NCBI RefSeq assembly: GCF_000147875.1
Contig: NC_014507.1
Location: 868,001-932,000 of the forward strand
DNA length: 64,000 nt
Direction of reading: 5' to 3'
Origin: Methanolacinia petrolearia DSM 11571
GTDB lineage: Archaea; Halobacteriota; Methanomicrobia; Methanomicrobiales; Methanomicrobiaceae
Shown here: positions 1 to 64,000 of the stretch, piece after piece
Layout of the letters: the number at the start of each line of letters is the position of its first letter
Position numbering within the stretch: the first letter of the stretch is position 1
Program-made: the position numbers and the translations under genes
The notes under the pieces: model-generated
Database searches by the model: none
Seen by the model: the letters and a program-made list of their open reading frames with translations, nothing else
Told to the model about the DNA's origin: nothing

Positions 1-859
1 CTGCAATATCAGGATTTAATGAATATTCTTCAAAACCAAGCTGGTTAATTACATAATGAGATGGCATCGTGATGGGGCTGGCTATTTCATTGTAGACACT
101 ATCTATGGAGAACATATTGAAAAAATCCCTGACATCCGACTTTTTCTGTTCGTACACTTCCTGCAATTGTGAATCGGATTCATAACCCATATCTGTCGGT
201 TCAGTTCCGAGTAAATATGTTCCTAATCCGCCTCCTCCGACAGGAATTATGTACAACAGTATAAACAGGATGATCAGGGAGATGATGAGGGCACTGCTGC
301 TGCTGCTCTTTGCCAATACTGAAGACATTAGCGCCATTGAAAAAAAGGTTGTCATATAAAGAAGAGTTAAAAGCCATATAATTCCAATCAGAAAGATTTC
401 CTCTAAGTTTGGAACAATACTGATAATCAGGAATAATGCAAGAATTGTCAGAAATCCCGCCATTGTTATAATCGTGAGCGTGATTATTCCGCCGATCGCC
501 TTGCCGTTTATTAGTTCGTCCCTGTACAGTGGTTGTGAGAGTATGGTCTTTAGAGATCTTCCTTCCCGTTCGCCTGCTATAAGATCAAAACCTATTGCAA
601 TTCCTATGATCGCGCCAAGACCCTCAAGACCTACTGAATTAGTTATTTTATTAAATACGTAGAGTATTGACGGCATGAAAAGATCGCCGCCTTCTCCGTT
701 TTTATAATTTTCAAGAGCATTATAATAATCGGTGACACCGTTTGCAGCCGCAACCCCAAGTACAAGGCATGTTATTATGAGTATGAGGAGGAATCGTCTG
801 CTTGTTACATGGTCGGATAACTCTTTTTGCGAGATAATCGCGAGTCTTGTGAGATCCAA
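1..859 (-). CDS. ABC-2 type transporter permease, partial (3' end beyond the window)
   Basis: This is the membrane subunit of an ABC exporter whose ATPase is the gene just upstream. The frame is open from the left edge to a TTG start at 859, about 286 codons, with the C-terminus missing. The TTG is chosen because a strong AGGAGG site lies 8-13 bases upstream, inside the end of the ATPase gene. The protein starts with a short cytoplasmic segment, then a membrane helix near residues 25-40, a roughly 50-residue external loop, and further helices (for example residues 85-100, 130-160 and 170-215). The block IAGEREGRSLKTILSQP is typical of the ABC2_membrane_2/5 group (NatB-like). Substrate is unknown; sodium, drugs or lipids are possible in this family. 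Confidence 0.85.
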   Translation of the reverse strand, partial: MDLTRLAIISQKELSDHVTSRRFLLILIITCLVLGVAAANGVTDYYNALENYKNGEGGDLFMPSILYVFNKITNSVGLEGLGAIIGIAIGFDLIAGEREGRSLKTILSQPLYRDELINGKAIGGIITLTIITMAGFLTILALFLIISIVPNLEEIFLIGIIWLLTLLYMTTFFSMALMSSVLAKSSSSSALIISLIILFILLYIIPVGGGGLGTYLLGTEPTDMGYESDSQLQEVYEQKKSDVRDFFNMFSIDSVYNEIASPITMPSHYVINQLGFEEYSLNPDIA

Positions 860-862
860 TAC

Positions 863-1786
863 CTATTCCCTCCTGTAAACCTTGAGGAATAAGTCTTCAA
901 GTACCGGCCGGTCAAGATACATCTCAGTTATCCCCGAGCAGTGATCTTTCAGTTTTTCTGCAAGGACAGGCCGGATGTCTGTTTGGACTGATATCTCTAT
1001 GCTGTCATCTGTCCTTTCGATCTCAAGAATGTCGGGATTTTTAATCGACTCAATTTCAGTGTAAAGGTCAGGGTTTATGGATTTGATAACGATTTTCTGC
1101 TTTGTGCCGCTCTGCCTGATGAGTTCGTCTTCGACTTCTTCGACAGATCCCTTTGCAACAAGTCTTCCCTGTGAGATTATTCCGAGAGTAGTACATACCG
1201 CCCGGACTTCTGAAAGAATATGCGAGCATATAAGGACGGTTTTCCCCTCCTTTTCAAGCTCTTTTATGATCTCCCTGTACCTCAGAACACCCTCCGGGTC
1301 AAGGTTAGCGGTTGGTTCGTCGAGGATCACTACTTTCGGGTCGTTTAAAAGTGCAAGGGCGAGCCCGAGCCTCTGGTTCATTCCTCTTGAATATTCGCCG
1401 ACTTTCTGAGTGACCCCGTTCAACCTGACGCTTTTTAAGAGTCTCTCGATCCGATCTTCCCTCTCGCTTTTTTCAATCGGGTAGAATTTTCCGAGGTAGT
1501 CGAGATTCTCATACCCGGTGAGATTCCTATAGAATCCGACATCTTCAGGGAGATAGCCGAGGATCTCCTTTCCTTTTAGAGGGTTTAATGCGACATTGAC
1601 CCCTTCTATCGTGCATGTGCCGGATGTGGGTTCGATCATTCCCGTAAGCATTAGGATGGTCGTGCTTTTCCCCGCCCCGTTAGGACCGAGGAACCCGAAT
1701 ACTTCTCCGTCTTCTACTTCGAGATTCAGGTTGTCGACTGCATTTTTTCCATTGTATTCTTTGGTAAGCTTTTCAGTTTTTATCAT
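863..1786 (-). CDS. ABC exporter ATP-binding protein
   Basis: Cytoplasmic ATPase of the exporter whose permease follows 3 bases downstream, so the two are translationally linked. It has 307 residues, the usual length for the CcmA/NatA group. Visible motifs are Walker A (GPNGAGKST, about residues 35-43), the Q-loop region around YLPEDVGFY, the signature near YSRGMNQRLGLA, and Walker B with glutamate (VVILDEPT). The H-loop is in LICSHILSEV. The C-terminal 80 residues are a family-specific extension. The ATG at 1786 has a GGGGGT ribosome-binding site six bases upstream. Copy 1 of the GTTGAACGATCGTCTAC motif lies about 210 bases upstream. Confidence 0.92.
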   Translation of the reverse strand: MIKTEKLTKEYNGKNAVDNLNLEVEDGEVFGFLGPNGAGKSTTILMLTGMIEPTSGTCTIEGVNVALNPLKGKEILGYLPEDVGFYRNLTGYENLDYLGKFYPIEKSEREDRIERLLKSVRLNGVTQKVGEYSRGMNQRLGLALALLNDPKVVILDEPTANLDPEGVLRYREIIKELEKEGKTVLICSHILSEVRAVCTTLGIISQGRLVAKGSVEEVEDELIRQSGTKQKIVIKSINPDLYTEIESIKNPDILEIERTDDSIEISVQTDIRPVLAEKLKDHCSGITEMYLDRPVLEDLFLKVYRRE

Positions 1787-1987
1787 TTTCTACCCCCCTA
1801 TGCAATTGAGTTTTATTGTAATGGGTTGCCTTCTATGATCAGCTAACAATCTTTGATTTCCTTAATAAGGGATTTGTGTGGCAAATGTTGAACTGTCATT
1901 TTATCCAATTCAGCATTTCTGAAATATTTCTTCATTAAAGGATGTCGTTTTCATTTTTATACTGGTAAAAATTGCATATAATTATTT

Positions 1988-2030
1988 AAACGTCTTGTTG
2001 AACGATCGTCTACATATCGGCAATAAAAAA
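1988..2030. repeat. GATCGT motif, copy 1 of 6
   Basis: The core GTTGAACGATCGTCTAC (1997-2013) contains the 8-base palindrome ACGATCGT. It follows a TTAAA stretch and is followed by CATATCGGCAATAAAA, as in copies 2 and 3. It lies just past the end of the first tandem lipoprotein gene and upstream of the ABC exporter. Confidence 0.8.
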
Positions 2031-2046
2031 AGAGGTGAGAATTGTT

Positions 2047-3168
2047 TTATGATATGTTGATATCTCTGAAATTAAGTAATAAGATCTCTCCTGTATGTGC
2101 ATCGATAATTGCAGGAGTAGCCAGCCTTGAATCTTTTGCCCGCATCTTCTCATCGCTGAAAGTTACGTACCAGATTAGTCTGATTGGTTCCGGCTGGTCT
2201 GCATAAACCAGTTCTTCCTCATCATACCAGTTGAGATAATTCTCATGGCCGTTCCACACGATGTACTGTATGTCCAAATCCTCGTCAGGATAGCTTTTTT
2301 CCAGTTTTGCCTCTAGAATCTCTTTTGCTTCTTCTTCTGAAATATCGGGTATGGGTGAAAGGGTTGTAAGACTCTTCATTAATTCGGGATTTTTTAGCTC
2401 ATCGCTGTATGTACTTACGGTATCAAGAACACGATCATATCGAACATATATCTGATCATTTAAATACTGGACGCCTTTGTAGGTATTAAACAGAACAATT
2501 ATTGCAAGGCCACTCCCGGTATTTGGATCTGTGTCAATATCATATATATAGAAGTCGTCTTCTTTTTCTTCGTGAAAATCATCTCCTTTTACATTTTTTA
2601 CAAATTCCACTGCCTTTTTTTCAGCTCCTTCAAGCGGAATCTTTCTTGTCTCCTCTTCTAATGGCGAGGGCATTTCACCAATATAAAGCACAATATCTCT
2701 TGATTCCGGATCGACTTTGATTGTGACGATATTGTCCCGAATGTTCTGTTCGAGTCCTCCCGATCTTATTTTCTGGGCTTCAGTGAATTCATCGGATGTA
2801 TCATCTACGTTGTTGAAGACAATCTTTGGATAACCTGTATCCGTCAGTTCGTGATCTTTCCAGTACCCGTCAAGCGTCGATTCATCCACGTTAGGAAAAA
2901 TTCTTAGAATCTCGTCTTTTGCTTCTTCGATCAGTTCCGATTTTTCCTGATCGGTATGATCTGAATAGAAGTTCTTCCACGAGACTGTCGATTGTGTACT
3001 TTCAGATTGAACATTTTGAGTGGTTTCAGTTGTAACTGACTCTGTTTGTGCAACTGGAGTGCTATCCTGTTGGTTTGGATTGTTATATGTGCATCCTGAA
3101 ACCAGGACTACAAATATTAGACATATTACCAGGACAAATATTGGAATTGACATCTGTCTTTTTTTCAT
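2047..3168 (-). CDS. Secreted PepSY-like lipoprotein, tandem copy A
   Basis: Predicted cell-surface lipoprotein of unknown function. It starts at ATG 3168, preceded by GGTGA with 5-base spacing; the longer open frame upstream only reads through the repeat motif. The 373-residue product has a basic start, a hydrophobic stretch, and a lipobox VSGC with Cys26. A Thr/Gln/Ser-rich linker follows, then a globular part beginning VSWKNFYSDH. The segment with SEEEAKEILEAKL and the end with IDAHTGEILLLNF resemble PepSY domains, which occur in surface proteins and peptidase inhibitors (family knowledge; assignment is inference). It is very similar along its length to the next two genes and related to the gene at 10425-11549. 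Confidence 0.8.
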   Translation of the reverse strand: MKKRQMSIPIFVLVICLIFVVLVSGCTYNNPNQQDSTPVAQTESVTTETTQNVQSESTQSTVSWKNFYSDHTDQEKSELIEEAKDEILRIFPNVDESTLDGYWKDHELTDTGYPKIVFNNVDDTSDEFTEAQKIRSGGLEQNIRDNIVTIKVDPESRDIVLYIGEMPSPLEEETRKIPLEGAEKKAVEFVKNVKGDDFHEEKEDDFYIYDIDTDPNTGSGLAIIVLFNTYKGVQYLNDQIYVRYDRVLDTVSTYSDELKNPELMKSLTTLSPIPDISEEEAKEILEAKLEKSYPDEDLDIQYIVWNGHENYLNWYDEEELVYADQPEPIRLIWYVTFSDEKMRAKDSRLATPAIIDAHTGEILLLNFRDINIS

Positions 3169-3210
3169 TAAATCACCTACAGATAACTTACTGTATACTT
3201 TTTCTTTAAA

Positions 3211-3246
3211 CGAGTTGTTGAACGATCGTCTAAATATCGGCAATAA
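3211..3246. repeat. GATCGT motif, copy 2 of 6
   Basis: The core at 3217-3233 differs from the consensus at its last base. It lies 50-65 bases upstream of the start of lipoprotein copy A, on the template for its leader, and is followed by ATATCGGCAATAAAA as in copies 1 and 3. Confidence 0.8.
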
Positions 3247-3264
3247 AAAGAGGTGAAAATCGTT

Positions 3265-4362
3265 TTATGATATTTTGATATCCCTGAAATTAAGTGATAC
3301 GATCTCTCCTGTATGTGCATCGATAATTGCAGGAGTAGCCAGCCTTGAATCTTTTGCCCGCATCTTCGCATCGCTGAAGGTTATGTACCAGATCAGCCTG
3401 ATTGGTTCCGGCTGGTCTGCGTAAACCAGTTCTTCCTCATCATACCAGTTAAGAGAATTCTCGTGGCCGTTCCACACTGTGTACTGTATGTCCAGATCCT
3501 CGTTGGGATAGCTTTCTTTCAGTTTCGCCTCCAGGATCTCTTTTGCTTCTTCTTCAGAAATATCTGGAACAGGTGAAAGGGTTGTAAGACTCTTCATCAA
3601 TTCGGGATTCTTTAACTCATCGTAGTATGTACTCACTACATCAAGAATAAGGTCGTAGCGAATGTGTATCTGATCATTTAAGTACTGGACGCCTTCGTAG
3701 GTATTAAACAGAACAATAAGTGCAAGACCGTCCCCCATATTTGAATCAGAGTTAAGCTTGTAGATATAGAAATCATTCTCTTTTTCTTCATAGAACCCGT
3801 CACCTTTTACATTTTTTACAAATTCCACGGCCTTGTTTTCAGCCCCTTCAAGCGAGACAGTCCTTGTCTCTTCTTCTAGTGGTGAGGGCATTGCTTCACC
3901 ACAATAAAACACAATGTCTCCTGATTCCGGATCGACTTTGATGGTAGCAATATTGTCCCGAATGTTCTGTTCGAGTCCCTTCCATCTAATTTTCTGGGTT
4001 TCCATATATTCTTCAGATGTATCATCTACGTTGTTGAAGACAATCTTTGGATAGCCTTCGTGATCTTTCCAGTACCCGTCAAGCGTAGATTCGTCTACAT
4101 TTGGAAATATTCTTAAGATTTCGTTTTTTGCTTGTTCGATCAGTTCTGACTTTTCCTGCGCGGTATGATCTATATAGAAGTTCTTCCACGAGACTTTCGG
4201 TTGTGTAATTTCAGATTGAACATTTGGAGTGGTTTCAGTTGTAACTGACTCTGTTTGTGCAACTGGAGTGCTATCCTGTTGGTTTGGATTGTTATATGTG
4301 CATCCTGAAACCAGGACTGTAAAGATTAGACATATTATTAGGACAAATATTGGAAATGACAT
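3265..4362 (-). CDS. Secreted PepSY-like lipoprotein, tandem copy B (start codon altered)
   Basis: Middle member of the tandem lipoprotein triplet, with the same lipobox VSGC, the VSWKNFY block, the SEEEAKEILEAKL segment and the terminal IDAHTGEI. In copies A and C the GGTGATTTA leader is followed by ATG. Here that codon (4377-4375) is ATT. Translation must therefore start at this ATT or at ATG 4362, five codons downstream and farther from the ribosome-binding site; 4362 is used here (365 residues). Relative to copy C it also lacks about ten residues in the region after GYWKDH. The rest of the frame is intact, so it may still be expressed, perhaps weakly. Confidence 0.72.
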   Translation of the reverse strand: MSFPIFVLIICLIFTVLVSGCTYNNPNQQDSTPVAQTESVTTETTPNVQSEITQPKVSWKNFYIDHTAQEKSELIEQAKNEILRIFPNVDESTLDGYWKDHEGYPKIVFNNVDDTSEEYMETQKIRWKGLEQNIRDNIATIKVDPESGDIVFYCGEAMPSPLEEETRTVSLEGAENKAVEFVKNVKGDGFYEEKENDFYIYKLNSDSNMGDGLALIVLFNTYEGVQYLNDQIHIRYDLILDVVSTYYDELKNPELMKSLTTLSPVPDISEEEAKEILEAKLKESYPNEDLDIQYTVWNGHENSLNWYDEEELVYADQPEPIRLIWYITFSDAKMRAKDSRLATPAIIDAHTGEIVSLNFRDIKIS

Positions 4363-4418
4363 CCGTCTTTTTTTAATTAAATCACCTTCAGATAACTTAT
4401 TGTATACTTTTTCTTTAA

Positions 4419-4463
4419 ACGAGTTGTTGAACGATCGTCTACATATCGGCAATAAAAAGAGGT
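4419..4463. repeat. GATCGT motif, copy 3 of 6
   Basis: Perfect core GTTGAACGATCGTCTAC at 4426-4442, followed by ATATCGGCAATAAAAAG. It sits upstream of lipoprotein copy B and just after the end of copy C. Confidence 0.8.
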
Positions 4464-4473
4464 GAAAATTATC

Positions 4474-5613
4474 CTATGATATTCTGATATCCCTGAAATT
4501 AAGTGATACGATCTCTCCTGTATGTGCATCGATAATTGCAGGAGTATCCAGCCTCGAATCTTTTGCCCGCATATTCGCATCGCTGAAGGTTATGTACCAG
4601 ATTAGTCTGATTGGTTCCGGCTGGTCGGTATAAAACAAAGTTATATCATCATACCAGCTGAGAGAATTTTCGTGGACATTCTGGACAGTATACTGTATAT
4701 CCAGATCCTCGTCAGGATAGTTTTCTTTTAATTTTGTTTCAAGGATCTCTTTTGCTTCGTCTTCTGAAATATCGGGTACGGGTGAAAGGGTTGTAAGTCT
4801 CTTCATCAATTCGGGATTCTTTAACTCATCGCTGTATGTATTTACAGTATCAAGAACACGATCATATCGAACATATATCTGATCATTTAAATACTGGACG
4901 CCTTTGTAGGTATTAAACAGAACAATAATTGCAAGGCCACTTCCGGTATTTGGATCTGTGTCAATATCATATATATAGAAGTCGTCTTCTTTTTCTTCGT
5001 AAAAATCATCTCCTTTTACATTTTTTACAAATTCCACGGCCTTGTTTTCAGCCCCTTCAAGCGAAACCTTTCTTGTCTCCTCTTCTAATGGTGAGGGCAT
5101 TCCACCAATATAAAACACAATGTCTCCTGATTCCGGATCGACTTTGATGGTAACAATATTGTCCTGAATGTTCTGTTCGAGTCCTTCCGATCTTATTTTC
5201 TGGGCTTCCATAAATTCATCGGACGTATCATCCACGTTGTCGAAGACAATCTTTGGATAGCCTGTACCCGTCAGCTCGGAATAATATGTTATGTCGTGAT
5301 CTTTCCAGTACCCGTCAAGCGTCGATTCATCCACGTTAGGAAAAACTCTTAGGATCTCCTCTTTTGCTTCCTCGATCAGTTGCGATTTTTCCTGATCGGT
5401 ATGATCTGAATAGAAGTTCTTCCACGAGACTGTCGATTGTGTACTTTCATATTGAACATTTGGAGTGGTTTCAGTTGTAACTGACTCTGTTTGTGCAACT
5501 GGGATGCTCTCATGTTGGTTTGGATTGTTATATGTGCATCCTGAAACCAGGACTACTAATATTAGACATATTACTAGGACAAATATTGGAAATGACATCT
5601 GTTTTTTTTTCAT
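4474..5613 (-). CDS. Secreted PepSY-like lipoprotein, tandem copy C
   Basis: First gene of the tandem triplet in the direction of transcription. It starts at ATG 5613 with GGTGA five bases upstream (379 residues). The lipobox VSGC is at about residue 26, followed by a low-complexity linker. The globular region carries the same VSWKNFYSDH, SEDEAKEILETKL and IDAHTGEIVSLNF blocks as copies A and B. It has an insertion (ITYYSELTG) absent from A and B. The triplet with its flanking motifs has a period of about 1.2 kb, which indicates tandem duplication of gene plus leader. PepSY relationship and surface location are inferred. Confidence 0.8.
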   Translation of the reverse strand: MKKKQMSFPIFVLVICLILVVLVSGCTYNNPNQHESIPVAQTESVTTETTPNVQYESTQSTVSWKNFYSDHTDQEKSQLIEEAKEEILRVFPNVDESTLDGYWKDHDITYYSELTGTGYPKIVFDNVDDTSDEFMEAQKIRSEGLEQNIQDNIVTIKVDPESGDIVFYIGGMPSPLEEETRKVSLEGAENKAVEFVKNVKGDDFYEEKEDDFYIYDIDTDPNTGSGLAIIVLFNTYKGVQYLNDQIYVRYDRVLDTVNTYSDELKNPELMKRLTTLSPVPDISEDEAKEILETKLKENYPDEDLDIQYTVQNVHENSLSWYDDITLFYTDQPEPIRLIWYITFSDANMRAKDSRLDTPAIIDAHTGEIVSLNFRDIRIS

Positions 5614-5652
5614 TAAATCACCTACAGATAACTTATTGTATACTTTTTCTTT

Positions 5653-5685
5653 AAACGAGTTGTTGAACGATCGTCTACACATTTA
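5653..5685. repeat. GATCGT motif, copy 4 of 6
   Basis: Perfect core at 5662-5678, upstream of lipoprotein copy C. Similarity to the other copies ends after CTACAC, so this is the outer edge of the duplicated unit. Confidence 0.8.
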
Positions 5686-5788
5686 CTAGAAAAATGATAA
5701 TTTACTGATTACTCTATCCAAATTAATTAAAAAGGAAGATACCATTGGGAATTTTCATATGTCCCATGGTACACCCTTAAGTGCTTGA

Positions 5789-6187
5789 TTAATTCCAATG
5801 AAGATAGGCTTTCAAATTACTGTAATCGCCATCGGGATTATAACAGTCAAATGATGCAAGCACATAGCCTCCATCGACCTTACCTGAGTGGTAAGCATTG
5901 AAGAGATAGGCGTGGTCATCTGTTGTATGATCACCATCGCCATCAACATAATGGTTATATTTGTCATAGATCGAAAGCGAGATGCCGATATAATCTGCTT
6001 CTTCGCATTTTAGGTTGGTGGCAGATCCAAAGTAATTAGTCGTGCTGGCTGAAGTTCCGCCGCACCTGAATTTATAGCCATCTTTTTCTGCCCATGAATT
6101 TGCACTCGCAGGTCCTACAATGATCATTGCACCGACAAGCATCAACACAAGGAGAATGCCAAGTTTTCTGAAATTGAATGTTCTCAT
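5789..6187 (-). CDS. Small secreted protein, unknown function
   Basis: 132 residues starting at ATG 6187, with AAAGGTG eight bases upstream. A GTG four codons earlier overlaps that site and is less likely. A typical signal peptide (hydrophobic stretch LGILLVLMLVGAMIIVG, cleavage near PASA-NS) precedes a small exported domain. The mature N-terminus, with AEKDGYKF, recalls the EEKNGYIVRSGYD and ETKKGYVVTSGYD starts of the two genes at 7243 and 7758. Two cysteine pairs may form disulfides, and aspartate-rich runs (DGDGDHTTDD) could bind calcium. I do not recognise a named family. Confidence 0.72.
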   Translation of the reverse strand: MRTFNFRKLGILLVLMLVGAMIIVGPASANSWAEKDGYKFRCGGTSASTTNYFGSATNLKCEEADYIGISLSIYDKYNHYVDGDGDHTTDDHAYLFNAYHSGKVDGGYVLASFDCYNPDGDYSNLKAYLHWN

Positions 6188-6479
6188 TTCTGTTTTCACC
6201 TTTGTTTCAGTTTTTTTAGGGAAGGGAAATCATCTGAGATTACCCTTTGACATACGCGCAGGGATGTCCACTTCCTTTTTTACGGAGTCAATTCTTTGTT
6301 ACCGACCGCTTGGAGGCGAAACATCCGCTCATACACGCATTTTATTTTGAAGGGGCTCCTGTCTGGTCAATCCGGATGATTGATACAGTTTCACGGACTC
6401 TTTTCGAAGAACCCGGATACCTGGAATCGCCATTGGATTTCTCATGAAACAGTGCCTGGAACGACTGTTTCAATAGCGG

Positions 6480-6605
6480 TTTCCTGCAGGTTTGTGTAAG
6501 TCCCTTCGCAGGGGCCTGTTAAGGCGGAGCAGGGTGCTCCCGGACAACAGTTGGCCTGTTATCCGGCAGTAGATTATCCCTGTCCCCAGTGAAGGATTAT
6601 TGTGC
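6480..6605. other. Structured intergenic region, no gene recognised (6188-7242)
   Basis: The 1-kb gap between divergent genes holds no convincing coding sequence. At 6526-6540 the bases form a perfect hairpin GGAGC/GCTCC, directly followed by an 11-base stem (6540-6550 with 6556-6566, one mismatch). A diverged copy of the preceding block CCTGTTAAGG...GTGCTCCC recurs at about 7041-7066. Both copies are followed by an ATATTAAA stretch and a GATCGT motif copy. This could be a small RNA, a duplicated leader, or the remains of lost tandem gene units. The remainder of the gap shows nothing I can name. Confidence 0.4.
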
Positions 6606-6642
6606 CCCCCCACTGCCCACGAAGAAAAGTTTAGTTCGATAT

Positions 6643-6673
6643 ATTAAACGTCTTGTTGAACAATCGTCTACAC
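6643..6673. repeat. GATCGT motif, copy 5 of 6
   Basis: The core at 6655-6671 has one mismatch (ACAATCGT for ACGATCGT). It is preceded by CGATATATTAAACGTCTT, nearly identical to the bases before copy 6. Confidence 0.72.
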
Positions 6674-7087
6674 GTTTGTGAGAAATCTCGTTTATTAATA
6701 TGAAAAAAACGTGGATTTCTCTCCGGTGTAGTCTCACGCAGAACATACGACAGAAAATGCATGAAAAAAGTCATTGGTTGCGGGGCAGTAAAGAGTGGGT
6801 CTGTAATCTTTTGATTATTCTTAATATTGGATTTAAAAAAAGTATGAACCCTATTGGGTGCAATCCTATCCTTGAGAATGTAACTGGCATGCAGTCTTTG
6901 GATTTTGTGGTTTGAAATCTGGTTCTGGTTCTGTTCAAATGCAATTTTTCTTTTTCAGATGGTACAATGGGGAAATTGGAAGGCATGGCAGAATTTATAC
7001 ATTCAGGTGAGGTAGCCGAGCGTAAATATCCTGCCTCCTGTTAAGGATTGGTCGTGCTCCCAAAAGACCCCGGATAAAATTAAGGCT

Positions 7088-7123
7088 GATATATTAAAGG
7101 TCTTGTTGAACGATCCTCTACAT
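7088..7123. repeat. GATCGT motif, copy 6 of 6
   Basis: The core at 7105-7121 has one mismatch (ACGATCCT). It is preceded by TGATATATTAAAGGTCTT, where ATATATTAAA could serve as a TATA box for the plus-strand gene at 7243, about 120 bases downstream. Confidence 0.72.
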
Positions 7124-7242
7124 ATCTGAAAAATATTTTTCATTTGAACGGATAATAGTTGAAATTATAATTCATGTTCCGGAATGTGTAGACTATGGTG
7201 GCGTAAGACCTTTTTGTAGTCGATCATTAATTCTTAAATCGT

Positions 7243-7713
7243 ATGAAAAAATTTAACAGATTATTATTAATTGCAATAGTCGGTACTTTGATGATAACCT
7301 GCACGGCTTCCGCCCAGATCATTGAGGAAAAAAACGGTTATATCGTGAGATCAGGTTATGATGTTGAAGAAGAAACAGGAGTTCTTTCGATGAATTCCCT
7401 GGCGAGTTCTCTTTATTCTATTAGACAAGGTGATATTAATTATCACAGCAACTATGTAAGTTCCGGCAAAACTTTGATAACTTACGATGTCGACTGGGGC
7501 GATTCGGATAACGATCTCGGTCTTCAGGTTGTAACCCCGGATGGAACATATTTAGGGTATTATCATGATTCGATTGATGGCTCTACGGATGGAAGAATAT
7601 ATCTGGAGATCTCCAACCCCGGCGACCTTTCAAGCGGATCTTGGAAAGGCAGGGTACGTGGATATTCGGTATCCGGAACAGAATATTATGACTGGGAGGT
7701 AATAGCAGCATAA
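7243..7713 (+). CDS. Secreted protein with pre-peptidase-like beta domain
   Basis: 156-residue exported protein of unknown function. The signal peptide spans about residues 1-24 (cleavage near TASA-Q). The mature end starts with IIEEKNGYIVRSGYD, nearly repeated at the mature start of the next gene. The C-terminal half (YDVDWGDSDNDLGLQVVTPDGT to SGSWKGRVRGYSVSG) looks like a small beta-sandwich of the PPC (bacterial pre-peptidase C-terminal) type, with aspartates that may bind calcium. It lies 44 bases ahead of the membrane-anchored regulator gene and is probably co-transcribed with it. No clear ribosome-binding site is visible. Confidence 0.75.
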   Translation: MKKFNRLLLIAIVGTLMITCTASAQIIEEKNGYIVRSGYDVEEETGVLSMNSLASSLYSIRQGDINYHSNYVSSGKTLITYDVDWGDSDNDLGLQVVTPDGTYLGYYHDSIDGSTDGRIYLEISNPGDLSSGSWKGRVRGYSVSGTEYYDWEVIAA

Positions 7714-7757
7714 ACTTTTATATGAATGATTTAGATTTTTATTAAGGGTGGGCAAGA

Positions 7758-8573
7758 ATGGTTTCTCTCTCAAAAAAAAATGTAAATTTAATATTCGTTT
7801 TAACAGTTCTTTTCGGCATATTCATAGCAATGCCAGCGGCTGCATGGAATGACGATATAATTGAAACAAAAAAAGGGTATGTCGTGACATCCGGCTATGA
7901 TCACAATATTTCCGAGGGAGAAGTGCTTGAAACTCAACAGATTGATTTCTGGGAAAATTCTCCGCAGATGATTATTTTCTGTTTAATCTACGATAATATT
8001 CCTATAGTCGGGGAAGTTTTTGTAATCCTGTTGTTTTCCGCATTTACCGGATTAGCCTACTTCTTCGGAATAAAACTTGTCAACAGGAAAAATGTTCTCG
8101 ACAACAAAAACCGCAGCATGATCTATAGAAAAGTTGAAGAAAAACCAGGAATCAGCTTTACTGAAATAGTGAGAGAACTTGGAATAACGAAGACCATGGC
8201 CAAGTATCATCTCGACAGGCTTTTGTATTACGGATTAATTACCTCGCATTCCAATAACGGCAGATCCGGGTATTTCAGGAACAACGACACTTATTCGGAC
8301 AACGAAAAGATGTTGTATCTCCTAAAGAAAAATCCGCATGACAGTAAGATAATCGAACTTGTCAGGAACAGTCCCGGTATTACAAGAAAAGAGATTGCAG
8401 GCGAGATTAACCTGTCCGGCCCGTCGATAACATGGCATATGGAAAGGCTCGAAAACTCCGGTTTGATCGAAGTCGTAAGAGCCGGGAGAATCACCCGGTA
8501 TTATATTAAAGCCGGTTATGAGATTCTTCTTCAAAATGAAGCAAAAAAGATTAATGGGGGGAATTTATTATGA
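7758..8573 (+). CDS. Membrane-anchored regulator with two winged helices
   Basis: 271-residue one-component regulator. Residues 1-29 form a signal-like hydrophobic segment ending PAAA. A short external segment of about 45 residues follows, carrying ETKKGYVVTSGYD, almost the same as the mature start of the preceding secreted protein. A second membrane helix spans about residues 75-100. The cytoplasmic part has two winged-helix domains: residues 118-175 (GISFTEIVRELGITKTMAKY) and 185-255 (GITRKEIAGEINLSGPSITW). The architecture fits the archaeal MarR/ArsR-like membrane regulators. It starts with a GGGTGG site and overlaps the next gene by four bases (ATGA). Targets are unknown; local surface genes are a reasonable guess. 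Confidence 0.82.
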   Translation: MVSLSKKNVNLIFVLTVLFGIFIAMPAAAWNDDIIETKKGYVVTSGYDHNISEGEVLETQQIDFWENSPQMIIFCLIYDNIPIVGEVFVILLFSAFTGLAYFFGIKLVNRKNVLDNKNRSMIYRKVEEKPGISFTEIVRELGITKTMAKYHLDRLLYYGLITSHSNNGRSGYFRNNDTYSDNEKMLYLLKKNPHDSKIIELVRNSPGITRKEIAGEINLSGPSITWHMERLENSGLIEVVRAGRITRYYIKAGYEILLQNEAKKINGGNLL

Positions 8574-10024
8574 AAAAAAGATATTACCCGAAAAGGGCGT
8601 ATGCCCTGATTTTTATAACCCTTCTGTTCGTGACTGTCATAATCAGTCCTGTTATGGCCGAAGATTCGGAAGGCCAGAAGATCAAATTGTCCTGTAAATA
8701 TCCCGGCAGAATTATTGAGGCCGGTGAGACTGTAACCTTCGATCTCACGATCCAGAACATCGGAGCTCCCGAATATTCGCAAGATTTTTACGTAGATACC
8801 TATAAAGGCGAAAGCGACTGGGAATTCAATTTTTATGCCGGAGACAAAGAGATAGACCGGCTTTCGATCCCCAGAGGAGATTCGGATACTATCCAGCTGG
8901 ATGTTAAAACAACCGGAGACACTCCTATAGGCACCTATCCGCTCAGGGTAAGGGTATATGACGGAAAGATCTGGCTCTATATTACAGTCGACAAAACACA
9001 TGAAGGCGAAAACGGCATTTTAAAGATGCAGGTCGTTGATGAGCAGGGCGAATGCATAAAGGGTGCACGGGTCTCCGCTTTTGAAGGAAAAGACACAGAT
9101 GCAACCGGAATGGTTTCTTCGATGTCGGACGGTCAGATCAGAACCGAGCTGCCGCAGGGAACATACAGGCTTGTTGTTGAGAAGGACGGTTACCTGCAGC
9201 GGGAGATAGACGATGTCGTTATCCAGAGCGGCTATACCGAGGATCTCGGCACCATACTGCTTGAGAGAAAGAATTACGGCCTCGATATTGATGTCAAGGC
9301 ACCTGTAATCACATCGTCGATTGGCGAGAACCCGGTTTATGAAATGACACTCATGAATGTCGGAAAAAGTGATGACGTATTCTCTCTCTCTTCAAAAGAC
9401 ATGCCTGAAGGATGGTACGCCACGTACAGGGAGAATACAGACTCAAATAGCGAAGTATCCGAGGTTTTCATAAATGCGGGAGAGGAAAAAGACCTCTATC
9501 TTGAAGCCATAATGCCTTATTCGGTTACGAAAGGCGAATATATGTTCGAATCCGTTATCAGCTCATCCGATGGGATGGAGTATGAGACCGATCTTAAGGC
9601 GACTATAAGAGGAAGTGCGGATCTTCAGGTCTTCTCTGAAAAATATCTCTATGAGATCTCGAAAGGAGATCAGGTGGATATTCCGGTTAAGATCACAAAC
9701 AACGGAAACGGAGTCGCCCTTACAAATATACGGATCAATGCAACTGTCCCTGACGGGTGGACGGTTACCGCCACACCGGCAACCATTTCGAGCATCGAAC
9801 CGGGTGAGAGCTCAACCGTTATATTAAATGTAATACCCCCGTCGGATATTGCAGCGTCGGAGTATAAACTCACGGTTAATGTGGTGTCCGATCAGGAAGA
9901 AGTGTCCGACAGCATAAGACTGGCAGTAAAAGAGAACTCCCTTGTCGGTCTATTAGGAATAATTATGATCCTTTTGGTCGGTGCAGGAGTATACTATATG
10001 TACAGAAAATATGAACGGCGTTAA
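8570..10024 (+). CDS. Membrane-anchored NEW3/CARDB-type surface protein
   Basis: 484 residues, translationally coupled to the regulator upstream. The order is signal peptide (about 1-30, ending VMA-E), a first beta-sandwich (about 35-145) and a carboxypeptidase-regulatory-like domain (about 148-240: GARVSAFEGKDTDATG, then YRLVVEKDGYLQREIDDV). Two NEW3-like domains follow (about 245-350 and 355-455: GDQVDIPVKITNNGNG, PDGWTVTATP), then one C-terminal membrane helix (about 460-480) with a basic tail. It is probably displayed outside the cell. NEW3 domains occur in S-layer-associated and carbohydrate-binding proteins. It may be the effector or sensor partner of the regulator (inference). Confidence 0.82.
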   Translation: MKKRYYPKRAYALIFITLLFVTVIISPVMAEDSEGQKIKLSCKYPGRIIEAGETVTFDLTIQNIGAPEYSQDFYVDTYKGESDWEFNFYAGDKEIDRLSIPRGDSDTIQLDVKTTGDTPIGTYPLRVRVYDGKIWLYITVDKTHEGENGILKMQVVDEQGECIKGARVSAFEGKDTDATGMVSSMSDGQIRTELPQGTYRLVVEKDGYLQREIDDVVIQSGYTEDLGTILLERKNYGLDIDVKAPVITSSIGENPVYEMTLMNVGKSDDVFSLSSKDMPEGWYATYRENTDSNSEVSEVFINAGEEKDLYLEAIMPYSVTKGEYMFESVISSSDGMEYETDLKATIRGSADLQVFSEKYLYEISKGDQVDIPVKITNNGNGVALTNIRINATVPDGWTVTATPATISSIEPGESSTVILNVIPPSDIAASEYKLTVNVVSDQEEVSDSIRLAVKENSLVGLLGIIMILLVGAGVYYMYRKYERR

Positions 10025-10071
10025 AGGCTCCAGATCCTTAACTCCAACTCCTTTTTTGTTTCGCTGAAATT

Positions 10072-10288
10072 TCATTCAACAACCACCGTCAGGTTGAACT
10101 TTTTCGGGTTGTCTCCCACGTCGCAAGGATCGAACGCCAAAACCCCGTCGAAGAGATACGTCCCTTCTTCTTCCATGAGATGTCTTCACCTGTGCCGGTG
10201 TGCCAGGAAACTCCGTCTGTCACATCCGTGCATCCCGCATCATCGGAGTAGTCACAGCAATAATTAAAATGATGATCGTTTCTTTCAT
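10072..10288 (-). pseudogene. Remnant of a small secreted protein gene
   Basis: On the minus strand an ATG at 10288 opens a hydrophobic signal-like start (MKETIIILIIAV). The frame then breaks, and two short coding segments in other frames follow: CDYSDDAGCTDVTDGVSW and TYLFDGVLAFDPCDVGDN, ending KKFNLTVVVE and stop at 10072. At least two frameshifts, and probably a deletion after the signal peptide, separate the parts. The pieces look like one small exported, disulfide-containing protein. Coding character is judged by eye only. Confidence 0.5.
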
Positions 10289-10331
10289 CTGTTCTTACTC
10301 CGCATTACGGAAACCTACATCGCCACGAGAG

Positions 10332-10395
10332 CCGTAAAAGGATGAGAAGAGCCCCGGACCAGATCCGGCCATTCCGAAATTCTATTCTTTTACGG
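10332..10395. terminator. Inverted-repeat structure between convergent genes
   Basis: A perfect 9-base stem CCGTAAAAG (10332-10340) with CTTTTACGG (10387-10395) encloses a second hairpin CCGGA/TCCGG (10354-10358 with 10364-10368). It lies between the converging ends of the NEW3 protein gene and the lipoprotein gene at 10425. It may mark a bidirectional transcript end, although archaeal termination mainly needs T-runs. Confidence 0.35.
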
Positions 10396-10424
10396 GTTTA
10401 CGGCGAAAAAAGGTATAATTCATA

Positions 10425-11549
10425 TCATTGTGGGTTGCTGCTTCCTTTATACCCGTAGGTTTTAACAAAGATATCTTCACCGTATACAAGTCTGGTTACT
10501 TCTCCCGTATGTGCGTCTATCCTGAAACTGCCGCAGGTGGGATCAATTCTCTTCTCTTCATACTCTTTTCTGCTTTCGGTACTGGTCATACCAATATCCC
10601 ATACAAGAGAGAGCGGTTTCGGATCGTTGGCATAGACAAGATTGTCGTTGTCCCACCATGACAGAGGACTGTCGTAATTTGAAAGAGTGGTATATTCCAG
10701 TCCTTCTTCTCCCAGATTATATTTTTCTGAAATCATATCTTCGAGTACCTGTATAGCCTCGTCGTATGTTATATCCGGTTCTGGTGAAAGAACGGTCAGG
10801 CTGGAAAGGAGTTCGGGATCAGTGAGATCATCGAAGTATCTCTCGACTTTGTCCCTTCGCATATCATAGGTTAAGGATACACTATTTTCCTGGTATGTAA
10901 CCCCGTTACAAGTCTTGTAATATACGACATATGTTACGGGGATTCCTCCACTCGAAAATGAATCTCTAAAATAAGAATTTGCATCGGGATCGTCGACTAT
11001 CGAGTCCTCGCCCTGTGCATTTCTTATGAATTCTATCGCCTTTTGCTTTGCTTCATTGTAGGATATTACAGGCTGGCCGTACTGTGCGGTATTCGGCGAA
11101 TAGTACGTTATCTTCATCTGATCTGGATCGACTCTTATCTTGTAGTTCCTGCCTTCGCCAAGCTTATATGTGACATTTTCAAATTCGATGTATGGAGAGC
11201 CGATCTGCTTCATACCGGCGTCGTTGTACCTTTCACGCCCAATCCAGTTGCCGTTCAAAGTCGACCCGTCTATGTCGGGGAAAACCCGCATGATCTCATC
11301 CTTTGCCTTTTCGATAATCTCCGATTTCGTCCGGTCGTCATAGTCCGGATAGAAATCCTTCCACGAAACGGATACTTCAGGGATCTGCAACTGAAGAGTG
11401 CCTGTTGATTTGCCTGTTGCCTGTTCAGCCTTATGAACCTGTCTGTCTCCCTGTTGATCTATGCCTGCCGTGCATCCCGCGGTTATGAGTACAAAGATTA
11501 AACCGAGTGCTGCCGTTAATGCCAAAAAATTCTCTTTTCTTTTTACCAT
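10425..11549 (-). CDS. Secreted PepSY-like lipoprotein, diverged copy D
   Basis: 374-residue relative of the tandem triplet at 2.0-5.6 kb, on the same strand but separated by the regulator cluster. It starts at ATG 11549 with AAAGGTGG five bases upstream. The lipobox is ITAGC (Cys26). It keeps the family blocks VSWKDFYPDY, KAKDEIMRVFPDIDGSTLNG, LTVLSPEPDITYDEAIQVLE and IDAHTGEVTRLVYG, which indicates PepSY-like units near the middle and C-terminus. Divergence is much greater than among A, B and C, so this is an older duplicate. It lacks the GATCGT motif in front. Surface-anchored; function unknown. Confidence 0.8.
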   Translation of the reverse strand: MVKRKENFLALTAALGLIFVLITAGCTAGIDQQGDRQVHKAEQATGKSTGTLQLQIPEVSVSWKDFYPDYDDRTKSEIIEKAKDEIMRVFPDIDGSTLNGNWIGRERYNDAGMKQIGSPYIEFENVTYKLGEGRNYKIRVDPDQMKITYYSPNTAQYGQPVISYNEAKQKAIEFIRNAQGEDSIVDDPDANSYFRDSFSSGGIPVTYVVYYKTCNGVTYQENSVSLTYDMRRDKVERYFDDLTDPELLSSLTVLSPEPDITYDEAIQVLEDMISEKYNLGEEGLEYTTLSNYDSPLSWWDNDNLVYANDPKPLSLVWDIGMTSTESRKEYEEKRIDPTCGSFRIDAHTGEVTRLVYGEDIFVKTYGYKGSSNPQ

Positions 11550-11773
11550 CAGACCACCTTTGGCCGGGCTGTATCCTGCAATTCAGGATACAGGATTACA
11601 GAGAAATTTTTGCATGGACTTTTAAAGGATTTATGTGGGAGATTTCGATCTTTGGTAATGCAGCAGTTTCCTTAATCGTGTGCTGGAAGCTTCGATCGGG
11701 AAAAAAAGGGAAAGGATTTGATTATTATAACAGAATTGGTATCATTGGAAGAGGTCATGGTTCATCTTTTTTA

Positions 11774-13062
11774 GTGTTAATTATTGCATTAACTGTGGTT
11801 CTGCCCGTATCGGGGGAAGATACCGGCACGATTACAATCGATCAACTGCTCCGTACGGAAATTCCTGGTCCTATCTCCCTTTCGCCGGAAGGGAATTATC
11901 TTGTCTACCTGAAATCGGACGGAGCCGAGCTTGTACCTGAATTCGCGAACAATACGCTTATGCTGATCGATCTCGGTACAGGAGAGGAACACTCCCTTTC
12001 GGATGATTAGGAAACCGTGATCTTGTTTGTTCTCTCACCTGGCGGAACGAAGGCAGCCTCTGCCGCTTTCCAAAAAGAAAGCGGGGCTATGGTCCTTAAG
12101 TTGGGTCTCGCTCGATGACCAGAGTGTTACCCAGCCGCAGAACGTTCCCGAAGTCTCTCCGGTTTCCAGTGGTCAAACGACGACGAACTGGCCTACCTGG
12201 ATACTGGATCAACAAATGAGACGTTCACCGCAGGATACGAAGAAGATACGATCGTCTTTGATGAGATGCCCGATCCTGTAGTTCTCAAAAAGTATTCACT
12301 GCTGACAAGCGAATCCGAAACTTGCCGTATATAACTGCACCGGCTACACGGAAGGACAGGAATACCCGTTCGTTTTCGTCATCCACGGCGGGCCGACCTA
12401 CACCGATTTTGACAGCTGGAGAGATACCTGGGAGTTTCCTTACTGCCTGATATCCGAGACGGGGGCGGTTCTCCTGTCCGTAAACTATCACGGTAGTCTG
12501 AATTACGGCTTTGACTTCGCGGAATCGATTGAAGGCGGCCACTATTACGACCTGCCGGTAGAAGACCTGATCTCCGGGAAAGAGTATCTTGCCGAAAAGG
12601 GCATTATCAACCTGTCATAGACGGCATTGACCGGGTGGTCGAACGGGGGGATTCTCACTCTCGCACTGATAACGAAGGATACGTCGCTCAAAGCGGCGAG
12701 CCGGGGCCGGGACTGCCGAGGACCAGGCACAGAACGCCAATACGAACGGGATGATCATGACGAAGATGTATTACGGTGACAGTCCTTACCCGGACCCCGA
12801 GATGTTCCTTGATATCCTGCCGATATATAGTGCAGCGAATGTCACGACTTCGCTACTGATGATGATCGGAACTGAGGACGCCAACGTGGAGCCTGCATCC
12901 GCGATTATGACATACAGGACATATCTCGAAGGGAGTTCTGCTCCGGTCCGGTTCCTTATGTTCCCGGGCGAGAAACATCACCCGACAACATATGTTCACC
13001 AGTACAGGAAGGTTGAAGGGGAGCTCGACTGGCTGGACAAATATCTTTTTTCTTCATCGTAA
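11774..13062 (+). pseudogene. Decayed S9-family (prolyl oligopeptidase-type) peptidase
   Basis: Fragments of one exported serine peptidase lie in order but in several frames. The first segment (from about GTG 11774 to stop 12010) has a signal peptide ending PVSG-ED and then IPGPISLSPEGNYLVYL, a beta-propeller blade start. Propeller pieces follow to about 12290 (GFQWSNDDELAYLDTG). The alpha/beta-hydrolase part then reads FVFVIHGGPTYTDFDSW and NYHGSLNYGFDFAESIEGG. An in-frame stop falls just before the nucleophile elbow GWSNGG (12633-12650), and the gene ends with the Asp/His region (MIGTEDANVEP, PGEKHHP) at 12751-13062. Length is well below the family's 600 or more residues, so internal deletion is also likely. 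Confidence 0.8.
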
Positions 13063-13125
13063 TTCTTCACAAAAACAGAATGGCAGATACCTGCCATCAT
13101 ATCTTTTAATATTCCTGCAGGAGGA

Positions 13126-13190
13126 ATTGTTCAACGGTATGGTGAATATTTATTTAATGCTCCCGGATGATAATTTATATAATTAATCGA
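13126..13190 (+). promoter_or_regulatory. Putative promoter with the TTGTTCAA-GGTATGGTGAA motif
   Basis: Bases 13126-13158 (ATTGTTCAACGGTATGGTGA followed by an AT-rich ATTTATTTAA) resemble sequences at 20865-20918 and 22504-22555. Each of the three lies upstream of a gene for an exported or membrane-anchored protein. A second AT-rich stretch, TAATTTATATAATTAATC (13171-13188), is the likeliest TATA box for the gene at 13223. Confidence 0.45.
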
Positions 13191-13222
13191 TTCCTGTTCG
13201 GAATTCGATTTCAGGGGGTTTT

Positions 13223-14164
13223 ATGGTGATTCCTTTTCCAAACAGGAAACTGGCGGCAATATTGATTTTATCGGCGATTGCAGTCTCTAATTTTTGTTTG
13301 CCGGTTATGGCGGATGCCCGTATTGCGACATCATCTCAGGTATTCTTCGAAAAGAACGGAGAGCCTTACAATGATTCCGTTTCTTTTACCGTAACCTGCT
13401 ACGGTTTTACATACACCTATACAGATCCGGACTTCAGAAAATATCTCAGCGGCGAATATGAGAAAAGAGCGCCCGGGTCTGATAACCAGACCGAAGTTTT
13501 CTCTTATTCCGCAACGGTGGATCACTACGGTGATGAAATATTCGAGCCCTTCTATCTCAACTACCGGGTGATCGATTACTGTTCTCTCTGCGGCGAGACG
13601 GGCGGAATAGAGTTTTACATCGATAATGTCAGCGGGACTCCCGGCTCAAATTGCAGTTACAGGTCCCTTCCTGTTAAATACAGGTATAACGATGATGTCT
13701 GCCACATGCCTACGGAGCAGTACAAAAGTTGTATGGATGAACAAAATGAACAACAGGCACAGGAACGGAAATTGTGCGATCAATATCTTGAAAAATTCGA
13801 TAAGAAGAAGCTGTACCCCGCTGATGCAAGGACACTCGAAAAAAGCGGAGTTACCATGGTTATAACGCCAGAGTATGACGCATGCCAGGAAAGAGCCGAT
13901 TCAATCGATCTCAACTGCTCCTGTTTTCTTGAAGATGTCTCCTGCCGGGATATCACTGATCCTGAGGGGACTCCGATACAGAGGGACTGCAGCCTTTTCT
14001 TTGAGATCCCTGCTTATGAAAACGGAACTATAATCGGGACTACAATCGGAACCGATACTGAAATTCCGGTCATCCACGCCGAACCGGGGATAGTATACAG
14101 GAACAATTTCTGGATTGAATTATGGGAGAAGTTTGTATACCCCCTATTATCAAAGAATTCTTAA
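13223..14164 (+). CDS. Secreted cysteine-rich protein, unknown function
   Basis: 313 residues, start ATG 13223 with AGGGGG five bases upstream. A basic start and hydrophobic segment (LAAILILSAIAVSNFCLPVMA) form a signal peptide with cleavage near VMA-DA. The mature protein has about 15 cysteines in clusters such as DYCSLCGETG, LNCSCFLEDVSCRD and CQERAD, which suggests disulfides outside the cell. Several N-x-S/T sites (for example NDS, NQT, NCS, NGT) could be glycosylated. The C-terminus has an amphipathic Trp-containing segment (NFWIELWEKFVYPLL) that might touch the membrane. No family recognised. A membrane protein gene follows after 14 bases. Confidence 0.78.
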   Translation: MVIPFPNRKLAAILILSAIAVSNFCLPVMADARIATSSQVFFEKNGEPYNDSVSFTVTCYGFTYTYTDPDFRKYLSGEYEKRAPGSDNQTEVFSYSATVDHYGDEIFEPFYLNYRVIDYCSLCGETGGIEFYIDNVSGTPGSNCSYRSLPVKYRYNDDVCHMPTEQYKSCMDEQNEQQAQERKLCDQYLEKFDKKKLYPADARTLEKSGVTMVITPEYDACQERADSIDLNCSCFLEDVSCRDITDPEGTPIQRDCSLFFEIPAYENGTIIGTTIGTDTEIPVIHAEPGIVYRNNFWIELWEKFVYPLLSKNS

Positions 14165-14178
14165 GGGCCGGAAGATAG

Positions 14179-14520
14179 ATGCTCTACGAAACTCTTTTTT
14201 TGCAGTCCCTCATTTTCACGTTGATAGTCGAGGTTCCGCTCCTATTCGTTGCAGTCCGTTATGTCCTGAAATCCGAAAAGTCCGTATGGGACATTCTCGC
14301 GACTGGCCTGCTTATGACTGCCCTGACTCTTCCCTACCTGTGGTTCGTGATGCCGCCTTATCTCGATATGTCGTGGTATCCCCTTAACGCGGAGATCATC
14401 GTGATCCTTGTGGAATCGGCGGTAATCTGGTACCTGCTCCGGATAAAACCGTTATATTCCGTGATCATTTCCGCCTTTGCCAATGCTGCGTCCTACCTCC
14501 TCGGGGTACTGCTATTATGA
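14179..14520 (+). CDS. Small four-helix membrane protein
   Basis: 113 residues, almost entirely hydrophobic with about four membrane helices (residues 4-26, 38-58, 68-86 and 92-113) joined by short polar loops. It lies 14 bases after the secreted cysteine-rich protein gene and is probably co-transcribed with it. It contains no enzyme motif. It may be a membrane partner of the secreted protein, but this rests only on position. Confidence 0.7.
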   Translation: MLYETLFLQSLIFTLIVEVPLLFVAVRYVLKSEKSVWDILATGLLMTALTLPYLWFVMPPYLDMSWYPLNAEIIVILVESAVIWYLLRIKPLYSVIISAFANAASYLLGVLLL

Positions 14521-14549
14521 TATAAGTCAGTGAGAAATATAGTGTGATT

Positions 14550-14807
14550 ATGGGAACGATTGATATAGAATTCAAAAAATACGAGGAAAATCCTGATATG
14601 AACAGGAAGGAGATCGAGTTCGTCCTCTCGTTCGAAGGTTCGATCCCTTCCAGAAAAGAAATACTTGACGAGATCTCCGCCTGTTACGGTTCAGAACCGG
14701 GTCTCGTTTTTCTCGAAAAACTCAGGCCGGTCAGGAAACAGATGAAGGCGAACGGAAGGGCGAGGATATATGACGATGCAGCGAGTTTGAAGAAGTTTGA
14801 GAAGTAG
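14550..14807 (+). CDS. Ribosomal protein S24e-like protein
   Basis: 85 residues from ATG 14550; a GTG two codons earlier is possible. The order of features matches archaeal S24e: a short beta start (IDIEFKKYEENP), NRKEIEFVLSFEG, PSRKEILDEISA, GLVFLEKLRPVRKQM and the C-terminal signature GRARIYDDAASLKKFE. It would belong to the small ribosomal subunit. Typical archaeal S24e has about 100 residues and sits with other ribosomal or RNA polymerase genes. This one is short, somewhat diverged and stands alone among surface-protein genes, so it could be a second, specialised copy. Confidence 0.68.
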   Translation: MGTIDIEFKKYEENPDMNRKEIEFVLSFEGSIPSRKEILDEISACYGSEPGLVFLEKLRPVRKQMKANGRARIYDDAASLKKFEK

Positions 14808-14867
14808 TAATCTCTTACAAAAACGGTTTTACATAGTTTTTTAATATCCAGATAATAATTCAGTGAT

Positions 14868-15647
14868 ATGCCGCAAAACCCGGGACCGGGAAAAGAACAG
14901 GAGGAAGAAATTGCAAAACTCCTGATCTGTGAAGGAGAAAAACAGCTCAATAATCCCCCGGACTACATCGAGTTTACATATACTGAACCTGCCGATACCT
15001 ACCTGAATGATCTTAAAAATCACCCTCATCATTTCCTTCTTGCCTGCATTATGACACCACAAATACGGGCAAACCGTGCATTCGGTATTCCCTGTCAGAT
15101 CTCCGAAAAGATTGGCGGATATGCCTTCAAATCATTCTTAAAAACATCTAAAGAGGAATTTATCAATATTTTTCAGGAGCTTTCTCTTCACTGTTTCAAT
15201 GAAAGATGCGGCAGGACTACATCCCTGGTCATTCAGCGAATTGCAGAGGAGTATGATGGGAATGCGGCAAATATCTGGTCTGACAATCCTTCAAGCTGTG
15301 CGGTTGTAAGAAGGATGTTGGAATTTTACGGAGCTGGGATTAAGGTCGCAACAATGACTGCAAATGTTCTTGCAAGGGACTTTCGTGTCCCGATGTCTGA
15401 TATGGTCTGCATTGATGTATCACCGGATGTTCATGTTAAACGTGTCTTCCTGAGGCTTGGACTGATCAATGAGAATGATGGCCCTGATGTTTTGATCTAC
15501 AAGGCAAGGGAATTAAACCCGAAATACCCGGGAATCTTCGATCTCTCCTGCTGAGAGATCGGGAGGAACTGGTGTAGGCCGAATAATCCGAAATGTGAGG
15601 ACTGTTTGATGAGGGATGTTTGTTTCTTTCAAGGGAAAAATTATTGA
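14868..15647 (+). pseudogene. HhH-GPD DNA glycosylase with a stop before its [4Fe-4S] loop
   Basis: Endonuclease III-type base-excision enzyme in one continuous frame of 259 codons, broken only by TGA at 15552-15554. The helix-hairpin-helix lysine lies in YGAGIKVATM and the catalytic aspartate in IDVSPDVHVKRV. After the TGA the same frame continues EIGRNWCRPNNPKCEDC and reaches CLMRDVC, giving the four-cysteine C-x6-C-x2-C-x5-C loop that holds the iron-sulfur cluster. The related fragment at 24551-24757 has CGG (Arg) where this has TGA, so the stop looks like a point mutation. The truncated 228-residue product would lack the cluster and may be inactive. A HEPN-type gene follows. Confidence 0.78.
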
Positions 15648-15699
15648 GAGGGACGAATAGATGATCTGCTTGTTAAAAAAGGCATATTTGAGGTGAGGT

Positions 15700-16632
15700 G
15701 TGGGTAAATATAAAAAAAAAGTAATGAAATTAAAATCCGCAAAAAAGTCTGCTCAGCCTGATCCAAAACTGGCAATGGATACTCTTGCTGTTGCCCTAAA
15801 GGACATTTATGCATCGCAATGTCTTTATGAAAAAGAATGCTATCCTCAAGCAATTTTTTTCCTCCAGCAGGGTATTGAAAAAGGATGGAAAGCTTTCGGT
15901 TACCATCATGGTCTTTTGACACTTTCAGAGGCTAAGAGTAAAGAATACAATCATATGTCAACAAATGTTGGCAAAAGCAGTCTCATTCGAATGCGAAATA
16001 TTATCGGGCATATGGTACAGCAGCTTAAAATTGTCCAAAATTTCTACTCACAAGTGAATGAAGAAATTAATGAATCTGACATCTCCCTAAAAAATATGTA
16101 TGAAGATCTTATTTGGGCTCAGAAGGCGATTGATAAAGCCACCGAACCTTCATTTGTTATTACCCCAACAGAACTTCAATCAATGCTTGATAAATTTCAT
16201 GGAGACGAACAAGCAGAAAATAATTGTGAAGAGATCATTGAATCACCTGAAATGTGTCCAAAGATTATAAAGCAGGTACGCGATGGAGCGATCAATGAAT
16301 TAAATGTATTATTTAGTGGAATTCCAATTGCGGATGAATTAATAAATGATATTTCCCAAGGGAAATTTGATGATCAAAAAATAAAAGATATCCTTCTCTC
16401 TGTGATGAAGGGAATGGTAATTGTCAATCCTCTATTCTATTTTGCAATAATGACTCAGAGGCATGAGAATATCTGCCGCTATCCTGATAAAATACGATCA
16501 CCTCTAAATGAGTATACTAAAGATCATATTATTATCAGATTTTTCCCTGCAATAGCTCATACTACTCAAAACAGTCTTGAAAAAATGGATGAATTATTCA
16601 GAATGGATCTTTTTCAGCCAGCGGTTCTGTGA
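15700..16632 (+). CDS. HEPN-domain protein
   Basis: 310 residues, GTG start at 15700 behind GAGGTGAG (ATG 15724 is the alternative). Residues about 25-75 (LKDIYASQCLYEKECYPQAI, FFLQQGIEKGWKAFGY) match the helical core of HEPN domains. R99-N-x3-H104 (RNIIGH) fits the R-x4-6-H motif of HEPN ribonucleases. The C-terminal half is helical and unassigned. It is clearly AT-richer than the genes after it and lies 52 bases after the broken glycosylase. HEPN proteins act in toxin-antitoxin and phage-defence settings. No nucleotidyltransferase partner is adjacent, so its role is open. Confidence 0.7.
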   Translation: MGKYKKKVMKLKSAKKSAQPDPKLAMDTLAVALKDIYASQCLYEKECYPQAIFFLQQGIEKGWKAFGYHHGLLTLSEAKSKEYNHMSTNVGKSSLIRMRNIIGHMVQQLKIVQNFYSQVNEEINESDISLKNMYEDLIWAQKAIDKATEPSFVITPTELQSMLDKFHGDEQAENNCEEIIESPEMCPKIIKQVRDGAINELNVLFSGIPIADELINDISQGKFDDQKIKDILLSVMKGMVIVNPLFYFAIMTQRHENICRYPDKIRSPLNEYTKDHIIIRFFPAIAHTTQNSLEKMDELFRMDLFQPAVL

Positions 16633-18182
16633 AGCATAAATTATTAAATGTCTGGATTCTGCTGAAAAAATCCCTCACCACCACCATTATCACCCCGAAA
16701 ACCCCTTTTATTAATGTGAACCGCGATCCTCCTTTCAAAAAAATATTATACTGGTGCCCGAAGTGCAATGTCCCGCTCGTAGGAAAGACCTGCCCCTGCG
16801 GCGGCGAGTCGAAGGGCGTTCAGCTTTTAAAACCTTACGAAGTAAGGCCGGCACTTTCAAGGGATATGGAGCTTATCGGAGATCTCGTCCGTGAGAAGTT
16901 CGGGCCGGTCCCTCTCTCGAAGGTTATTCTTCTCAATAAATCGGGGGGTGCGGACCGGACCGATCTTGTCATAATGAACGGTGAGAGGTTCGGCTGGCTG
17001 ATCTTCGATCCGGTGGAGAGGGAGTACAGGTTCGATCTCGCTGTCGAAGCTCTCCCGTTCATTATAGATCATGTAACGAAGGGCATAGTCGACATCGAGG
17101 CGGACACCGGTTATTCAAAGGACCAGGGAAGGATCGGCGGAAAGAGACTCCCGCTTACAAGACCCGTCCCCGACGGATCGGTGATTGTAAAATACAGGAA
17201 TAAATACGGAACCGGGATTGTAAAGGACAAAATGATCAAGGTGAAGGAGCTCGTCCCGGTCGAACCGGTCAACGTTCCCGATCCTGACTGGGATGACGTT
17301 ATCCGCACCAACAAGAACCACCTGAAGAATCTCGAACGGAACGCAGTCAGGACTATAAAACAGCACATGAAGGATCGCCCGACTGCGAATGTCTCTTTTT
17401 CGGGCGGAAAGGACAGCACTGTCGTTCTCCACCTTGCACGGAAGGCCGGGATAGAGGACGCATTTTTCATCGATACCGGACTCGAGTTTCCCGAGACGAT
17501 CGAGTTCGTTCGTTCCACCGGTGTAGAGGTCATTGATAAAGGAAACGACTTCTGGCGTTTTGTTGAGAAGTCCGGGCCCCCGACGAAGGACGATCGCTGG
17601 TGCTGCAAGCTCTTAAAGATCGATCCCCTCGGGAAATACCTGGCGGATATCGGGCCTTGCATAACGGTCCAGGGCAACCGCTGGTATGAGTCGTGGAACC
17701 GTGCGGGAATAGAAGAGGTCAGCGAGAACCCGGTAAATCCTCTCCAGCTGAATGTCTCGCCGATCCGGAGCTGGCGGGCGTTCGAGGTCTACCTGTATAT
17801 ATGGTGGCAGAATATCCCGGTGAACCCGATGTACGAGAAAGGGCTGGAGAGGATCGGGTGCTACCTCTGCCCGGCGATGCTGGAGAGCGAGTACGAAGAG
17901 GTCCGGAGCCTTCACCCGGAACTTGCTGAACGCTGGGACAAATACCTCGACAAGCGGGCTGAAAAGAAGGGACTTCCCGCCGAGTACCGGACGTGGGGTC
18001 TCTGGCGGTGGAAGGAGCTTCCCCCGAAGATGAAGGAGATCTGCAGGGAGAAGGGTGTTGAGATCGAAAGCGGTCGTTCTCCTGGAAAGGCCCCTGTTAA
18101 GACGGCATCTGCTGAAAAGAAAAAGACAACAGGTTCTTATATCACGCTGGTCAAGCCAAAGAAAAGAAGGAAAAGAGACTGA
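16629..18182 (+). CDS. PP-loop (PAPS-reductase family) protein with zinc ribbon
   Basis: Up to 517 residues. The GTG at 16629 overlaps the previous stop; GTG 16716, just after the AT-rich CTTTTATTAA, is an alternative and would remove 29 residues without known motifs. The N-terminus has a zinc ribbon (WCPKCNVPLVGKTCPCGG), followed by a region of about 150 residues that may be a PUA-like nucleic-acid-binding domain. A PP-loop (SFSGGKDSTVVLHLA) opens the PAPS reductase/ATP sulfurylase-type domain. Cysteines in DDRWCCKLL and ERIGCYLCP may bind an Fe-S cluster. Such archaeal COG0175 proteins are often annotated as PAPS reductases, but the zinc ribbon suggests a nucleic-acid thiolation role (inference). 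GC content returns to the chromosomal level. Confidence 0.8.
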   Translation: MKHKLLNVWILLKKSLTTTIITPKTPFINVNRDPPFKKILYWCPKCNVPLVGKTCPCGGESKGVQLLKPYEVRPALSRDMELIGDLVREKFGPVPLSKVILLNKSGGADRTDLVIMNGERFGWLIFDPVEREYRFDLAVEALPFIIDHVTKGIVDIEADTGYSKDQGRIGGKRLPLTRPVPDGSVIVKYRNKYGTGIVKDKMIKVKELVPVEPVNVPDPDWDDVIRTNKNHLKNLERNAVRTIKQHMKDRPTANVSFSGGKDSTVVLHLARKAGIEDAFFIDTGLEFPETIEFVRSTGVEVIDKGNDFWRFVEKSGPPTKDDRWCCKLLKIDPLGKYLADIGPCITVQGNRWYESWNRAGIEEVSENPVNPLQLNVSPIRSWRAFEVYLYIWWQNIPVNPMYEKGLERIGCYLCPAMLESEYEEVRSLHPELAERWDKYLDKRAEKKGLPAEYRTWGLWRWKELPPKMKEICREKGVEIESGRSPGKAPVKTASAEKKKTTGSYITLVKPKKRRKRD

Positions 18183-18483
18183 TCTTTTTAACAGGATTAT
18201 AACCGGTACAAATCCTGATATTTGTTTGATTGTAATCCTGAAATCTATCCTCCAGGGAAAGGAAAAGATTTGTCTCAAGACATTAGAATATTTTTTTGAT
18301 ATAGCAATGCTTAAATAATCCTTTAAAATTCTGAAATCCATGTAAATTATGACCTTCATAGATTGCCTGTGTTCCACGATCTCCACCCTCTTCGATATAA
18401 TCATCGTCTGAAAAAAGGTGCTTCTGACGGGCCGTTATAGGGGTAGAATCTACGCGTTTTTCGGCCTGAAACGCGAGCATTTG

Positions 18484-18640
18484 GGGTGTTTTTTTGACAC
18501 CTCCAAAACATCGTGAAAATTGATGAAAGGAGCTCAAAATGGCGTTTTTTAGAGTGTTTCCATAGACGACCTATCCGGGATTTCCGGATAGATGTATACC
18601 CGGTCGACTAACGGCTTTTACTCTTTCATGTGATCATGCC
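18484..18640. other. Intergenic region with hairpins (18183-18755)
   Basis: The 570-base gap has an AT-rich first part and a more structured second part. At 18483-18503 an inverted repeat GGTGT/ACACC flanks a run of seven T, extending to seven pairs with one wobble. At 18572-18590 a perfect 7-base stem TATCCGG/CCGGATA has a 5-base loop. No reading frame in the gap looks coding. The second part could encode a small RNA or a regulatory leader, but nothing recognisable was found. Confidence 0.3.
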
Positions 18641-18755
18641 GGAGGAGGTATCTATGATGAAATCTTAATTCATCACATTATACTGAAAGGATGAGGCGGG
18701 GGATTTCCGAATTGTTTTGTAAAACCCCCCACCTGTTCCATATCCGGGGGAAAAG

Positions 18756-19586
18756 ATGGACAATAAAAAGAAAATCATTCCGGCAGTAATTGTGGTAATA
18801 ATATTAGCATGTCTTTTGCTTGCACTGGAAATCGGGCATAATATCGCGGAACAGAAATATGTCATAGATCACACTCCGGCCGATTCACCGGAGAAATGGA
18901 TTGAAATAGATCCTGTCACTGCCGGGACCGAAGGAATCACGGTGGTTTCGGGGACTACGAACCTTCCTCCCGGAACGAAGCTTGACGTCGGGATTTCGAC
19001 GATCAGTATACACCCAACGACGAAGAACTATGATTATTCCCATGAGTTTGCGGAGGGAAACACGACCGTTTTCGCCGGGACCGGCGGTGTCAATAATTAT
19101 TCCGCATCGATTGATACGTCGCTTTTGAACAACGGTAAATACTTTGTAGTCGTCGAATCGACGGACAGTTCCGGGCAGGTTGAAAAGTACATTTCTGTAG
19201 ATATTATAAGGCACCGGGAGGATTATTCGGGAAAGGGAAATTATATCGACTGGTCCGCACTTGAATTGCCTGAACTTGCCGTAAACAAGAGTATCGAGAC
19301 GGTGATGCTTGTGGGATGGTGGCATGTCGTTCCTTCCGGAACTTCGGTGCAGAACAACGAGGTGGAATATTATTCGATAATCGACTGCGGGGCCGACGGT
19401 ATATGCCGGGTTTTCGACATTTCGGGCACTGAACTTTATGCAGTCTATGACTCGAACGAGGCTCAAATAATGGAGGTTCCGAACGGAGCAATTGTGGATA
19501 AGAGGAGCGTCGGGAACGTTACATTCGTAAAACTCGGCGATGAAATCGTCCTGACGAAGATCGACGAATACCCGGAGGGAAGGTAG
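18756..19586 (+). CDS. Membrane-anchored extracellular protein, unknown function
   Basis: 276 residues from ATG 18756, with GGGGGA six bases upstream. A basic start and one hydrophobic helix (residues 7-25) anchor a beta-rich external domain. Residues 50-150 (VVSGTTNLPPGTKLDV to FVVVESTDSSGQVEKYISVD) look like an Ig-like fold seen in archaeal surface proteins. The C-terminal half (from about residue 165) is a second, unassigned domain. It heads a run of three closely spaced genes (gap 17 bases, then overlap by one base), probably one operon encoding exported or membrane proteins. Confidence 0.75.
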   Translation: MDNKKKIIPAVIVVIILACLLLALEIGHNIAEQKYVIDHTPADSPEKWIEIDPVTAGTEGITVVSGTTNLPPGTKLDVGISTISIHPTTKNYDYSHEFAEGNTTVFAGTGGVNNYSASIDTSLLNNGKYFVVVESTDSSGQVEKYISVDIIRHREDYSGKGNYIDWSALELPELAVNKSIETVMLVGWWHVVPSGTSVQNNEVEYYSIIDCGADGICRVFDISGTELYAVYDSNEAQIMEVPNGAIVDKRSVGNVTFVKLGDEIVLTKIDEYPEGR

Positions 19587-19603
19587 TTCCAGGGGGGAGT
19601 AAT

Positions 19604-20068
19604 ATGAAAAAAATTGTTGTATTGGCAGGGATATTCCTGGCAATTCTTGTGATCGCAGTTTCCGCTACTTTACTGGTTCCTGATCCCGGGGATACTGCGG
19701 ATTCGTGTCCTCCTCCCCCGACCTCTATCTTCAGGCTTGCCAACAAGGATCTCAACCAGTCGCATTCGGTTTCAGTTATCATCAATGATGGATCGAACAC
19801 TACTCTGGCTAATGAGTCATACGATCTCGCTCCCGGGGAGAGCACGAAATCAACATTCGTAATGACCTCCCAAAATGCAACGACTACAAACTCGTATTGC
19901 CTGATCTTTACAGTCGACGACTCCGTAGGCTCGGAGATATCTGTCAATGTTTCGTATTATGCGGTTCCTGAATTGCACATCGATCCGACGAAAGGAGGGG
20001 TGATCTATTATTCCTCAGTACTTACCGGTGATTACGGGTGTCCTCTGGAAGATCAGGGGGAATACTGA
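19604..20068 (+). CDS. Small membrane-anchored or secreted protein
   Basis: 154 residues with a GGGGGAG ribosome-binding site. The N-terminal hydrophobic helix (VVLAGIFLAILVIAVSATLLV) is either a signal peptide or an anchor. The exported part carries several N-x-S/T sites (NQS, NTT, NES, NAT, NVS) and three cysteines. The middle (SHSVSVIINDGSNTT, SYDLAPGES) has the pattern of a single beta-sandwich of the kind that modulates secreted proteins. Its stop overlaps the start of the next gene by one base. Unknown function. Confidence 0.72.
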   Translation: MKKIVVLAGIFLAILVIAVSATLLVPDPGDTADSCPPPPTSIFRLANKDLNQSHSVSVIINDGSNTTLANESYDLAPGESTKSTFVMTSQNATTTNSYCLIFTVDDSVGSEISVNVSYYAVPELHIDPTKGGVIYYSSVLTGDYGCPLEDQGEY

Positions 20069-20703
20069 TGAATTCTGATATACGGCAGTTTATAATAATC
20101 TATTCACCTGTCATGGCGTTCCTAGGCTATCTGCTGATATTTTCGATATTCTTTTCAGGGACCGTTCTTCCTGTGATCTTTCCGGTTGTCCCTCTTGTCG
20201 GAGCAGTCGCTTTTTTATTCTACCTGAGGAAGAAAAGCAGACTGTGGTGGATCGGTTTTCCTTATCCCCTGCTTCTTCTCGTGATACTGGTCATGGAATT
20301 TATCTATACGGCAATGCCCGGAGTTCTTTATGGGCTTCATGTATTAGCCCCGTCGTTTAAGATAGTGTTTTATCTCCTGATCGCACCTGCATCGCTGTTT
20401 TTGATCGTCGCTGGGACTAAGGAGTTCCGGCAGGTACTGAAAGTCCCGCTTATAGCAGCATCAGTTGTTTCGGCCCTGATCCTGCTTGTTCTGGTACAGA
20501 GCCTGATCGCCCTCGTTTACGGGGCGGGTCCTATGACGACCGATGTCACGGCCGGGTTCATAATCTTTATCTTCGCCGGCCTTTTCGCGATGCCGACCCT
20601 CATTGTTTCGGGGATAATTTACGGTCTAAAAATTTCAGAATTGATAAAGAATGACATTGCCGGGGAGAACGAAGAAAACAGGAATCTTTCCGGTGTTTCA
20701 TGA
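20068..20703 (+). CDS. Polytopic membrane protein, unknown function
   Basis: 211 residues from ATG 20068, which overlaps the previous stop (TGATG), so translation is coupled. About six membrane helices with short loops can be counted, and the C-terminal tail is polar and charged (LIKNDIAGENEENRN). No transporter or enzyme motif is visible. With the two secreted proteins upstream it forms a three-gene unit whose purpose is unknown. Confidence 0.72.
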   Translation: MNSDIRQFIIIYSPVMAFLGYLLIFSIFFSGTVLPVIFPVVPLVGAVAFLFYLRKKSRLWWIGFPYPLLLLVILVMEFIYTAMPGVLYGLHVLAPSFKIVFYLLIAPASLFLIVAGTKEFRQVLKVPLIAASVVSALILLVLVQSLIALVYGAGPMTTDVTAGFIIFIFAGLFAMPTLIVSGIIYGLKISELIKNDIAGENEENRNLSGVS

Positions 20704-20864
20704 AATCTGATCTCATAATTATGGGAGTCTTTTTTTGTAAACATCGGCGCAGGGGATAATTCCCTGGCAGATCCCTTTGTATTGATGTAAATATAAGCGA
20801 TATATCTTGATTTATTGAAATCGATTCTGAAAATTGTTCCTCCTGACATTTATCTCCGGCTGTT

Positions 20865-20918
20865 ATCGTCAGTTGTTCGAGGGTATGGTGAAAGTAGTTA
20901 TTAAAGAGATAAATACAT
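20865..20918 (+). promoter_or_regulatory. GTTGTTC-GGTATGGTGAAAG motif, second copy
   Basis: The block CAGTTGTTCGAGGGTATGGT, continuing GAAAGTAGTTATTAAAGAG, is about 85 percent identical over some 50 bases to 22504-22555 and resembles 13126-13158. The AT-rich end (TTATTAAAGAGATAAATAC) could be a TATA region for the gene at 20999. The rest of the 295-base gap has no visible gene. Confidence 0.5.
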
Positions 20919-20998
20919 ATTTTCAATCGTGAATTCGGGTGGAAGGAGTAAAGTAGGACATTGGCCCTGCAGATTAAGCAAAAGGACAGGGTTATGAT

Positions 20999-21703
20999 AT
21001 GACTAAATTATCCTTTTCTTTTTTAGGAAAAGCTGTAATTATTTTCGTTACAATCCTGGTAATTATTACAATCGGCGGGAATATCATTATTCATTATTAC
21101 CCGTCGTCATCCGGTTACTATAGTTATTCAGTAAAAATTTCAGGGCTCTCTGATTACAGCGGATCACCGGTGACACAGATTGTAGTTCCTATTCCTTCCA
21201 TCGGGAATGAATCGATTTTTGCTGATGAGCGGTTTCAGTATCAGGATTATGGAGGCTGGAAATCCTTCCTCGTTGATACAGAACATGGAAAGATGTTGAC
21301 ATTTCAGTCTAACGACGCTAATCTCGCTGATATTAATGCTGTTTATACAAAGGAAACGGATGAATATCCCGACACTGAAGAAATAAATGAAGACATCTTT
21401 GTTCCGGCCGGGAGGAGTCTTTTGAGAACTGACAATACAACGGCCGGATACAGTTATATCATCCTTCCCGATGATTTGCGTCCTCTGTCGAATTCTTCGA
21501 CGCCGATATCCGTATCGATCAAACTGACAGTTCACGGGGGTACAAAGTTTGGCAAACCTGACCTTGATAGGGAATGCCAGATCGCAATAGAAGAACAGAT
21601 TACTCCGGGAACGACAGGCATAATTCCTGTAGAGCCGCAGGTTTACTATAGAGACAGTATAAGTGAGGGTTTCCGGCCTCCGGAATATCGGGATAAATAT
21701 TGA
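20999..21703 (+). CDS. Membrane-anchored extracellular protein, unknown function
   Basis: 234 residues. A single N-terminal helix (about residues 10-30, AVIIFVTILVIITIGGNIII) anchors an external domain rich in Ser, Thr, Tyr and Asp. Prolines and isolated beta-strands (VTQIVVPIPSIGN, YSYIILPDDLRPLS, SVSIKLTVHGGTKFG) suggest a beta-fold. No catalytic motif is apparent. A gene for a small polytopic membrane protein follows after 37 bases, repeating the 'anchored protein plus membrane protein' arrangement at 13.2-14.5 and 18.7-20.7 kb. Confidence 0.74.
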   Translation: MTKLSFSFLGKAVIIFVTILVIITIGGNIIIHYYPSSSGYYSYSVKISGLSDYSGSPVTQIVVPIPSIGNESIFADERFQYQDYGGWKSFLVDTEHGKMLTFQSNDANLADINAVYTKETDEYPDTEEINEDIFVPAGRSLLRTDNTTAGYSYIILPDDLRPLSNSSTPISVSIKLTVHGGTKFGKPDLDRECQIAIEEQITPGTTGIIPVEPQVYYRDSISEGFRPPEYRDKY

Positions 21704-21740
21704 TATCTACGGGATAATTGAAAATAAAAAGTGATTTGAT

Positions 21741-22292
21741 ATGATTTTTCTTAGTGCAATCCTGGAATTGGGCAAATTTTTCGTAATTATAATTCTCTTA
21801 CCTGCTGCATTAGCAGGTTTTTTTTCTCTTCTGCTCTATTACGGCCTGACAAAGATCCGGCCCCCGGCAGACAGGTTTGCTCCGGTTGTTCCTGTTGTCG
21901 TGGGATTTATTTTCTGTGTTCTGTTAGCGTTTTTCGGTAATTCTTGGTCTTCGGTTCTGCTCGACTTGGTGATCATGTCAATGGGTGTGCTGACATCGTT
22001 CATGGCAGTCAGGCGATTATTCCCCGACCGTTTTCTGTACGCGGTTCTCTTTTTATGTACTGTAATTGCAGTGTGCGAACGCTTTATATACGGATTTGGA
22101 ATGGTTTTCGGGAGTGGAGGTTCAGGTTCTCCTGTATTTCAGCTGCTGACTTCCTTTTCTTCTTCGAATGAAGGATTTCTCATCCTGAACTCTGTTGCCC
22201 TTTACCTGGAGATGGTGATTATTTCGGCAGTCATGTTTGGTCTTGTAATTATAGCCATGAAGATCTTCCGGAAAATTTCAGAGATGGGATAA
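21741..22292 (+). CDS. Polytopic membrane protein, unknown function
   Basis: 183 residues with about five membrane helices (near residues 7-32, 45-68, 72-88, 95-118 and 148-172). The loop GFGMVFGSGGSGSP is small and flexible. It has no recognised motif. It probably forms an operon with the anchored protein upstream. Function unknown. Confidence 0.7.
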   Translation: MIFLSAILELGKFFVIIILLPAALAGFFSLLLYYGLTKIRPPADRFAPVVPVVVGFIFCVLLAFFGNSWSSVLLDLVIMSMGVLTSFMAVRRLFPDRFLYAVLFLCTVIAVCERFIYGFGMVFGSGGSGSPVFQLLTSFSSSNEGFLILNSVALYLEMVIISAVMFGLVIIAMKIFRKISEMG

Positions 22293-22503
22293 GTGAAGGC
22301 TTCCGGCTTCCGGAAAGGGGAAAAAAGTTTAATGATCCTCCGAGTTACATAGCATATGTGAAACCTGACTGCAATGGCATCAGCGCAGAGAAAAATTTCG
22401 GCACAGATCTCTATTGTTAATACAAAAAAACATTGATTTAGAATTATTTCATAAAGTAGATCATTAAAATCCTTCAATCAAACATTTTTATTCAGTTATC
22501 ACT

Positions 22504-22555
22504 ATCAGTTGTTCAAGAGCATGGTGAAAGTCGTTATTAAAGAGTTAAACACATA
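22504..22555 (+). promoter_or_regulatory. GTTGTTC-GCATGGTGAAAG motif, third copy
   Basis: Bases 22504-22555 closely match 20865-20918, including TTATTAAAGAGTTAAACAC at the end. The next gene starts 326 bases downstream. The 590-base gap around it (22293-22880) has no recognised gene; small inverted repeats such as GGCTTCCGGCTTCCGG near 22300 are the only other structure noticed. Confidence 0.48.
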
Positions 22556-22880
22556 CTCTCAATTGGGGGCCAAGGTGCGGGAAGCGATCCTTCACCCGTA
22601 GCTTTCCTGAAAAATTTACCCGCTTGAGACATTAGGGAAGAAAGGTCAGAGCAGTCAACTTCGTTCCTTTATCTCCCCGATCGTCCGCCGGCAAATACAA
22701 CCGGCATTCATCTTTGTCGGCATCAATGCAGATTAAGATTTGCATATCGGTTGTTCTGTTCAGGGATCTACCCCCCGCATGAGCCTGGAATCTCAGAGGA
22801 GCCTCAGGAAATCACAAGATCACACAAGTCTTGAATTTCTCCTTTTTTCCGGGTTCTAATTTGTGAATGTAGGTGAAAAA

Positions 22881-23990
22881 ATGAAAATGAAAAAAACAAT
22901 GCGGGCTTTGGGCCTGCTCATGATAGTGGCACTCGCTGGAACAATGTTCGTTTCGGTTGTTAGTGCAGAATCTACAGAATTTGCAAAAGATTTTGTCACA
23001 CCTTCATTAGATCTGGAATCTTCTGTCCAACTTAAAGAAGTTAATCTACCCCTGAGTCCTATTTCAGATGAATCAGTCCTTTCTATATCTCCGGGATCGA
23101 TTATTTACCATACAGATGATGGTTTGACAAAAGTATTCGATCAAGAGGGAAAAGCATTATTCTATGCAAATGATAAAGATTCAGCGATGATCCCCACATC
23201 GGCAGGTGTCATAAAACCGGCAACATTTATTCATTTAGTTCCGACTGAGTCTCATTCATATCACAAAGGAAATCAAACTTTTGTAACTGATGAAAAAGGA
23301 AATTTGATACTTACTATAATCAATGAGAAAGCAATCGAACGATCTGGAACAGAAATTCAGTCAAATTCTAGGTCTAATGAATGGATAGAATGGGCTGAAG
23401 ACGCTTCAATTAGTTCATTAACCCAGTTTGATGCATATTGGTATGTTCCAGACCATCCTCCAAGTTCAGAGAGCCTTGAGGTGATTTATTTGTTTAATGG
23501 CATTAGTCCTTATGGTGGGGGACCAGGAATAGTTCAGCCAGTACTGGAATGGAATCGTCCTGACACAGGCACATACTGGACAGCAGCAGCATGGGGCGCT
23601 ACTCCATTAGGTGAGGATGATATTGGCAGCAGGATACAAGTTTCAGAAGGTGATCTGTTGAAAGGTCGATTGTATTGGAGTGATACTTACGATCAATGGT
23701 ATGTACAGCTATCTGATCTAACAACAGGAACATCTTCAACGGTCTGGACTAACGTAGTTTCAGGCCATACCAACCTGGAAGCCTATGTTACCCTGGAAGG
23801 TTATTATTTTGATGACAATACAGATGTGCCTGGGGATACTGAGTTCTATAACATGGTATTTAAAAATGGAGGCAGTACAGTAACAATGTCATTTAGTGAA
23901 TATTATGGATCAATGGCGCAACAACTACTGAGCGGGCTGGATGTAAACATCATATCCGGAACTGATGTAGAATTAAAAACAGCCAATTGA
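22881..23990 (+). CDS. Secreted jelly-roll (lectin/peptidase-G1-like) protein
   Basis: 369 residues from ATG 22881, with AGGTG five bases upstream. The signal peptide (LGLLMIVALAGTMFVSVVSA) ends near residue 30. A propeptide-like region of about 140 residues leads to a beta-rich domain beginning SNEWIEWAEDASISS. Blocks such as FDAYWYVPDHPP, GIVQPVLEWNRPDTG, WTAAAWG, IQVSEGDLLKGRLYW and YVQLSDLTTG recall concanavalin-like folds and weakly the eqolisin (peptidase G1) family, where 'WxVP', a Gln and a late Glu are typical. That relation is a guess. The next gene overlaps or follows within 12 bases. Confidence 0.72.
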   Translation: MKMKKTMRALGLLMIVALAGTMFVSVVSAESTEFAKDFVTPSLDLESSVQLKEVNLPLSPISDESVLSISPGSIIYHTDDGLTKVFDQEGKALFYANDKDSAMIPTSAGVIKPATFIHLVPTESHSYHKGNQTFVTDEKGNLILTIINEKAIERSGTEIQSNSRSNEWIEWAEDASISSLTQFDAYWYVPDHPPSSESLEVIYLFNGISPYGGGPGIVQPVLEWNRPDTGTYWTAAAWGATPLGEDDIGSRIQVSEGDLLKGRLYWSDTYDQWYVQLSDLTTGTSSTVWTNVVSGHTNLEAYVTLEGYYFDDNTDVPGDTEFYNMVFKNGGSTVTMSFSEYYGSMAQQLLSGLDVNIISGTDVELKTAN

Positions 23991-24001
23991 AAGTGAAAAT
24001 A

Positions 24002-24526
24002 ATGAAAATCTCTTTTTTTATTTTACTTCTGATGTTGCTTTTAATAGGACATGCCGCATGTTGTATTGATCAGGAAATTAAAGGGCCAGACCAGCCTGTC
24101 ATAAACAACACAACCAAATGTAATCTTTCCGAAGAATGGATCTCCGGGGTTAATGTTTCGACTGTCCCCTACCTTGGCTCTGAATCGATTCGTACAAATG
24201 CATCTTTTGTAGCACGGATTGCCCTGTGCGATAAAAATGTGGCAGAAATGCTCAGTCATGGGAGCGGTATCAAAGGAATAATTGATTTTATGCCATCCAG
24301 ACCAAAAGGATGGAACCTGAGTTGCGGACCAACGCTTTGGGTTGTTTACCGGGGCATTGATGTTTATTTCTATGTCAATGAAACGCAGGAAATTGTTGAG
24401 AGATTTGAGGTTGTTATACCCGGAGATCTTTATGGAAAGGAACGACTGGAAAACTATACCAGCCTTATCGATGGGAATGGTACCGCTGTTTTTGCATTCA
24501 ATAGTAGTGATATATGGTTTCCATAA
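24002..24526 (+). CDS. Secreted protein, unknown function
   Basis: 174 residues from ATG 24002; a GTG at 23993 and a TTG at 23987 overlapping the previous stop are alternatives. A short signal peptide (ISFFILLLMLLLIGHAAC) could also be a lipobox, with cysteines at HAACC. The external domain has five N-x-S/T sites and pieces of beta-structure (VDVYFYV-like strand near IDVYFYVNETQEI). It is coupled to the secreted jelly-roll protein gene. No family recognised. Confidence 0.68.
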   Translation: MKISFFILLLMLLLIGHAACCIDQEIKGPDQPVINNTTKCNLSEEWISGVNVSTVPYLGSESIRTNASFVARIALCDKNVAEMLSHGSGIKGIIDFMPSRPKGWNLSCGPTLWVVYRGIDVYFYVNETQEIVERFEVVIPGDLYGKERLENYTSLIDGNGTAVFAFNSSDIWFP

Positions 24527-24550
24527 ACAAAAAACACAGGTCATAGGTTA

Positions 24551-24757
24551 TGTTTGGAAATCGGGCTGATCAAAGAGAATGACGGTTCCGACGTGCTGAT
24601 TTATAAGGCAAAGGAGTTAAACCCGAAGTATCCGAAAATCTTTGATCTTTCCTGCCGGGAGATCGGGAGGAACTGTTGTAGGCCGAATAATCCGAGGTGT
24701 GAGGAATGTCTGATGAGGGATGTTTGTTTTTCGTTTGGATATATTTTAAGATTGTAA
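24551..24757 (+). pseudogene. C-terminal fragment of an HhH-GPD glycosylase gene
   Basis: This short stretch aligns with the last 70 codons of the glycosylase at 14868-15647: GLIKENDGSDVLIYKAKELN, then KYPKIFDLSCREIGRNC. The four iron-sulfur cysteines follow in RPNNPRCEECLMRDVC. The upstream part of the gene is absent, since similarity begins abruptly at about 24551. It cannot encode a working enzyme. It is followed 43 bases later by a HEPN-type gene, as the other copy is. Confidence 0.8.
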
Positions 24758-24799
24758 AAATCTATCTTATTTTCAATAAATTATCTGTTGGTAGTCTTT

Positions 24800-25621
24800 A
24801 TGATATATGATGAGGAAAAGAAAGGATATTTTGAAAGAGGTAAATTTATTTGTGATCCTATCCCTTCAAAAGCAAATATTTGTAGAAATGAAATTCATAT
24901 GGTCAATGATGGGATTAAAGGTATAATTAATGAAAATTTAGATTTTAATCTTCCAATTATGCCTGATTTATTATCGGAATCAGATTTTAGTGATTCCAAT
25001 TTATATTCTATTTATAAGCAAGCGTTTTTTTCAATTGCATCTGGTCTTTATGATGCTGGACTTATATTGATAGGGCAACTCTTAGAAATCACAGTGAAGG
25101 AGATTGTTCTAATTAAAACTGGAAAATTACTAAACGGTAAAAATCACACATTTGGGTATGTTGTTGAATATGTTCTAAAAGAAAATATCCTTGATTATGA
25201 TGATATATTGTATTTGAGATATTTTCTTAATAAAGTAAGAAATCCTTATACCCATCGTAATTTAAAAGAAATTGTGGGATTCCATTTAGTCCCAGTATTT
25301 CTGTTTCCAACTCAGAAACCAGGAGAGACCTTTAATCCTACTGAATTTATACAGATTATAAAAACCGTGATGGATGGAATAAAAACAAAAGAATTTGAAC
25401 CTCAATGGATAAGTGCAACAAGTGATACTTCTATTGCTTGTCAGATAAAGGAGGAAAATGATCAACAGAAGGCAATATTTAATATATGGTTACTAAACAT
25501 CAAAATTGATCAATTAATTAATATATATCTTAATCAAGAAGCGTATAATGGACATATCAAGAAGTATGGCTCACCATATGAGAAACTTGCCCAATTACAA
25601 ATTTTTGAAGATATTTGTTAG
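24800..25621 (+). CDS. HEPN-like protein
   Basis: 273 residues from ATG 24800; the frame is open from a TTG at 24788. The central helical region (about 65-160) contains SIASGLYDAGLILIGQLLEI and then R147-N-P-Y-T-H152, an R-x4-H signature of HEPN ribonucleases. The flanking regions are unassigned. The gene is strongly AT-rich compared with most of the window. It follows a glycosylase fragment, mirroring the 14.9-16.6 kb arrangement, although the two HEPN proteins are not obviously similar to each other outside the motif. A role in defence or growth control is inferred from the family only. Confidence 0.65.
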   Translation: MIYDEEKKGYFERGKFICDPIPSKANICRNEIHMVNDGIKGIINENLDFNLPIMPDLLSESDFSDSNLYSIYKQAFFSIASGLYDAGLILIGQLLEITVKEIVLIKTGKLLNGKNHTFGYVVEYVLKENILDYDDILYLRYFLNKVRNPYTHRNLKEIVGFHLVPVFLFPTQKPGETFNPTEFIQIIKTVMDGIKTKEFEPQWISATSDTSIACQIKEENDQQKAIFNIWLLNIKIDQLINIYLNQEAYNGHIKKYGSPYEKLAQLQIFEDIC

Positions 25622-25803
25622 ATGTATTTATCTTATTTTATATGATAAAATGTTACTAAAATTCAATAAATCTCTATTCTAAATCATTTATATTCGTTAT
25701 TTCTAGAACATGTGCATAATTGAGGAACTCAGCAAAGCTCACCATTCTAAGAGATCCAAAAAAGAAAAAAACCAAATACAACCGGAACAGATAACCCCTT
25801 ACC

Positions 25804-26235
25804 ATGAGTCTAACGGAGGCACAGGAAAAAGAAGTGCGGGCGGCGATGGAAGCATATGCAACCGCGTACAAGACAAAGGACTTTCATGCAATGATGAATA
25901 TCTTTTCTCAGAACATCTGCGGGTTCGGCAGCGGGCCGGACGAGGAAATCAGGGATCACGAAACCTTTACAAAACAGATCAAACGCGATATGAGCCAGGC
26001 GGACGTCGAAGCGGTGGAATTCACGGAGACGCAGATCCACGGCGAAGGGACGGTGGCGTGGGTCATGACCAGGAGCGCCCTCACATTCACCGTCCCGGGA
26101 TCGGAGAAACAGACCATTTGCGGCAGATCGACGATGGTCCTGAGAAACAACGGCAACCGCTGGGTCATCGAGCAGATCCACTTCTCCGTTCCCTACGGCG
26201 GGCAGTCCGAAGGCCAGTCCTTCCCCGGCGCCTGA
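25804..26235 (+). CDS. SnoaL/NTF2-like protein
   Basis: 143 residues with the layout of a SnoaL-like (DUF4440/SnoaL_3) cone fold: an N-terminal helix pair (EKEVRAAMEAYATAYKTKDF), HAMMNIFSQNICGFGSGPDE, and then beta-strands VEAVEFTETQIHGEGTVAWV and RSTMVLRNNGNRWVIEQIHFS. Such proteins bind small ligands or act as simple hydrolases or isomerases; here the substrate is unknown. It appears to be transcribed on its own. GC content is high, unlike the HEPN gene before it. Confidence 0.8.
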   Translation: MSLTEAQEKEVRAAMEAYATAYKTKDFHAMMNIFSQNICGFGSGPDEEIRDHETFTKQIKRDMSQADVEAVEFTETQIHGEGTVAWVMTRSALTFTVPGSEKQTICGRSTMVLRNNGNRWVIEQIHFSVPYGGQSEGQSFPGA

Positions 26236-26332
26236 AGAGAGATGAAGTGCAGTAAGGAAGAGATTTTTCTCTTCCGATTTTTAGGTTGTAATATCTAACA
26301 GCAAAACCAACCCTCCGCAAGAGTGAAAAAAA

Positions 26333-26740
26333 GTGAAGAAGAAAGTCCTGTTCTTATGCACTCACAACAGCGCCAGATCGCAGATGGCCGAAGGCTACCT
26401 TAATTCAAGTTACGGGGATCTGTATGAGGCGTTTTCGGCCGGAACAGAGGTCACATCCGTGAACCCGTATGCCGTCCGGGTGATGGACGAGATCGGAATC
26501 GATATCTCGGGTCACCGGTCAAAAAAGATCGACGAGTTCTTTGGGGTCCGGATGGATATCCTCGTAACAGTCTGCGACGCCGCACACGGGGCCTGTCCCA
26601 TGTTCCCGTGGACCGATGAGAGGATTCATGCAGGATTCCCCGATCCTTCCGGAGCTTCGGGAAGCGAGAAAGAGATCCTTGAAGTCTTCAGGGAAGTCAG
26701 GGATGTGATTATCTCATTCATCGACGAAAAATTCGGCTAA
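26333..26740 (+). CDS. arsC: Arsenate reductase (low-molecular-weight phosphatase fold)
   Basis: 135 residues, GTG start at 26333. The N-terminal P-loop CTHNSARS (Cys9, Arg15) is the C-x5-R anion-binding signature. A second cysteine pair, Cys81 and Cys88 in VCDAAHGACPMFP, is what separates thioredoxin-coupled arsenate reductases from tyrosine phosphatases. The catalytic aspartate lies in FPDPSG. It would reduce arsenate to arsenite in the cytoplasm. No arsenite pump or ArsR lies next to it. Its end is one base from the convergent ATPase gene. Confidence 0.88.
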   Translation: MKKKVLFLCTHNSARSQMAEGYLNSSYGDLYEAFSAGTEVTSVNPYAVRVMDEIGIDISGHRSKKIDEFFGVRMDILVTVCDAAHGACPMFPWTDERIHAGFPDPSGASGSEKEILEVFREVRDVIISFIDEKFG

Positions 26741-26741
26741 G

Positions 26742-27665
26742 TCAGTGTTCATCAACATTTATACACCGGACCTTATGCCCGTTACAATCCCGGAGGGCCT
26801 GCTTCTTCCGGCATTCGTCGGTCCGTTCGCTGCACCTTCCATAATACCTGCAACCCACATGTTCACCGGCCGGAACCTCGCACTCTTCAATCACGGTATC
26901 TTCTATATCCGAGTATTCCATCGCCTCAAGAAGAGATCTCGTATAAGGGTGGAGCGGGTTTTCGAACACATCCGCCCCTTCCTCCACTACCTCGCCGGCA
27001 AACATCACGTAAGTTCTTTTGGCCACCGCTCTTGCAAGCCCGAGATCGTGCGTTATAATAATAAGTGAAAGTCCCCTCTTCTCCCGAAGATTCTTCAGCA
27101 CCGACATCACGTGTGCCTGCACCGATACATCCAGCATCGAGGTCGCCTCGTCGGAGATAATCACCTTCGGTTCGAGCGTCATCGCACGTGCGATCACCGC
27201 CCGCTGGAGTTCCCCCCCCGAGACCTGGTGCGGATACCTCTCCTTCAGTTCGCCGCCAAGACCTACCTCCGCGATTTGGCCGTCCACGACGTCTTCGATC
27301 TCCTCCCTGCTCATCTTCCCGGCAATCGCCAGAGGCTCGGCGACCGATCTCCCTATTGTCCAACGGGGATCGACCGCATCGTCGGGATGCTGGGGAATCA
27401 ACTGGAAGGAAGTTCTCAGGCTCCTAAGTTCTCTGCGTTTCATCGCGGTCAGTTTCCTGCCCGAAAAGTACACCTCGCCGCCGGTAGGTTCGATCTGCCC
27501 CATCAGCATCTTCGCAAGAGTCGTCTTCCCACACCCGGATTCCCCGACGATCGCGATCGTCTCCCCTTCGCCGATCTCTATGTTCACCCCGTCGACCGCC
27601 GTCTTTTCGACAGGCGAGATAATCCCCGAGGAATAGACCTTGATGAGATTCTCCCCTTTAAGCAT
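26742..27665 (-). CDS. Peptide/nickel-type ABC importer ATPase (OppF/DppF-like), operon 1
   Basis: Last gene of importer operon 1, 307 residues. Walker A is GESGCGKTT (about 39-47), the signature is VSGGELQRAVIARA, and Walker B is VIISDEATSMLDVSVQ. The H-loop is THDLGLA. The C-terminal oligopeptide/dipeptide-transporter extension is present, with cysteines CEVPAGEHVGCRYYGRC that can hold an Fe-S cluster or zinc in this family. It overlaps the preceding ATPase gene by eight bases. Together the two ATPases power uptake through the permeases of the same operon. Confidence 0.92.
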   Translation of the reverse strand: MLKGENLIKVYSSGIISPVEKTAVDGVNIEIGEGETIAIVGESGCGKTTLAKMLMGQIEPTGGEVYFSGRKLTAMKRRELRSLRTSFQLIPQHPDDAVDPRWTIGRSVAEPLAIAGKMSREEIEDVVDGQIAEVGLGGELKERYPHQVSGGELQRAVIARAMTLEPKVIISDEATSMLDVSVQAHVMSVLKNLREKRGLSLIIITHDLGLARAVAKRTYVMFAGEVVEEGADVFENPLHPYTRSLLEAMEYSDIEDTVIEECEVPAGEHVGCRYYGRCSERTDECRKKQALRDCNGHKVRCINVDEH

Positions 27666-28623
27666 AGAGCCAGCACCTCACTGATCTTTCGCCATGTCCT
27701 TCTCCGGCTCCGATCTTTACAAACGGGGGAGGCGTTTTGCATCGTTCCGTCGCATGGGGACAGCGGGGATGGAACCTGCATCCTTCCGGGACATCGATCA
27801 TCGACGGCGGATCTCCGGGGATCGGCTTCATCCCGTTTTCCGGGAGAGATTCGAGCAGGGCCTTCGAATACGGATGCAGGGGCTCTTCAAAGAAATCCCC
27901 CGTCCGTGCGATCTCCAGAATCTGCCCGCAGTAGTTCACCCCGATCCTGGTGCTCATCGCTCTCGCAAATTCGATATCGTGCGTAATCAGCAGAAATGCA
28001 CACCCGTTCCCGGTGACCTTCCGGAATGTCGCGGCGATGTTTCTCTTCCTGATAACGTCCACGCCCTTAGTCGGCTCGTCTGCGATAATCAGCTCCGGCT
28101 CCGCCGCAGTCCCCATCGCGACCATCGCACGCTGGAGCATTCCGCCGCTGTACTGGTACGGGTATTCGCGGTAGCGTACCCCCGGCGGGGTGATGTCGAA
28201 GAACTTCAGGACCGAACGCGTCCTCTCCTTCGCCTCTTCCCTGTTCATCATGAGATGGGTCACCATCGGCTCAGCGATCTGGTCCCCTACTTTCATCACC
28301 GGGTTCATCGAGAGATACGGGTTCTGGGCGATCACCCCGACCATCTTCCCCCTGATCTCCTGCATCTCCTTCTCCGGCAGATCCGTGAGATCTACGCCGT
28401 TCAGCCTGATCGCTCCCGAAACTTCAGCGGCCGGGGAAAGCAGCCTCATCACCGCGAGCCCGAGTATCGACTTCCCGCTCCCCGACTCGCCGATGAGTGC
28501 GAAAGTCTCCCCTCTCTCTATAGTAAATGTTGTATTCTCTACCGCCCGGACTGAACCCCTGTGGGTATGTATGAACACGGACAGTTTGTCGATCTCAAGC
28601 AGGGCAGGTTTTTCGTCCGTCAC
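27658..28623 (-). CDS. Peptide/nickel-type ABC importer ATPase (OppD/DppD-like), operon 1
   Basis: 321 residues. Walker A GESGSGKSI, signature YSGGMLQRAMVAMG, Walker B LIIADEPTKGVDVI and H-loop THDIEFA are all present. The C-terminal extension ends with the usual CRFHPRCPHATERC cysteine cluster. It overlaps the permease gene upstream by four bases (ATGA) and the ATPase gene downstream by eight, so the operon is tightly coupled. Its closest relative in the window is the ATPase at 36122-37114 in operon 2. Confidence 0.92.
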   Translation of the reverse strand: MTDEKPALLEIDKLSVFIHTHRGSVRAVENTTFTIERGETFALIGESGSGKSILGLAVMRLLSPAAEVSGAIRLNGVDLTDLPEKEMQEIRGKMVGVIAQNPYLSMNPVMKVGDQIAEPMVTHLMMNREEAKERTRSVLKFFDITPPGVRYREYPYQYSGGMLQRAMVAMGTAAEPELIIADEPTKGVDVIRKRNIAATFRKVTGNGCAFLLITHDIEFARAMSTRIGVNYCGQILEIARTGDFFEEPLHPYSKALLESLPENGMKPIPGDPPSMIDVPEGCRFHPRCPHATERCKTPPPFVKIGAGEGHGERSVRCWLYA

Positions 28624-29462
28624 GATATCCTCCCCTCCAGTTCGGTTGCAGTCATGTGCCGGTCGAGAACATCACGGAGCCCGTCGCCGAAGTAGTTGAA
28701 GGCGAGGACAGTTATCATGATCATGAAACCTGGGAAGAACATCATATACGGGGCCGACGAGAAGTAGCTCCTGCCCGCATTGAGCATCGCTCCCCACTCC
28801 GGCGTCGAAGGCTGGACCCCGAGGCCGAGGAAGCTCAGTCCCGCCGCTGCCAGTATCACATTTCCTATTCCGAGCGTCGCCATGATGAGAACCGGCGTTA
28901 CGATATTCGGGAGGATGTGTCTCGCGATAATATATCCGTCCGACGCCCCGACCCACTGTGAGGCCCGGATATATCCTTTCGTCCTTATGTCGAGCGTCGA
29001 GCCTCGTGCCACCCTTGCAAAGACCGTCCATTCTACGATAATAAGGGCGATCATCATGTTCTCCAGCCCCTGCCCGAGGAACGCCGTGATCCCGAGAGCG
29101 AGGAACATTGACGGAAACGCGAGGAAACTGTCGGTCAGCCTCATCAGAACTTCGTCCGCCCATCCGCCGTAATATCCTGCAAATATCCCGATCGAGACCC
29201 CGATCATCATCGATACGAACGTGACCGTAAACCCGACAAAGAGCGAGGCGCGTGCACCGTACATCACCATCGTCAGGATATCCCTTCCCAGCTGGTCTGT
29301 CCCGAACAGGTGCTCAAAAGACGGCGGCTGGAGCCTGTCCTGCAGGTTCTTCTCGGTATAATCGTAGGGTGCAAGCACATCCGCGAATACAGCGATGAAG
29401 ACCAGGAATGCCAGTATGGCGACGGAAATAGCGATCTGCCGGTTCTTAAGAAGCTCTCTCAT
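28620..29462 (-). CDS. Peptide/nickel-type ABC importer permease (DppC-like), operon 1
   Basis: 280 residues with six membrane helices. The N-terminal helix (IAISVAILAFLVFIAVFADVLAP) is followed by the DppC signature HLFGTDQLGRDILTMVMYGAR. The EAA loop that contacts the ATPase is at ARVARGSTLDIRTKGYIRAS to GASDGYIIARHILPN. The end reads SFLGLGVQPSTPEWGAML. It pairs with the permease encoded immediately upstream, which it overlaps by 17 bases. Located in the cytoplasmic membrane. Confidence 0.92.
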   Translation of the reverse strand: MRELLKNRQIAISVAILAFLVFIAVFADVLAPYDYTEKNLQDRLQPPSFEHLFGTDQLGRDILTMVMYGARASLFVGFTVTFVSMMIGVSIGIFAGYYGGWADEVLMRLTDSFLAFPSMFLALGITAFLGQGLENMMIALIIVEWTVFARVARGSTLDIRTKGYIRASQWVGASDGYIIARHILPNIVTPVLIMATLGIGNVILAAAGLSFLGLGVQPSTPEWGAMLNAGRSYFSSAPYMMFFPGFMIMITVLAFNYFGDGLRDVLDRHMTATELEGRIS

Positions 29463-30396
29463 AGCGTATCTCCGGGTTCGCCCATACGTAGACTATATCC
29501 ACGACGAAGTTGACTGCGAGGTATATTATCGCGACAAACAGGATCGTTCCCTGCACCATCATGTAGTCGTGCGAAAGGATCGAATTCACGACAAGGTTCC
29601 CGATCCCCGGCCACCCGAATATCGTCTCGACGATGACCGAGCCGTTGAGCAGGAATCCTATCGTGAGGCCCGTTACCGTGATTACCGGAATAAGGGAGTT
29701 CTTCAGTGCATGGCGGGTGATCACCGTCTTTTCGGGCAGACCCTTCGCTCTCGCCGTCGTGATGTAATCCTTTCCCATCACCTCCAGCATGCTCGATCTC
29801 GTCATTCTCATTATGACCGCGGCCGAACTCGTCCCTAGCACGAGTGCGGGGAGGATCATGTACGAGATGTCTGTCCCGTGCCCGAAACCCGATGCCGGCA
29901 GCCAGTGGAGTATGACCGAGAAGATAACTATCATGAGATACGCCTGCCAGAAGTTGGGGATCGAAACGCCGATCAGCGCAAAAAAACGGCAGATGGAGTC
30001 GACAATCGTGTTGTGCTTCACGGCCGAGAGGATTCCCGCCGGGATCGCAATCGCGAGTGCGATGATCAGCCCGAGAACGGCCAACGTTAGGGTGTTGCCG
30101 AACGCGTTCAGGACCGTCTCGAAGACCGGCTGCTCGCTCATGTAGGAATATCCGAAATCGCCCGTGACGGCGTTCCCGAGCCAGTTGAAATACTGAACGT
30201 ATAACGGCTGGTCGAGGCCGTGGGCGACGCGGAACGCTTCAACCGCCTCCTCGTTCACGCCGCCGCCCGGGCTTGTCATCATGATCTCCGCCGGGTCGCC
30301 CGGTGCGATATAGATCAGCGAGAAGCTCAGAAACGAGATGAACAGGAGCACAGGCACCATGTAGAGGAGCCTGCGGATGAAGTATTCTCTCAGCAT
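29446..30396 (-). CDS. Peptide/nickel-type ABC importer permease (DppB-like), operon 1
   Basis: 316 residues with six membrane helices. The start EYFIRRLLYMVPVLLFISF and the block IAPGDPAEIM are typical of DppB/NikB permeases. The ATPase-contact loop reads MRMTRSSMLEVMGKDYITTA followed by RAKGLPEKTVITRHALKN. The second half has the usual TVTGLTIGFLLNGSVIVE and ETIFGWPGIGNL. Its start overlaps the methyltransferase gene upstream by seven bases. Function: one half of the import channel. Confidence 0.92.
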   Translation of the reverse strand: MLREYFIRRLLYMVPVLLFISFLSFSLIYIAPGDPAEIMMTSPGGGVNEEAVEAFRVAHGLDQPLYVQYFNWLGNAVTGDFGYSYMSEQPVFETVLNAFGNTLTLAVLGLIIALAIAIPAGILSAVKHNTIVDSICRFFALIGVSIPNFWQAYLMIVIFSVILHWLPASGFGHGTDISYMILPALVLGTSSAAVIMRMTRSSMLEVMGKDYITTARAKGLPEKTVITRHALKNSLIPVITVTGLTIGFLLNGSVIVETIFGWPGIGNLVVNSILSHDYMMVQGTILFVAIIYLAVNFVVDIVYVWANPEIRYERAS

Positions 30397-31118
30397 GGTT
30401 TTCTTGCATATATGATATACGGAGGTGCGAGGTATGACGCTGCATAGTCTTCCGGACTGGAATGCTCTCTTAAAAATTTGTCATAATCCGAGAGGCTCTG
30501 CCACGACGCGTCCGAAAAGCCGAGCTCTGCGGCTATCTCTGTCACTTTGTCGGCGGTGTTTCCCTTACAGAGCGGGAGCGCCTCTTTGATGTCCTGGTAG
30601 CATTCCTCGAAATAAGTCTCCGAATCCGGTTCGGGCTCTTTGTCAGCCTCGTTGAACCATACGCCGTCGATCAGGACCAGGGTTCCGCCCGGCGACAGAA
30701 TTCTCCGGCACTCTTCGAGGAATTTTTCGGGATGGGGCAGGGTCCACATGAGATATTTGCTTATCACGAGATCGTATGCCCCGTCGTCGAGGGAGAGGTT
30801 TTCAGCGTCGCCCTGCATGAATTTTGCATCGATCCCGAGCTCCTCTGCTCTGTTTGCGGCCTTCTTTATCATCTCTTCGGAGAGATCGACTCCTGTTGCC
30901 GAATGCCCAAGATCCGCAAGGGCGAGGGCAAGGACACCGGGTCCTGTCCCGATCTCGGCGGCACGGATCGTCTTTCCCTCAGGGATATACTCCGACAGCG
31001 TCTTCTTCCAGACCTCCATCTCCTCTTTGATGAGATCCGAGAACTCCTCGTGATATGTCGTGCTCCGCCAGTTCCAGTAATCCGCTATCTTTTCCTTGTA
31101 ATCTGTCATTTTATTCAT
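30390..31118 (-). CDS. Class I SAM-dependent methyltransferase, operon 1
   Basis: 242 residues, ATG 31118 with AGGGA upstream. The Rossmann fold begins with motif I EIGTGPGVLALALADLG, then VDLSEEMIKKA (motif II), GDAENLSLDDGAYDLVISKY and GGTLVLIDGVWF (UbiE/Methyltransf_11 type). It probably methylates a small molecule in the cytoplasm. It sits between the binding-protein and permease genes and is coupled to the latter. The second importer operon has a related methyltransferase in the same slot. This suggests that methylation is linked to the imported compound, for instance building or modifying a metal chelator (inference). Confidence 0.88.
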   Translation of the reverse strand: MNKMTDYKEKIADYWNWRSTTYHEEFSDLIKEEMEVWKKTLSEYIPEGKTIRAAEIGTGPGVLALALADLGHSATGVDLSEEMIKKAANRAEELGIDAKFMQGDAENLSLDDGAYDLVISKYLMWTLPHPEKFLEECRRILSPGGTLVLIDGVWFNEADKEPEPDSETYFEECYQDIKEALPLCKGNTADKVTEIAAELGFSDASWQSLSDYDKFLREHSSPEDYAASYLAPPYIIYARKPC

Positions 31119-31148
31119 AATATCCCTGAATGTGCTTTTGATCTTTTT

Positions 31149-32720
31149 TCATGCAGTTGCGATGTCCTTTGTCACGAACGTGTAGTCGTTCGGGTAGATC
31201 TGGAATCCGGTTACATCCGATCTTGTCGCGTCGTTCTCGACCGCGTAGAACACGAAGATCATCGGTGCGTCTTCCATGACCTGAGCCTGGACGTCGTCGT
31301 ATAATTCGGCTCTTTTATCCTCGTCGAATGTGGCACGTGCCTCGAGAATCCACTCGTCTACCTGTGAATTTGAGTAGTTGAGCCACGTCGATGCATAGGC
31401 TCCGGTCGAAAGGCAGTGGCCCGAGAGGAAGTAGTCCGGGTCGCCGGTAGGGGCAGTATTCCAAGTGTAGAGTGCCATATCGTAATCGCCCGACTTGACG
31501 TCGGCCTTGATTGCACTTGAATCGGCAATCTTTGTGACCACGTCGATCCCGATCTCCTCCCACTGTGCCGCTATTACTTCGAGAGTCGCCGGGAGTGCCG
31601 CACGATTGGGATATGTCTGGATCTCGACCGAGAAGGGCTCGCCGTTGTAGTATAGTTTTCCGTCTTCGCCCTGTGTTATTCCTGCTTCTGCAAAGAGTTC
31701 GAGGGCCTTTTCGGGACTGTAATCATACTGCTCGACCATGTCGTTGGCGTTCCAGGGCATGGTGTTCGTGAACATCGTCGCCGCCGGACTTCCCGCTACA
31801 CCTTCGAGGGCGGTGTCCACGATCTCCTGCCGGTCGGTTGCATAATAGAGCGCCTGGCGGACCCTTGCATCGTCGAACGGAGCCTTGTGGCCGTTTATGT
31901 ATATGAAGTAGGTACGAAGCGTCTCTTTGGAAAATACGTCCGTGTCCGGGGAGGATTCAAGGCCTGCATATTCGCTCGGGAGGATGTCCTTTGCGATATC
32001 GACATCGCCGGATTTGAGCATGAGCGTTCGTGTCGCCGCATCCGAGTTGTAGATCATGTAGAGGTTTTCGTTAAGTACATCTCCTTTCCAGTAGTTTTCG
32101 TTTGCCACAAGGTCCATCGATGCACCGGGTTCGAACGAGACGAACGCGTAGGGTCCTGTTCCCTCGGGCTGCGTGTCGACGTCAGCGATGTTCGGGCTGA
32201 TGATGGACATTATCGGATCGATAAGCGAGGCGATGAGCGGTGCATAGGGCTCGGTCGTTTCGATCTCTATCGTATAGTCGTCGACCTTTCTGATCTCTTT
32301 GATGAAGTCGTACTCGTACGACCTGTCGTTCGACGGATCGAGAACCCTGCTGAGCGAGAAGATTACTGCGTCGGCGTCCATCTTCGTCCCGTCGTGGAAG
32401 TATACGTCGTCGCGGAGCATGATCTGCCATACGGTATCGTTGACCTGCGTGTAGCCTGTCGCAAGCTCGGGCTTGATCTCCATGTTCTCATCGCCGTAGA
32501 AGAGTGTTTCATAAATGCCGGCCTGTCTTACGTACCAGCCTTCCCAGCCGTTTGCAGGATCGAGACTTCCACCGGTATCGGGCCCGAAGTTCATGACGAT
32601 CGAAAGGGAGGACTTGTTATCCCCGCCGGACTGCGTACATCCTGCCGAAAGCAAAAATACGGATAATACCAGTATCGACGCGAATAGTATTCGTTTGTTT
32701 GAGTTCAGACGTTTAATCAC
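31149..32720 (-). CDS. Substrate-binding lipoprotein of importer operon 1 (SBP family 5)
   Basis: 523 residues, GTG start at 32720 with AAGGGG eight bases upstream. The lipobox LSAGC places Cys28 as the lipid anchor, so the protein sits outside the membrane. The family 5 pattern is clear: ETLFYGDENMEIKPELATGY, VWQIMLRDDVYFHDGTKMDA, YDFIKEIRKVDDYTIEIETT and FDDARVRQALYYATDR. It captures the substrate of operon 1. Length and fold fit peptide or nickel (NikA-like) binding proteins. Sequence alone does not decide the substrate, but a nickel need is plausible in an organism with nickel CO dehydrogenase and methanogenesis. Confidence 0.9.
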   Translation of the reverse strand: MIKRLNSNKRILFASILVLSVFLLSAGCTQSGGDNKSSLSIVMNFGPDTGGSLDPANGWEGWYVRQAGIYETLFYGDENMEIKPELATGYTQVNDTVWQIMLRDDVYFHDGTKMDADAVIFSLSRVLDPSNDRSYEYDFIKEIRKVDDYTIEIETTEPYAPLIASLIDPIMSIISPNIADVDTQPEGTGPYAFVSFEPGASMDLVANENYWKGDVLNENLYMIYNSDAATRTLMLKSGDVDIAKDILPSEYAGLESSPDTDVFSKETLRTYFIYINGHKAPFDDARVRQALYYATDRQEIVDTALEGVAGSPAATMFTNTMPWNANDMVEQYDYSPEKALELFAEAGITQGEDGKLYYNGEPFSVEIQTYPNRAALPATLEVIAAQWEEIGIDVVTKIADSSAIKADVKSGDYDMALYTWNTAPTGDPDYFLSGHCLSTGAYASTWLNYSNSQVDEWILEARATFDEDKRAELYDDVQAQVMEDAPMIFVFYAVENDATRSDVTGFQIYPNDYTFVTKDIATA

Positions 32721-32931
32721 AAAAATGCCCCTTGGTTAGTAGATAATCATTAATGAGTAATACTGTTTAAATTATGTTTTTTGCTTCGTTGGAATCTGTA
32801 GACGAACTGTGAACGGTTTTAAGGAAATTTATCGTTTGCCTTTTCAAAGGCCCCGCTTCATATCGCGATTAAATTGCTGTGATTTAAAATCAAGGAAAAA
32901 TTACATGCCGTAAATTGCACATTAAATAATA

Positions 32932-33630
32932 ATGGATTTCAGCGGGCATTTTGAAAAATTCGTCGGGATGAACAAATCCTTCTCCTGCCCGGAAGAATGC
33001 GGACTCAGGAACCACTCCAAAATCCCTGCGGTCTGGGTTCCTCCACCACAGGATCACCCTTTCGCCGGAATGATCATATCGAGATATCCCACGACGGCGT
33101 TCATTCCATATTATAATGAAGCAGGATCATTGCCTCTTCCCGAATGGCGTGAGCAGCTCTTTCACTGCAATGCAATTCCTGACTGGACCTTCGATAAGAT
33201 TGAAAGGTTCAGCGGGAAATGTACGGAAGATCCCCTCTCCCCGGAAGAACTGGAAAACTTCAGGGACACTCTTTTCAATTCAGTATACTGGACGCATCTT
33301 CACAAGTGCTGCACCGATAAGAAAAAGTTGGAATCCCTGAATTTCAGGAGAACAAACGCCCGGCTTTGTGCCGACATGTGGCTCAAGTCCGAGATCGAAT
33401 ATGCCTCCCGCGAGGGAATCAGGTTCATCATTACCCTCGGGAGGGACATGGAGAGGTGGTTCGACAGAACGGGAAACGAGATCCTCTCCGGCAGTGCGAT
33501 CACAATATATCATCTCCCCCATCCTTCCGGGGCGAACAACGGTTCGTGGTTCCCGAAGGACGAGCAGAAACGAAGGATGCTTGAGGAAAAGATCCGGGAA
33601 CTCGTTATGGAGTGTCAAACCAACCCGTGA
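32932..33630 (+). CDS. Uracil-DNA glycosylase superfamily-like protein
   Basis: 232 residues starting at ATG 32932. The C-terminal half reads GIRFIITLGRDMERWF and IYHLPHPSGANNG, which match the order 'xxLG...' and 'HPS' (motif B) of the uracil-DNA glycosylase superfamily. The N-terminal part contains the cysteines SCPEECGLRN and, later, HKCCTDKKK, which might ligate a cluster as in families 4 and 5, but the spacing differs. The active-site start motif (GxxPG) is not evident, so activity is uncertain. It is transcribed alone, divergent from importer operon 1. Confidence 0.65.
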   Translation: MDFSGHFEKFVGMNKSFSCPEECGLRNHSKIPAVWVPPPQDHPFAGMIISRYPTTAFIPYYNEAGSLPLPEWREQLFHCNAIPDWTFDKIERFSGKCTEDPLSPEELENFRDTLFNSVYWTHLHKCCTDKKKLESLNFRRTNARLCADMWLKSEIEYASREGIRFIITLGRDMERWFDRTGNEILSGSAITIYHLPHPSGANNGSWFPKDEQKRRMLEEKIRELVMECQTNP

Positions 33631-33671
33631 TTGCCCGACTTTTCATTTTTAAGTGATTTGAGCCATCTGGT

Positions 33672-33842
33672 TTACACCCGGCTGCACTCAAAACAAGGAC
33701 ACAGTGTGTAGCCTGCGATAGCAACTCCAAAGGCGGTTCCATGGCAATATTGCCTCAATAAGACGACCATAACGTTGGGGGTTTTGATATCAATAGTCCC
33801 CTGTCGGTGAAAGCCGGGTACTAGACGTATTCTTCTCTCTTT
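33672..33842 (-). other. Gap 33631-33933 with a 56-codon open frame lacking a start
   Basis: The gap holds no full gene. A minus-strand frame is open from 33842 to a stop at 33672. It reads PGFHRQGTIDIKTPNVMVVL, then RQYCHGTAFGVAIAGYTLC and PCFECSRV. No good start codon is visible apart from an internal ATG in NVMVV. It could be a gene remnant or the coding tail of a lost mobile element. A perfect 12-base palindrome GGCAATATTGCC lies at 33743-33754. Neither feature could be tied to a known family. Confidence 0.3.
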
Positions 33843-33933
33843 TTATCTGATCTAAAAAAATTGTGATATTTATAGGGATTTATTGTGATGTATTTCAACT
33901 GGTGATTTAAAAGATATTTTCCTAAAAATCCGG

Positions 33934-34827
33934 CTATCCAAACGTAGCTCTCAGGATGTGATCCTCTGCCACGTCTGATACAGTATATTGTATAGTGGAT
34001 CCTGTGGAGGATCCGCTGTAAACAATAGCCCCGTCTAATTTGATTGTCAGAACTGCTCGTCCGTCATCCGGGACGAAGTAAACTGTCTGGCTGCTTCCTG
34101 TGGGGATATTGATCTGCTTTGAATTTACAAGAGGCTCGGGCGGAGACAGAGAGGCGTATCCGTATGTGGCCGGGGACCATAGTATCTTTATTTTATTTGT
34201 CGAAATTGTAGCAGTAGCTGTTGCAGTCGGTGTTGTTGTTGATGTTGGAGTTGCGTTGATTGTTGGTGTCGTAGTCGTCGTTGATGTGGTGAAATTGCCG
34301 AAACTATCTGTTTTAACCTTCTGGCTAAAGATTAATATGTTGTTGGCAGTATCAATGACTGCCACTGTGATCTCGTTACCGGGAAATGCCAGAGGTGTTT
34401 TATTTGTTCCGTCCGGATTGTCTGTTATTGTGTATCCGGCATCTGTCCGCATTATAAACAGAGATGTTCCCGGTGTCCATTTAAGATTTTCAGTATCGGG
34501 GCTTGCAGTTTTAATTTCCCCTGCAGCGGAGATCTGAATTTCAATAGGATAACCACTGCCCGAACCGGAAAAAAGGCCGGTATCTCCGGCTTTATTGAAT
34601 AGTGAGACAAGCGGATAGCCATATTTTGTACTATATTTTGCTTCGGCAACAATATACGCGTTTTTTTGCAGGGGGACGCCGCCGATTAAACTAAAAAATA
34701 CAAGAGAAATCACTGAAGTCATGATAAGCACCAGAATAATAATGATAATTACGCCGGTGAGAGCGCTGACTGCCAGGTCATTTAACTCTGGTGAGTTGAT
34801 CTGAGATTTTATACCAGGTGATTTCAT
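33934..34827 (-). CDS. Type IV pilin-like surface protein with Thr-rich linker
   Basis: 297 residues. The start (SQINSPELNDLAVSALTGVI and IIIIILVLIMTSVIS) matches the class III signal and hydrophobic helix of archaeal pilins (DUF1628 type), in which a prepilin peptidase cuts before the hydrophobic stretch. A pilin-like beta domain runs to about residue 180. A linker of Thr, Pro and Ala (about 185-215) follows, with repeated ACC/ACT codons at 34190-34290. The last 80 residues (YGYASLSPPEPLVNSKQINI to VAEDHILRATFG) resemble bacterial surface repeat domains. Probably displayed outside as a pilus or adhesin subunit. It lies between the two importer operons. Confidence 0.78.
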   Translation of the reverse strand: MKSPGIKSQINSPELNDLAVSALTGVIIIIILVLIMTSVISLVFFSLIGGVPLQKNAYIVAEAKYSTKYGYPLVSLFNKAGDTGLFSGSGSGYPIEIQISAAGEIKTASPDTENLKWTPGTSLFIMRTDAGYTITDNPDGTNKTPLAFPGNEITVAVIDTANNILIFSQKVKTDSFGNFTTSTTTTTPTINATPTSTTTPTATATATISTNKIKILWSPATYGYASLSPPEPLVNSKQINIPTGSSQTVYFVPDDGRAVLTIKLDGAIVYSGSSTGSTIQYTVSDVAEDHILRATFG

Positions 34828-34858
34828 ATAACTCTCTTGCGGCTAACCTCAGGGATAG

Positions 34859-35191
34859 CTACTTTTCAGGCGAACTCATCTCTTCAGGAGGATTATTTCC
34901 AATTTCCTTAAGGGCGCACTTCCTGCAATAGGTATAGAGCGAACTTCTGTACCGGCAGGTACATAGCTCTGTCTGGGATTTTTTTCTCCTGTCCTGCATC
35001 CAAATCACAATCCCCGAGCATAGTATTGATGCAAGGATCAGAGCCACGGTCACAACAATAATGGCTGTTTCATTGGGCGAAAGAAGGAGGAGCATACATA
35101 AGATAAACGCTGCAGCTGTCAATACTCCCAGGCAGATGCCGATTAAGAGCCCTCCTTCCATACCCAGACGGAATGAGATTTTTTTCAACAT
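34859..35191 (-). CDS. Two-helix membrane protein with Cys-rich tail
   Basis: 110 residues from ATG 35191; the frame is open further upstream but without support. Two membrane helices (about residues 14-34 and 41-61) are followed by a basic stretch and a tail with CTCRYRSSLYTYCRKC, a C-x-C...C-x2-C arrangement that could bind zinc. It lies 32 bases upstream of the pilin-like gene and is probably co-transcribed with it. No family recognised. It may be a membrane partner in assembly of the pilin (guess from position). Confidence 0.65.
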   Translation of the reverse strand: MLKKISFRLGMEGGLLIGICLGVLTAAAFILCMLLLLSPNETAIIVVTVALILASILCSGIVIWMQDRRKKSQTELCTCRYRSSLYTYCRKCALKEIGNNPPEEMSSPEK

Positions 35192-35383
35192 AGGATGTGT
35201 CTGTTGTTGAGACGTCAATATATATAGATTCCTGTGAGAGAGGGAAGCAAAAGAGTGGAAAAAATTCCTTCTTTCCTTCCTCAATTTTCAGTTGATTTTT
35301 AATCTTCCATACAAATTTGTTCAGTCTCTCCCTCTCTTCATAACTCATGTCAGGAAGGTTTGTTGCCCGGAACAGTGTAACTT

Positions 35384-35399
35384 AAAAAAAATAAAAAAA
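35384..35399 (-). terminator. T-run after importer operon 2
   Basis: Immediately after the last gene of operon 2, the minus strand carries a run of T interrupted by a single A (plus strand AAAAAAAATAAAAAAA). Archaeal RNA polymerase stops at such runs, so this is the likely end of the six-gene transcript. Confidence 0.6.
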
Positions 35400-35405
35400 G
35401 GGGAA

Positions 35406-36137
35406 CTATAACGGCAGCCCCTCGTGGAAATTCTCCGAATAATCGTCGAACTCCCTCTTGCACATGATCTCGAATTCGCCTTTCTCGAGAACTGCGATCC
35501 TGTCACACATGATCCTCATGACCTCAGGGTCGTGGGAGATGAAGACGCACGCCGTATCCCTCTCCTTCTGGAGGGATTTCATGAGGTTGAGCACCTGTGC
35601 CTGGACCGACATGTCGAGCATGGACGTCGGCTCGTCCGCGACGATCAACTTCGGTGAGAGCGAGTAGATCTTGACCATCATTGCACGCTGGATCTCTCCG
35701 CCCGAGAGCTGGTTAGGGTAGCTGTAGAACTGGTCCGGCCTTAGGCCGACCGCCTTGATCAGCGGCTTAAGTTCACTGAAGACATCCTCGCGATCCTTTC
35801 TGAAATGATAGCACACCGGTTCGGTGACACTGTCGATAACTCTCATCTTCGGGTCGAACGACATCTCCGGGTGCTGGAATATCATCTGCATAAGGGCACG
35901 TTCGAGCCTGAACTTCTTGTTCGAGAGCCTCCTCAGGTTCTTCCCGTTGAACTCCACATCGCCCCTGTAATTTTTTTCCAGCCCGATTATGCATCTCCCG
36001 AGTGTCGACTTCCCGCACCCGCTCATCCCGAATACGCCGAGAGTCTCCCCGGCGTCGAGAGTAAACGTCACGTCGCGGAAGATATCCCCGTGGCCGTATG
36101 TCTTGAAGAGGTTCCTCACCTTCAGGACATGTGACAT
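35406..36137 (-). CDS. Peptide/nickel-type ABC importer ATPase (OppF/DppF-like), operon 2
   Basis: 243 residues from ATG 36137, which overlaps the preceding ATPase gene by 16 bases; the frame is open upstream but that part is only overlap. Walker A GMSGCGKST, signature LSGGEIQRAMMVKI and Walker B LIVADEPTSMLDMSVQ are clear. The protein is about 60 residues shorter than its counterpart in operon 1 because it lacks the C-terminal cysteine extension. It shares roles with the other ATPase in powering import. Confidence in the family is high; the substrate is unknown. Confidence 0.9.
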   Translation of the reverse strand: MSHVLKVRNLFKTYGHGDIFRDVTFTLDAGETLGVFGMSGCGKSTLGRCIIGLEKNYRGDVEFNGKNLRRLSNKKFRLERALMQMIFQHPEMSFDPKMRVIDSVTEPVCYHFRKDREDVFSELKPLIKAVGLRPDQFYSYPNQLSGGEIQRAMMVKIYSLSPKLIVADEPTSMLDMSVQAQVLNLMKSLQKERDTACVFISHDPEVMRIMCDRIAVLEKGEFEIMCKREFDDYSENFHEGLPL

Positions 36138-37114
36138 CGCACGCACCTCCCGCGGTTTTCCGTAGGGTCGTAGTATACCGAAAGATCCAGGTCCGGGTGT
36201 ATCGTCTCCCCCGGTTCGCATTGTTCCGGGCACCGGTCATAGAAGTAGCACCCTTTAGGGAGATCGGTAAGCCCGGGGCACATCCCCGGCATTGCGTTCA
36301 TTCCGTTCTTCGGGAGTGCTGCGATGAGCCCTTTCGTATAAGGGTGCTTCGGGTCGGAGAAGACATCCACGCACCGCCCGAACTCCACAATCTCGCCGGA
36401 ATAAAGAACTCCCACCGTATCCCCGACAGTCTGGGCAAGCTCCAGGTCGTGCGTAATCATCAGGATCGAGTCGTGATGATCCTCTTTTAAGTGGAGGAAG
36501 AGATCGATCGTCGACTTCCTTGCGGCATAATCGAGCCCTTTGGTCGGCTCGTCCGCCACCATAAACCGCGGTTTCGCGGCCATCGCGATCCCGGTCGCAA
36601 CCCTCTGGCGCATTCCGCCCGATAGTTCGTGGGGGTACGACTCTGCAACCGTACCCGGATCGGGGAAGCCAAGCTCCGCCAGTATGCTCATCGTTTCGGA
36701 ATCCCGGCGGTCCTTCGGAATCTTTCTCACGTATTCCATCACCTCGGAGATCTGCGTTTTGCATTTCATCAGCGGGTCGAGGGAGCCGGAAGGGTTCTGC
36801 GGGATGAGCGAGATCTCCTTCCCTCTCAGGCGGGAAAAGTCCTTCTCCCTGAGGGACAGGATCTCTTTTCCGAGGTACCTGATGTTGCCGGAGACTCCCG
36901 CACTTGAGGGCAGGAGGTGGAGAATCGCCTGGCCGATAACCGATTTTCCCGAGCCCGTCTCCCCGACCAGGACGCAGATCTCGCCTTCGGGGATTTTGAA
37001 GCTTACATTCTGCGACGCCCTGATGTCTCCCCTGTGCGTATGGAATGTAACGTTCAGCCCCGAGACCTCGAGGATATATTCCCCGTCCTCCGTCTCCCCC
37101 GGGAGTTCGTTCAT
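36122..37114 (-). CDS. Peptide/nickel-type ABC importer ATPase (OppD/DppD-like), operon 2
   Basis: 330 residues. Walker A GETGSGKSV, signature LSGGMRQRVATGIAM and Walker B FMVADEPTKGLDYAAR are present. The C-terminal extension has the cysteine cluster CYFYDRCPEQC and a second pair near the end (RCVRCHMS). It overlaps the permease gene upstream by four bases. It is the counterpart of the gene at 27658-28623 in operon 1, with which it shares the opening LSVFIHTHRG/LNVTFHTHRG. Confidence 0.92.
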   Translation of the reverse strand: MNELPGETEDGEYILEVSGLNVTFHTHRGDIRASQNVSFKIPEGEICVLVGETGSGKSVIGQAILHLLPSSAGVSGNIRYLGKEILSLREKDFSRLRGKEISLIPQNPSGSLDPLMKCKTQISEVMEYVRKIPKDRRDSETMSILAELGFPDPGTVAESYPHELSGGMRQRVATGIAMAAKPRFMVADEPTKGLDYAARKSTIDLFLHLKEDHHDSILMITHDLELAQTVGDTVGVLYSGEIVEFGRCVDVFSDPKHPYTKGLIAALPKNGMNAMPGMCPGLTDLPKGCYFYDRCPEQCEPGETIHPDLDLSVYYDPTENRGRCVRCHMS

Positions 37115-38022
37115 ATAGACCCCTCCCCGTCCGATTTCGGGTCGGTGATGTCACGGATTCCTTCCCCTGCCATATTGAAGAGAAGGGTCACGATCGTAAT
37201 CGCGATACCCGGAACGATGACGTTCAGCGGCGCTATCCTCATGTACGAGATCCCCGAGTTGATCATCGAACCCCATTCGGGAATCGACGGGGGAATCCCC
37301 ATTCCCAGGAATGAAAGAGTTGAGATTGTAAGTATGGTATGGCCGATGTCGATCGTCGCAAGAACGACAACCGGCATGACGCAGTTGGGAATGATGTGCC
37401 TGATTAAGATCCGGCTCCCGGAAAATCCCGAGGCCCGTGCCGACAGGACGTACTCCTGGTTTTTCTCGTAGAGGACCTGACCTCTCATGAGACGTGCGAG
37501 GGATGCCCACTGGACGACCGCGAGCATCAGCACCATGTTCAGGATTCCCGGCCCGATGAGCGTTATGAGTGCGAGTGCGAGAATGATCGACGGAAACGCA
37601 AGGAACACGTCGATGACTCTCGCTACTACATTGTCGACCCAGCCGCCCTTGTATCCCGAATAGCCCCCGACGGCGACCCCTATGATAAACGAGAATACGA
37701 TCGTGGTCAGGGCGATCGCCATCGAGGTCTGGAGTCCGCAGATGACGCGGCTGAAGAGGTCCCGGCCGAGATAATCTGTCCCGAGCAGGTGCCCTGCCGA
37801 AGGCCCCTGGTTTTTATCGTAAAGGTCTACTACATTCGGGTCCTGTGGGGCGAGATACGGGGCAAATATACTCAGGAGAAGAACTATTCCTATAAGAACG
37901 AATACCGCCTTCAGCCCCGGCCTCTGCTTCAGCCTGAGATACCAGTCGGACTTTTTCATATCTTCGAGGTACCCAGGGGACTTCTGCCGCTTCTTTTCAA
38001 ATATTCCGGGATATTCATTCAT
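37111..38022 (-). CDS. Peptide/nickel-type ABC importer permease (DppC-like), operon 2
   Basis: 303 residues with six membrane helices. The DppC signature HLLGTDYLGRDLFSRVICGL follows the first helix. The coupling loop (ARLMRGQVLYEKNQEYVLSA, RASGFSGSRILIRHIIPN) and the end SFLGMGIPPSIPEWGSM are intact. Compared with the operon 1 permease it has an N-terminal extension of about 25 charged residues. It overlaps its neighbours by eight bases upstream and four downstream. Confidence 0.92.
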   Translation of the reverse strand: MNEYPGIFEKKRQKSPGYLEDMKKSDWYLRLKQRPGLKAVFVLIGIVLLLSIFAPYLAPQDPNVVDLYDKNQGPSAGHLLGTDYLGRDLFSRVICGLQTSMAIALTTIVFSFIIGVAVGGYSGYKGGWVDNVVARVIDVFLAFPSIILALALITLIGPGILNMVLMLAVVQWASLARLMRGQVLYEKNQEYVLSARASGFSGSRILIRHIIPNCVMPVVVLATIDIGHTILTISTLSFLGMGIPPSIPEWGSMINSGISYMRIAPLNVIVPGIAITIVTLLFNMAGEGIRDITDPKSDGEGSI

Positions 38023-38956
38023 AGGTAATCCTCGGGTCGATTACGTGATACAAAATGTCGATCACGAAATTTACGATCAGGAACATGAATACGATGACCA
38101 TGATCGTGCTCTCTATCAAAACCGTGTCACGTGCGGAGATCGCCTTCATCAAAAGAGCCCCTACTCCCGGCCACGCGAATATGGTCTCGATTACGACCGA
38201 GCCGGCAAGAAGGGCGCCGTAGGACATCCCGATTACGGTTAAGACAGGAAGGATCGCGTTCCGGAACGCATGGCTGAATATGACCCTGTTTGCAGGCAGG
38301 CCTTTGGCACGTGCGAATATGACGAACGGCTTGTCCATCGTCTCGAGCATGCTCGTCCTCATGATCCTTGTAACCGAGGCCATCGTGTGAAGGCCGAGTG
38401 CGATTGCCGGGAGGATAATATACTGTATCCCGCCGTATCCCGCAACGGGCGTCAGGCCCAGCCATATGCTGAATACCAGGATGAGCATCACCGCGACCCA
38501 GAAGCCGGGCATAGAGACCGAAAAGATCGTTATGAACCTGATGATATGATCGCTTATCCCGTTCTGGTGGATTGCGGAGTATATCCCGAGCAGGAGCCCG
38601 AATATAAGTGCAAAGGCCATCGAAAATGTCGTCAGGATTATCGTCGGCGGGATCGAGAGTGCGAGAAGTCTTGTAACCGGTTTGTTGAACAGTACGGAAT
38701 CCCCGAGATCTCCGCGGAAGACCCCTGTCACCCAGTCGGTATACTGCTCGAGGAGCGGTTTGTTGAGATCGAAACGGTCAGCAACCTCGGCGACCATCTC
38801 GGGCGGTGCCGCCTCCTCGAGCCCCAGGAAAAGGTGCCTCGTCAGAACCTCGGCAGGTTCGCCGGGAATTGCATTTACCACGACAAATGTGAAGATCGAG
38901 GCTATCAGCAACGTAAGGACCAGGTAGCCCGTTCTCTTCATTATATAGTAATGCAT
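38015..38956 (-). CDS. Peptide/nickel-type ABC importer permease (DppB-like), operon 2
   Basis: 313 residues with six membrane helices. The start YIMKRTGYLVLTLLIASIFT and the block NAIPGEPAEVL are typical of DppB/NikB. The ATPase-contact loop reads TRIMRTSMLETMDKPFVIFA followed by RAKGLPANRVIFSHAFRN. The second half has GMSYGALLAGSVVIETIFAW and PGVGALLMKA. It begins three bases after the methyltransferase gene upstream. It forms the import channel with the DppC-like subunit. Confidence 0.92.
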   Translation of the reverse strand: MHYYIMKRTGYLVLTLLIASIFTFVVVNAIPGEPAEVLTRHLFLGLEEAAPPEMVAEVADRFDLNKPLLEQYTDWVTGVFRGDLGDSVLFNKPVTRLLALSIPPTIILTTFSMAFALIFGLLLGIYSAIHQNGISDHIIRFITIFSVSMPGFWVAVMLILVFSIWLGLTPVAGYGGIQYIILPAIALGLHTMASVTRIMRTSMLETMDKPFVIFARAKGLPANRVIFSHAFRNAILPVLTVIGMSYGALLAGSVVIETIFAWPGVGALLMKAISARDTVLIESTIMVIVFMFLIVNFVIDILYHVIDPRITYE

Positions 38957-38959
38957 GTT

Positions 38960-39724
38960 TCACCCGCGTTTTACACCCGAAACCAGATAGTAACTCCATG
39001 AAGCGTTTAATTTCTCGTACCAGTTCAGCCGTTTCTTTTGGTTTTCACGAATATGAGCCAGGCTTTTTACGGAGATCTCCGCAAGGCCGGCTTTCGAGAA
39101 ATATTCCTTTGCCTTCTCTTCCGGGACGCCCCCGAGGTTCGGCAGGGAACTACTGAGATCTTCGCCGTATCTGCTCTCGTGCGGGTGTTTTTCGACGATT
39201 TTGGCAATTGTTCTGCTGATTTTTCTCTTTGTTTTTGTACTGAGTTTTCCGTCGTCCCACAGTCCGTCGATGACAAGCACCTTTCCCCCTGCCTTCAACA
39301 CCCTGCACCAGTTGCCGAGTGCCGCGTCGGGATTCGGGAGCGTCCAGAGCAGGTGGCGGTTGATGACGCAGTCGAACGTGCCGTCTTCGAAGGGAGGATT
39401 TTCCGCATCGCCGCTTTGAAAGACCATCGAAAGACCGGTATCCTTTGCCTTCCTCCTTCCGATGTTCATCATTCCTTCGGACAGGTCGATGCCGGTTACG
39501 TTGTGCCCCATCCCGGAGAGGATTAGCCCCATCGCACCTGTGCCGCAGCCGACATCCAGGATGTCGAGCGGACCGTTTCCCGCCGGGAGAACGGCTTCGA
39601 AGGCTTCGATCCAGAGTTTCTTCTCCTCCCCTGTCTGGATTCCGTGCGAGACATGCGAATCGTAATAATCCGCCTCGGCATTCCAGGAATCCGCTATCTC
39701 GGATTTTAGTGATTTGTCGTCCAT
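38960..39724 (-). CDS. Class I SAM-dependent methyltransferase, operon 2
   Basis: 254 residues from ATG 39724. Motif I is DILDVGCGTGAMGLILSGMG, followed by VTGIDLSEGMMNIG, SGDAENPPFEDGTFDCVINR and GGKVLVIDGLW. The order and spacing match the operon 1 enzyme, including the shared ending of motif post-I and the phrase 'VLVIDGLW/TLVLIDGVW'. It occupies the same place, between binding-protein and permease genes. The substrate is unknown. Two operons keeping a methyltransferase in this slot make a functional link with transport likely. Confidence 0.88.
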   Translation of the reverse strand: MDDKSLKSEIADSWNAEADYYDSHVSHGIQTGEEKKLWIEAFEAVLPAGNGPLDILDVGCGTGAMGLILSGMGHNVTGIDLSEGMMNIGRRKAKDTGLSMVFQSGDAENPPFEDGTFDCVINRHLLWTLPNPDAALGNWCRVLKAGGKVLVIDGLWDDGKLSTKTKRKISRTIAKIVEKHPHESRYGEDLSSSLPNLGGVPEEKAKEYFSKAGLAEISVKSLAHIRENQKKRLNWYEKLNASWSYYLVSGVKRG

Positions 39725-39754
39725 TATTCTGCCCTGGTTTCGGTCAAAAAAGGT

Positions 39755-41332
39755 TTATGACGAGATTGTCATAAACGGGTCAATTCTGTAGTCGTGAGCT
39801 GTCGGGTCGAACTGGTATCCTTCGACATCGTCATCCATGACGATTGCGACACCGTAGTAGGCGACGTTGATCGTTGGAAGATCGTCGTAGACGATGGCTT
39901 CAATCTCGCGGAAGTGATCGTAGCGCTCGTCGAGATCGCTTATGTAATGGCCCTCCACGATCATCTCATCGACGGTCGGGTTGCTGTATCCCGCCTTGTT
40001 GGATGTTCCGTTCGTAGTATACCAGCTCTTTAGGACATACTCTGGGTCGGGCACCATCGCAAGATTGGTCGCCGACAGGTACAGGTCCCAGTCGTCTCCC
40101 ATCGCGGATGATAAGGCGCTGTTCTCCATGGAGGTCTCCTCCACTTCGAACCCGACGTCTCTCAGGTTCGCGGCTATTGCTTCGAGCATGGGTGGAAGTC
40201 CCGGGCGCTCGGTATATGTGAAGATCTTTACCTTGAGCTTTTCTCCGCCCTTTTCAAGTACTCCGTCGTTGTCCGTGTCGGTCCAGCCCGATTCGGCAAG
40301 GTACTGCTTTGCAAGCTCCGGATCGTACGGGTAGGGAGAGAGCTCCTTGTTCGACCATGTCATCGACGGGAGGAAAACGCCTCCTGCGGATGTTCCGACA
40401 CCGTAAAGGACGTTCTCAACTATTCCGTCCCTGTCGATTGCGTACGAGATCGCCTTCCTCACATTCAGGTCGGCCATTGCCTCGTGCCCGAGGTTCGCGT
40501 CCAGCTTGTAAAGTCTCGGCGTGTTGTAGACTTCAACATGAATTCCATCCGTCGCATTGAGACGTTCTACTTCACTGTATGGCGGATCACAGGTGAAATC
40601 GATGTCACCGTTTTCAATCAGCATTGCACGTGTCGCAGGGCTCTCGTATCCCTTGAGAATCATTTTGTCGATTCCGGGATCGCCGCCCCACCAGTCTTCG
40701 TTCCTGACGACGACAAGTTCGCCTGTCTGTTCGTCATAGGACTCGACCATCATCGGGCCTGTTCCGATCGGCTTTATGAAGTTCCCGTTTTCGTCATACG
40801 AGTCCTGGCTTACTATGGCCGTGTCCGGGTAGTGGAGGACGCCGGGGACGAGTGGATTCAGTTCGGTCGTATAGACCCTGACCGTGTAGTCGTCGACTGC
40901 TTCTGCATGATCGTACGACATGAGCAGTGCAGTGCTCGGGGAGAGCCTTATAGTGTCGTCGAGCGATGCAACGACATCGTCTGCTTTCATCTCCTTGCCG
41001 TTCTGGAATTTGACTCCCTGTTTGAGCTTGAATTCCCAGACCGTGTCGTTGATCTGCTCCCAGCTTTCCGCAAGGTTCGGGACGAGCCCGAAGTTGTCGT
41101 TTGCACCGATGAGTGTTTCGGTGACGATCGCTTTTTCGGTTACGAAGGTTCCACCATCGTGTCCGTCCCCCGGGTTTATCGACGAGACGGTCCACAGATC
41201 GCCTACTCTCAAAACCTTTTCACCTGAGCTGTTGTTCGTATCTGTTGAGGAAGTGCACCCTGCTATGATCAAACATGCAATGAGTGCGGCAGCAACCAGA
41301 ATCAGATGAGAATTTTCAATGGTCTTTCTCAT
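39755..41332 (-). CDS. Substrate-binding lipoprotein of importer operon 2 (SBP family 5)
   Basis: 525 residues from ATG 41332, with GGTGA five bases upstream. The lipobox LIIAGC gives Cys26. The family 5 blocks ETLIGANDNFGLVPNLAESW, VWEFKLKQGVKFQNGKEMKA, LNVRKAISYAIDRDGIVENV and PYDPELAKQYLAESGW are clear. The sequence after the lipobox (SSTDTNNSSGEKVLRVGDLW) is a short linker. It is first in operon 2 and should set its substrate. It is only distantly similar to the operon 1 protein, so the two importers may take up different compounds of the same class. Confidence 0.9.
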   Translation of the reverse strand: MRKTIENSHLILVAAALIACLIIAGCTSSTDTNNSSGEKVLRVGDLWTVSSINPGDGHDGGTFVTEKAIVTETLIGANDNFGLVPNLAESWEQINDTVWEFKLKQGVKFQNGKEMKADDVVASLDDTIRLSPSTALLMSYDHAEAVDDYTVRVYTTELNPLVPGVLHYPDTAIVSQDSYDENGNFIKPIGTGPMMVESYDEQTGELVVVRNEDWWGGDPGIDKMILKGYESPATRAMLIENGDIDFTCDPPYSEVERLNATDGIHVEVYNTPRLYKLDANLGHEAMADLNVRKAISYAIDRDGIVENVLYGVGTSAGGVFLPSMTWSNKELSPYPYDPELAKQYLAESGWTDTDNDGVLEKGGEKLKVKIFTYTERPGLPPMLEAIAANLRDVGFEVEETSMENSALSSAMGDDWDLYLSATNLAMVPDPEYVLKSWYTTNGTSNKAGYSNPTVDEMIVEGHYISDLDERYDHFREIEAIVYDDLPTINVAYYGVAIVMDDDVEGYQFDPTAHDYRIDPFMTISS

Positions 41333-41531
41333 AAAATCACCAGTGGCATAAAAGAATCCCGAATATTGTTCTAATTTTATGAAAAATCCCGGAATGTTAA
41401 TACCACTCAGATAAGGATATTTTATTTTTTAATAATAAAGTACTACGTTTTTAATTTTTGTTATAACTAAAAAATATCTAAAGTAATGGTATTCGGTGAT
41501 ATAAGAAATAAAAACAGGTGAATTTATGAAA

Positions 41532-42080
41532 TTAAAATTTGTAGAGATCGTGCTGCAAATATAACCCTTCCATGATTTTTTCGATATCGCCTCGTTCTAT
41601 ACCTCTAAAAAACCGAATTGCCTCTTCCATACTTTCTTCTTCATGTCCAGGGTCGCCAGGGCATTCGTAGCACGGTTCAAAATCAAGGAGATATCTGTCA
41701 CCAAAACACATATCGAATAAGTACCTGCTCCTTTCGACATGATAGCAGGAGGTAATCACGAAAATTTTTGAAACAGCATCCAGTTTATCGACGATTTCTC
41801 TTGAAAAAACAGCATTCCCTATAGTGTCCAGGGATGAATCTTCAGTAATTATATTTGAGGGATCAACGCCCCGGCCGACAGCATAATCCTTCATTATCCC
41901 GCATTCAGGAACGTCTATTTCCGGATTGGATCTTCCGCCGGAGAGGAGCAGAATTCCGCCCTCCTCCCGGAAAACCTTCAGTCCGCAATCCATTCTTCCT
42001 TTAAGCTCCTGGTGGATCTGTTTGGATTGCAGTCTATTTCCTAAAATAATAATGACCGTAGTTTCATCTTTAGGCATCAT
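41532..42080 (-). CDS. DUF218 (YdcF-like) protein
   Basis: 182 residues, with the four blocks of DUF218: VIIILGNRLQ, GGILLLSGGRSNPEIDVPE, IITEDSSLDTIGNAVFS and IFVITSCYHVERSRYLFDM. YdcF-type proteins have a Rossmann-like fold and a suspected SAM- or nucleotide-binding role. Many bacterial homologues are membrane-bound or secreted, whereas this one has no membrane segment and is cytoplasmic. Transcribed on the minus strand, 24 bases after the unknown 496-residue protein gene, and likely in one operon with it. Confidence 0.82.
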   Translation of the reverse strand: MMPKDETTVIIILGNRLQSKQIHQELKGRMDCGLKVFREEGGILLLSGGRSNPEIDVPECGIMKDYAVGRGVDPSNIITEDSSLDTIGNAVFSREIVDKLDAVSKIFVITSCYHVERSRYLFDMCFGDRYLLDFEPCYECPGDPGHEEESMEEAIRFFRGIERGDIEKIMEGLYLQHDLYKF

Positions 42081-42104
42081 TTATTTTCTTTGGGCGGTCT
42101 ATAT

Positions 42105-43595
42105 TTACCCTTTTTGCCATACGCTCACGGAGAAACTTTGAAACAGTTTCGATCCTGTACAGATGTTTAATTCTTTTTCAAAACTTTTGTTCTGCACGAG
42201 GCAATTTACAAAAGCGGGTCCTGCTTCGACCAGAGGGCTGAAGAAACTTCCTATATCCTGTTCGGATAAAATATCGATTATATAACCGGAGATGTTTCCC
42301 AGAGGCAGTGTCGATAAGACTTCGCACGAAGACCTGACCCATTTATACGGACCCAGCGAATATTTCATATAAGAATCCCTGAGATTTTTCATCTCCTCAT
42401 AGAAGGGTTCCCATTTTTCATTCAGATTACCGAGTTCCCTGAAGCCCTGAACATAATCGCTTTGTGATTTGGTATATTCGTTTTCATATTTCATGCAATC
42501 CGTTCTGTCATCGTAGAGACTATCGTTTTTCATCATCTTTTGCCATAATTCCAGTTGTTTTTCAGATCCGAGATCTCCCGGGAAACAAAGCGGAAGTTTT
42601 TCCTCTATCCCTGCAATCTGACGTGATGACAGGCCATACAGGGAAGGAAGAATCCTTCGAATTTTATTTTTCATCTGCGGTGCGAATTTTGATGAATCGG
42701 ATAGTTCCTTGGCCATTCTGTTCAGGCTATATAATATATTATCATAGTCGTTTTTTGACAGGGTAAGAACAGATCCCTTCGAGTAAAATGTCGAAACCGA
42801 GAATATCTGGTGACAATAAAACATCAGCCTGGCAGTCACATCCAGATCCTGCTGCTTTTGTGAATTATTGCATTGAACCAGCATATTCCAAATAATCTCA
42901 TGGATTGGCATCAGGTCAAGCATCTCTAAACGGGCCAGTCTCTCGGCGAAATAATTTCCAAATTCATGTTTGTCCAGTTTTTTATCAGGTTGGACTTTTG
43001 CATGGTATATATTGGGGAAATTATTTTCCAGCTCTTCCTTGTATTCTATCCAGAGATCATTCTGTTTAGGGGCAGGTCGGATGAATGCACTTTCAAGTGC
43101 ATTTCCATAAAGAGGCGGTCTTTTGCTTAATAAATCGTTGTCGAACCATTCATTGAATAATTCCGCATAAAACGGGTTGTATTTGCCTGAACCCGAATCT
43201 ATCTTATAGGATCCGGGTTTATCACAAAAAGGTATTATCCCGGGTTTTTCTTCCTTCATTATTTCAAAAAAATGATTTACGCTTATTCCCAGGTATTTTA
43301 TGAACTGCTCCTCATTATAAATATTCGGCTTTAAAAAAACGATTACCGGGTTTTTGCTTTTAAGTATGAAATCTAAAACATTGCCCGATTCTATCCGGTA
43401 ATAGGAAGGACATGTATCAGTAAACAGATCCTTGTATTCAGTGTAGATTTCATTCCCGTAGAATTTTTTAAACTCGGGATTATCCCTGATCTTTTCTTTC
43501 AATCCTCCGGTCTTCCGGATGGATTCTTCTGCTCTAACAATAACCTTATTGAAATTTTTAGAAAATTCTTCAGGTAACTGCTCATACTGCCCCAT
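42105..43595 (-). CDS. Protein of unknown function, 496 residues
   Basis: No family recognised. It is a soluble, mostly helical protein with no signal peptide or membrane helix. It begins with a charged helical region (EFSKNFNKVIVRAEESIRK). It contains aromatic-rich patches such as GIIPFCDKPGSYKIDSGSG and PFYAELFNEWFDNDLL, and a long helical middle (HQIFSVSTFYSKGSVLTLSK). Cysteines are scattered without a metal-binding pattern. Moderately AT-rich. It precedes a DUF218 protein gene by 24 bases, so they may share a pathway. Confidence 0.72.
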   Translation of the reverse strand: MGQYEQLPEEFSKNFNKVIVRAEESIRKTGGLKEKIRDNPEFKKFYGNEIYTEYKDLFTDTCPSYYRIESGNVLDFILKSKNPVIVFLKPNIYNEEQFIKYLGISVNHFFEIMKEEKPGIIPFCDKPGSYKIDSGSGKYNPFYAELFNEWFDNDLLSKRPPLYGNALESAFIRPAPKQNDLWIEYKEELENNFPNIYHAKVQPDKKLDKHEFGNYFAERLARLEMLDLMPIHEIIWNMLVQCNNSQKQQDLDVTARLMFYCHQIFSVSTFYSKGSVLTLSKNDYDNILYSLNRMAKELSDSSKFAPQMKNKIRRILPSLYGLSSRQIAGIEEKLPLCFPGDLGSEKQLELWQKMMKNDSLYDDRTDCMKYENEYTKSQSDYVQGFRELGNLNEKWEPFYEEMKNLRDSYMKYSLGPYKWVRSSCEVLSTLPLGNISGYIIDILSEQDIGSFFSPLVEAGPAFVNCLVQNKSFEKELNICTGSKLFQSFSVSVWQKG

Positions 43596-43715
43596 GAAAA
43601 TATTGTAGATTATGAAGAGCTTAAATTTTTTTATACCCGGCAGGTCGATGAAAATATAAATTAATTTAATCCAGGTTAGAAAAAAAGCTAAAATCCAGGT
43701 GACCCTGACAAAATT

Positions 43716-44459
43716 TTAGTAAACCTGCCCGGCCAGTTCCGAGATCGCCTTCATCGTCCTGTAGCCCTTTTCGGTAATCATGTAATCGCCCCTTTCGTGC
43801 CCCTGGAAGATCATCCCCGAGTCGGTCAGTTTTTTGATGTGGAAGAGAAGGTTTCCTCCGCGGAGCCCGGTCATCTGCGAGATCTCGGAGAAGGTTCTGG
43901 TCTGTGTGATGAGCGATTTTAAGATCTGGAACCTCTGGATGTTTGCAACCGGTTCGAGGATCTCCCTGACGGTTTTTTCGTCGTCGATCTCCGTTATATC
44001 GTCTTCGCCTCCGGTCCTGTTGTATATGCCGAGCGACGCCATGAGACCTACCTGTTTTTCGAAGAGGCGGCTGACCTCGGAGAAGCACGTGTCGCATTTC
44101 TCGAATGGCCCTTTGCTCCGGAGATTCTCCAGCTCATCCCTGTACGAGCTGATGATCTCGTCCGAGACGTTTCCGTCCTTTATGTGCCTCGCCGTGTTTT
44201 GCAGGAACTCCATGAATACCCCGAAGCAGTTCTCCCGCATCGCGCAGTTTCCGACCATGTGGGCGGAGAGATCTCCCTTCGCTGTCTCGACCTGCTGGTT
44301 CCTGAAGAGATCCGCGTAATTGTCTTTCAGCTCTTCGAGCACAGAATCGATGTGCTGCCTGTTGGAATTTGTAATGAACCGTTTGAGCTCGTTCCTGAGC
44401 TCGGAGATCTCGGTCCTCAGTTCGCCGATCTCCGTCCGGCTATCCTGTATCGCTTCCAC
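43716..44459 (-). CDS. Coiled-coil, cysteine-containing winged-helix regulator
   Basis: 247 residues, GTG start at 44459 with GGGTGA seven bases upstream. Residues 1-40 form a heptad-like coiled coil (TEIGELRTEISELRNELKRF). The middle (about 60-135) is helical and has NCAMRENC and CDTCF, cysteines that could bind metal or an Fe-S cluster or respond to redox. Residues 160-245 are an ArsR-like winged helix (VANIQRFQILKSLITQ, FSEISQMTGLRGGNLLFHIK, DYMITEKGYRTMKAI). It is divergent from an MTH865-family gene, with about 135 bases between, and probably controls that promoter and its own (inference). Confidence 0.8.
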   Translation of the reverse strand: MEAIQDSRTEIGELRTEISELRNELKRFITNSNRQHIDSVLEELKDNYADLFRNQQVETAKGDLSAHMVGNCAMRENCFGVFMEFLQNTARHIKDGNVSDEIISSYRDELENLRSKGPFEKCDTCFSEVSRLFEKQVGLMASLGIYNRTGGEDDITEIDDEKTVREILEPVANIQRFQILKSLITQTRTFSEISQMTGLRGGNLLFHIKKLTDSGMIFQGHERGDYMITEKGYRTMKAISELAGQVY

Positions 44460-44544
44460 GATCTTTCACCCGCTATTATATCTCAGCTACTTTTTAATGA
44501 GGGTTGAGGTCATTATTCTGTATCGCTCTTCCTTAGTATATTTT

Positions 44545-44572
44545 ACTGACGCTCAAGTATATATTTATACCT
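44545..44572 (+). promoter_or_regulatory. TATA box of the MTH865-family gene
   Basis: The bases AAGTATATATTTATACC near 44552-44568 form a strong TATA element about 30-45 bases before ATG 44597, which implies a short leader. The divergent regulator gene starts at 44459, so the intervening region is the natural place for its operator. Confidence 0.6.
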
Positions 44573-44596
44573 CTCATACTAACTCTGGTGACAAAG

Positions 44597-44998
44597 ATGT
44601 CGAAATGGAAGTACACAGGAAAAGATGTGACTGCTGAGAAGGCGGAAGAATCCCTGAAGACGATCAAGAGTGCATGCTTCGGGTGCGATACCCACAGCCC
44701 CGACTGCTCGATCGCAAAGGCCGCCGGAGATGTAGCGGCGATGATCGACGAGGGAAACGTTTCGGTAAAGGACCAGATCCATGCACAGATCACCGGGGCA
44801 CTCGCCGGTGCGAAGTTCCCGATTGCAACACCCGAAGACCTCATCGCTGCGTTCCCTGACGGGGCCGACACGACATGCTGCGTCGGTGACCTGAAGATGA
44901 CCGCAGGAGAAGCCGGAACGCTGCTTAAACCCTCCGACTTTCCGTTCAAAAGTGCGAAGGACGTCGCGGATGTCATCGTAACAAGGGCAGGGCTCTGA
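44597..44998 (+). CDS. MTH865-family protein
   Basis: 133 residues from ATG 44597, with GGTGA six bases upstream; a GTG three codons earlier overlaps that site. The block IHAQITGALAGAKFPIATPE followed by DLIAAFPDGADTTC is the hallmark of the MTH865 family (PF07747), a small EF-hand-like fold known from methanogens without assigned function. The N-terminal 45 residues are an extension with cysteines ACFGCDTHSPDC, and there is a CC pair in TTCCVGD. The cysteines suggest metal or redox chemistry, in line with the cysteine-containing regulator on the other side. Cytoplasmic. Confidence 0.85.
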   Translation: MSKWKYTGKDVTAEKAEESLKTIKSACFGCDTHSPDCSIAKAAGDVAAMIDEGNVSVKDQIHAQITGALAGAKFPIATPEDLIAAFPDGADTTCCVGDLKMTAGEAGTLLKPSDFPFKSAKDVADVIVTRAGL

Positions 44999-45091
44999 TT
45001 CGTCATTACCCCGTCCCCGCTTTTTTGGTTTCGAAAGGCCTTTTCCTGCATAAATTATTAAATGTGATTCGCGAAGTATTATCATCAGTAA

Positions 45092-46396
45092 ATGTCCTGG
45101 CTCGTCGAGATCGTCATTATAATACTGTTAATAGGACTTAACGGTCTTTTTGCAATGTCGGAATTTGCAATAGTGTCCGCCAGAAAGACCCGGCTGCTAC
45201 GGCGCTCGGAGAGCGGGGACAAGCGTGCCTCCGCCGCCCTGGAGCTTGCGGAAGATCCGACGAATTTTCTCTCGACTATCCAGATAGGTATAACGCTCGT
45301 CGGCATATTCGCGGGAGCATTCGGCGGTATAACGCTGGCCGCGGAGCTTTCGGATTTTTTTACGGATTATCCTACTCTTGCACCTTACAGCGAGGCGCTG
45401 AGCATTACACTTGTGGTCCTTGCCATAACCTACCTGACCCTCGTGTTTGGTGAGCTCGTCCCGAAAAGGATTGCACTTAATAATGCGGAGGATATCGCGT
45501 CGAAAGTTGCTAAGCCAATGCGGATTTTATCCAAAGCGGCCGCTCCGCTGGTGTTCATCCTCAGTTTTTCGACCAAAGCGGTCACGAAGCTGCTGCGGGT
45601 GAAGGAGAGTCCCGGACCTGCTGTAACAGAGGATGACGTGAGGATCATGCTCGAGGAGGGGACGAAAGCGGGGGTCTTCGAAAAGGCCGAACAGCACATG
45701 GTCGAATGCGTATTCGATCTCGGCGACCGGACTGTCGAATCCCTGATGACTCACCGTTCCGGAATCGTCGCGCTGAATCTTGAAGACCCGGACGAGGAGA
45801 ACCTGCTTAAAATGAAAGAGGCCGGCCACCTGAACTTCCCGGCATACGAGGGAGACCTGGACAATATCGTCGGTGTTGTGTCGGTGAAGAATGTTCTCGC
45901 GGTTATGGCCGACCACGGGAGACCGGATATCAGGGCAGCGGTCACCGAGCCTCTTTTCGTGCCAGAGACTCTCCATGTACTGCAGCTCATCGAATGCTTC
46001 AGGGAGGCCGGGTTTCACGTTGCACTTGCGACGGACGAATACGGCGACATAAGCGGACTCGTAACCCTGCACGATATCCTCGAAGCGATCGTCGGGGCTG
46101 TCCGCGAGCCCGGCCAGCCGGCGGAGGAGCCGTTCGTCCAAAGGGAGGACGGGTCATGGCTGGTCGACGGAATGGCCCGCATCGACGCGGTGAAAAAGAT
46201 CCTTCCGCTGGACAAGCTGCCGGGGGAGGAAGGGGGCAATTACGATACTGTCGCCGGCCTGGTGATGTATGTCCTTCAGAGGGTGCCGGCGGAGGGCGAT
46301 CACTTCGTGGAGGGAGGTTTTAAGTTCGAGGTGGTGGACATGGACGGGAACCGTGTCGATAAGGTGATCGTTTCGAAGGCGGGGGAGGGATCTTAA
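45092..46396 (+). CDS. CNNM/CorC-type (HlyC) membrane protein
   Basis: 434 residues. The N-terminal DUF21/CNNM domain (about 1-190) has four membrane segments and motifs GLNGLFAMSEFAIVSARKTR and LVFGELVPKRIALNNAEDIA. Two CBS domains (about 205-330) follow the acidic linker EDDVRIMLEEGTKAGVFEKA. The CorC_HlyC domain (about 345-432) reads REDGSWLVDGMARIDAVKKI and HFVEGGFKFEVVDMDGNRV. Such proteins take part in magnesium/cobalt efflux or homeostasis; the hemolysin label in databases is historical. It is transcribed alone, 93 bases after the MTH865-family gene. Confidence 0.88.
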   Translation: MSWLVEIVIIILLIGLNGLFAMSEFAIVSARKTRLLRRSESGDKRASAALELAEDPTNFLSTIQIGITLVGIFAGAFGGITLAAELSDFFTDYPTLAPYSEALSITLVVLAITYLTLVFGELVPKRIALNNAEDIASKVAKPMRILSKAAAPLVFILSFSTKAVTKLLRVKESPGPAVTEDDVRIMLEEGTKAGVFEKAEQHMVECVFDLGDRTVESLMTHRSGIVALNLEDPDEENLLKMKEAGHLNFPAYEGDLDNIVGVVSVKNVLAVMADHGRPDIRAAVTEPLFVPETLHVLQLIECFREAGFHVALATDEYGDISGLVTLHDILEAIVGAVREPGQPAEEPFVQREDGSWLVDGMARIDAVKKILPLDKLPGEEGGNYDTVAGLVMYVLQRVPAEGDHFVEGGFKFEVVDMDGNRVDKVIVSKAGEGS

Positions 46397-46418
46397 GAAA
46401 AGTGAATGGATTTGTATA

Positions 46419-46799
46419 TCATTTTTTATGGGAATTTTTTCTTATAATTTTATTTCTCTCAACTAAAGCTATGCCAATAAGAGCCACAGCTACAAAAATC
46501 ATTGTGAAAATAATTTGAATAAATCCATATGGCTCTTTAAATAAAGCTATTGATGCTATTAGCATTGCCGTTAACATTATGAAAAGGGAGGGAAGTTGTT
46601 TCAGTACCCAATGATCTTCATTATTTTCAAGCATCTCAATGATTTTGTTTTGATTGATCTCAATATTTACAATATGATCGATTAATAACAAAGTTATAGA
46701 GTTTTTAGAAAGAAGTTGGCTGAACTCTTCCTTTTCGTCTAATTTTTTATCCCATTCTTTCATGTCATCATGAATTCTATCGAAATTGTTTGGTTCCAT
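46419..46799 (-). CDS. Small two-helix membrane protein downstream of Gabija
   Basis: 126 residues. The N-terminal half is charged and helical, with coiled-coil character (DDMKEWDKKLDEKEEFSQLL). Two membrane helices follow (about residues 72-90 and 95-114), with a basic tail (ERNKIIRKNSHKK). It is AT-rich like the two defence genes upstream, on the same strand and 77 bases after the helicase gene. It may be an accessory of that system or a passenger of the same island. No family recognised. Confidence 0.65.
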   Translation of the reverse strand: MEPNNFDRIHDDMKEWDKKLDEKEEFSQLLSKNSITLLLIDHIVNIEINQNKIIEMLENNEDHWVLKQLPSLFIMLTAMLIASIALFKEPYGFIQIIFTMIFVAVALIGIALVERNKIIRKNSHKK

Positions 46800-46876
46800 G
46801 ATGGAAATATTTCAGGATGTTGTATTTATACTCGCAACATAATCTAAAGGTAAGAAAATTATAATTTATACTGCAA

Positions 46877-48841
46877 TTAAAACCAATTATATAATGTTAC
46901 TTTTTCTTTGTATTCATTAGAACCTAGAAATTTAAGATCCCATCCACGACTTCTTAATTTGGCCCATGTATCAGGATTTGTAAAACATATTGGTAATGCC
47001 AAACATAGCAAATCAGTTGGACGTGTCATAGCTACATAATGACATTTTAAGCGATTATTATTTGAATTCTGTGTAGATCTGCCTTTTACATCACCTGTTA
47101 GCCAATCTATAAGATAAATTAAATTTGTTTTAAATTCCCTTCCCTTCCAGAATGTATCTAATACCAATGTAGCAAAATGAGTTTGACCTTTTATTGAGTG
47201 TATTGAGCCTAAATTGATGTTTAATTGACGTTCTCCATCGTTAAAATGGAAATTATTTTGAATATTTACGCTTTTATCAAATAAACATATAAATTCTGAA
47301 GAATCATCCCAATTAAAAAAAGATAAATCATGTGGTAAATTACCATCACTAATAATCTTTACCATCTCCAATAATTTTGGCTTGATGTGACCATTCCATT
47401 TTTCTTCGTCTAGATTTTTTAGTTTAAATAATTCATATAACCAAACTAAATACTCCTTATTCCCATTATTTTCTAATAAAAGCTGATTTGAGATAAATCT
47501 ATAGGGATTTCTTATATTATAGATCTTTTCAGTTCCAGCATTTTCATTAATAAATCGAATTAGTCCTTTTGAAAAAAAGTTTAATCCATAATTGAAATCG
47601 TGATTCTCTTTTATTAGATTAATACTAAGTTTTAGATAGTCTATCATCAAATTAGGGTTATAATCTTTTTTATTTCTGTGTTGGTGATAATTTGTCCAAT
47701 AAGATACAACAGTATATTTATCAGAATTGTCTGGCTTTTTATGGACCATACCTACTGCATAAACATCTTGTTTTTTTAAGGACTCTATTGTTTCTTGTGA
47801 GAAATTCTTAAAAATGATATCACAGAATGTAGGTAAAACATCTTTAATAAATTCTTTTTCAAAAAGTATTATTGTATTTTTTGAATTATTGTTTACTTGG
47901 CCACCTTTACCTTCCATATTATATGGAATCAAACCAAGAGGATCTGACAGTTTAGCAATTTTTTGATTGAATCTTAGACTGTCTGAAATGGTAAGATATC
48001 CGTTTTGCGGAAAAGGTTCGCTTTTAACGTTTTCATTAGCATTGTAATTGTGGAAAATTGCTTGATTTCCGTCACCAAATCTTTGTTTGATAATATTTTT
48101 ATCCGGAAAAGGAAAGATCTTGGATAAAATTAAATTTTGCTCTTCAGTACAATCTTGTGCTTCATCAACAAAACATATCAAAAAACGAGTTTGGATACTA
48201 TTTTTTAATGAAGGTACTTTATTTAAGGCATCTTTTGTAAATACAAAAACTTCATCATATGTAAAAATCCCTTTTTCGAAGCTTTCATTAATTGATCCTT
48301 TAATTTTTTGGTAAGTCTGAGATTCGGGCTTTAATAGACTTTTTCCCCAAGATATAGGGCGAGGATTACCCAAAATGTCTGTTGCTGAAAGAATATTTAA
48401 CGGTTCATGGTGGTTTTTTGATATACCTGATTGATACTTTTGAGGTATTCTCTTCCATCGATAATTTATTGCAACTTCGGTATCGATCATTGTAACGGGA
48501 AATCTCATTGACCTAATCCAAGGAAGTGCAATATATTGATTAAAAAAACCATGGATAGTTCCTATAAAATGTGGATGAGAAAGGAGTTTTTTACCTAAAT
48601 CTGTATTTCCAAGTTTATCTTCAATTTCTTTTCTGGCGGCATTTGTGTGAGATAAAATACATATCCCTTGTTTATTATTGGTCCAGTATTTTGCTAGAAT
48701 TGCCAATTTAGCAACTAATAATGTTGTTTTTCCACTTCCTGGGCAAGCCTGGATATCAACAGTTGATAAATTTTTTAAGGCTTCTTTTCTTTCTCCATCG
48801 AATGCATCTGGGGGCAGTCCCATTATTTTTGTAGCCCACAA
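46877..48841 (-). CDS. gajB: UvrD-like helicase of a Gabija-type defence system
   Basis: 654 residues from TTG 48841. Superfamily 1 motifs appear in order: Walker A ACPGSGKTT (about 32-40), CILSHTNAARKEI (Ia), FVDEAQD (II), QRFGDGNQAIF (III), SIKGQTHFATLVLDT (V) and CHYVAMTRPTDLL (VI). GajB senses or uses DNA ends and acts with the GajA nuclease encoded 75 bases upstream. Gene order and strand match known Gabija loci. Known GajB is about 490 residues, so this one is larger. The frame stays open upstream to a stop near 48904 with a GGGGG site (48897-48901) but no usual start codon, so the real N-terminus may be up to 18 residues longer. Confidence 0.82.
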   Translation of the reverse strand: MWATKIMGLPPDAFDGERKEALKNLSTVDIQACPGSGKTTLLVAKLAILAKYWTNNKQGICILSHTNAARKEIEDKLGNTDLGKKLLSHPHFIGTIHGFFNQYIALPWIRSMRFPVTMIDTEVAINYRWKRIPQKYQSGISKNHHEPLNILSATDILGNPRPISWGKSLLKPESQTYQKIKGSINESFEKGIFTYDEVFVFTKDALNKVPSLKNSIQTRFLICFVDEAQDCTEEQNLILSKIFPFPDKNIIKQRFGDGNQAIFHNYNANENVKSEPFPQNGYLTISDSLRFNQKIAKLSDPLGLIPYNMEGKGGQVNNNSKNTIILFEKEFIKDVLPTFCDIIFKNFSQETIESLKKQDVYAVGMVHKKPDNSDKYTVVSYWTNYHQHRNKKDYNPNLMIDYLKLSINLIKENHDFNYGLNFFSKGLIRFINENAGTEKIYNIRNPYRFISNQLLLENNGNKEYLVWLYELFKLKNLDEEKWNGHIKPKLLEMVKIISDGNLPHDLSFFNWDDSSEFICLFDKSVNIQNNFHFNDGERQLNINLGSIHSIKGQTHFATLVLDTFWKGREFKTNLIYLIDWLTGDVKGRSTQNSNNNRLKCHYVAMTRPTDLLCLALPICFTNPDTWAKLRSRGWDLKFLGSNEYKEKVTLYNWF

Positions 48842-48916
48842 AATATCTTCATCTTTAATTTTTGGTAAAAACTTTACATTGTTTTTGATATTAATTCCCC
48901 CTTACATTGAGTAATT

Positions 48917-50845
48917 TTAAGATTTTATCACATCATTGAAAAGGTAATTAAACATTCCTAAAATGTAATTGGGCAGTTTTTCTTGTAGTTCAGCCGGATT
49001 TTTAGAATAATTATCATCCAATATTTTTGCAAGATATTGAGCACTAATTGGTTTTGATGCTTTTGTACCTTTAGTAAATTCTGAATGTATATACGAAGCT
49101 TTCTCTTCAGGATCATTAATTTTTTCAATTGTTTTGGAATACTCTTCTTCGTATTCATGATAAGAGTCTTCATATGAAGCCTTTTTTGAAACTAATTCTT
49201 CATCAATTTTGCTCAATTTTGCTGCAATATATACTTCTTTTCCCAATCCAGCAAAAGCAAGATTATATTCAAAAGTCCATTCATCTGAAACAAAGGATTT
49301 TACATTTTGACCCTCACATTTTTCTCTAATTTCTTTCCTTTTATTTTCAATGCCCTCATCATCAAATTCGGATTTAACCTTCCAACGCCTGTTTTTTGGC
49401 CACTTATCTCGGTTTTTATATTCCTCATTCAAACAGATTTCTGGGGCACAATTTGGTAAAATATCCAAATCTGTAATACAGGCTACAGGAATATTGACGA
49501 ATTCTTCATCTTCATTACTTCGTTGAAAAATTTTGGCGTATCTACTTAGACCTGTCCCGTCAACATTTACAATGGAAACTCCATAATCTGCAAAATCACA
49601 ATCTAATATCTTTGCGATAGTTGGCAGAAGAATATTTTCAGATGGTCCCTCGACAATTATCACAGATTTAGCAAAAAATAAATTGGCTTTAGTAGCGTCC
49701 AAATAACGTTCTAGGAATGAATAATCTGAAGGTTTCAATTTTGTATGTTCTTTTCCTAAAGAAAAGGCCTTTCCATTTTGAATTAATACGACATTTTCTA
49801 ATTTAATTACGGATGCTAAAATTGGGGAATGAGTGGTTGTAAGTATTTGAACATTATTTTTAATTGCTTCATTTTGTAGTGATTTCAGTATTTTTAATTG
49901 TCTCTGAACATGGATATGTGATTCTGGTTCTTCTAGAAGTAACATCTTATTACCATCATCTTCTTGTTGAAGAAGCAATAATTCACAAGCCATGTATAGT
50001 AAATTATTTGTTCCTAATCCCAGAGTTCCAGAACATAGTTCTTCTTTTTCAATATTAAGGGTTAATTTCTCTAGCATTTGCTTTAGTTGTTGATCTGTAT
50101 TGTTTGTTTTCCCCTTAATTTCAATATTTGATTGAATTTTATCTTGCTTTAAAAGAAATTTATCGGATAAATTGTTATCTATCTGTTCTTTTGTTTCCTT
50201 GATTCCTTTATGATTTATAAGTAATGAATCTGCAAGATTTGCGATACCAAGAACTGATAAATCTTTTAAATCACTTTCTTTTTCGTATTTATCCTTTCCA
50301 CTTTTTATAGAATCTATATTTTTTAGAATTTGAGCTAATCTTGAATTTTTTCTAGAACTCATTGCATTTTCAGCATCTCGAAGAGGCTTTAGGTATGTGG
50401 TTTTTAACAATTCGCGAGTGTCTTCATTGAATGATGGGCCATCTGCTTTTATCCCAGAACTAATTTCAGTCGAGATAAATTCCCTTTTGCCAATGATTTT
50501 CTTCTTTGCTGACCAATTAAAATAAAGAACCTCTTTTACTGATTCTCCAGTTTGTTCATATGTTAAATATTGTAAAAAAATTCCACTTTCATTTTGTGAA
50601 AGTTCTTCAAATTTACATGTTATTTTTATTTCTCTTGACGTATCTTCATTATAAAAATCTGTATCTTTTATTTTATTCCATTCTTGATCACGTGTTCCTA
50701 TTGCATATCTAATTGCATCAATAATTGCTGTTTTGCCAGAATCATTTTCTCCAACAAAAACGGTTAATCCTTTCTTAATATCGAGATCTATGCCAATTTC
50801 ATCGTAACAACGGAAATTTGTGATTTTAAGATTGGAGAGATGCAT
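48917..50845 (-). CDS. gajA: OLD-family ATPase-nuclease of a Gabija-type defence system
   Basis: 642 residues, ATG 50845. The ATPase domain has Walker A GENDSGKT (32-39), signature GLGTNNLL (276-283), Walker B MLLLEEPESH (301-310) and TTTHS (336-340). A C-terminal Toprim nuclease domain follows, with Glu399 in VIIVEGPSEN and the D-x-D pair Asp459/Asp461 in CITDLD. The order ATPase-Toprim and the helicase gene just downstream define a Gabija GajAB pair, or a close class 2 OLD-UvrD relative. It would cut phage or other invading DNA. Known GajA has about 580 residues. The region is markedly AT-rich, which suggests transfer. Confidence 0.85.
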   Translation of the reverse strand: MHLSNLKITNFRCYDEIGIDLDIKKGLTVFVGENDSGKTAIIDAIRYAIGTRDQEWNKIKDTDFYNEDTSREIKITCKFEELSQNESGIFLQYLTYEQTGESVKEVLYFNWSAKKKIIGKREFISTEISSGIKADGPSFNEDTRELLKTTYLKPLRDAENAMSSRKNSRLAQILKNIDSIKSGKDKYEKESDLKDLSVLGIANLADSLLINHKGIKETKEQIDNNLSDKFLLKQDKIQSNIEIKGKTNNTDQQLKQMLEKLTLNIEKEELCSGTLGLGTNNLLYMACELLLLQQEDDGNKMLLLEEPESHIHVQRQLKILKSLQNEAIKNNVQILTTTHSPILASVIKLENVVLIQNGKAFSLGKEHTKLKPSDYSFLERYLDATKANLFFAKSVIIVEGPSENILLPTIAKILDCDFADYGVSIVNVDGTGLSRYAKIFQRSNEDEEFVNIPVACITDLDILPNCAPEICLNEEYKNRDKWPKNRRWKVKSEFDDEGIENKRKEIREKCEGQNVKSFVSDEWTFEYNLAFAGLGKEVYIAAKLSKIDEELVSKKASYEDSYHEYEEEYSKTIEKINDPEEKASYIHSEFTKGTKASKPISAQYLAKILDDNYSKNPAELQEKLPNYILGMFNYLFNDVIKS

Positions 50846-51086
50846 ATTATCAACTGAGTAATATGAGTTCTTTTACTTTTTTATCCAGTTTCAAAATTGT
50901 AAATTTATTAAAAAATAAATAGAATAATTGAACGTATTCTGTTTTAACAGAACCAAGTTATGATAGTGACTTAAATGAATTAGCTCACTTCAATTTTTAT
51001 ACCAGAGTGTCTTGTTTAAATTTTTCGAAATAATCTTGGTTCCTTTGCTCAATCTTTTTCTTAGAGCATTTAACTTCAAAACAGAG

Positions 51087-51161
51087 TGCTGATATGGGGA
51101 TTCGAACCCCAGTCGCAGGAGTGAGAGTCCTGCATGATTGGCCGGACTACACTATATCAGC
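51087..51161 (-). tRNA. tRNA-Glu (anticodon CTC)
   Basis: The minus strand folds into a full cloverleaf. The acceptor stem is GCTGATA (51161-51155) with TATCAGC (51094-51088), and the discriminator is A at 51087. The anticodon stem is CAGGA/TCCTG around a CTCTCAC loop, giving anticodon CTC (Glu, codon GAG). The T arm contains GGTTCGAATCC. CCA is not encoded. Its 3' end points at the AT-rich Gabija island, a usual place for integration, but no direct repeat of the tRNA end was found at the far side. Confidence 0.93.
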
Positions 51162-51317
51162 AAATCATTTGTGCCTTAAAATATAGGGCAGATCTATACT
51201 TAAATCTAATTATTTGGCCCGGACATCCCCTCCCCCTCTGCCGAAAAAAATGTTTTCATCCTTTTTGCTACGCTTGTTCCCGGAAATATTACCAAAACTC
51301 CGCCGGTTGGCAAACCG

Positions 51318-51367
51318 CTATATATTATGTGATATCATTTCGCCATATAGGCATCATGAGTGTGCCT
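51318..51367 (+). promoter_or_regulatory. Promoter region of cooS
   Basis: A TATA-like stretch CTATATATTA (51318-51327) lies about 60 bases before the start codon. An inverted repeat AGGCA/TGCCT (51349-51353 with 51363-51367) near the expected transcript start could be an operator or leader hairpin. A GAGGGG site precedes ATG 51386. Confidence 0.5.
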
Positions 51368-51385
51368 AATCGAGGGGTATAGCAT

Positions 51386-53368
51386 ATGGAGAAAAAGGCG
51401 AAAACGGAGAAAAAAATTCCGGCTCCCGTCCTCGTGGACCGGAAACTGGACACCTGCGAGCTGGATCGCGCAAAGATGTCCCTGATGAACCCGAAGGTGA
51501 TCAAAGAAAAATCGAACGAGCGGACGATCGACGAACTCGCGAAGGTGATGCTGAAGCACACGATGGAAGAGGGAATCGAGACCGTCTGGGACCGGTTCGA
51601 GATGCAGCAGCCGCAGTGCAGGTACTGTTCCGACGGAGTGTCATGCAGCCGCTGTGCGATGGGGCCGTGCAGGATCATCCCCGAGCATCACCGCGAAAGA
51701 GGTGTGTGCGGCGCAGACGCTGATCTTATCGTCTCAAGAAATCTGCTGGATACGCTTGTAACCGGAGCCGCGGCTCACTCCGATCACGGAAGGGACATCG
51801 TCGAGACCCTGTATAAGACCGGAACAGGCGAAGCACAGGGATACGAGATAACCGATGTCAAAAAGCTCGAAAAGATCGCCGCCGAACTGGGCGTCGAAAC
51901 GAAGGGAAGAAAAAAGGAGGAGATCGCAACCGACGTCGGCCGCCAGCTCCTCTACGAATTCGGGACCTTCAAGAACAAAGTCACGTTCGCAGACCGTGCA
52001 CCCGAACAGACGAAAGAACTCTGGAAGGCCGCCGGGATCGTCCCCCGGAGTGTCGACCGCGAGATAGTCGAGGCCATGCACAGGGTCCACATGGGCGTCG
52101 GTGCGAACTACGCCAACATCCTCCTCCACGGGCTGAGGGCGTCACTCGGCGACGGGTGGGGCGGATCAATGATGGGAACCGAGATCTCCGATGTCCTCTT
52201 CGGAACCCCCACTATTAACCAGTCGCAGGTCAACCTCGGGGTCTTAAAGGAGGACCACGTCAACATCTCGCTCCACGGCCACAATCCGATGCTCTCCGAG
52301 ATGATCGTCAGGGCGGCAGACGACCCCGACATGAAGGATCTCGCCAAAAAGACGGGTGCGAAGGGCATCAACCTCGTCGGCCTCTGCTGCACCGGCAACG
52401 AACTCCTCATGAGAAAGGGAGTCCCGATGGCCGGAAACCACTTCAACCAGGAGCTGATAATCGCGACCGGGGCACTTGAGGCGATGGTCATCGACTACCA
52501 GTGCATATTCCCGTCGCTTCCCAGAACGGCGAGTTGCTACCACACGAAGATAATCTCCACCAGCGAGAAGTCGAAGGTCGTCGGCTCGTACTACTTCGAT
52601 TTCCACCCGGAGAACGCCTACGACACCGCGAAGGCCATCGTCAAAATGGCTATAAACAACTTCCCGAACAGGATTCCCGAAAGAGTCCTCATCCCCGGAA
52701 AGCCCGTCGACCTAATGGCCGGATTCTCCGTCGAGGCCATAGTCGAAGCGCTCGGCGGAACCGTAAAGCCGCTCATCGACGTCATAGCATCCGGCGATGT
52801 CCGCGGAGCCGTCGGGATCGTCGGGTGCAACAACCCGAAGGTTCAGCACGACTACGGGCATGTAACGCTCGCAAAGGAGCTAATTAAAAACGATATCCTC
52901 TGTGTCGAGACGGGATGTGCAGCGGTCGCCTGCGGAAAGGCAGGTCTCCTCATGCCCGAGGCCGCCTTCCTCGCCGGGCCGGGACTGAAAGGCGTATGCA
53001 AGAAGCTCGGAATCCCGCCCGTTCTCCACATGGGATCGTGCGTCGACTGTTCGAGAATACTCGTCCTTCTTGCGGAGCTTGCAAAGGCCCTCGGGGTCGG
53101 GATCGACCAGCTCCCCGTTGCGGGAGCAGCACCCGAGTGGTACTCGCAGAAGGCCGTATCCATCGGCTCGTACTTCGTGGCGTCCGGCGTCTACACGGTC
53201 CTCGGCGTAATGCCCAAGATCGCAGGAAGCGATAATGTCGTAAAACTCCTGACAAGCGGGCTCAACGGCGTCGTCAACGCATCGTTCGCGGTAGAGCCCG
53301 ACCCCGTGGCAGCCGCAGAACTGATAACGAAGTACATAGACGGGAAGAGGAAGGCGCTCGGCATCTGA
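51386..53368 (+). CDS. cooS: Anaerobic carbon monoxide dehydrogenase, catalytic subunit
   Basis: 660 residues, full family length. It oxidises CO with water to CO2 at a Ni-Fe-S C-cluster in the cytoplasm. The N-terminal cysteines C78-x2-C81, C87, C90 and C95 (QCRYCSDGVSCSRCAMGPC) serve the B and D clusters. C-cluster ligands are visible in SLHGHNPML (His), GLCCTGNE, GCNNPKVQHDY, ETGCAAVACG and HMGSCVDCSR. cooC follows after 14 bases. No CooF ferredoxin, hydrogenase or acetyl-CoA synthase subunit is nearby, so electrons may go to a ferredoxin encoded elsewhere. Roles could be CO use or CO removal. Confidence 0.95.
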   Translation: MEKKAKTEKKIPAPVLVDRKLDTCELDRAKMSLMNPKVIKEKSNERTIDELAKVMLKHTMEEGIETVWDRFEMQQPQCRYCSDGVSCSRCAMGPCRIIPEHHRERGVCGADADLIVSRNLLDTLVTGAAAHSDHGRDIVETLYKTGTGEAQGYEITDVKKLEKIAAELGVETKGRKKEEIATDVGRQLLYEFGTFKNKVTFADRAPEQTKELWKAAGIVPRSVDREIVEAMHRVHMGVGANYANILLHGLRASLGDGWGGSMMGTEISDVLFGTPTINQSQVNLGVLKEDHVNISLHGHNPMLSEMIVRAADDPDMKDLAKKTGAKGINLVGLCCTGNELLMRKGVPMAGNHFNQELIIATGALEAMVIDYQCIFPSLPRTASCYHTKIISTSEKSKVVGSYYFDFHPENAYDTAKAIVKMAINNFPNRIPERVLIPGKPVDLMAGFSVEAIVEALGGTVKPLIDVIASGDVRGAVGIVGCNNPKVQHDYGHVTLAKELIKNDILCVETGCAAVACGKAGLLMPEAAFLAGPGLKGVCKKLGIPPVLHMGSCVDCSRILVLLAELAKALGVGIDQLPVAGAAPEWYSQKAVSIGSYFVASGVYTVLGVMPKIAGSDNVVKLLTSGLNGVVNASFAVEPDPVAAAELITKYIDGKRKALGI

Positions 53369-53388
53369 ACGTAATGTAAGGTGTGAAT

Positions 53389-54246
53389 TTGGCGAAAGAT
53401 ACGGACAACATCCGGAAGGCGACGAAATACTTCCGGAGCCATTCCCTGCGAAAGCCCGACGGCGGGAAGAGAATCTTCGTCGCGGGAAAAGGCGGAGTAG
53501 GCAAGACCTCGATCTCCGCCCTCCTTGCCGCGATGTTCGCGGACGACGGCAGGAATGTCCTCGCTGTCGACGAGGACCCGCAGCAGAACCTGCCGTTCTC
53601 CCTTGGCTATCCGCCCGAAAAGGCATCCGAGATAGTCCCGCTCTCGAAGAATGCCGACTATATCGAGGAGAAGATCGGCTGCCGGCCCGGCGAGGGGTGG
53701 GGCGGAATGATGAGGCTCAACCCCGATGTCGCCGATGTCGTCGACAGGTTCGGAGTGAAGGTCACCGACCGGATAAGCGTCCTCGTGATGGGCAGCATCT
53801 CGCTCGCCGCGACCGGCTGCCTCTGCCCGGAAAACGCCCTCCTGAGTAGTGTCGTCGGCTACATCCGCCTGAGGGACGACGAGGTCATAATCATGGACAC
53901 CCAGGCCGGCGTCGAGCACTTCGGGAGATCGATGGCCGAAGGATTCTCGACCGCGATCGTAGTCACCGAGCCGTCCTTCAACTCGATATCCGTCGCTCTC
54001 CATTCCGCAGAACTCGCAAAACAGCTCGGGATCCCGGACATCCATCTAGTCGTAAACAGGGTCCGGTCCGAGGCGGACATAGAAAAGTCCGAAAGGCTCA
54101 TCGGGGATCTTTCGGCCTTCAGCTCGGTCCGCTACATCCCGTTCGACGACGAAGTCATCGACCGCGAACCGGACATCACCGGCTTAAAAGATATGAATAC
54201 CCCGTTCTCCGAATCCGTCCGGGAACTCTACGAGGAGCTGAGATAG
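53389..54246 (+). CDS. cooC: CODH nickel-insertion ATPase
   Basis: 285 residues. TTG at 53389 is preferred because AAGGTG lies five bases upstream; the GTG at 53383 overlaps that site. The deviant Walker A of the MinD/ArsA class is AGKGGVGKTS, and the C-x-C pair in TGCLCPEN is the metal-binding motif of CooC. VIIMDTQAGVEH corresponds to Walker B. CooC dimers bind Ni(II) and load the C-cluster of CooS using ATP (established for the family). It probably forms an operon with cooS. Its last 19 bases overlap the end of the convergent P-type ATPase gene. Confidence 0.92.
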   Translation: MAKDTDNIRKATKYFRSHSLRKPDGGKRIFVAGKGGVGKTSISALLAAMFADDGRNVLAVDEDPQQNLPFSLGYPPEKASEIVPLSKNADYIEEKIGCRPGEGWGGMMRLNPDVADVVDRFGVKVTDRISVLVMGSISLAATGCLCPENALLSSVVGYIRLRDDEVIIMDTQAGVEHFGRSMAEGFSTAIVVTEPSFNSISVALHSAELAKQLGIPDIHLVVNRVRSEADIEKSERLIGDLSAFSSVRYIPFDDEVIDREPDITGLKDMNTPFSESVRELYEELR

Positions 54247-56954
54247 CCCCGCTCCCGCCCCGGCTTAATCTTTTCACCTTTTTTTCTCACGATATACTTG
54301 TATAACTCTCCCGCGAAGAGCAGCGGCAGGCCGAGTGCCGCGAGGATGATCCAGTCCATTGCCGGCATCGGAACAGTGCTCAGGAAGACCTGGAACCACG
54401 GGATATAGATGACCGCCACCTGGATTATGACGCTCGCGACAAGTGCCGCGACTATGAACGGGTTCGACAGGATGCCGATATTGGTCAGGTTCCACCTGAA
54501 CGACCTGAAGTTCAGCACGTTAATCAGCTCGAATATGATAATCCCCGTAAACGCCATCGTCCGGGCCTCGTCGATATCCGCCTCGTACGACCGGATGAAG
54601 ACGAAGAGCGTCAGGAGCCCGATCCACGCCCCGATGACCGTTATCATCAGCATCGCCTTCCTGTCGAGAACCGGCCTGTCGATCTCGCGGGGCCTGTGCT
54701 TCATGATGTCGCTCTCCGCCGGCTCCGCACCGATCGCAAGGGCCGCGACCCCGTCGGTCACCAGATTTATCCACAATATCTGGATCGGCAGGAGGACCAG
54801 CGGCAGGTTCATCAGGAGGCCGCCGGCGATCGCGATGATCTCCCCGATATTGGACGATAGCAGGTATCTCGTGAACTTCTGGATATTGTCGTACTCCCTC
54901 CGGCCCTCGTGGATTCCCTCGACAATGCTGTCGAAGTTGTCGTCGACGAGGATGATGTCGCTCGCCTCCTTTGCGACATCCGTCCCCTTGATGCCCATCG
55001 CGATTCCCACGTCCGCCTTCTTCAGTGCAGGAGCGTCGTTGATCCCGTCACCGGTCATCGCGACCACAGCCCCGGCTTCCGAGAGAATCCCGACGATCCT
55101 CAGCTTGTGCTCGGCCGTGACCCTCGCGAGAATCCTCGTCTTCCAGAGCCTGTCCGCAAGCTCCTCGTCTGAGAGTTCGTCGATATCGGCCGCCCCGAGC
55201 ACCCCGTCGCTCTCGAGCCCGACCGAATCCGCGACCGCCTTTGCAGTAAGAGCCGAGTCCCCGGTGATCATAATGACGCCGATTCCTGCCGAGTCGCACG
55301 TCCGAAGCGCCTCCTTCACCTCCTCCCTCGGCGGGTCGATGATGCCGGCGAAACCGAGGAAGACGAGATCCTTCTCCCCTTCCTCCGCAGTCTCCGGGAG
55401 TTCGTTCCCGAGCTCTTTCTCCGCGACCGCGAGAACCCTCAGGCCCTTCTTCGCCATCGACTCGTAAACTTCCAGGAACTCATTCCGTGCGGCATCGTCC
55501 ATCGGCAGGATCTCCCCGTCCTTCAGGTAGAACGACGAAAGGCCGGAGATTACCTCCGGTGCACCCTTCGAATACGCGTGATTGTTTCCACCCGCATCCA
55601 GTATAGTGGTCATCCGCTTTCTCGACGAATCGAACGAGAACTCCTTTTTGATATTCTGTATGTCGAGAGTGTATTCGGGAATCCACGCCTTGTGAGCCGC
55701 GACCACCAGCGCCCCCTCGGTCGGCATCCCGAGGATCTTCCACTCTTCGTCCATCTCTTCGAGTACCGCATGGTTGCAGAACAGTCCCGCCCTGAGGAAG
55801 GCCCTGATGCCCTCGTCAGCAGTCGGGTCGATAACCTGCCCGTCCCTCGTGAAGTCGCCCTCCGGTTCGTAGCCTGCCCCGCCGACATCCGTGAAATGCC
55901 CGGGCGTATAGATCTCCTTCAGGGTCATCTCGTTCTTCGTGAGCGTCCCGGTCTTGTCCGTGCAGATTATGGATACGGTCCCGAGTGTCTCAGAGGCGCT
56001 CAGGTGGCGGATGAGGCACTTCTTGTTGTACATGTGCCGAATCCCGATCGCGAGAGTCAGGGTCACGACGGCGGGGAGCCCCTCGGGAATCACGGCGACC
56101 GCGAGGGAGACTGCGGTCATGAACATCTCCTGCAGCTCCCTGTTCTGGAGCAATCCGGCAACGACGATCAGCACGGCGACGAGGACGGAGATTATGCTGA
56201 TCTGCCTGCCGAGAACATTGAGCCGTCTCGAAAGTGGCGTCTCCTCGTCCTTAATGCTCTCCGTGAGCCCGGCGATCTCCCCGAATTCCGTATTCATCCC
56301 CGTCGCGGTAACGACCGCCCGTCCCCTTCCGTTGACGATCGTGGTTCCCATGAAGACCATGTTCCTTTTACCGGAGAGCGGAGTTTCCTCTTCGAGGCTG
56401 CAGACCGCCTTCTCCACCGGGACCGATTCACCGGTAAGTGCGGACTCGTCCGCCTGGAGGGTCGCCGAATGGATCACGTAAGCGTCGGCGGGAACCTTCT
56501 TCCCCATTTCGAGGACCAGCACGTCGCCGGGGACTATATCCTTCGAATCGACCTCTACCTGGGACCCGTTGACGAGAACCGTTGCACTGAGGCCGAGCAT
56601 CTTTTTGAGGGCGTCGATCGCCTTTTCCGCCTGCCATTCGTTCGCGAAACCGACTGCCGCGTTCAGTATCACGATCAGCATGATGGCTATCGTATCGACG
56701 ATCTCGCCCAGAAAGACCGAGACGAGGGCGGCCGCGATCAGGATTCCGATGAGTATGCTCCGGAACTGTCTCAGGAAGACGACGAGAGGCGAGACTTTTT
56801 TCTCCTCTTTAATCTCATTTTTACCGTACTCAGCGAGCCTCCGTCTCCTCTCGTCCGCAGTCAGTCCCTGGGGAGATGTCGCAAGTTTCTCCATGACCGC
56901 GGCGGCATCGAGCGTATGCCATGACTCTTTCTGTCCCCCGTGATCTCCGGCCAT
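54228..56954 (-). CDS. P2-type cation-transporting ATPase (Ca2+/Mn2+-like)
   Basis: 908 residues, full length. Motifs are TGES (174-177), M4 PEGLPAVVTL (290-299), phosphorylation site DKTGTLT with Asp333, KGAPE in the nucleotide-binding domain, and TGDGINDAPALKKADVG near the hinge. Ten membrane helices can be placed. M6 has NLVTDGVAALAIGAEP in place of the SERCA sequence; together with PEGLP in M4 this favours the P2A (calcium/manganese) group over sodium or proton pumps. The exact ion is uncertain. The gene stands alone and converges on cooC with a 19-base overlap of coding ends. Confidence 0.92.
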   Translation of the reverse strand: MAGDHGGQKESWHTLDAAAVMEKLATSPQGLTADERRRRLAEYGKNEIKEEKKVSPLVVFLRQFRSILIGILIAAALVSVFLGEIVDTIAIMLIVILNAAVGFANEWQAEKAIDALKKMLGLSATVLVNGSQVEVDSKDIVPGDVLVLEMGKKVPADAYVIHSATLQADESALTGESVPVEKAVCSLEEETPLSGKRNMVFMGTTIVNGRGRAVVTATGMNTEFGEIAGLTESIKDEETPLSRRLNVLGRQISIISVLVAVLIVVAGLLQNRELQEMFMTAVSLAVAVIPEGLPAVVTLTLAIGIRHMYNKKCLIRHLSASETLGTVSIICTDKTGTLTKNEMTLKEIYTPGHFTDVGGAGYEPEGDFTRDGQVIDPTADEGIRAFLRAGLFCNHAVLEEMDEEWKILGMPTEGALVVAAHKAWIPEYTLDIQNIKKEFSFDSSRKRMTTILDAGGNNHAYSKGAPEVISGLSSFYLKDGEILPMDDAARNEFLEVYESMAKKGLRVLAVAEKELGNELPETAEEGEKDLVFLGFAGIIDPPREEVKEALRTCDSAGIGVIMITGDSALTAKAVADSVGLESDGVLGAADIDELSDEELADRLWKTRILARVTAEHKLRIVGILSEAGAVVAMTGDGINDAPALKKADVGIAMGIKGTDVAKEASDIILVDDNFDSIVEGIHEGRREYDNIQKFTRYLLSSNIGEIIAIAGGLLMNLPLVLLPIQILWINLVTDGVAALAIGAEPAESDIMKHRPREIDRPVLDRKAMLMITVIGAWIGLLTLFVFIRSYEADIDEARTMAFTGIIIFELINVLNFRSFRWNLTNIGILSNPFIVAALVASVIIQVAVIYIPWFQVFLSTVPMPAMDWIILAALGLPLLFAGELYKYIVRKKGEKIKPGRERGYLSSS

Positions 56955-57138
56955 TATTCAGCAGTTTATCATTATTGCTGATAACGCTTATGCCGGAGGC
57001 AGTTGCCTGAAGATTATTGTTGCATCACAATCCGGAACACCATGAAGCACCAACATTTCGGAATGAAAGATTTTTCCAAAAAAGATTCAATAATGTTAAA
57101 AATGTTTACTTAATCTGTAATATTGATGAAAAAAATTG

Positions 57139-57152
57139 ATTATATTTTTATA
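57139..57152 (+). promoter_or_regulatory. TATA box of the FIST gene pair
   Basis: TTATATTTTTATAT lies 33-46 bases before ATG 57185, the normal place for an archaeal TATA box with a short leader. The preceding 180 bases from 56955 contain no gene. Confidence 0.6.
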
Positions 57153-57184
57153 TCAACGTTGCAAACATTTTCAATGGTAATACT

Positions 57185-57385
57185 ATGTCAGGCAAAATTA
57201 TTCAGATGATCGACAAGCTGATCGAGCTGAAATCGGGCGGCAACCCGACCGTCGCCACAACGACAAGGACGAAACTGATCCTCAAGGGGATAAACCCTCA
57301 AAAGTACGACAGCCACTCGGATGACGACCCCGAGGTTATCGCGAAGATCAGATCCGTAGCGACGGAGATGGGAATCAAACTTTAG
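57185..57385 (+). CDS. Small protein co-transcribed with FIST protein
   Basis: 66 residues, start ATG 57185. The first part is an amphipathic helix (KIIQMIDKLIELKSGG), then TTTRTKLILKGINPQKYD, an acidic stretch and a final helix (PEVIAKIRSVATEMGIKL). There is no signal peptide or cysteine. It is 12 bases before the FIST gene and behind a strong TATA box. No family recognised. As the first gene of the pair it may be a signalling partner of the FIST protein (inference from position). Confidence 0.72.
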   Translation: MSGKIIQMIDKLIELKSGGNPTVATTTRTKLILKGINPQKYDSHSDDDPEVIAKIRSVATEMGIKL

Positions 57386-57397
57386 GGAGGATATATT

Positions 57398-58507
57398 ATG
57401 AAAGCATTAACAGCGTATTCGGAAAAAACAGACGTCAGCGAAGCAATAGAGGAGATAAAGAACAAGTTGGGAACGGCCGGTCTGAAAGCGGTGGTATTTT
57501 TTTCATCGTCCAGCTATCCGGCAGAAGAGACCGCAAAGCTCGTGAAGAATGAATTCCCCGGTGCGACAGTTATCGGCTGCACGACGGCGGGAGAGATAAT
57601 CAGCGGCAAAATGCTCAAGAATTCGATCGTCGCGATGGGCCTCTCTTCCGAAATGATATCCGACATCTCCATCGAGGTCGTCGAAGATCCGGCGAATACC
57701 AAAAAAATCGAAAAGGCGTTTGAGTCCTTCGGGAAATATTTCGGAAAGCCCATGTCGGACCTCGAGTTCGATAAATATGTAGGAATCATCATCGCCGACG
57801 GACTCAGCAACTCCGAGGAGAAGGTGATGGACAGGATCGGCGACCTGACGAATGTGACGTTCATCGGGGGTTCTGCCGGCGACGACGTGAAGTTCGAGAA
57901 GACCTGGGTGTTTGCGGACGGAAAGGCGTATACGAACGCGGCGGTTCTTGCGGTACTCAAACCGGCGAACGGGTTCGATATCATAAAGACCCAGAGCTTC
58001 ACCGCACTCGACAAGACGATGACTGCCACGAAGGTCAACGAAGAGACCCGCGAGGTTATCGAGTTCAACGGAAAACCAGCCGCAGAGGAATACGCGGCAC
58101 AGCTCGGGGTAACCGTTGAAAAACTTCCCGAACTATTCATGAGCCATCCAATCGGTGTAATCACGGATGACGACATTTTCGTCAGGAGCCCACAGCAGAT
58201 CGTCGACGGTTCGGTAGTCAGGTTTTACTGCAACATAATCGAAGGCATGGAGCTGAATATATTAAAGGCCGGGGACATCGTCAGCAGCACGAAGGACGCG
58301 GTCGAGGACAAAAAGAACGAGCTGAAGAATATCTCGGGTCTGATCAACTTCCACTGCATTCTCAGGACACTGGAGCTCGAAGCGACCGGCAAGACCGCCG
58401 AGTACGGAGCAGTGTTCGAAGATATTCCTGCAATAGGATTCAGCACCTACGGCGAGGAATACATAGGCCACATAAACCAGACATCAACGATGCTGGTCTT
58501 CAGGTGA
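57398..58507 (+). CDS. FIST-domain sensory protein
   Basis: 369 residues, ATG 57398 with GGGAGG upstream. FIST_N (about 15-215) shows VVFFSSSSYPAEETAKLV, GATVIGCTTAGEIISG and NVTFIGGSAGDDVKF; FIST_C (about 215-360) shows LPELFMSHPIGVITDD and FHCILRTLELEATG. FIST is a ligand-binding module found in signal transduction and thought to bind small molecules such as amino acids. Here it stands alone without kinase, chemoreceptor or cyclase domains, so the signal must pass to another protein. Cytoplasmic. The closest partner candidate is the 66-residue protein upstream. Confidence 0.9.
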   Translation: MKALTAYSEKTDVSEAIEEIKNKLGTAGLKAVVFFSSSSYPAEETAKLVKNEFPGATVIGCTTAGEIISGKMLKNSIVAMGLSSEMISDISIEVVEDPANTKKIEKAFESFGKYFGKPMSDLEFDKYVGIIIADGLSNSEEKVMDRIGDLTNVTFIGGSAGDDVKFEKTWVFADGKAYTNAAVLAVLKPANGFDIIKTQSFTALDKTMTATKVNEETREVIEFNGKPAAEEYAAQLGVTVEKLPELFMSHPIGVITDDDIFVRSPQQIVDGSVVRFYCNIIEGMELNILKAGDIVSSTKDAVEDKKNELKNISGLINFHCILRTLELEATGKTAEYGAVFEDIPAIGFSTYGEEYIGHINQTSTMLVFR

Positions 58508-58649
58508 GATTTTCTCACACCTCTCTTCATCTCATATTAAATTCAATTTCTCATCTCATCTCACCCCAATCAATTTTTAGGAACTTTTTTTTATGTCGAA
58601 TAGAATATAATTCAGGGCCTTAAAATATTTCAGCCGGGAAAAGAGCAAT

Positions 58650-59186
58650 ATGAATAAAATCAACAATTATATCTCATCCGACCTGAGGAACAATTTCACT
58701 TTCCGGATCGTGCTGACTGCCCTTTTGCTGATCGCATTCATGACAGTATCTTCGGTGCTTGTAACCGGATTCGGGATCTATAATGCGGATCTCAACCAGG
58801 TAATCTTCGTCGCCCCGATATTGATCGTCTATCTCGGGACAGGCGGTACCGGTCTCTTCGATGAAGAAAAAATGTCCGAGACGGAGGATTATTTCGTATC
58901 TTTCCGGTATAAAGTATTCATCGCTTCGTTCATCGTTCCCTTCATTATCTTCTGGCTTGTTGTTCCAATGATACAGCTTCTGGTATCAGCCATTTCGCCG
59001 GACACAATCACCGGTTCGATGACTGTGGCACATTCCGCATCGATAGGGAAGCACTTTATTCCCGCAGTGGCCCTCGGAGTTGCGGGATTGGGGGGAATAC
59101 TGAAGAGAACGTCTATGGTGGTCTCCGTGGTGTGCCTTGTTCTCAGCCCGTTTATTTTTCTTATGAATACGTATGGTTCTCTTTGA
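58650..59186 (+). CDS. Membrane protein, unknown function
   Basis: 178 residues with about four membrane helices (near residues 19-42, 48-62, 88-112 and 135-172) and polar termini. The loop SETEDYFVSFRYKVFI is charged. No enzyme or transporter motif is visible. It has its own upstream region of about 140 bases after the FIST gene, with AT-rich elements. Unknown function. Confidence 0.7.
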   Translation: MNKINNYISSDLRNNFTFRIVLTALLLIAFMTVSSVLVTGFGIYNADLNQVIFVAPILIVYLGTGGTGLFDEEKMSETEDYFVSFRYKVFIASFIVPFIIFWLVVPMIQLLVSAISPDTITGSMTVAHSASIGKHFIPAVALGVAGLGGILKRTSMVVSVVCLVLSPFIFLMNTYGSL

Positions 59187-59322
59187 TCCGGAATGCATGT
59201 CCGGCGGAAAAAGAAGGAAATAAAAAACTTCCCGATGTGCAACAGCCTGTTGCACAAATTACTTTTGACATAATCCCGTAATATCAAAAATATTATATTC
59301 TTTTTATCTAAAGTTGATTCAT

Positions 59323-60414
59323 ATGCCGATTGAGGTGGGAATCTGGAATGTCTCCTCCGAAAATGTCAAAAAGGTCGAATATTCCTCTATTGATTCCGAA
59401 AAGAGACTTGAAGATATCCTTTGCGGGGATCTCTCCATACTTGACAGCGATCTCCTGTTGATCGGGCGGCAGACACTGACCGGCTTCGGGAAAAAGATCG
59501 ATATGCTCGGTATCGATGAGACAGGGAAGATCACGATAATCGAGCTGAAAAAGGACAAAACTCCCCGTGAGGTCATCGCCCAGGTTCTTGATTATGCATC
59601 GTGGATAAAAGATCTTTCGTATACGGATTTGAAAGAGATCTGCGATGAATATTATAATGACAAGGGTGACAAGGAGTTTGAATCTCTGTTCGATGAGAAG
59701 TTCGGGACTTCACCTCCCGAAAAGATCAACCAAGAGCACGATATGATAATTGTGTGCTCGGAGCTCGATAACGAGACCGAACGCATCCTCAATTATTTGT
59801 CGGATAATTATAACGTCCCGGTTAATGTCGCCTTTTTCAGGTTCTTCTCGGATTCCGGATCGGAATACCTCTCGCGAAGCTGGCTCATTGATCCCAAAGA
59901 GGCGGAAGAACGGCTCAGCTATTCAAAGGGACAGAAGACGGAGCCGTGGAACGGCAGGGATTTTGTCGTGAACATCGATGTGAATGACGGGAAATCATCC
60001 TACAATGATCTAATAAAATACAATTTCTTTACGGCCGGAGGCGGTGTCTGGTATAGCAAGACACTGGCAAACCTCTTCCCCGGTGCCCGCATTTTCGCCA
60101 TGATCCCGAAAAAAGGATATCTTGCAGTGGGAGAGGTTCTTGCCGAAAGTGTTCCGATAAAGGATTTCCATGTCCAGTATGAAGACAAAGAAGTACCGAT
60201 CCTGGATCTGCCTCTCGAATATGAACCGTTGAGGAACAACCTGGACAATCCTGATCTTTGTTATTATGCCGTCCGGGTCAGGTGGATAGAGCATCTCCGG
60301 GAAGAAGAACCATTCTGGGTCAAAGGATTAATGGCAAACCAGAACAGTGCGTTTAAACTAAGAAATAAATTTACACTGGATAAACTGACCGAACGCTTCA
60401 AACTTGATGACTGA
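59323..60414 (+). CDS. NucS-like (PD-(D/E)XK) nuclease-family protein
   Basis: 363 residues from ATG 59323; the frame is open from TTG 59314. The first 100 residues carry LLLIGRQTLTGFGKKIDMLG followed by DETGKITIIELKKDKTPREV and IAQVLDYASWIKDL. This gives the D...E-x-K...Q arrangement of the PD-(D/E)XK fold in NucS/DUF91-type proteins. The remaining 250 residues include a region around AGGGVWYSKTLANLFPGARI that is unassigned. NucS enzymes cut mismatched or branched DNA, but many DUF91-related proteins with extra domains are uncharacterised. It stands alone, so the role is open. Confidence 0.72.
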   Translation: MPIEVGIWNVSSENVKKVEYSSIDSEKRLEDILCGDLSILDSDLLLIGRQTLTGFGKKIDMLGIDETGKITIIELKKDKTPREVIAQVLDYASWIKDLSYTDLKEICDEYYNDKGDKEFESLFDEKFGTSPPEKINQEHDMIIVCSELDNETERILNYLSDNYNVPVNVAFFRFFSDSGSEYLSRSWLIDPKEAEERLSYSKGQKTEPWNGRDFVVNIDVNDGKSSYNDLIKYNFFTAGGGVWYSKTLANLFPGARIFAMIPKKGYLAVGEVLAESVPIKDFHVQYEDKEVPILDLPLEYEPLRNNLDNPDLCYYAVRVRWIEHLREEEPFWVKGLMANQNSAFKLRNKFTLDKLTERFKLDD

Positions 60415-60510
60415 CCGGATATTCTTCACGAAATTTGACAGCCCCTCGCTGCGGGCCGCGGTAAATTCATGGCGTGTACGGAATATGTCAAAAAAAACCA
60501 AATTCAACAG

Positions 60511-60618
60511 CTCGGGAGACCCTTGCCGGTCTCCTGAGCGTGCCGTGGGATGACTATCTTAGGGCAAGGCCCCTGGGCAGGGGCCGTCCGGCGGCCCGCC
60601 GCCGGTGCCGGGGTTGCC
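60511..60618. other. GC-rich structured element, possible RNA
   Basis: First a strong hairpin: CTC-G-GGAGACC (60511-60521) pairs with GGTCTCC-T-GAG (60528-60538) across a 6-base loop. Then comes a three-way junction. The outer stem is GGCAA (60563-60567) with TTGCC (60614-60618). It encloses hairpin GGCCCCT/AGGGGCC (60568-60574 with 60579-60585) and hairpin CCGGCGG/CCGCCGG (60588-60594 with 60599-60605). All these stems pair perfectly, apart from the single mismatch in the first. It lies in a 560-base gap after the nuclease gene. No known RNA family was recognised. Confidence 0.45.
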
Positions 60619-60671
60619 TGAATAAGATCTATAAACAATGAAACAGCGAAGAGCCGAAAAAAATATTTTAA

Positions 60672-60938
60672 TCGATAATCCACAGGGCTCGTGCTGTTGG
60701 ACAGGGAGAAACTAGGGAAGAAACTAGGGAAAAAACTAGGGAAGACACCAGCACTAAAATCCTCTCCCTGATCTCAACCGATCCGTCCATAAGCATGGGG
60801 GACATGGCCCGCCGGATCGGTATTACGCAGAAAGGAATTGAATGGCAGATCCGGAAATTAAAGGATTCGGGGCGCCTTGAACGTGTCGGCCCGAAGAAAG
60901 GCGGCTATTGGAAAATAATAGGAAATGCAGATGAGTAA
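60672..60938 (+). pseudogene. C-terminal winged-helix remnant (AlbA_2/RecG-like protein)
   Basis: The frame is open from 60672 to TAA 60938 (89 codons) but has no good start codon. It contains three 12-base repeats (60708-60743) encoding ETRE-ETRE-KTRE. A winged helix follows (LSLISTDPSISMGDMARRIG, GIEWQIRKLKDSGRLERVGP, KKGGYWKI). This spacer-plus-winged-helix is how many AlbA_2/COG2865 ATP-binding regulators end. The rest of such a gene is missing upstream, where only the GC-rich structured element is found. It could be translated from an internal ATG (GDM...), but a remnant is more likely. Confidence 0.6.
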
Positions 60939-60974
60939 ACCCGCAGGTTTCACCTCCGTCTTTTATTCCGCTTT

Positions 60975-61760
60975 TTAATGAACTATGCCAGACCTGATCC
61001 TGCCCACAAGCCCTTTCACCGATTCATAAATCCCATCGTCACTCTCAAGATTCTCCCCGACAGCCGAAACGATCGCACTCCCGACGACGACACCGTCTGC
61101 ACCCGCGTCGATCATCTTCTTCGCGTTCTCGGGCCCCGAGATCCCGAAGCCGACGACGACCGGGATGTCGAACGTCTTCTTCGCCCTCGCGATAAGATCG
61201 AGGGCCTCATCCGGGATCTTGTCTCTCTGTCCGGTCGTTCCGAGAGCGGAGATGAGATATGCAAAGCCCTTCGCCTTCCCTGCGATCTTCTTCATCCTCT
61301 CTTCGCTCGTCGTAATCGAGACCAGAAAGATCTGTGCAAGCCCGTGCTTCTCCGCCGCTGCAAGAGCCTCGTCCGACTCTTCGACCGGCATATCGACGAT
61401 GAGCACCGCATTCGCACCGTTCGCCTTCGCTTCGGCGTAGAACCTGTCGAAACCCATTCTGATTATCGGGTTTATGTACGTGAAGATCACGATCGCGGCC
61501 TCCGAGATGCTCCTGATATGGCCCGCGATTTCAAAGGCAGTCGCCGGAACCGCTCCCGAGGAGAGTGCCCTCCCGTCCGCCGCCTGGATCACCGGGCCGT
61601 CTGCCACAGGATCAGTGAACGGGATTCCGACCTCGATGATATCCGCACCGCCATCGACAAGGGCCGAGGCGACGATCTTCGATCTCTCCGTATCCGGGTC
61701 GCCCGCCACCATGTAGGCGACGAACGCAGGTTTCGAGAAAGCCTTTTTTATTCGGTCCAT
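60975..61760 (-). CDS. trpA: Tryptophan synthase alpha subunit
   Basis: 261 residues from ATG 61760, overlapping the trpB stop by one base (TGATG). It cleaves indole-3-glycerol phosphate to indole and glyceraldehyde 3-phosphate in the cytoplasm and passes indole to TrpB. Catalytic Glu43 lies in EVGIPFTDP and Asp54 in VADGP; VVVGFGISGPENAKKMI and DGVVVGSAIV mark the phosphate-binding part of the TIM barrel. It is the last gene of the trpC-F-B-A operon seen here. Confidence 0.95.
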   Translation of the reverse strand: MDRIKKAFSKPAFVAYMVAGDPDTERSKIVASALVDGGADIIEVGIPFTDPVADGPVIQAADGRALSSGAVPATAFEIAGHIRSISEAAIVIFTYINPIIRMGFDRFYAEAKANGANAVLIVDMPVEESDEALAAAEKHGLAQIFLVSITTSEERMKKIAGKAKGFAYLISALGTTGQRDKIPDEALDLIARAKKTFDIPVVVGFGISGPENAKKMIDAGADGVVVGSAIVSAVGENLESDDGIYESVKGLVGRIRSGIVH

Positions 61761-62944
61761 CAGACTACCCCCGAAAGTTTCGCGACCCTCGCCACGTCCT
61801 TGTCTCCCCTTCCCGAGAGGCACACGACCACGATATCGTCCTTATCGAACTCCGAAGAGTTGTTCATAAGGTATGATACCGCATGTGCGGATTCCAGTGC
61901 CGGGATGATCCCCTCCTTCTTCGAGAGGTACGCAAACGCATCCAGGACATCGTCGTCCGCCGCCATTCTGTAATCCACTCGTCCGTTATCTTTCAGCATG
62001 CTGTGCTCCGGCCCTACTCCGGGATAGTCCAGTCCCGCCGAGATGCTGTCCGTATCAGAGATCTGGCCGTTTTTGTCCTGGAGGAGATACGAGAGCGCAC
62101 CGTGAAGAACGCCCGGCTCACCCTTGCAGAGGGCCGCACCGTGCTGTCCCGGTCCGTCTCCCTTTCCGCCCGCCTCGACCCCGATGAGCCTGACAGGATC
62201 TTTAATGAACGGGTAGAACATCCCCATCGCGTTCGAACCGCCGCCGACGCATGCAATCGCCGCATCCGGCAGCCTACCTTCGGCCTCCATGACCTGCCTT
62301 CTCGTCTCCTTCCCGATCACCGACTGGAAGTCCCTGACCATCTCCGGGAACGGGTGCGGGCCGACGACCGAGCCGAGGACATAGTGCGTATTCATCACGC
62401 TCGCAACCCAGTCACGCATCGCCTCGTTCGTCGCATCCTTGAGCGTCTTCGTCCCCGAACTCACCGGGTGAACCTTCGCTCCCATCAGCTCCATCCGGAA
62501 AACGTTCAGCTTCTGCCTCTCGCAGTCCTTCTCGCCCATGTAGACCTCGACCGGAATCCCGAGAAGAGACCCAGCGATCGCGGTCGCGACCCCGTGCTGT
62601 CCCGCACCCGTCTCGGCGATAATCCGCTCCTTTCCCATGTATTTCGCGAGCAGGACCTGGCCGAGGGTGTTGTTGATCTTGTGGGCGCCGCCGTGGAGAA
62701 GGTCCTCCCTCTTCAGGTAGACCCTGCACCCGAGATCCTCCGACATATTCCTGCAGAACGTAAGCGGAGTCTCGCGTCCGGCATAATTCTTCAGGTAACC
62801 GTCAAGCTCCGCCCTGAAACGCTCGTCGGCCATGAACTTCCTGTAGTTCTCTTCGAGCTCGTCCAGAGCGAACATCAGCGTCTCGGGGACATACTGCCCG
62901 CCGAATCTCCCGTACCTGCCGGGCTTATCTACATTCACAGGCAT
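61760..62944 (-). CDS. trpB: Tryptophan synthase beta subunit
   Basis: 394 residues, full length. It joins indole and serine to give tryptophan using pyridoxal phosphate. Lys89 in [12 protein letters not shown] forms the Schiff base, and GGGSNAMG binds the cofactor phosphate. The start [20 protein letters not shown] is the canonical TrpB1-type N-terminus. It therefore pairs with TrpA, and is not the stand-alone TrpB2 form. It overlaps trpF by ten bases upstream and trpA by one base downstream. Confidence 0.96.
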
Positions 62945-63519
62945 GCCTCCGCCTCCCTGCAGTGCCTTATGAACTCCGCAACCCTCTTCGGGTCCTTTAT
63001 TCCCGGACTCTTCTCGACCCCCGACGATACATCCACCGCCGAAGGAGAGATCGTCCTGATCGCATCCTCGACATTTTCCGGGTTAAGTCCGCCCGCGAGA
63101 ATCACCGGGGCGCCGGTCTCCCTGACCATCCGGATCGCGAAATCGCTGTCGTAAGGTGTCCCGTTTCCACAGCTCCCGTCGACGAGCACCATATTGTAGC
63201 CCGGAACCGGCTCTTCGCCCGGCCGGACCGCACGAATTACGCGTATCCCGCATTTATCCGGGACCCCGATCCCACTGTGGAGCTGGATCGCGTCGGGCTT
63301 CACGTGCATTATGACCTCCAGGTCGCTCTCCGATCTCGTATCCGTAACGCAGACCTTCATCGTCGTCGGCTTCAGGGCGGCGAAGATCTCCTTCGCACGC
63401 TTCACAGGAACCGATCTCGGCGAATCCGAGCACACCACGACACCGATCGCGTCCGCACCCAGCTCCTCGGCCGTCAGTGCGTCCCTGACCGTCGTTATCC
63501 CGCAGATCTTTATGCGCAT
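62935..63519 (-). CDS. trpF: Phosphoribosylanthranilate isomerase
   Basis: 194 residues. It isomerises N-(5'-phosphoribosyl)anthranilate to CdRP, the third step of tryptophan synthesis. KICGIT at the start holds the catalytic cysteine (Cys6), and the general acid aspartate is in [15 protein letters not shown]. The phosphate site reads [12 protein letters not shown] and [16 protein letters not shown]. It overlaps trpC by ten bases and trpB by ten bases, so translation of the operon is coupled. Confidence 0.95.
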
Positions 63520-64000
63520 ACGAGCCCCTCCAGTGCCTTCGCCGGGTCTTCAGCCTTCATCAGGTATGTCCCGACGAGGAACCCGTCGCAGCATTTTCTC
63601 ATCTCCCTGATATCCGCAGGGCCGGTGATGCCGCTCTCGCAGACGACCGTCACCCCTCTCCCTGCCGCAAGGGGGCCGAGCCTCCTCGTCGTTTCAAGTT
63701 CTGTCTTCATTGTCTTCAGGTTCCTGTTGTTGATCCCGATTATCCGTGCTCCGCCCGAGATCGCGTTCTCCATCTCGGCCTCGTCGTGGACCTCCACGAG
63801 GGCCTCGAGCCCGAACCCGTGCGTATATTCTATGAACCCGCCCAGTTCCTCACCGAGAACCGCCGCGATAAGCAGAACCGCATCGGCCCCGAGTGCCGCC
63901 GTCTCCCTGACCTGTGCCTCGTCGACGACGAAATCCTTTCGCAGGACCGGGACCGCTGTCTGCGGCCGGATCTTTTCTATAAATGAATTATCCCCGCCGA
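63510..64000 (-). CDS. trpC: Indole-3-glycerol phosphate synthase, partial
   Basis: The frame stays open to the right edge, so the N-terminus lies outside the window; about 163 codons are seen. It closes the indole ring of CdRP. RKDFVVDEAQVRETAALGAD contains a catalytic lysine, EVHDEAEMENA and IIGINNRNLKTMKTE follow, and VCESGITGPADIREM and DGFLVGTYLM form the phosphate site of the TIM barrel. The gene overlaps trpF by ten bases. The upstream trp genes probably lie beyond the edge. Confidence 0.94.
   Translation of the reverse strand, partial: GGDNSFIEKIRPQTAVPVLRKDFVVDEAQVRETAALGADAVLLIAAVLGEELGGFIEYTHGFGLEALVEVHDEAEMENAISGGARIIGINNRNLKTMKTELETTRRLGPLAAGRGVTVVCESGITGPADIREMRKCCDGFLVGTYLMKAEDPAKALEGLVCA

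Follow-up and report, generated by a model that had tools for sequence, protein, structure and literature searches.

Methanolacinia petrolearia DSM 11571 carries a Gabija gene pair, gajA and gajB, in the 64,000-nucleotide stretch of its chromosome analyzed here (the window, bases 868001-932000; Table 1). We judge the pair to be complete and probably functional as a Gabija anti-virus system, gained horizontally by an ancestor of M. petrolearia, most likely from a bacterial source, at a variable spot beside a tRNA-Glu gene (probability about 0.87). This judgment builds on direct observations of the gene pair and its order, the intact active sites, the fold of GajA, the absence of the pair from congeners, and the affinity of its proteins to bacterial ones. 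A reading made earlier from the letters of the window (the sequence-only reading) had named a Gabija pair at this position, and family models, synteny, active-site residues, and fold all bear it out.

Gabija is already known as a system type, and a literature search returned no paper dedicated to archaeal Gabija. The locus documents that a methanogen available in culture has a bacterial-type pair; the genome published for this organism (strain SEBR 4847T, as Methanoplanus petrolearius; 2,843,290 bp, 47.4% G+C) is listed with 0 CRISPR repeats (PMC3035365). The locus also illustrates well how defense genes are exchanged at a single site of the chromosome.

Table 1. Features of the Gabija locus, in positions of the window
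Feature	Position	Strand	Description
gajA	48917..50845	-	OLD-family (class 2) ABC-type ATPase plus Toprim nuclease, 642 aa
gajB	46877..48841	-	UvrD-like SF1 helicase, 654 aa counted from TTG at 48841
Probable true GajB N-terminus	48842..48903	-	In-frame codons ...PKIKDEDILWA, motif of the relatives
126-aa ORF	46419..46799	-	Two hydrophobic stretches; within the AT-rich block, outside the Gabija core
AT-rich inserted block	46375..51085		Delimited by composition and DNA alignment with congener G111
tRNA-Glu(CTC)	51086..51161	-	ARAGORN; Rfam tRNA, 60.8 bits; 3' end is the block border

Identification of the two proteins

In the window ORFs, gajA adjoins gajB on its upstream side, both genes on the minus strand, and both frames are uninterrupted over 640+ codons. 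When run against the GajA and GajB models, as had been proposed as a check, both proteins matched the respective PADLOC model over nearly their full length (GajA, E 4e-198, residues 1-638; GajB, E 5.8e-182, residues 2-637, model positions 18-646). Pfam domains were AAA_15 and OLD-like_TOPRIM in GajA and UvrD-helicase in GajB; the cut-offs of the NCBIfam models were not reached by either protein.

The sequence-only reading had considered all catalytic motifs to be visible, and the residues in question proved to be invariant among relatives. In a 39-sequence alignment, the GajA Toprim residues E399, D459, and D461 were invariant at the positions it had given, as were E403 and E526, with K598 nearly so. 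The GajB SF1 residues K38, D226/E227, Q260, R290, and R607 were likewise invariant among relatives. The active-site set of Bacillus cereus GajA comprises E379, E383, D432, and D434 (and D511/K541) (PMC10781630, PMC10822852). By position, E399, E403, D459, and D461 correspond to E379, E383, D432, and D434, and we take E526/K598, again from their position, to be the likely counterparts of D511/K541.

The system used for comparison was Gabija of B. cereus VD045 (GajA, 578 aa; GajB, ~494 aa; PDB 8sm3, 8u7i, and 8x5i). With it the window pair has in common the combination of an OLD ATPase-Toprim protein and a UvrD-like helicase, the gene order, the Toprim active-site residues, and the fold of GajA from end to end. 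It differs in its low identity (~20%), in a GajB that is 160 aa longer and nearer to UvrD in overall fold, and in its archaeal host. Among solved structures, the GajA sequence matched GajA and the Thermus OLD nuclease. Its AlphaFold model (pLDDT 90.4) aligned with solved GajA end to end (residues 1-638/641), at Z 20.7 for 8x5i (495 residues) and Z 19.2 for 8sm3. The class 1 OLD nuclease of Thermus scotoductus (6p74), the top Foldseek match by E-value, was tied with the solved GajA chains at Z 20.3; it shares the ATPase-Toprim architecture but is without a partner helicase. SMC heads matched the model in the ATPase domain only, with solved GajA ahead or tied. The identity to the biochemically studied GajA was ~20% by structure, so that regulation may differ from that of the studied pair.

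For GajB, a search of solved structures with the single sequence matched PcrA/UvrD only and did not find solved GajB, whereas a profile of the subgroup did (E 1.2e-13). The AlphaFold model (pLDDT 86.9) was nearest to PcrA/UvrD (Z 22), with GajB 8jqb and 8sm3 at Z ~15.7. Since the studied GajB is smaller, GajB and UvrD are not separable here by fold alone; it is the family models, the profile, and the synteny that separate them.

Relatives and origin of the pair

A scan of genome contigs with the single GajB protein returned no relatives, but an alignment query against 84,980 species genomes did, yielding 227 related stretches. The best 80 of these were all bacterial and define a large-protein Gabija subgroup from Bacillota, Chloroflexota, Planctomycetota, and Pseudomonadota, 42-48% (GajA) and 31-39% (GajB) identical to the window pair and like it in sizes, order, and tight spacing. 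Together with 13 archaeal and 6 plasmid loci they made up the 99 loci examined. The Gabija order on one strand, already recognized in the sequence-only reading, recurred without exception: in 99/99 loci gajA immediately preceded gajB on the same strand, mostly with a gap of -19 to +60 nt. Median sizes were 673 aa for GajA and 664 aa for GajB, and by this standard the window pair is of normal size; the earlier remark that both proteins exceed the studied pair in size is correct with respect to B. cereus, but for their own subgroup the sizes are ordinary. In the plasmid relatives, the neighboring genes encoded Shedu, type I restriction, integrase, and reverse transcriptase proteins.

In the phylogenetic trees, the window protein was sister to a Bacillota/Chloroflexota group, with a support of 97 for GajB and 100 for GajA, on a long branch of its own. 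Gabija of other Methanomicrobiales and of Halobacteriota has the same two genes in the same order, but its proteins formed their own clade in both trees (support of 100 in the GajB tree), with the window pair outside, and the Methanomicrobiales GajA proteins are just 34-36% identical. These relationships suggest that the pair was acquired from bacteria. The branch leading to the window protein is long (1.16 and 0.8 in the two trees) and the roots are midpoints, which is why we infer this origin rather than read it directly from the trees, the bacterial sample having also been drawn by a query leaning to the bacterial type. GajB matches occurred in 8/232 genomes of the order, this one counted. 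OLD-like matches in phage records were partial only, leaving a viral carrier unsupported.

The AT-rich block and the tRNA-Glu ends

The block was said to be much AT-richer than its flanks, and it is, at ~30% G+C overall compared to 0.56-0.59. The G+C content is 0.299 in gajB, 0.304 in gajA, and 0.25 in 50846-51085, versus 0.564 and 0.586 in the neighboring genes, and stays at 0.25-0.30 all along the block. Its extent needed revision, as the left edge reaches ~46375, past the edge previously assigned, and takes in the 126-aa ORF. The left neighbor of the block is a CNNM-family transporter gene, and its right border is the 3' end of tRNA-Glu(CTC).

The 126-aa ORF had no match in PADLOC, Pfam, or NCBIfam and no credible match in the 231 other genomes of the order, where a single, stop-ridden match (E 1e-3) was found. 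As a third Gabija component it was rejected because no homologue lies near any of the 99 related loci.

The comparison of the tRNA locus with relatives, another of the proposed checks, showed the block to be absent from both congeners searched, G111 and G112 (the latter 84% complete); neither carries gajB. The DNA of G111 is 94% identical here and aligns from cooS to the tRNA-Glu(CTC) 3' end, where the alignment stops. Over the block, the alignment is interrupted after 46374 and continues from 51085-51087, the tRNA 3' end being at 51086. Recent acquisition of the block is supported by this absence from two congeners, by its G+C composition, and by the bacterial affinity in the trees.

What lies beyond the tRNA differs between genomes. 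In G111, tRNA-Glu(CTC) is followed by genes for a DUF4435 protein and an AAA ATPase, matching the AriB and AriA models (PARIS-like). In M. petrolearia, that 12-kb PARIS-like flank, with both genes intact, follows the second tRNA-Glu gene, tRNA-Glu(TTC), at 1014676-1014748(+). The two tRNA-Glu genes are oppositely oriented, and the segment from one 3' end to the other, 95,663 bp long, is inverted between M. petrolearia and G111, the tRNA-Glu(CTC) 3' end being one breakpoint of this 95.7-kb inversion. The tRNA-Glu(TTC) gene of G111 is followed, 40 bp past its end, by the start of a gene for a tyrosine integrase. This gene heads a 38-kb island encoding STAND-like, CHAT-TPR, and HEPN proteins, and the island extends to the CNNM gene adjoining gajB in M. 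petrolearia. In addition, 12 bp of the tRNA end recur in G111 at a distance of 36 kb (we estimate that ~0.1 such matches would be expected by chance). G112 has a third, different sequence after tRNA-Glu(CTC), giving three different sequences in three Methanolacinia genomes. With such differing contents, the 3' ends of the tRNA-Glu genes stand out as variable sites of the genus, carrying interchangeable defense modules, i.e., Gabija, the PARIS-like genes, and the integrase-led CHAT/STAND/HEPN island.

The tRNA had been seen as a classic integration point, a view for which the support is only indirect. A site-specific integrative element may have delivered the block at the tRNA-Glu gene, an arrival route compatible with our reading of the pair as a horizontally gained Gabija system and to which we give about even odds. 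The block begins exactly at the tRNA 3' end, and in G111 the integrase beside tRNA-Glu(TTC), the island that it heads up to the same CNNM gene, and the distant 12-bp copy of the tRNA end all point in this direction. In M. petrolearia, however, the ORFs and the PADLOC, Pfam, and NCBIfam searches of the block revealed no integrase, only gajA, gajB, and the 126-aa ORF. Direct repeats of the tRNA end were likewise absent, with no exact one of at least 10 nt at the far border and none, again exact, of at least 12 nt in the window left of the tRNA. Without integrase or tRNA-end repeat the block is not recognizable as an integrative element now. Moreover, the tRNA end is also an inversion breakpoint, so the block could have entered at one tRNA-Glu gene and then moved to the other, and homologous exchange could also have brought it. 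Matches to sigma-70-type promoters were no more common than in shuffled sequences, as expected for an archaeon.

The gajB start and alternative functions

GajB proteins of the relatives have a conserved N-terminal motif, I-x-D-x-D-I-x-W-A. Comparison of the translation with this consensus identified the motif here as PKIKDEDILWA; it is encoded in the same frame ahead of the TTG at 48841, indicating that the true GajB start probably lies upstream of that codon. No ATG, GTG, or TTG was found in the open stretch upstream (48842-48903); a GGGGG tract there immediately precedes ATT and ATC codons that are in frame. This leaves three options: initiation at a rare start codon, initiation at the TTG with a slightly shorter product, or an impaired gene; with no canonical start ahead of the conserved N-terminus, GajB expression is uncertain. 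The last option would make the locus a decaying Gabija remnant whose expression was lost with the gajB start codon, in line also with a block devoid of integrase or att repeat. We consider this improbable, as both frames remain open over their 640+ codons with every catalytic residue intact, and translation could begin at the TTG or, past the GGGGG tract, at a rare ATT/ATC start.

Less probable still, indeed very unlikely, is that a stand-alone class 2 OLD nuclease happens to lie beside a UvrD-type repair helicase with a role in DNA repair and not defense: GajB is nearest to UvrD/PcrA in fold and archaeal OLD proteins can have nondefense roles, such as the cell-cycle role of Cran1 in Sulfolobales (PMC12796447), but against this stand the full-length matches to both Gabija models, the invariant synteny, the plasmid relatives beside Shedu and restriction genes, and the confinement of the pair to an acquired AT-rich block missing from congeners, where repair genes would be expected to be present.

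Proposed mechanism and host context

In B. cereus Gabija, the nuclease of the GajA-GajB complex is held back at normal NTP levels and becomes active once these are depleted, and GajB acts as the sensor of nicked ends (PMC10822852; see also PMC12796447 for the mechanism). By analogy, GajA tetramers and GajB of M. petrolearia would form a 4:4 complex in which normal nucleotide levels keep the Toprim nuclease off. An infecting virus that depletes nucleotides or offers suitable DNA ends would trigger GajA to nick or cut DNA. GajB would then load on the nicked ends and hydrolyze nucleotides, deepening the activation until virus replication stops.

A study in Pseudomonas proposes that RecBCD protects host DNA from Gabija (PMC12407980). 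A search of the M. petrolearia genome for the RecC family gave no match, and the RecBCD model, the only one published for self/non-self discrimination, would therefore need a substitute in this organism. M. petrolearia, in consequence, is a natural test case for whether that discrimination by Gabija depends on RecBCD-like machinery. Gabija might conceivably work in an archaeon lacking RecBCD by having the distinction between host and viral DNA rest elsewhere, for example on HerA-NurA end-processing or on nucleotide depletion alone, a suggestion that we regard as rather doubtful. A NurA gene is present in the M. petrolearia genome.

Gene order at the tRNA-Glu genes

A 95.7-kb segment of the M. 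petrolearia chromosomal contig (C1:919086-1014748) was found to be inverted relative to the congeneric genome G111 (contigs C36 and C33), flanked by two tRNA-Glu genes of opposite orientation whose 3′ ends are the breakpoints. In both genomes, a tRNA-Glu 3′ end is adjoined by a gene pair encoding a DUF4435 protein and an AAA ATPase; the tRNA-Glu gene concerned differs between the two. The pair is a PARIS-like system, present in both Methanolacinia genomes, and comprises an AriB-like DUF4435 protein of 330 aa and an AriA-like ATPase of 583 aa, the latter with a long N-terminal extension preceding the ATPase.

Location of the PARIS-like pair in two Methanolacinia genomes
Genome	Stretch	Contig position
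G111	L036 6784-9520	
M. petrolearia	L067 9825-12558	C1 about 1014824-1017557

G111 also carries a 38-kb island (C33:4632-42756; stretches L065 4632-20000 and L066), headed by a tyrosine integrase 40 bp past tRNA-Glu(TTC) and encoding STAND-like, CHAT-TPR, and HEPN proteins. Near the far side of the island, at C33:40755, 12 bp of the tRNA end are repeated.

The window contains a 232-aa ORF at 32932-33630, 17 kb from the tRNA-Glu(CTC) 3′ end in M. petrolearia; in G112, a second congeneric genome, its homologue directly follows that 3′ end.

Gabija genes

The only usable standard start for gajB is TTG 48841, and conserved GajB N-terminal codons were observed upstream of it (window 48842-48903). 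An ATT/ATC after a GGGGG tract is a possible start.

Near-identical Gabija contigs (L079 and L080) were binned to Alteromonadaceae and Flavobacteriaceae MAGs from one project, probably reflecting a binning error in one MAG.
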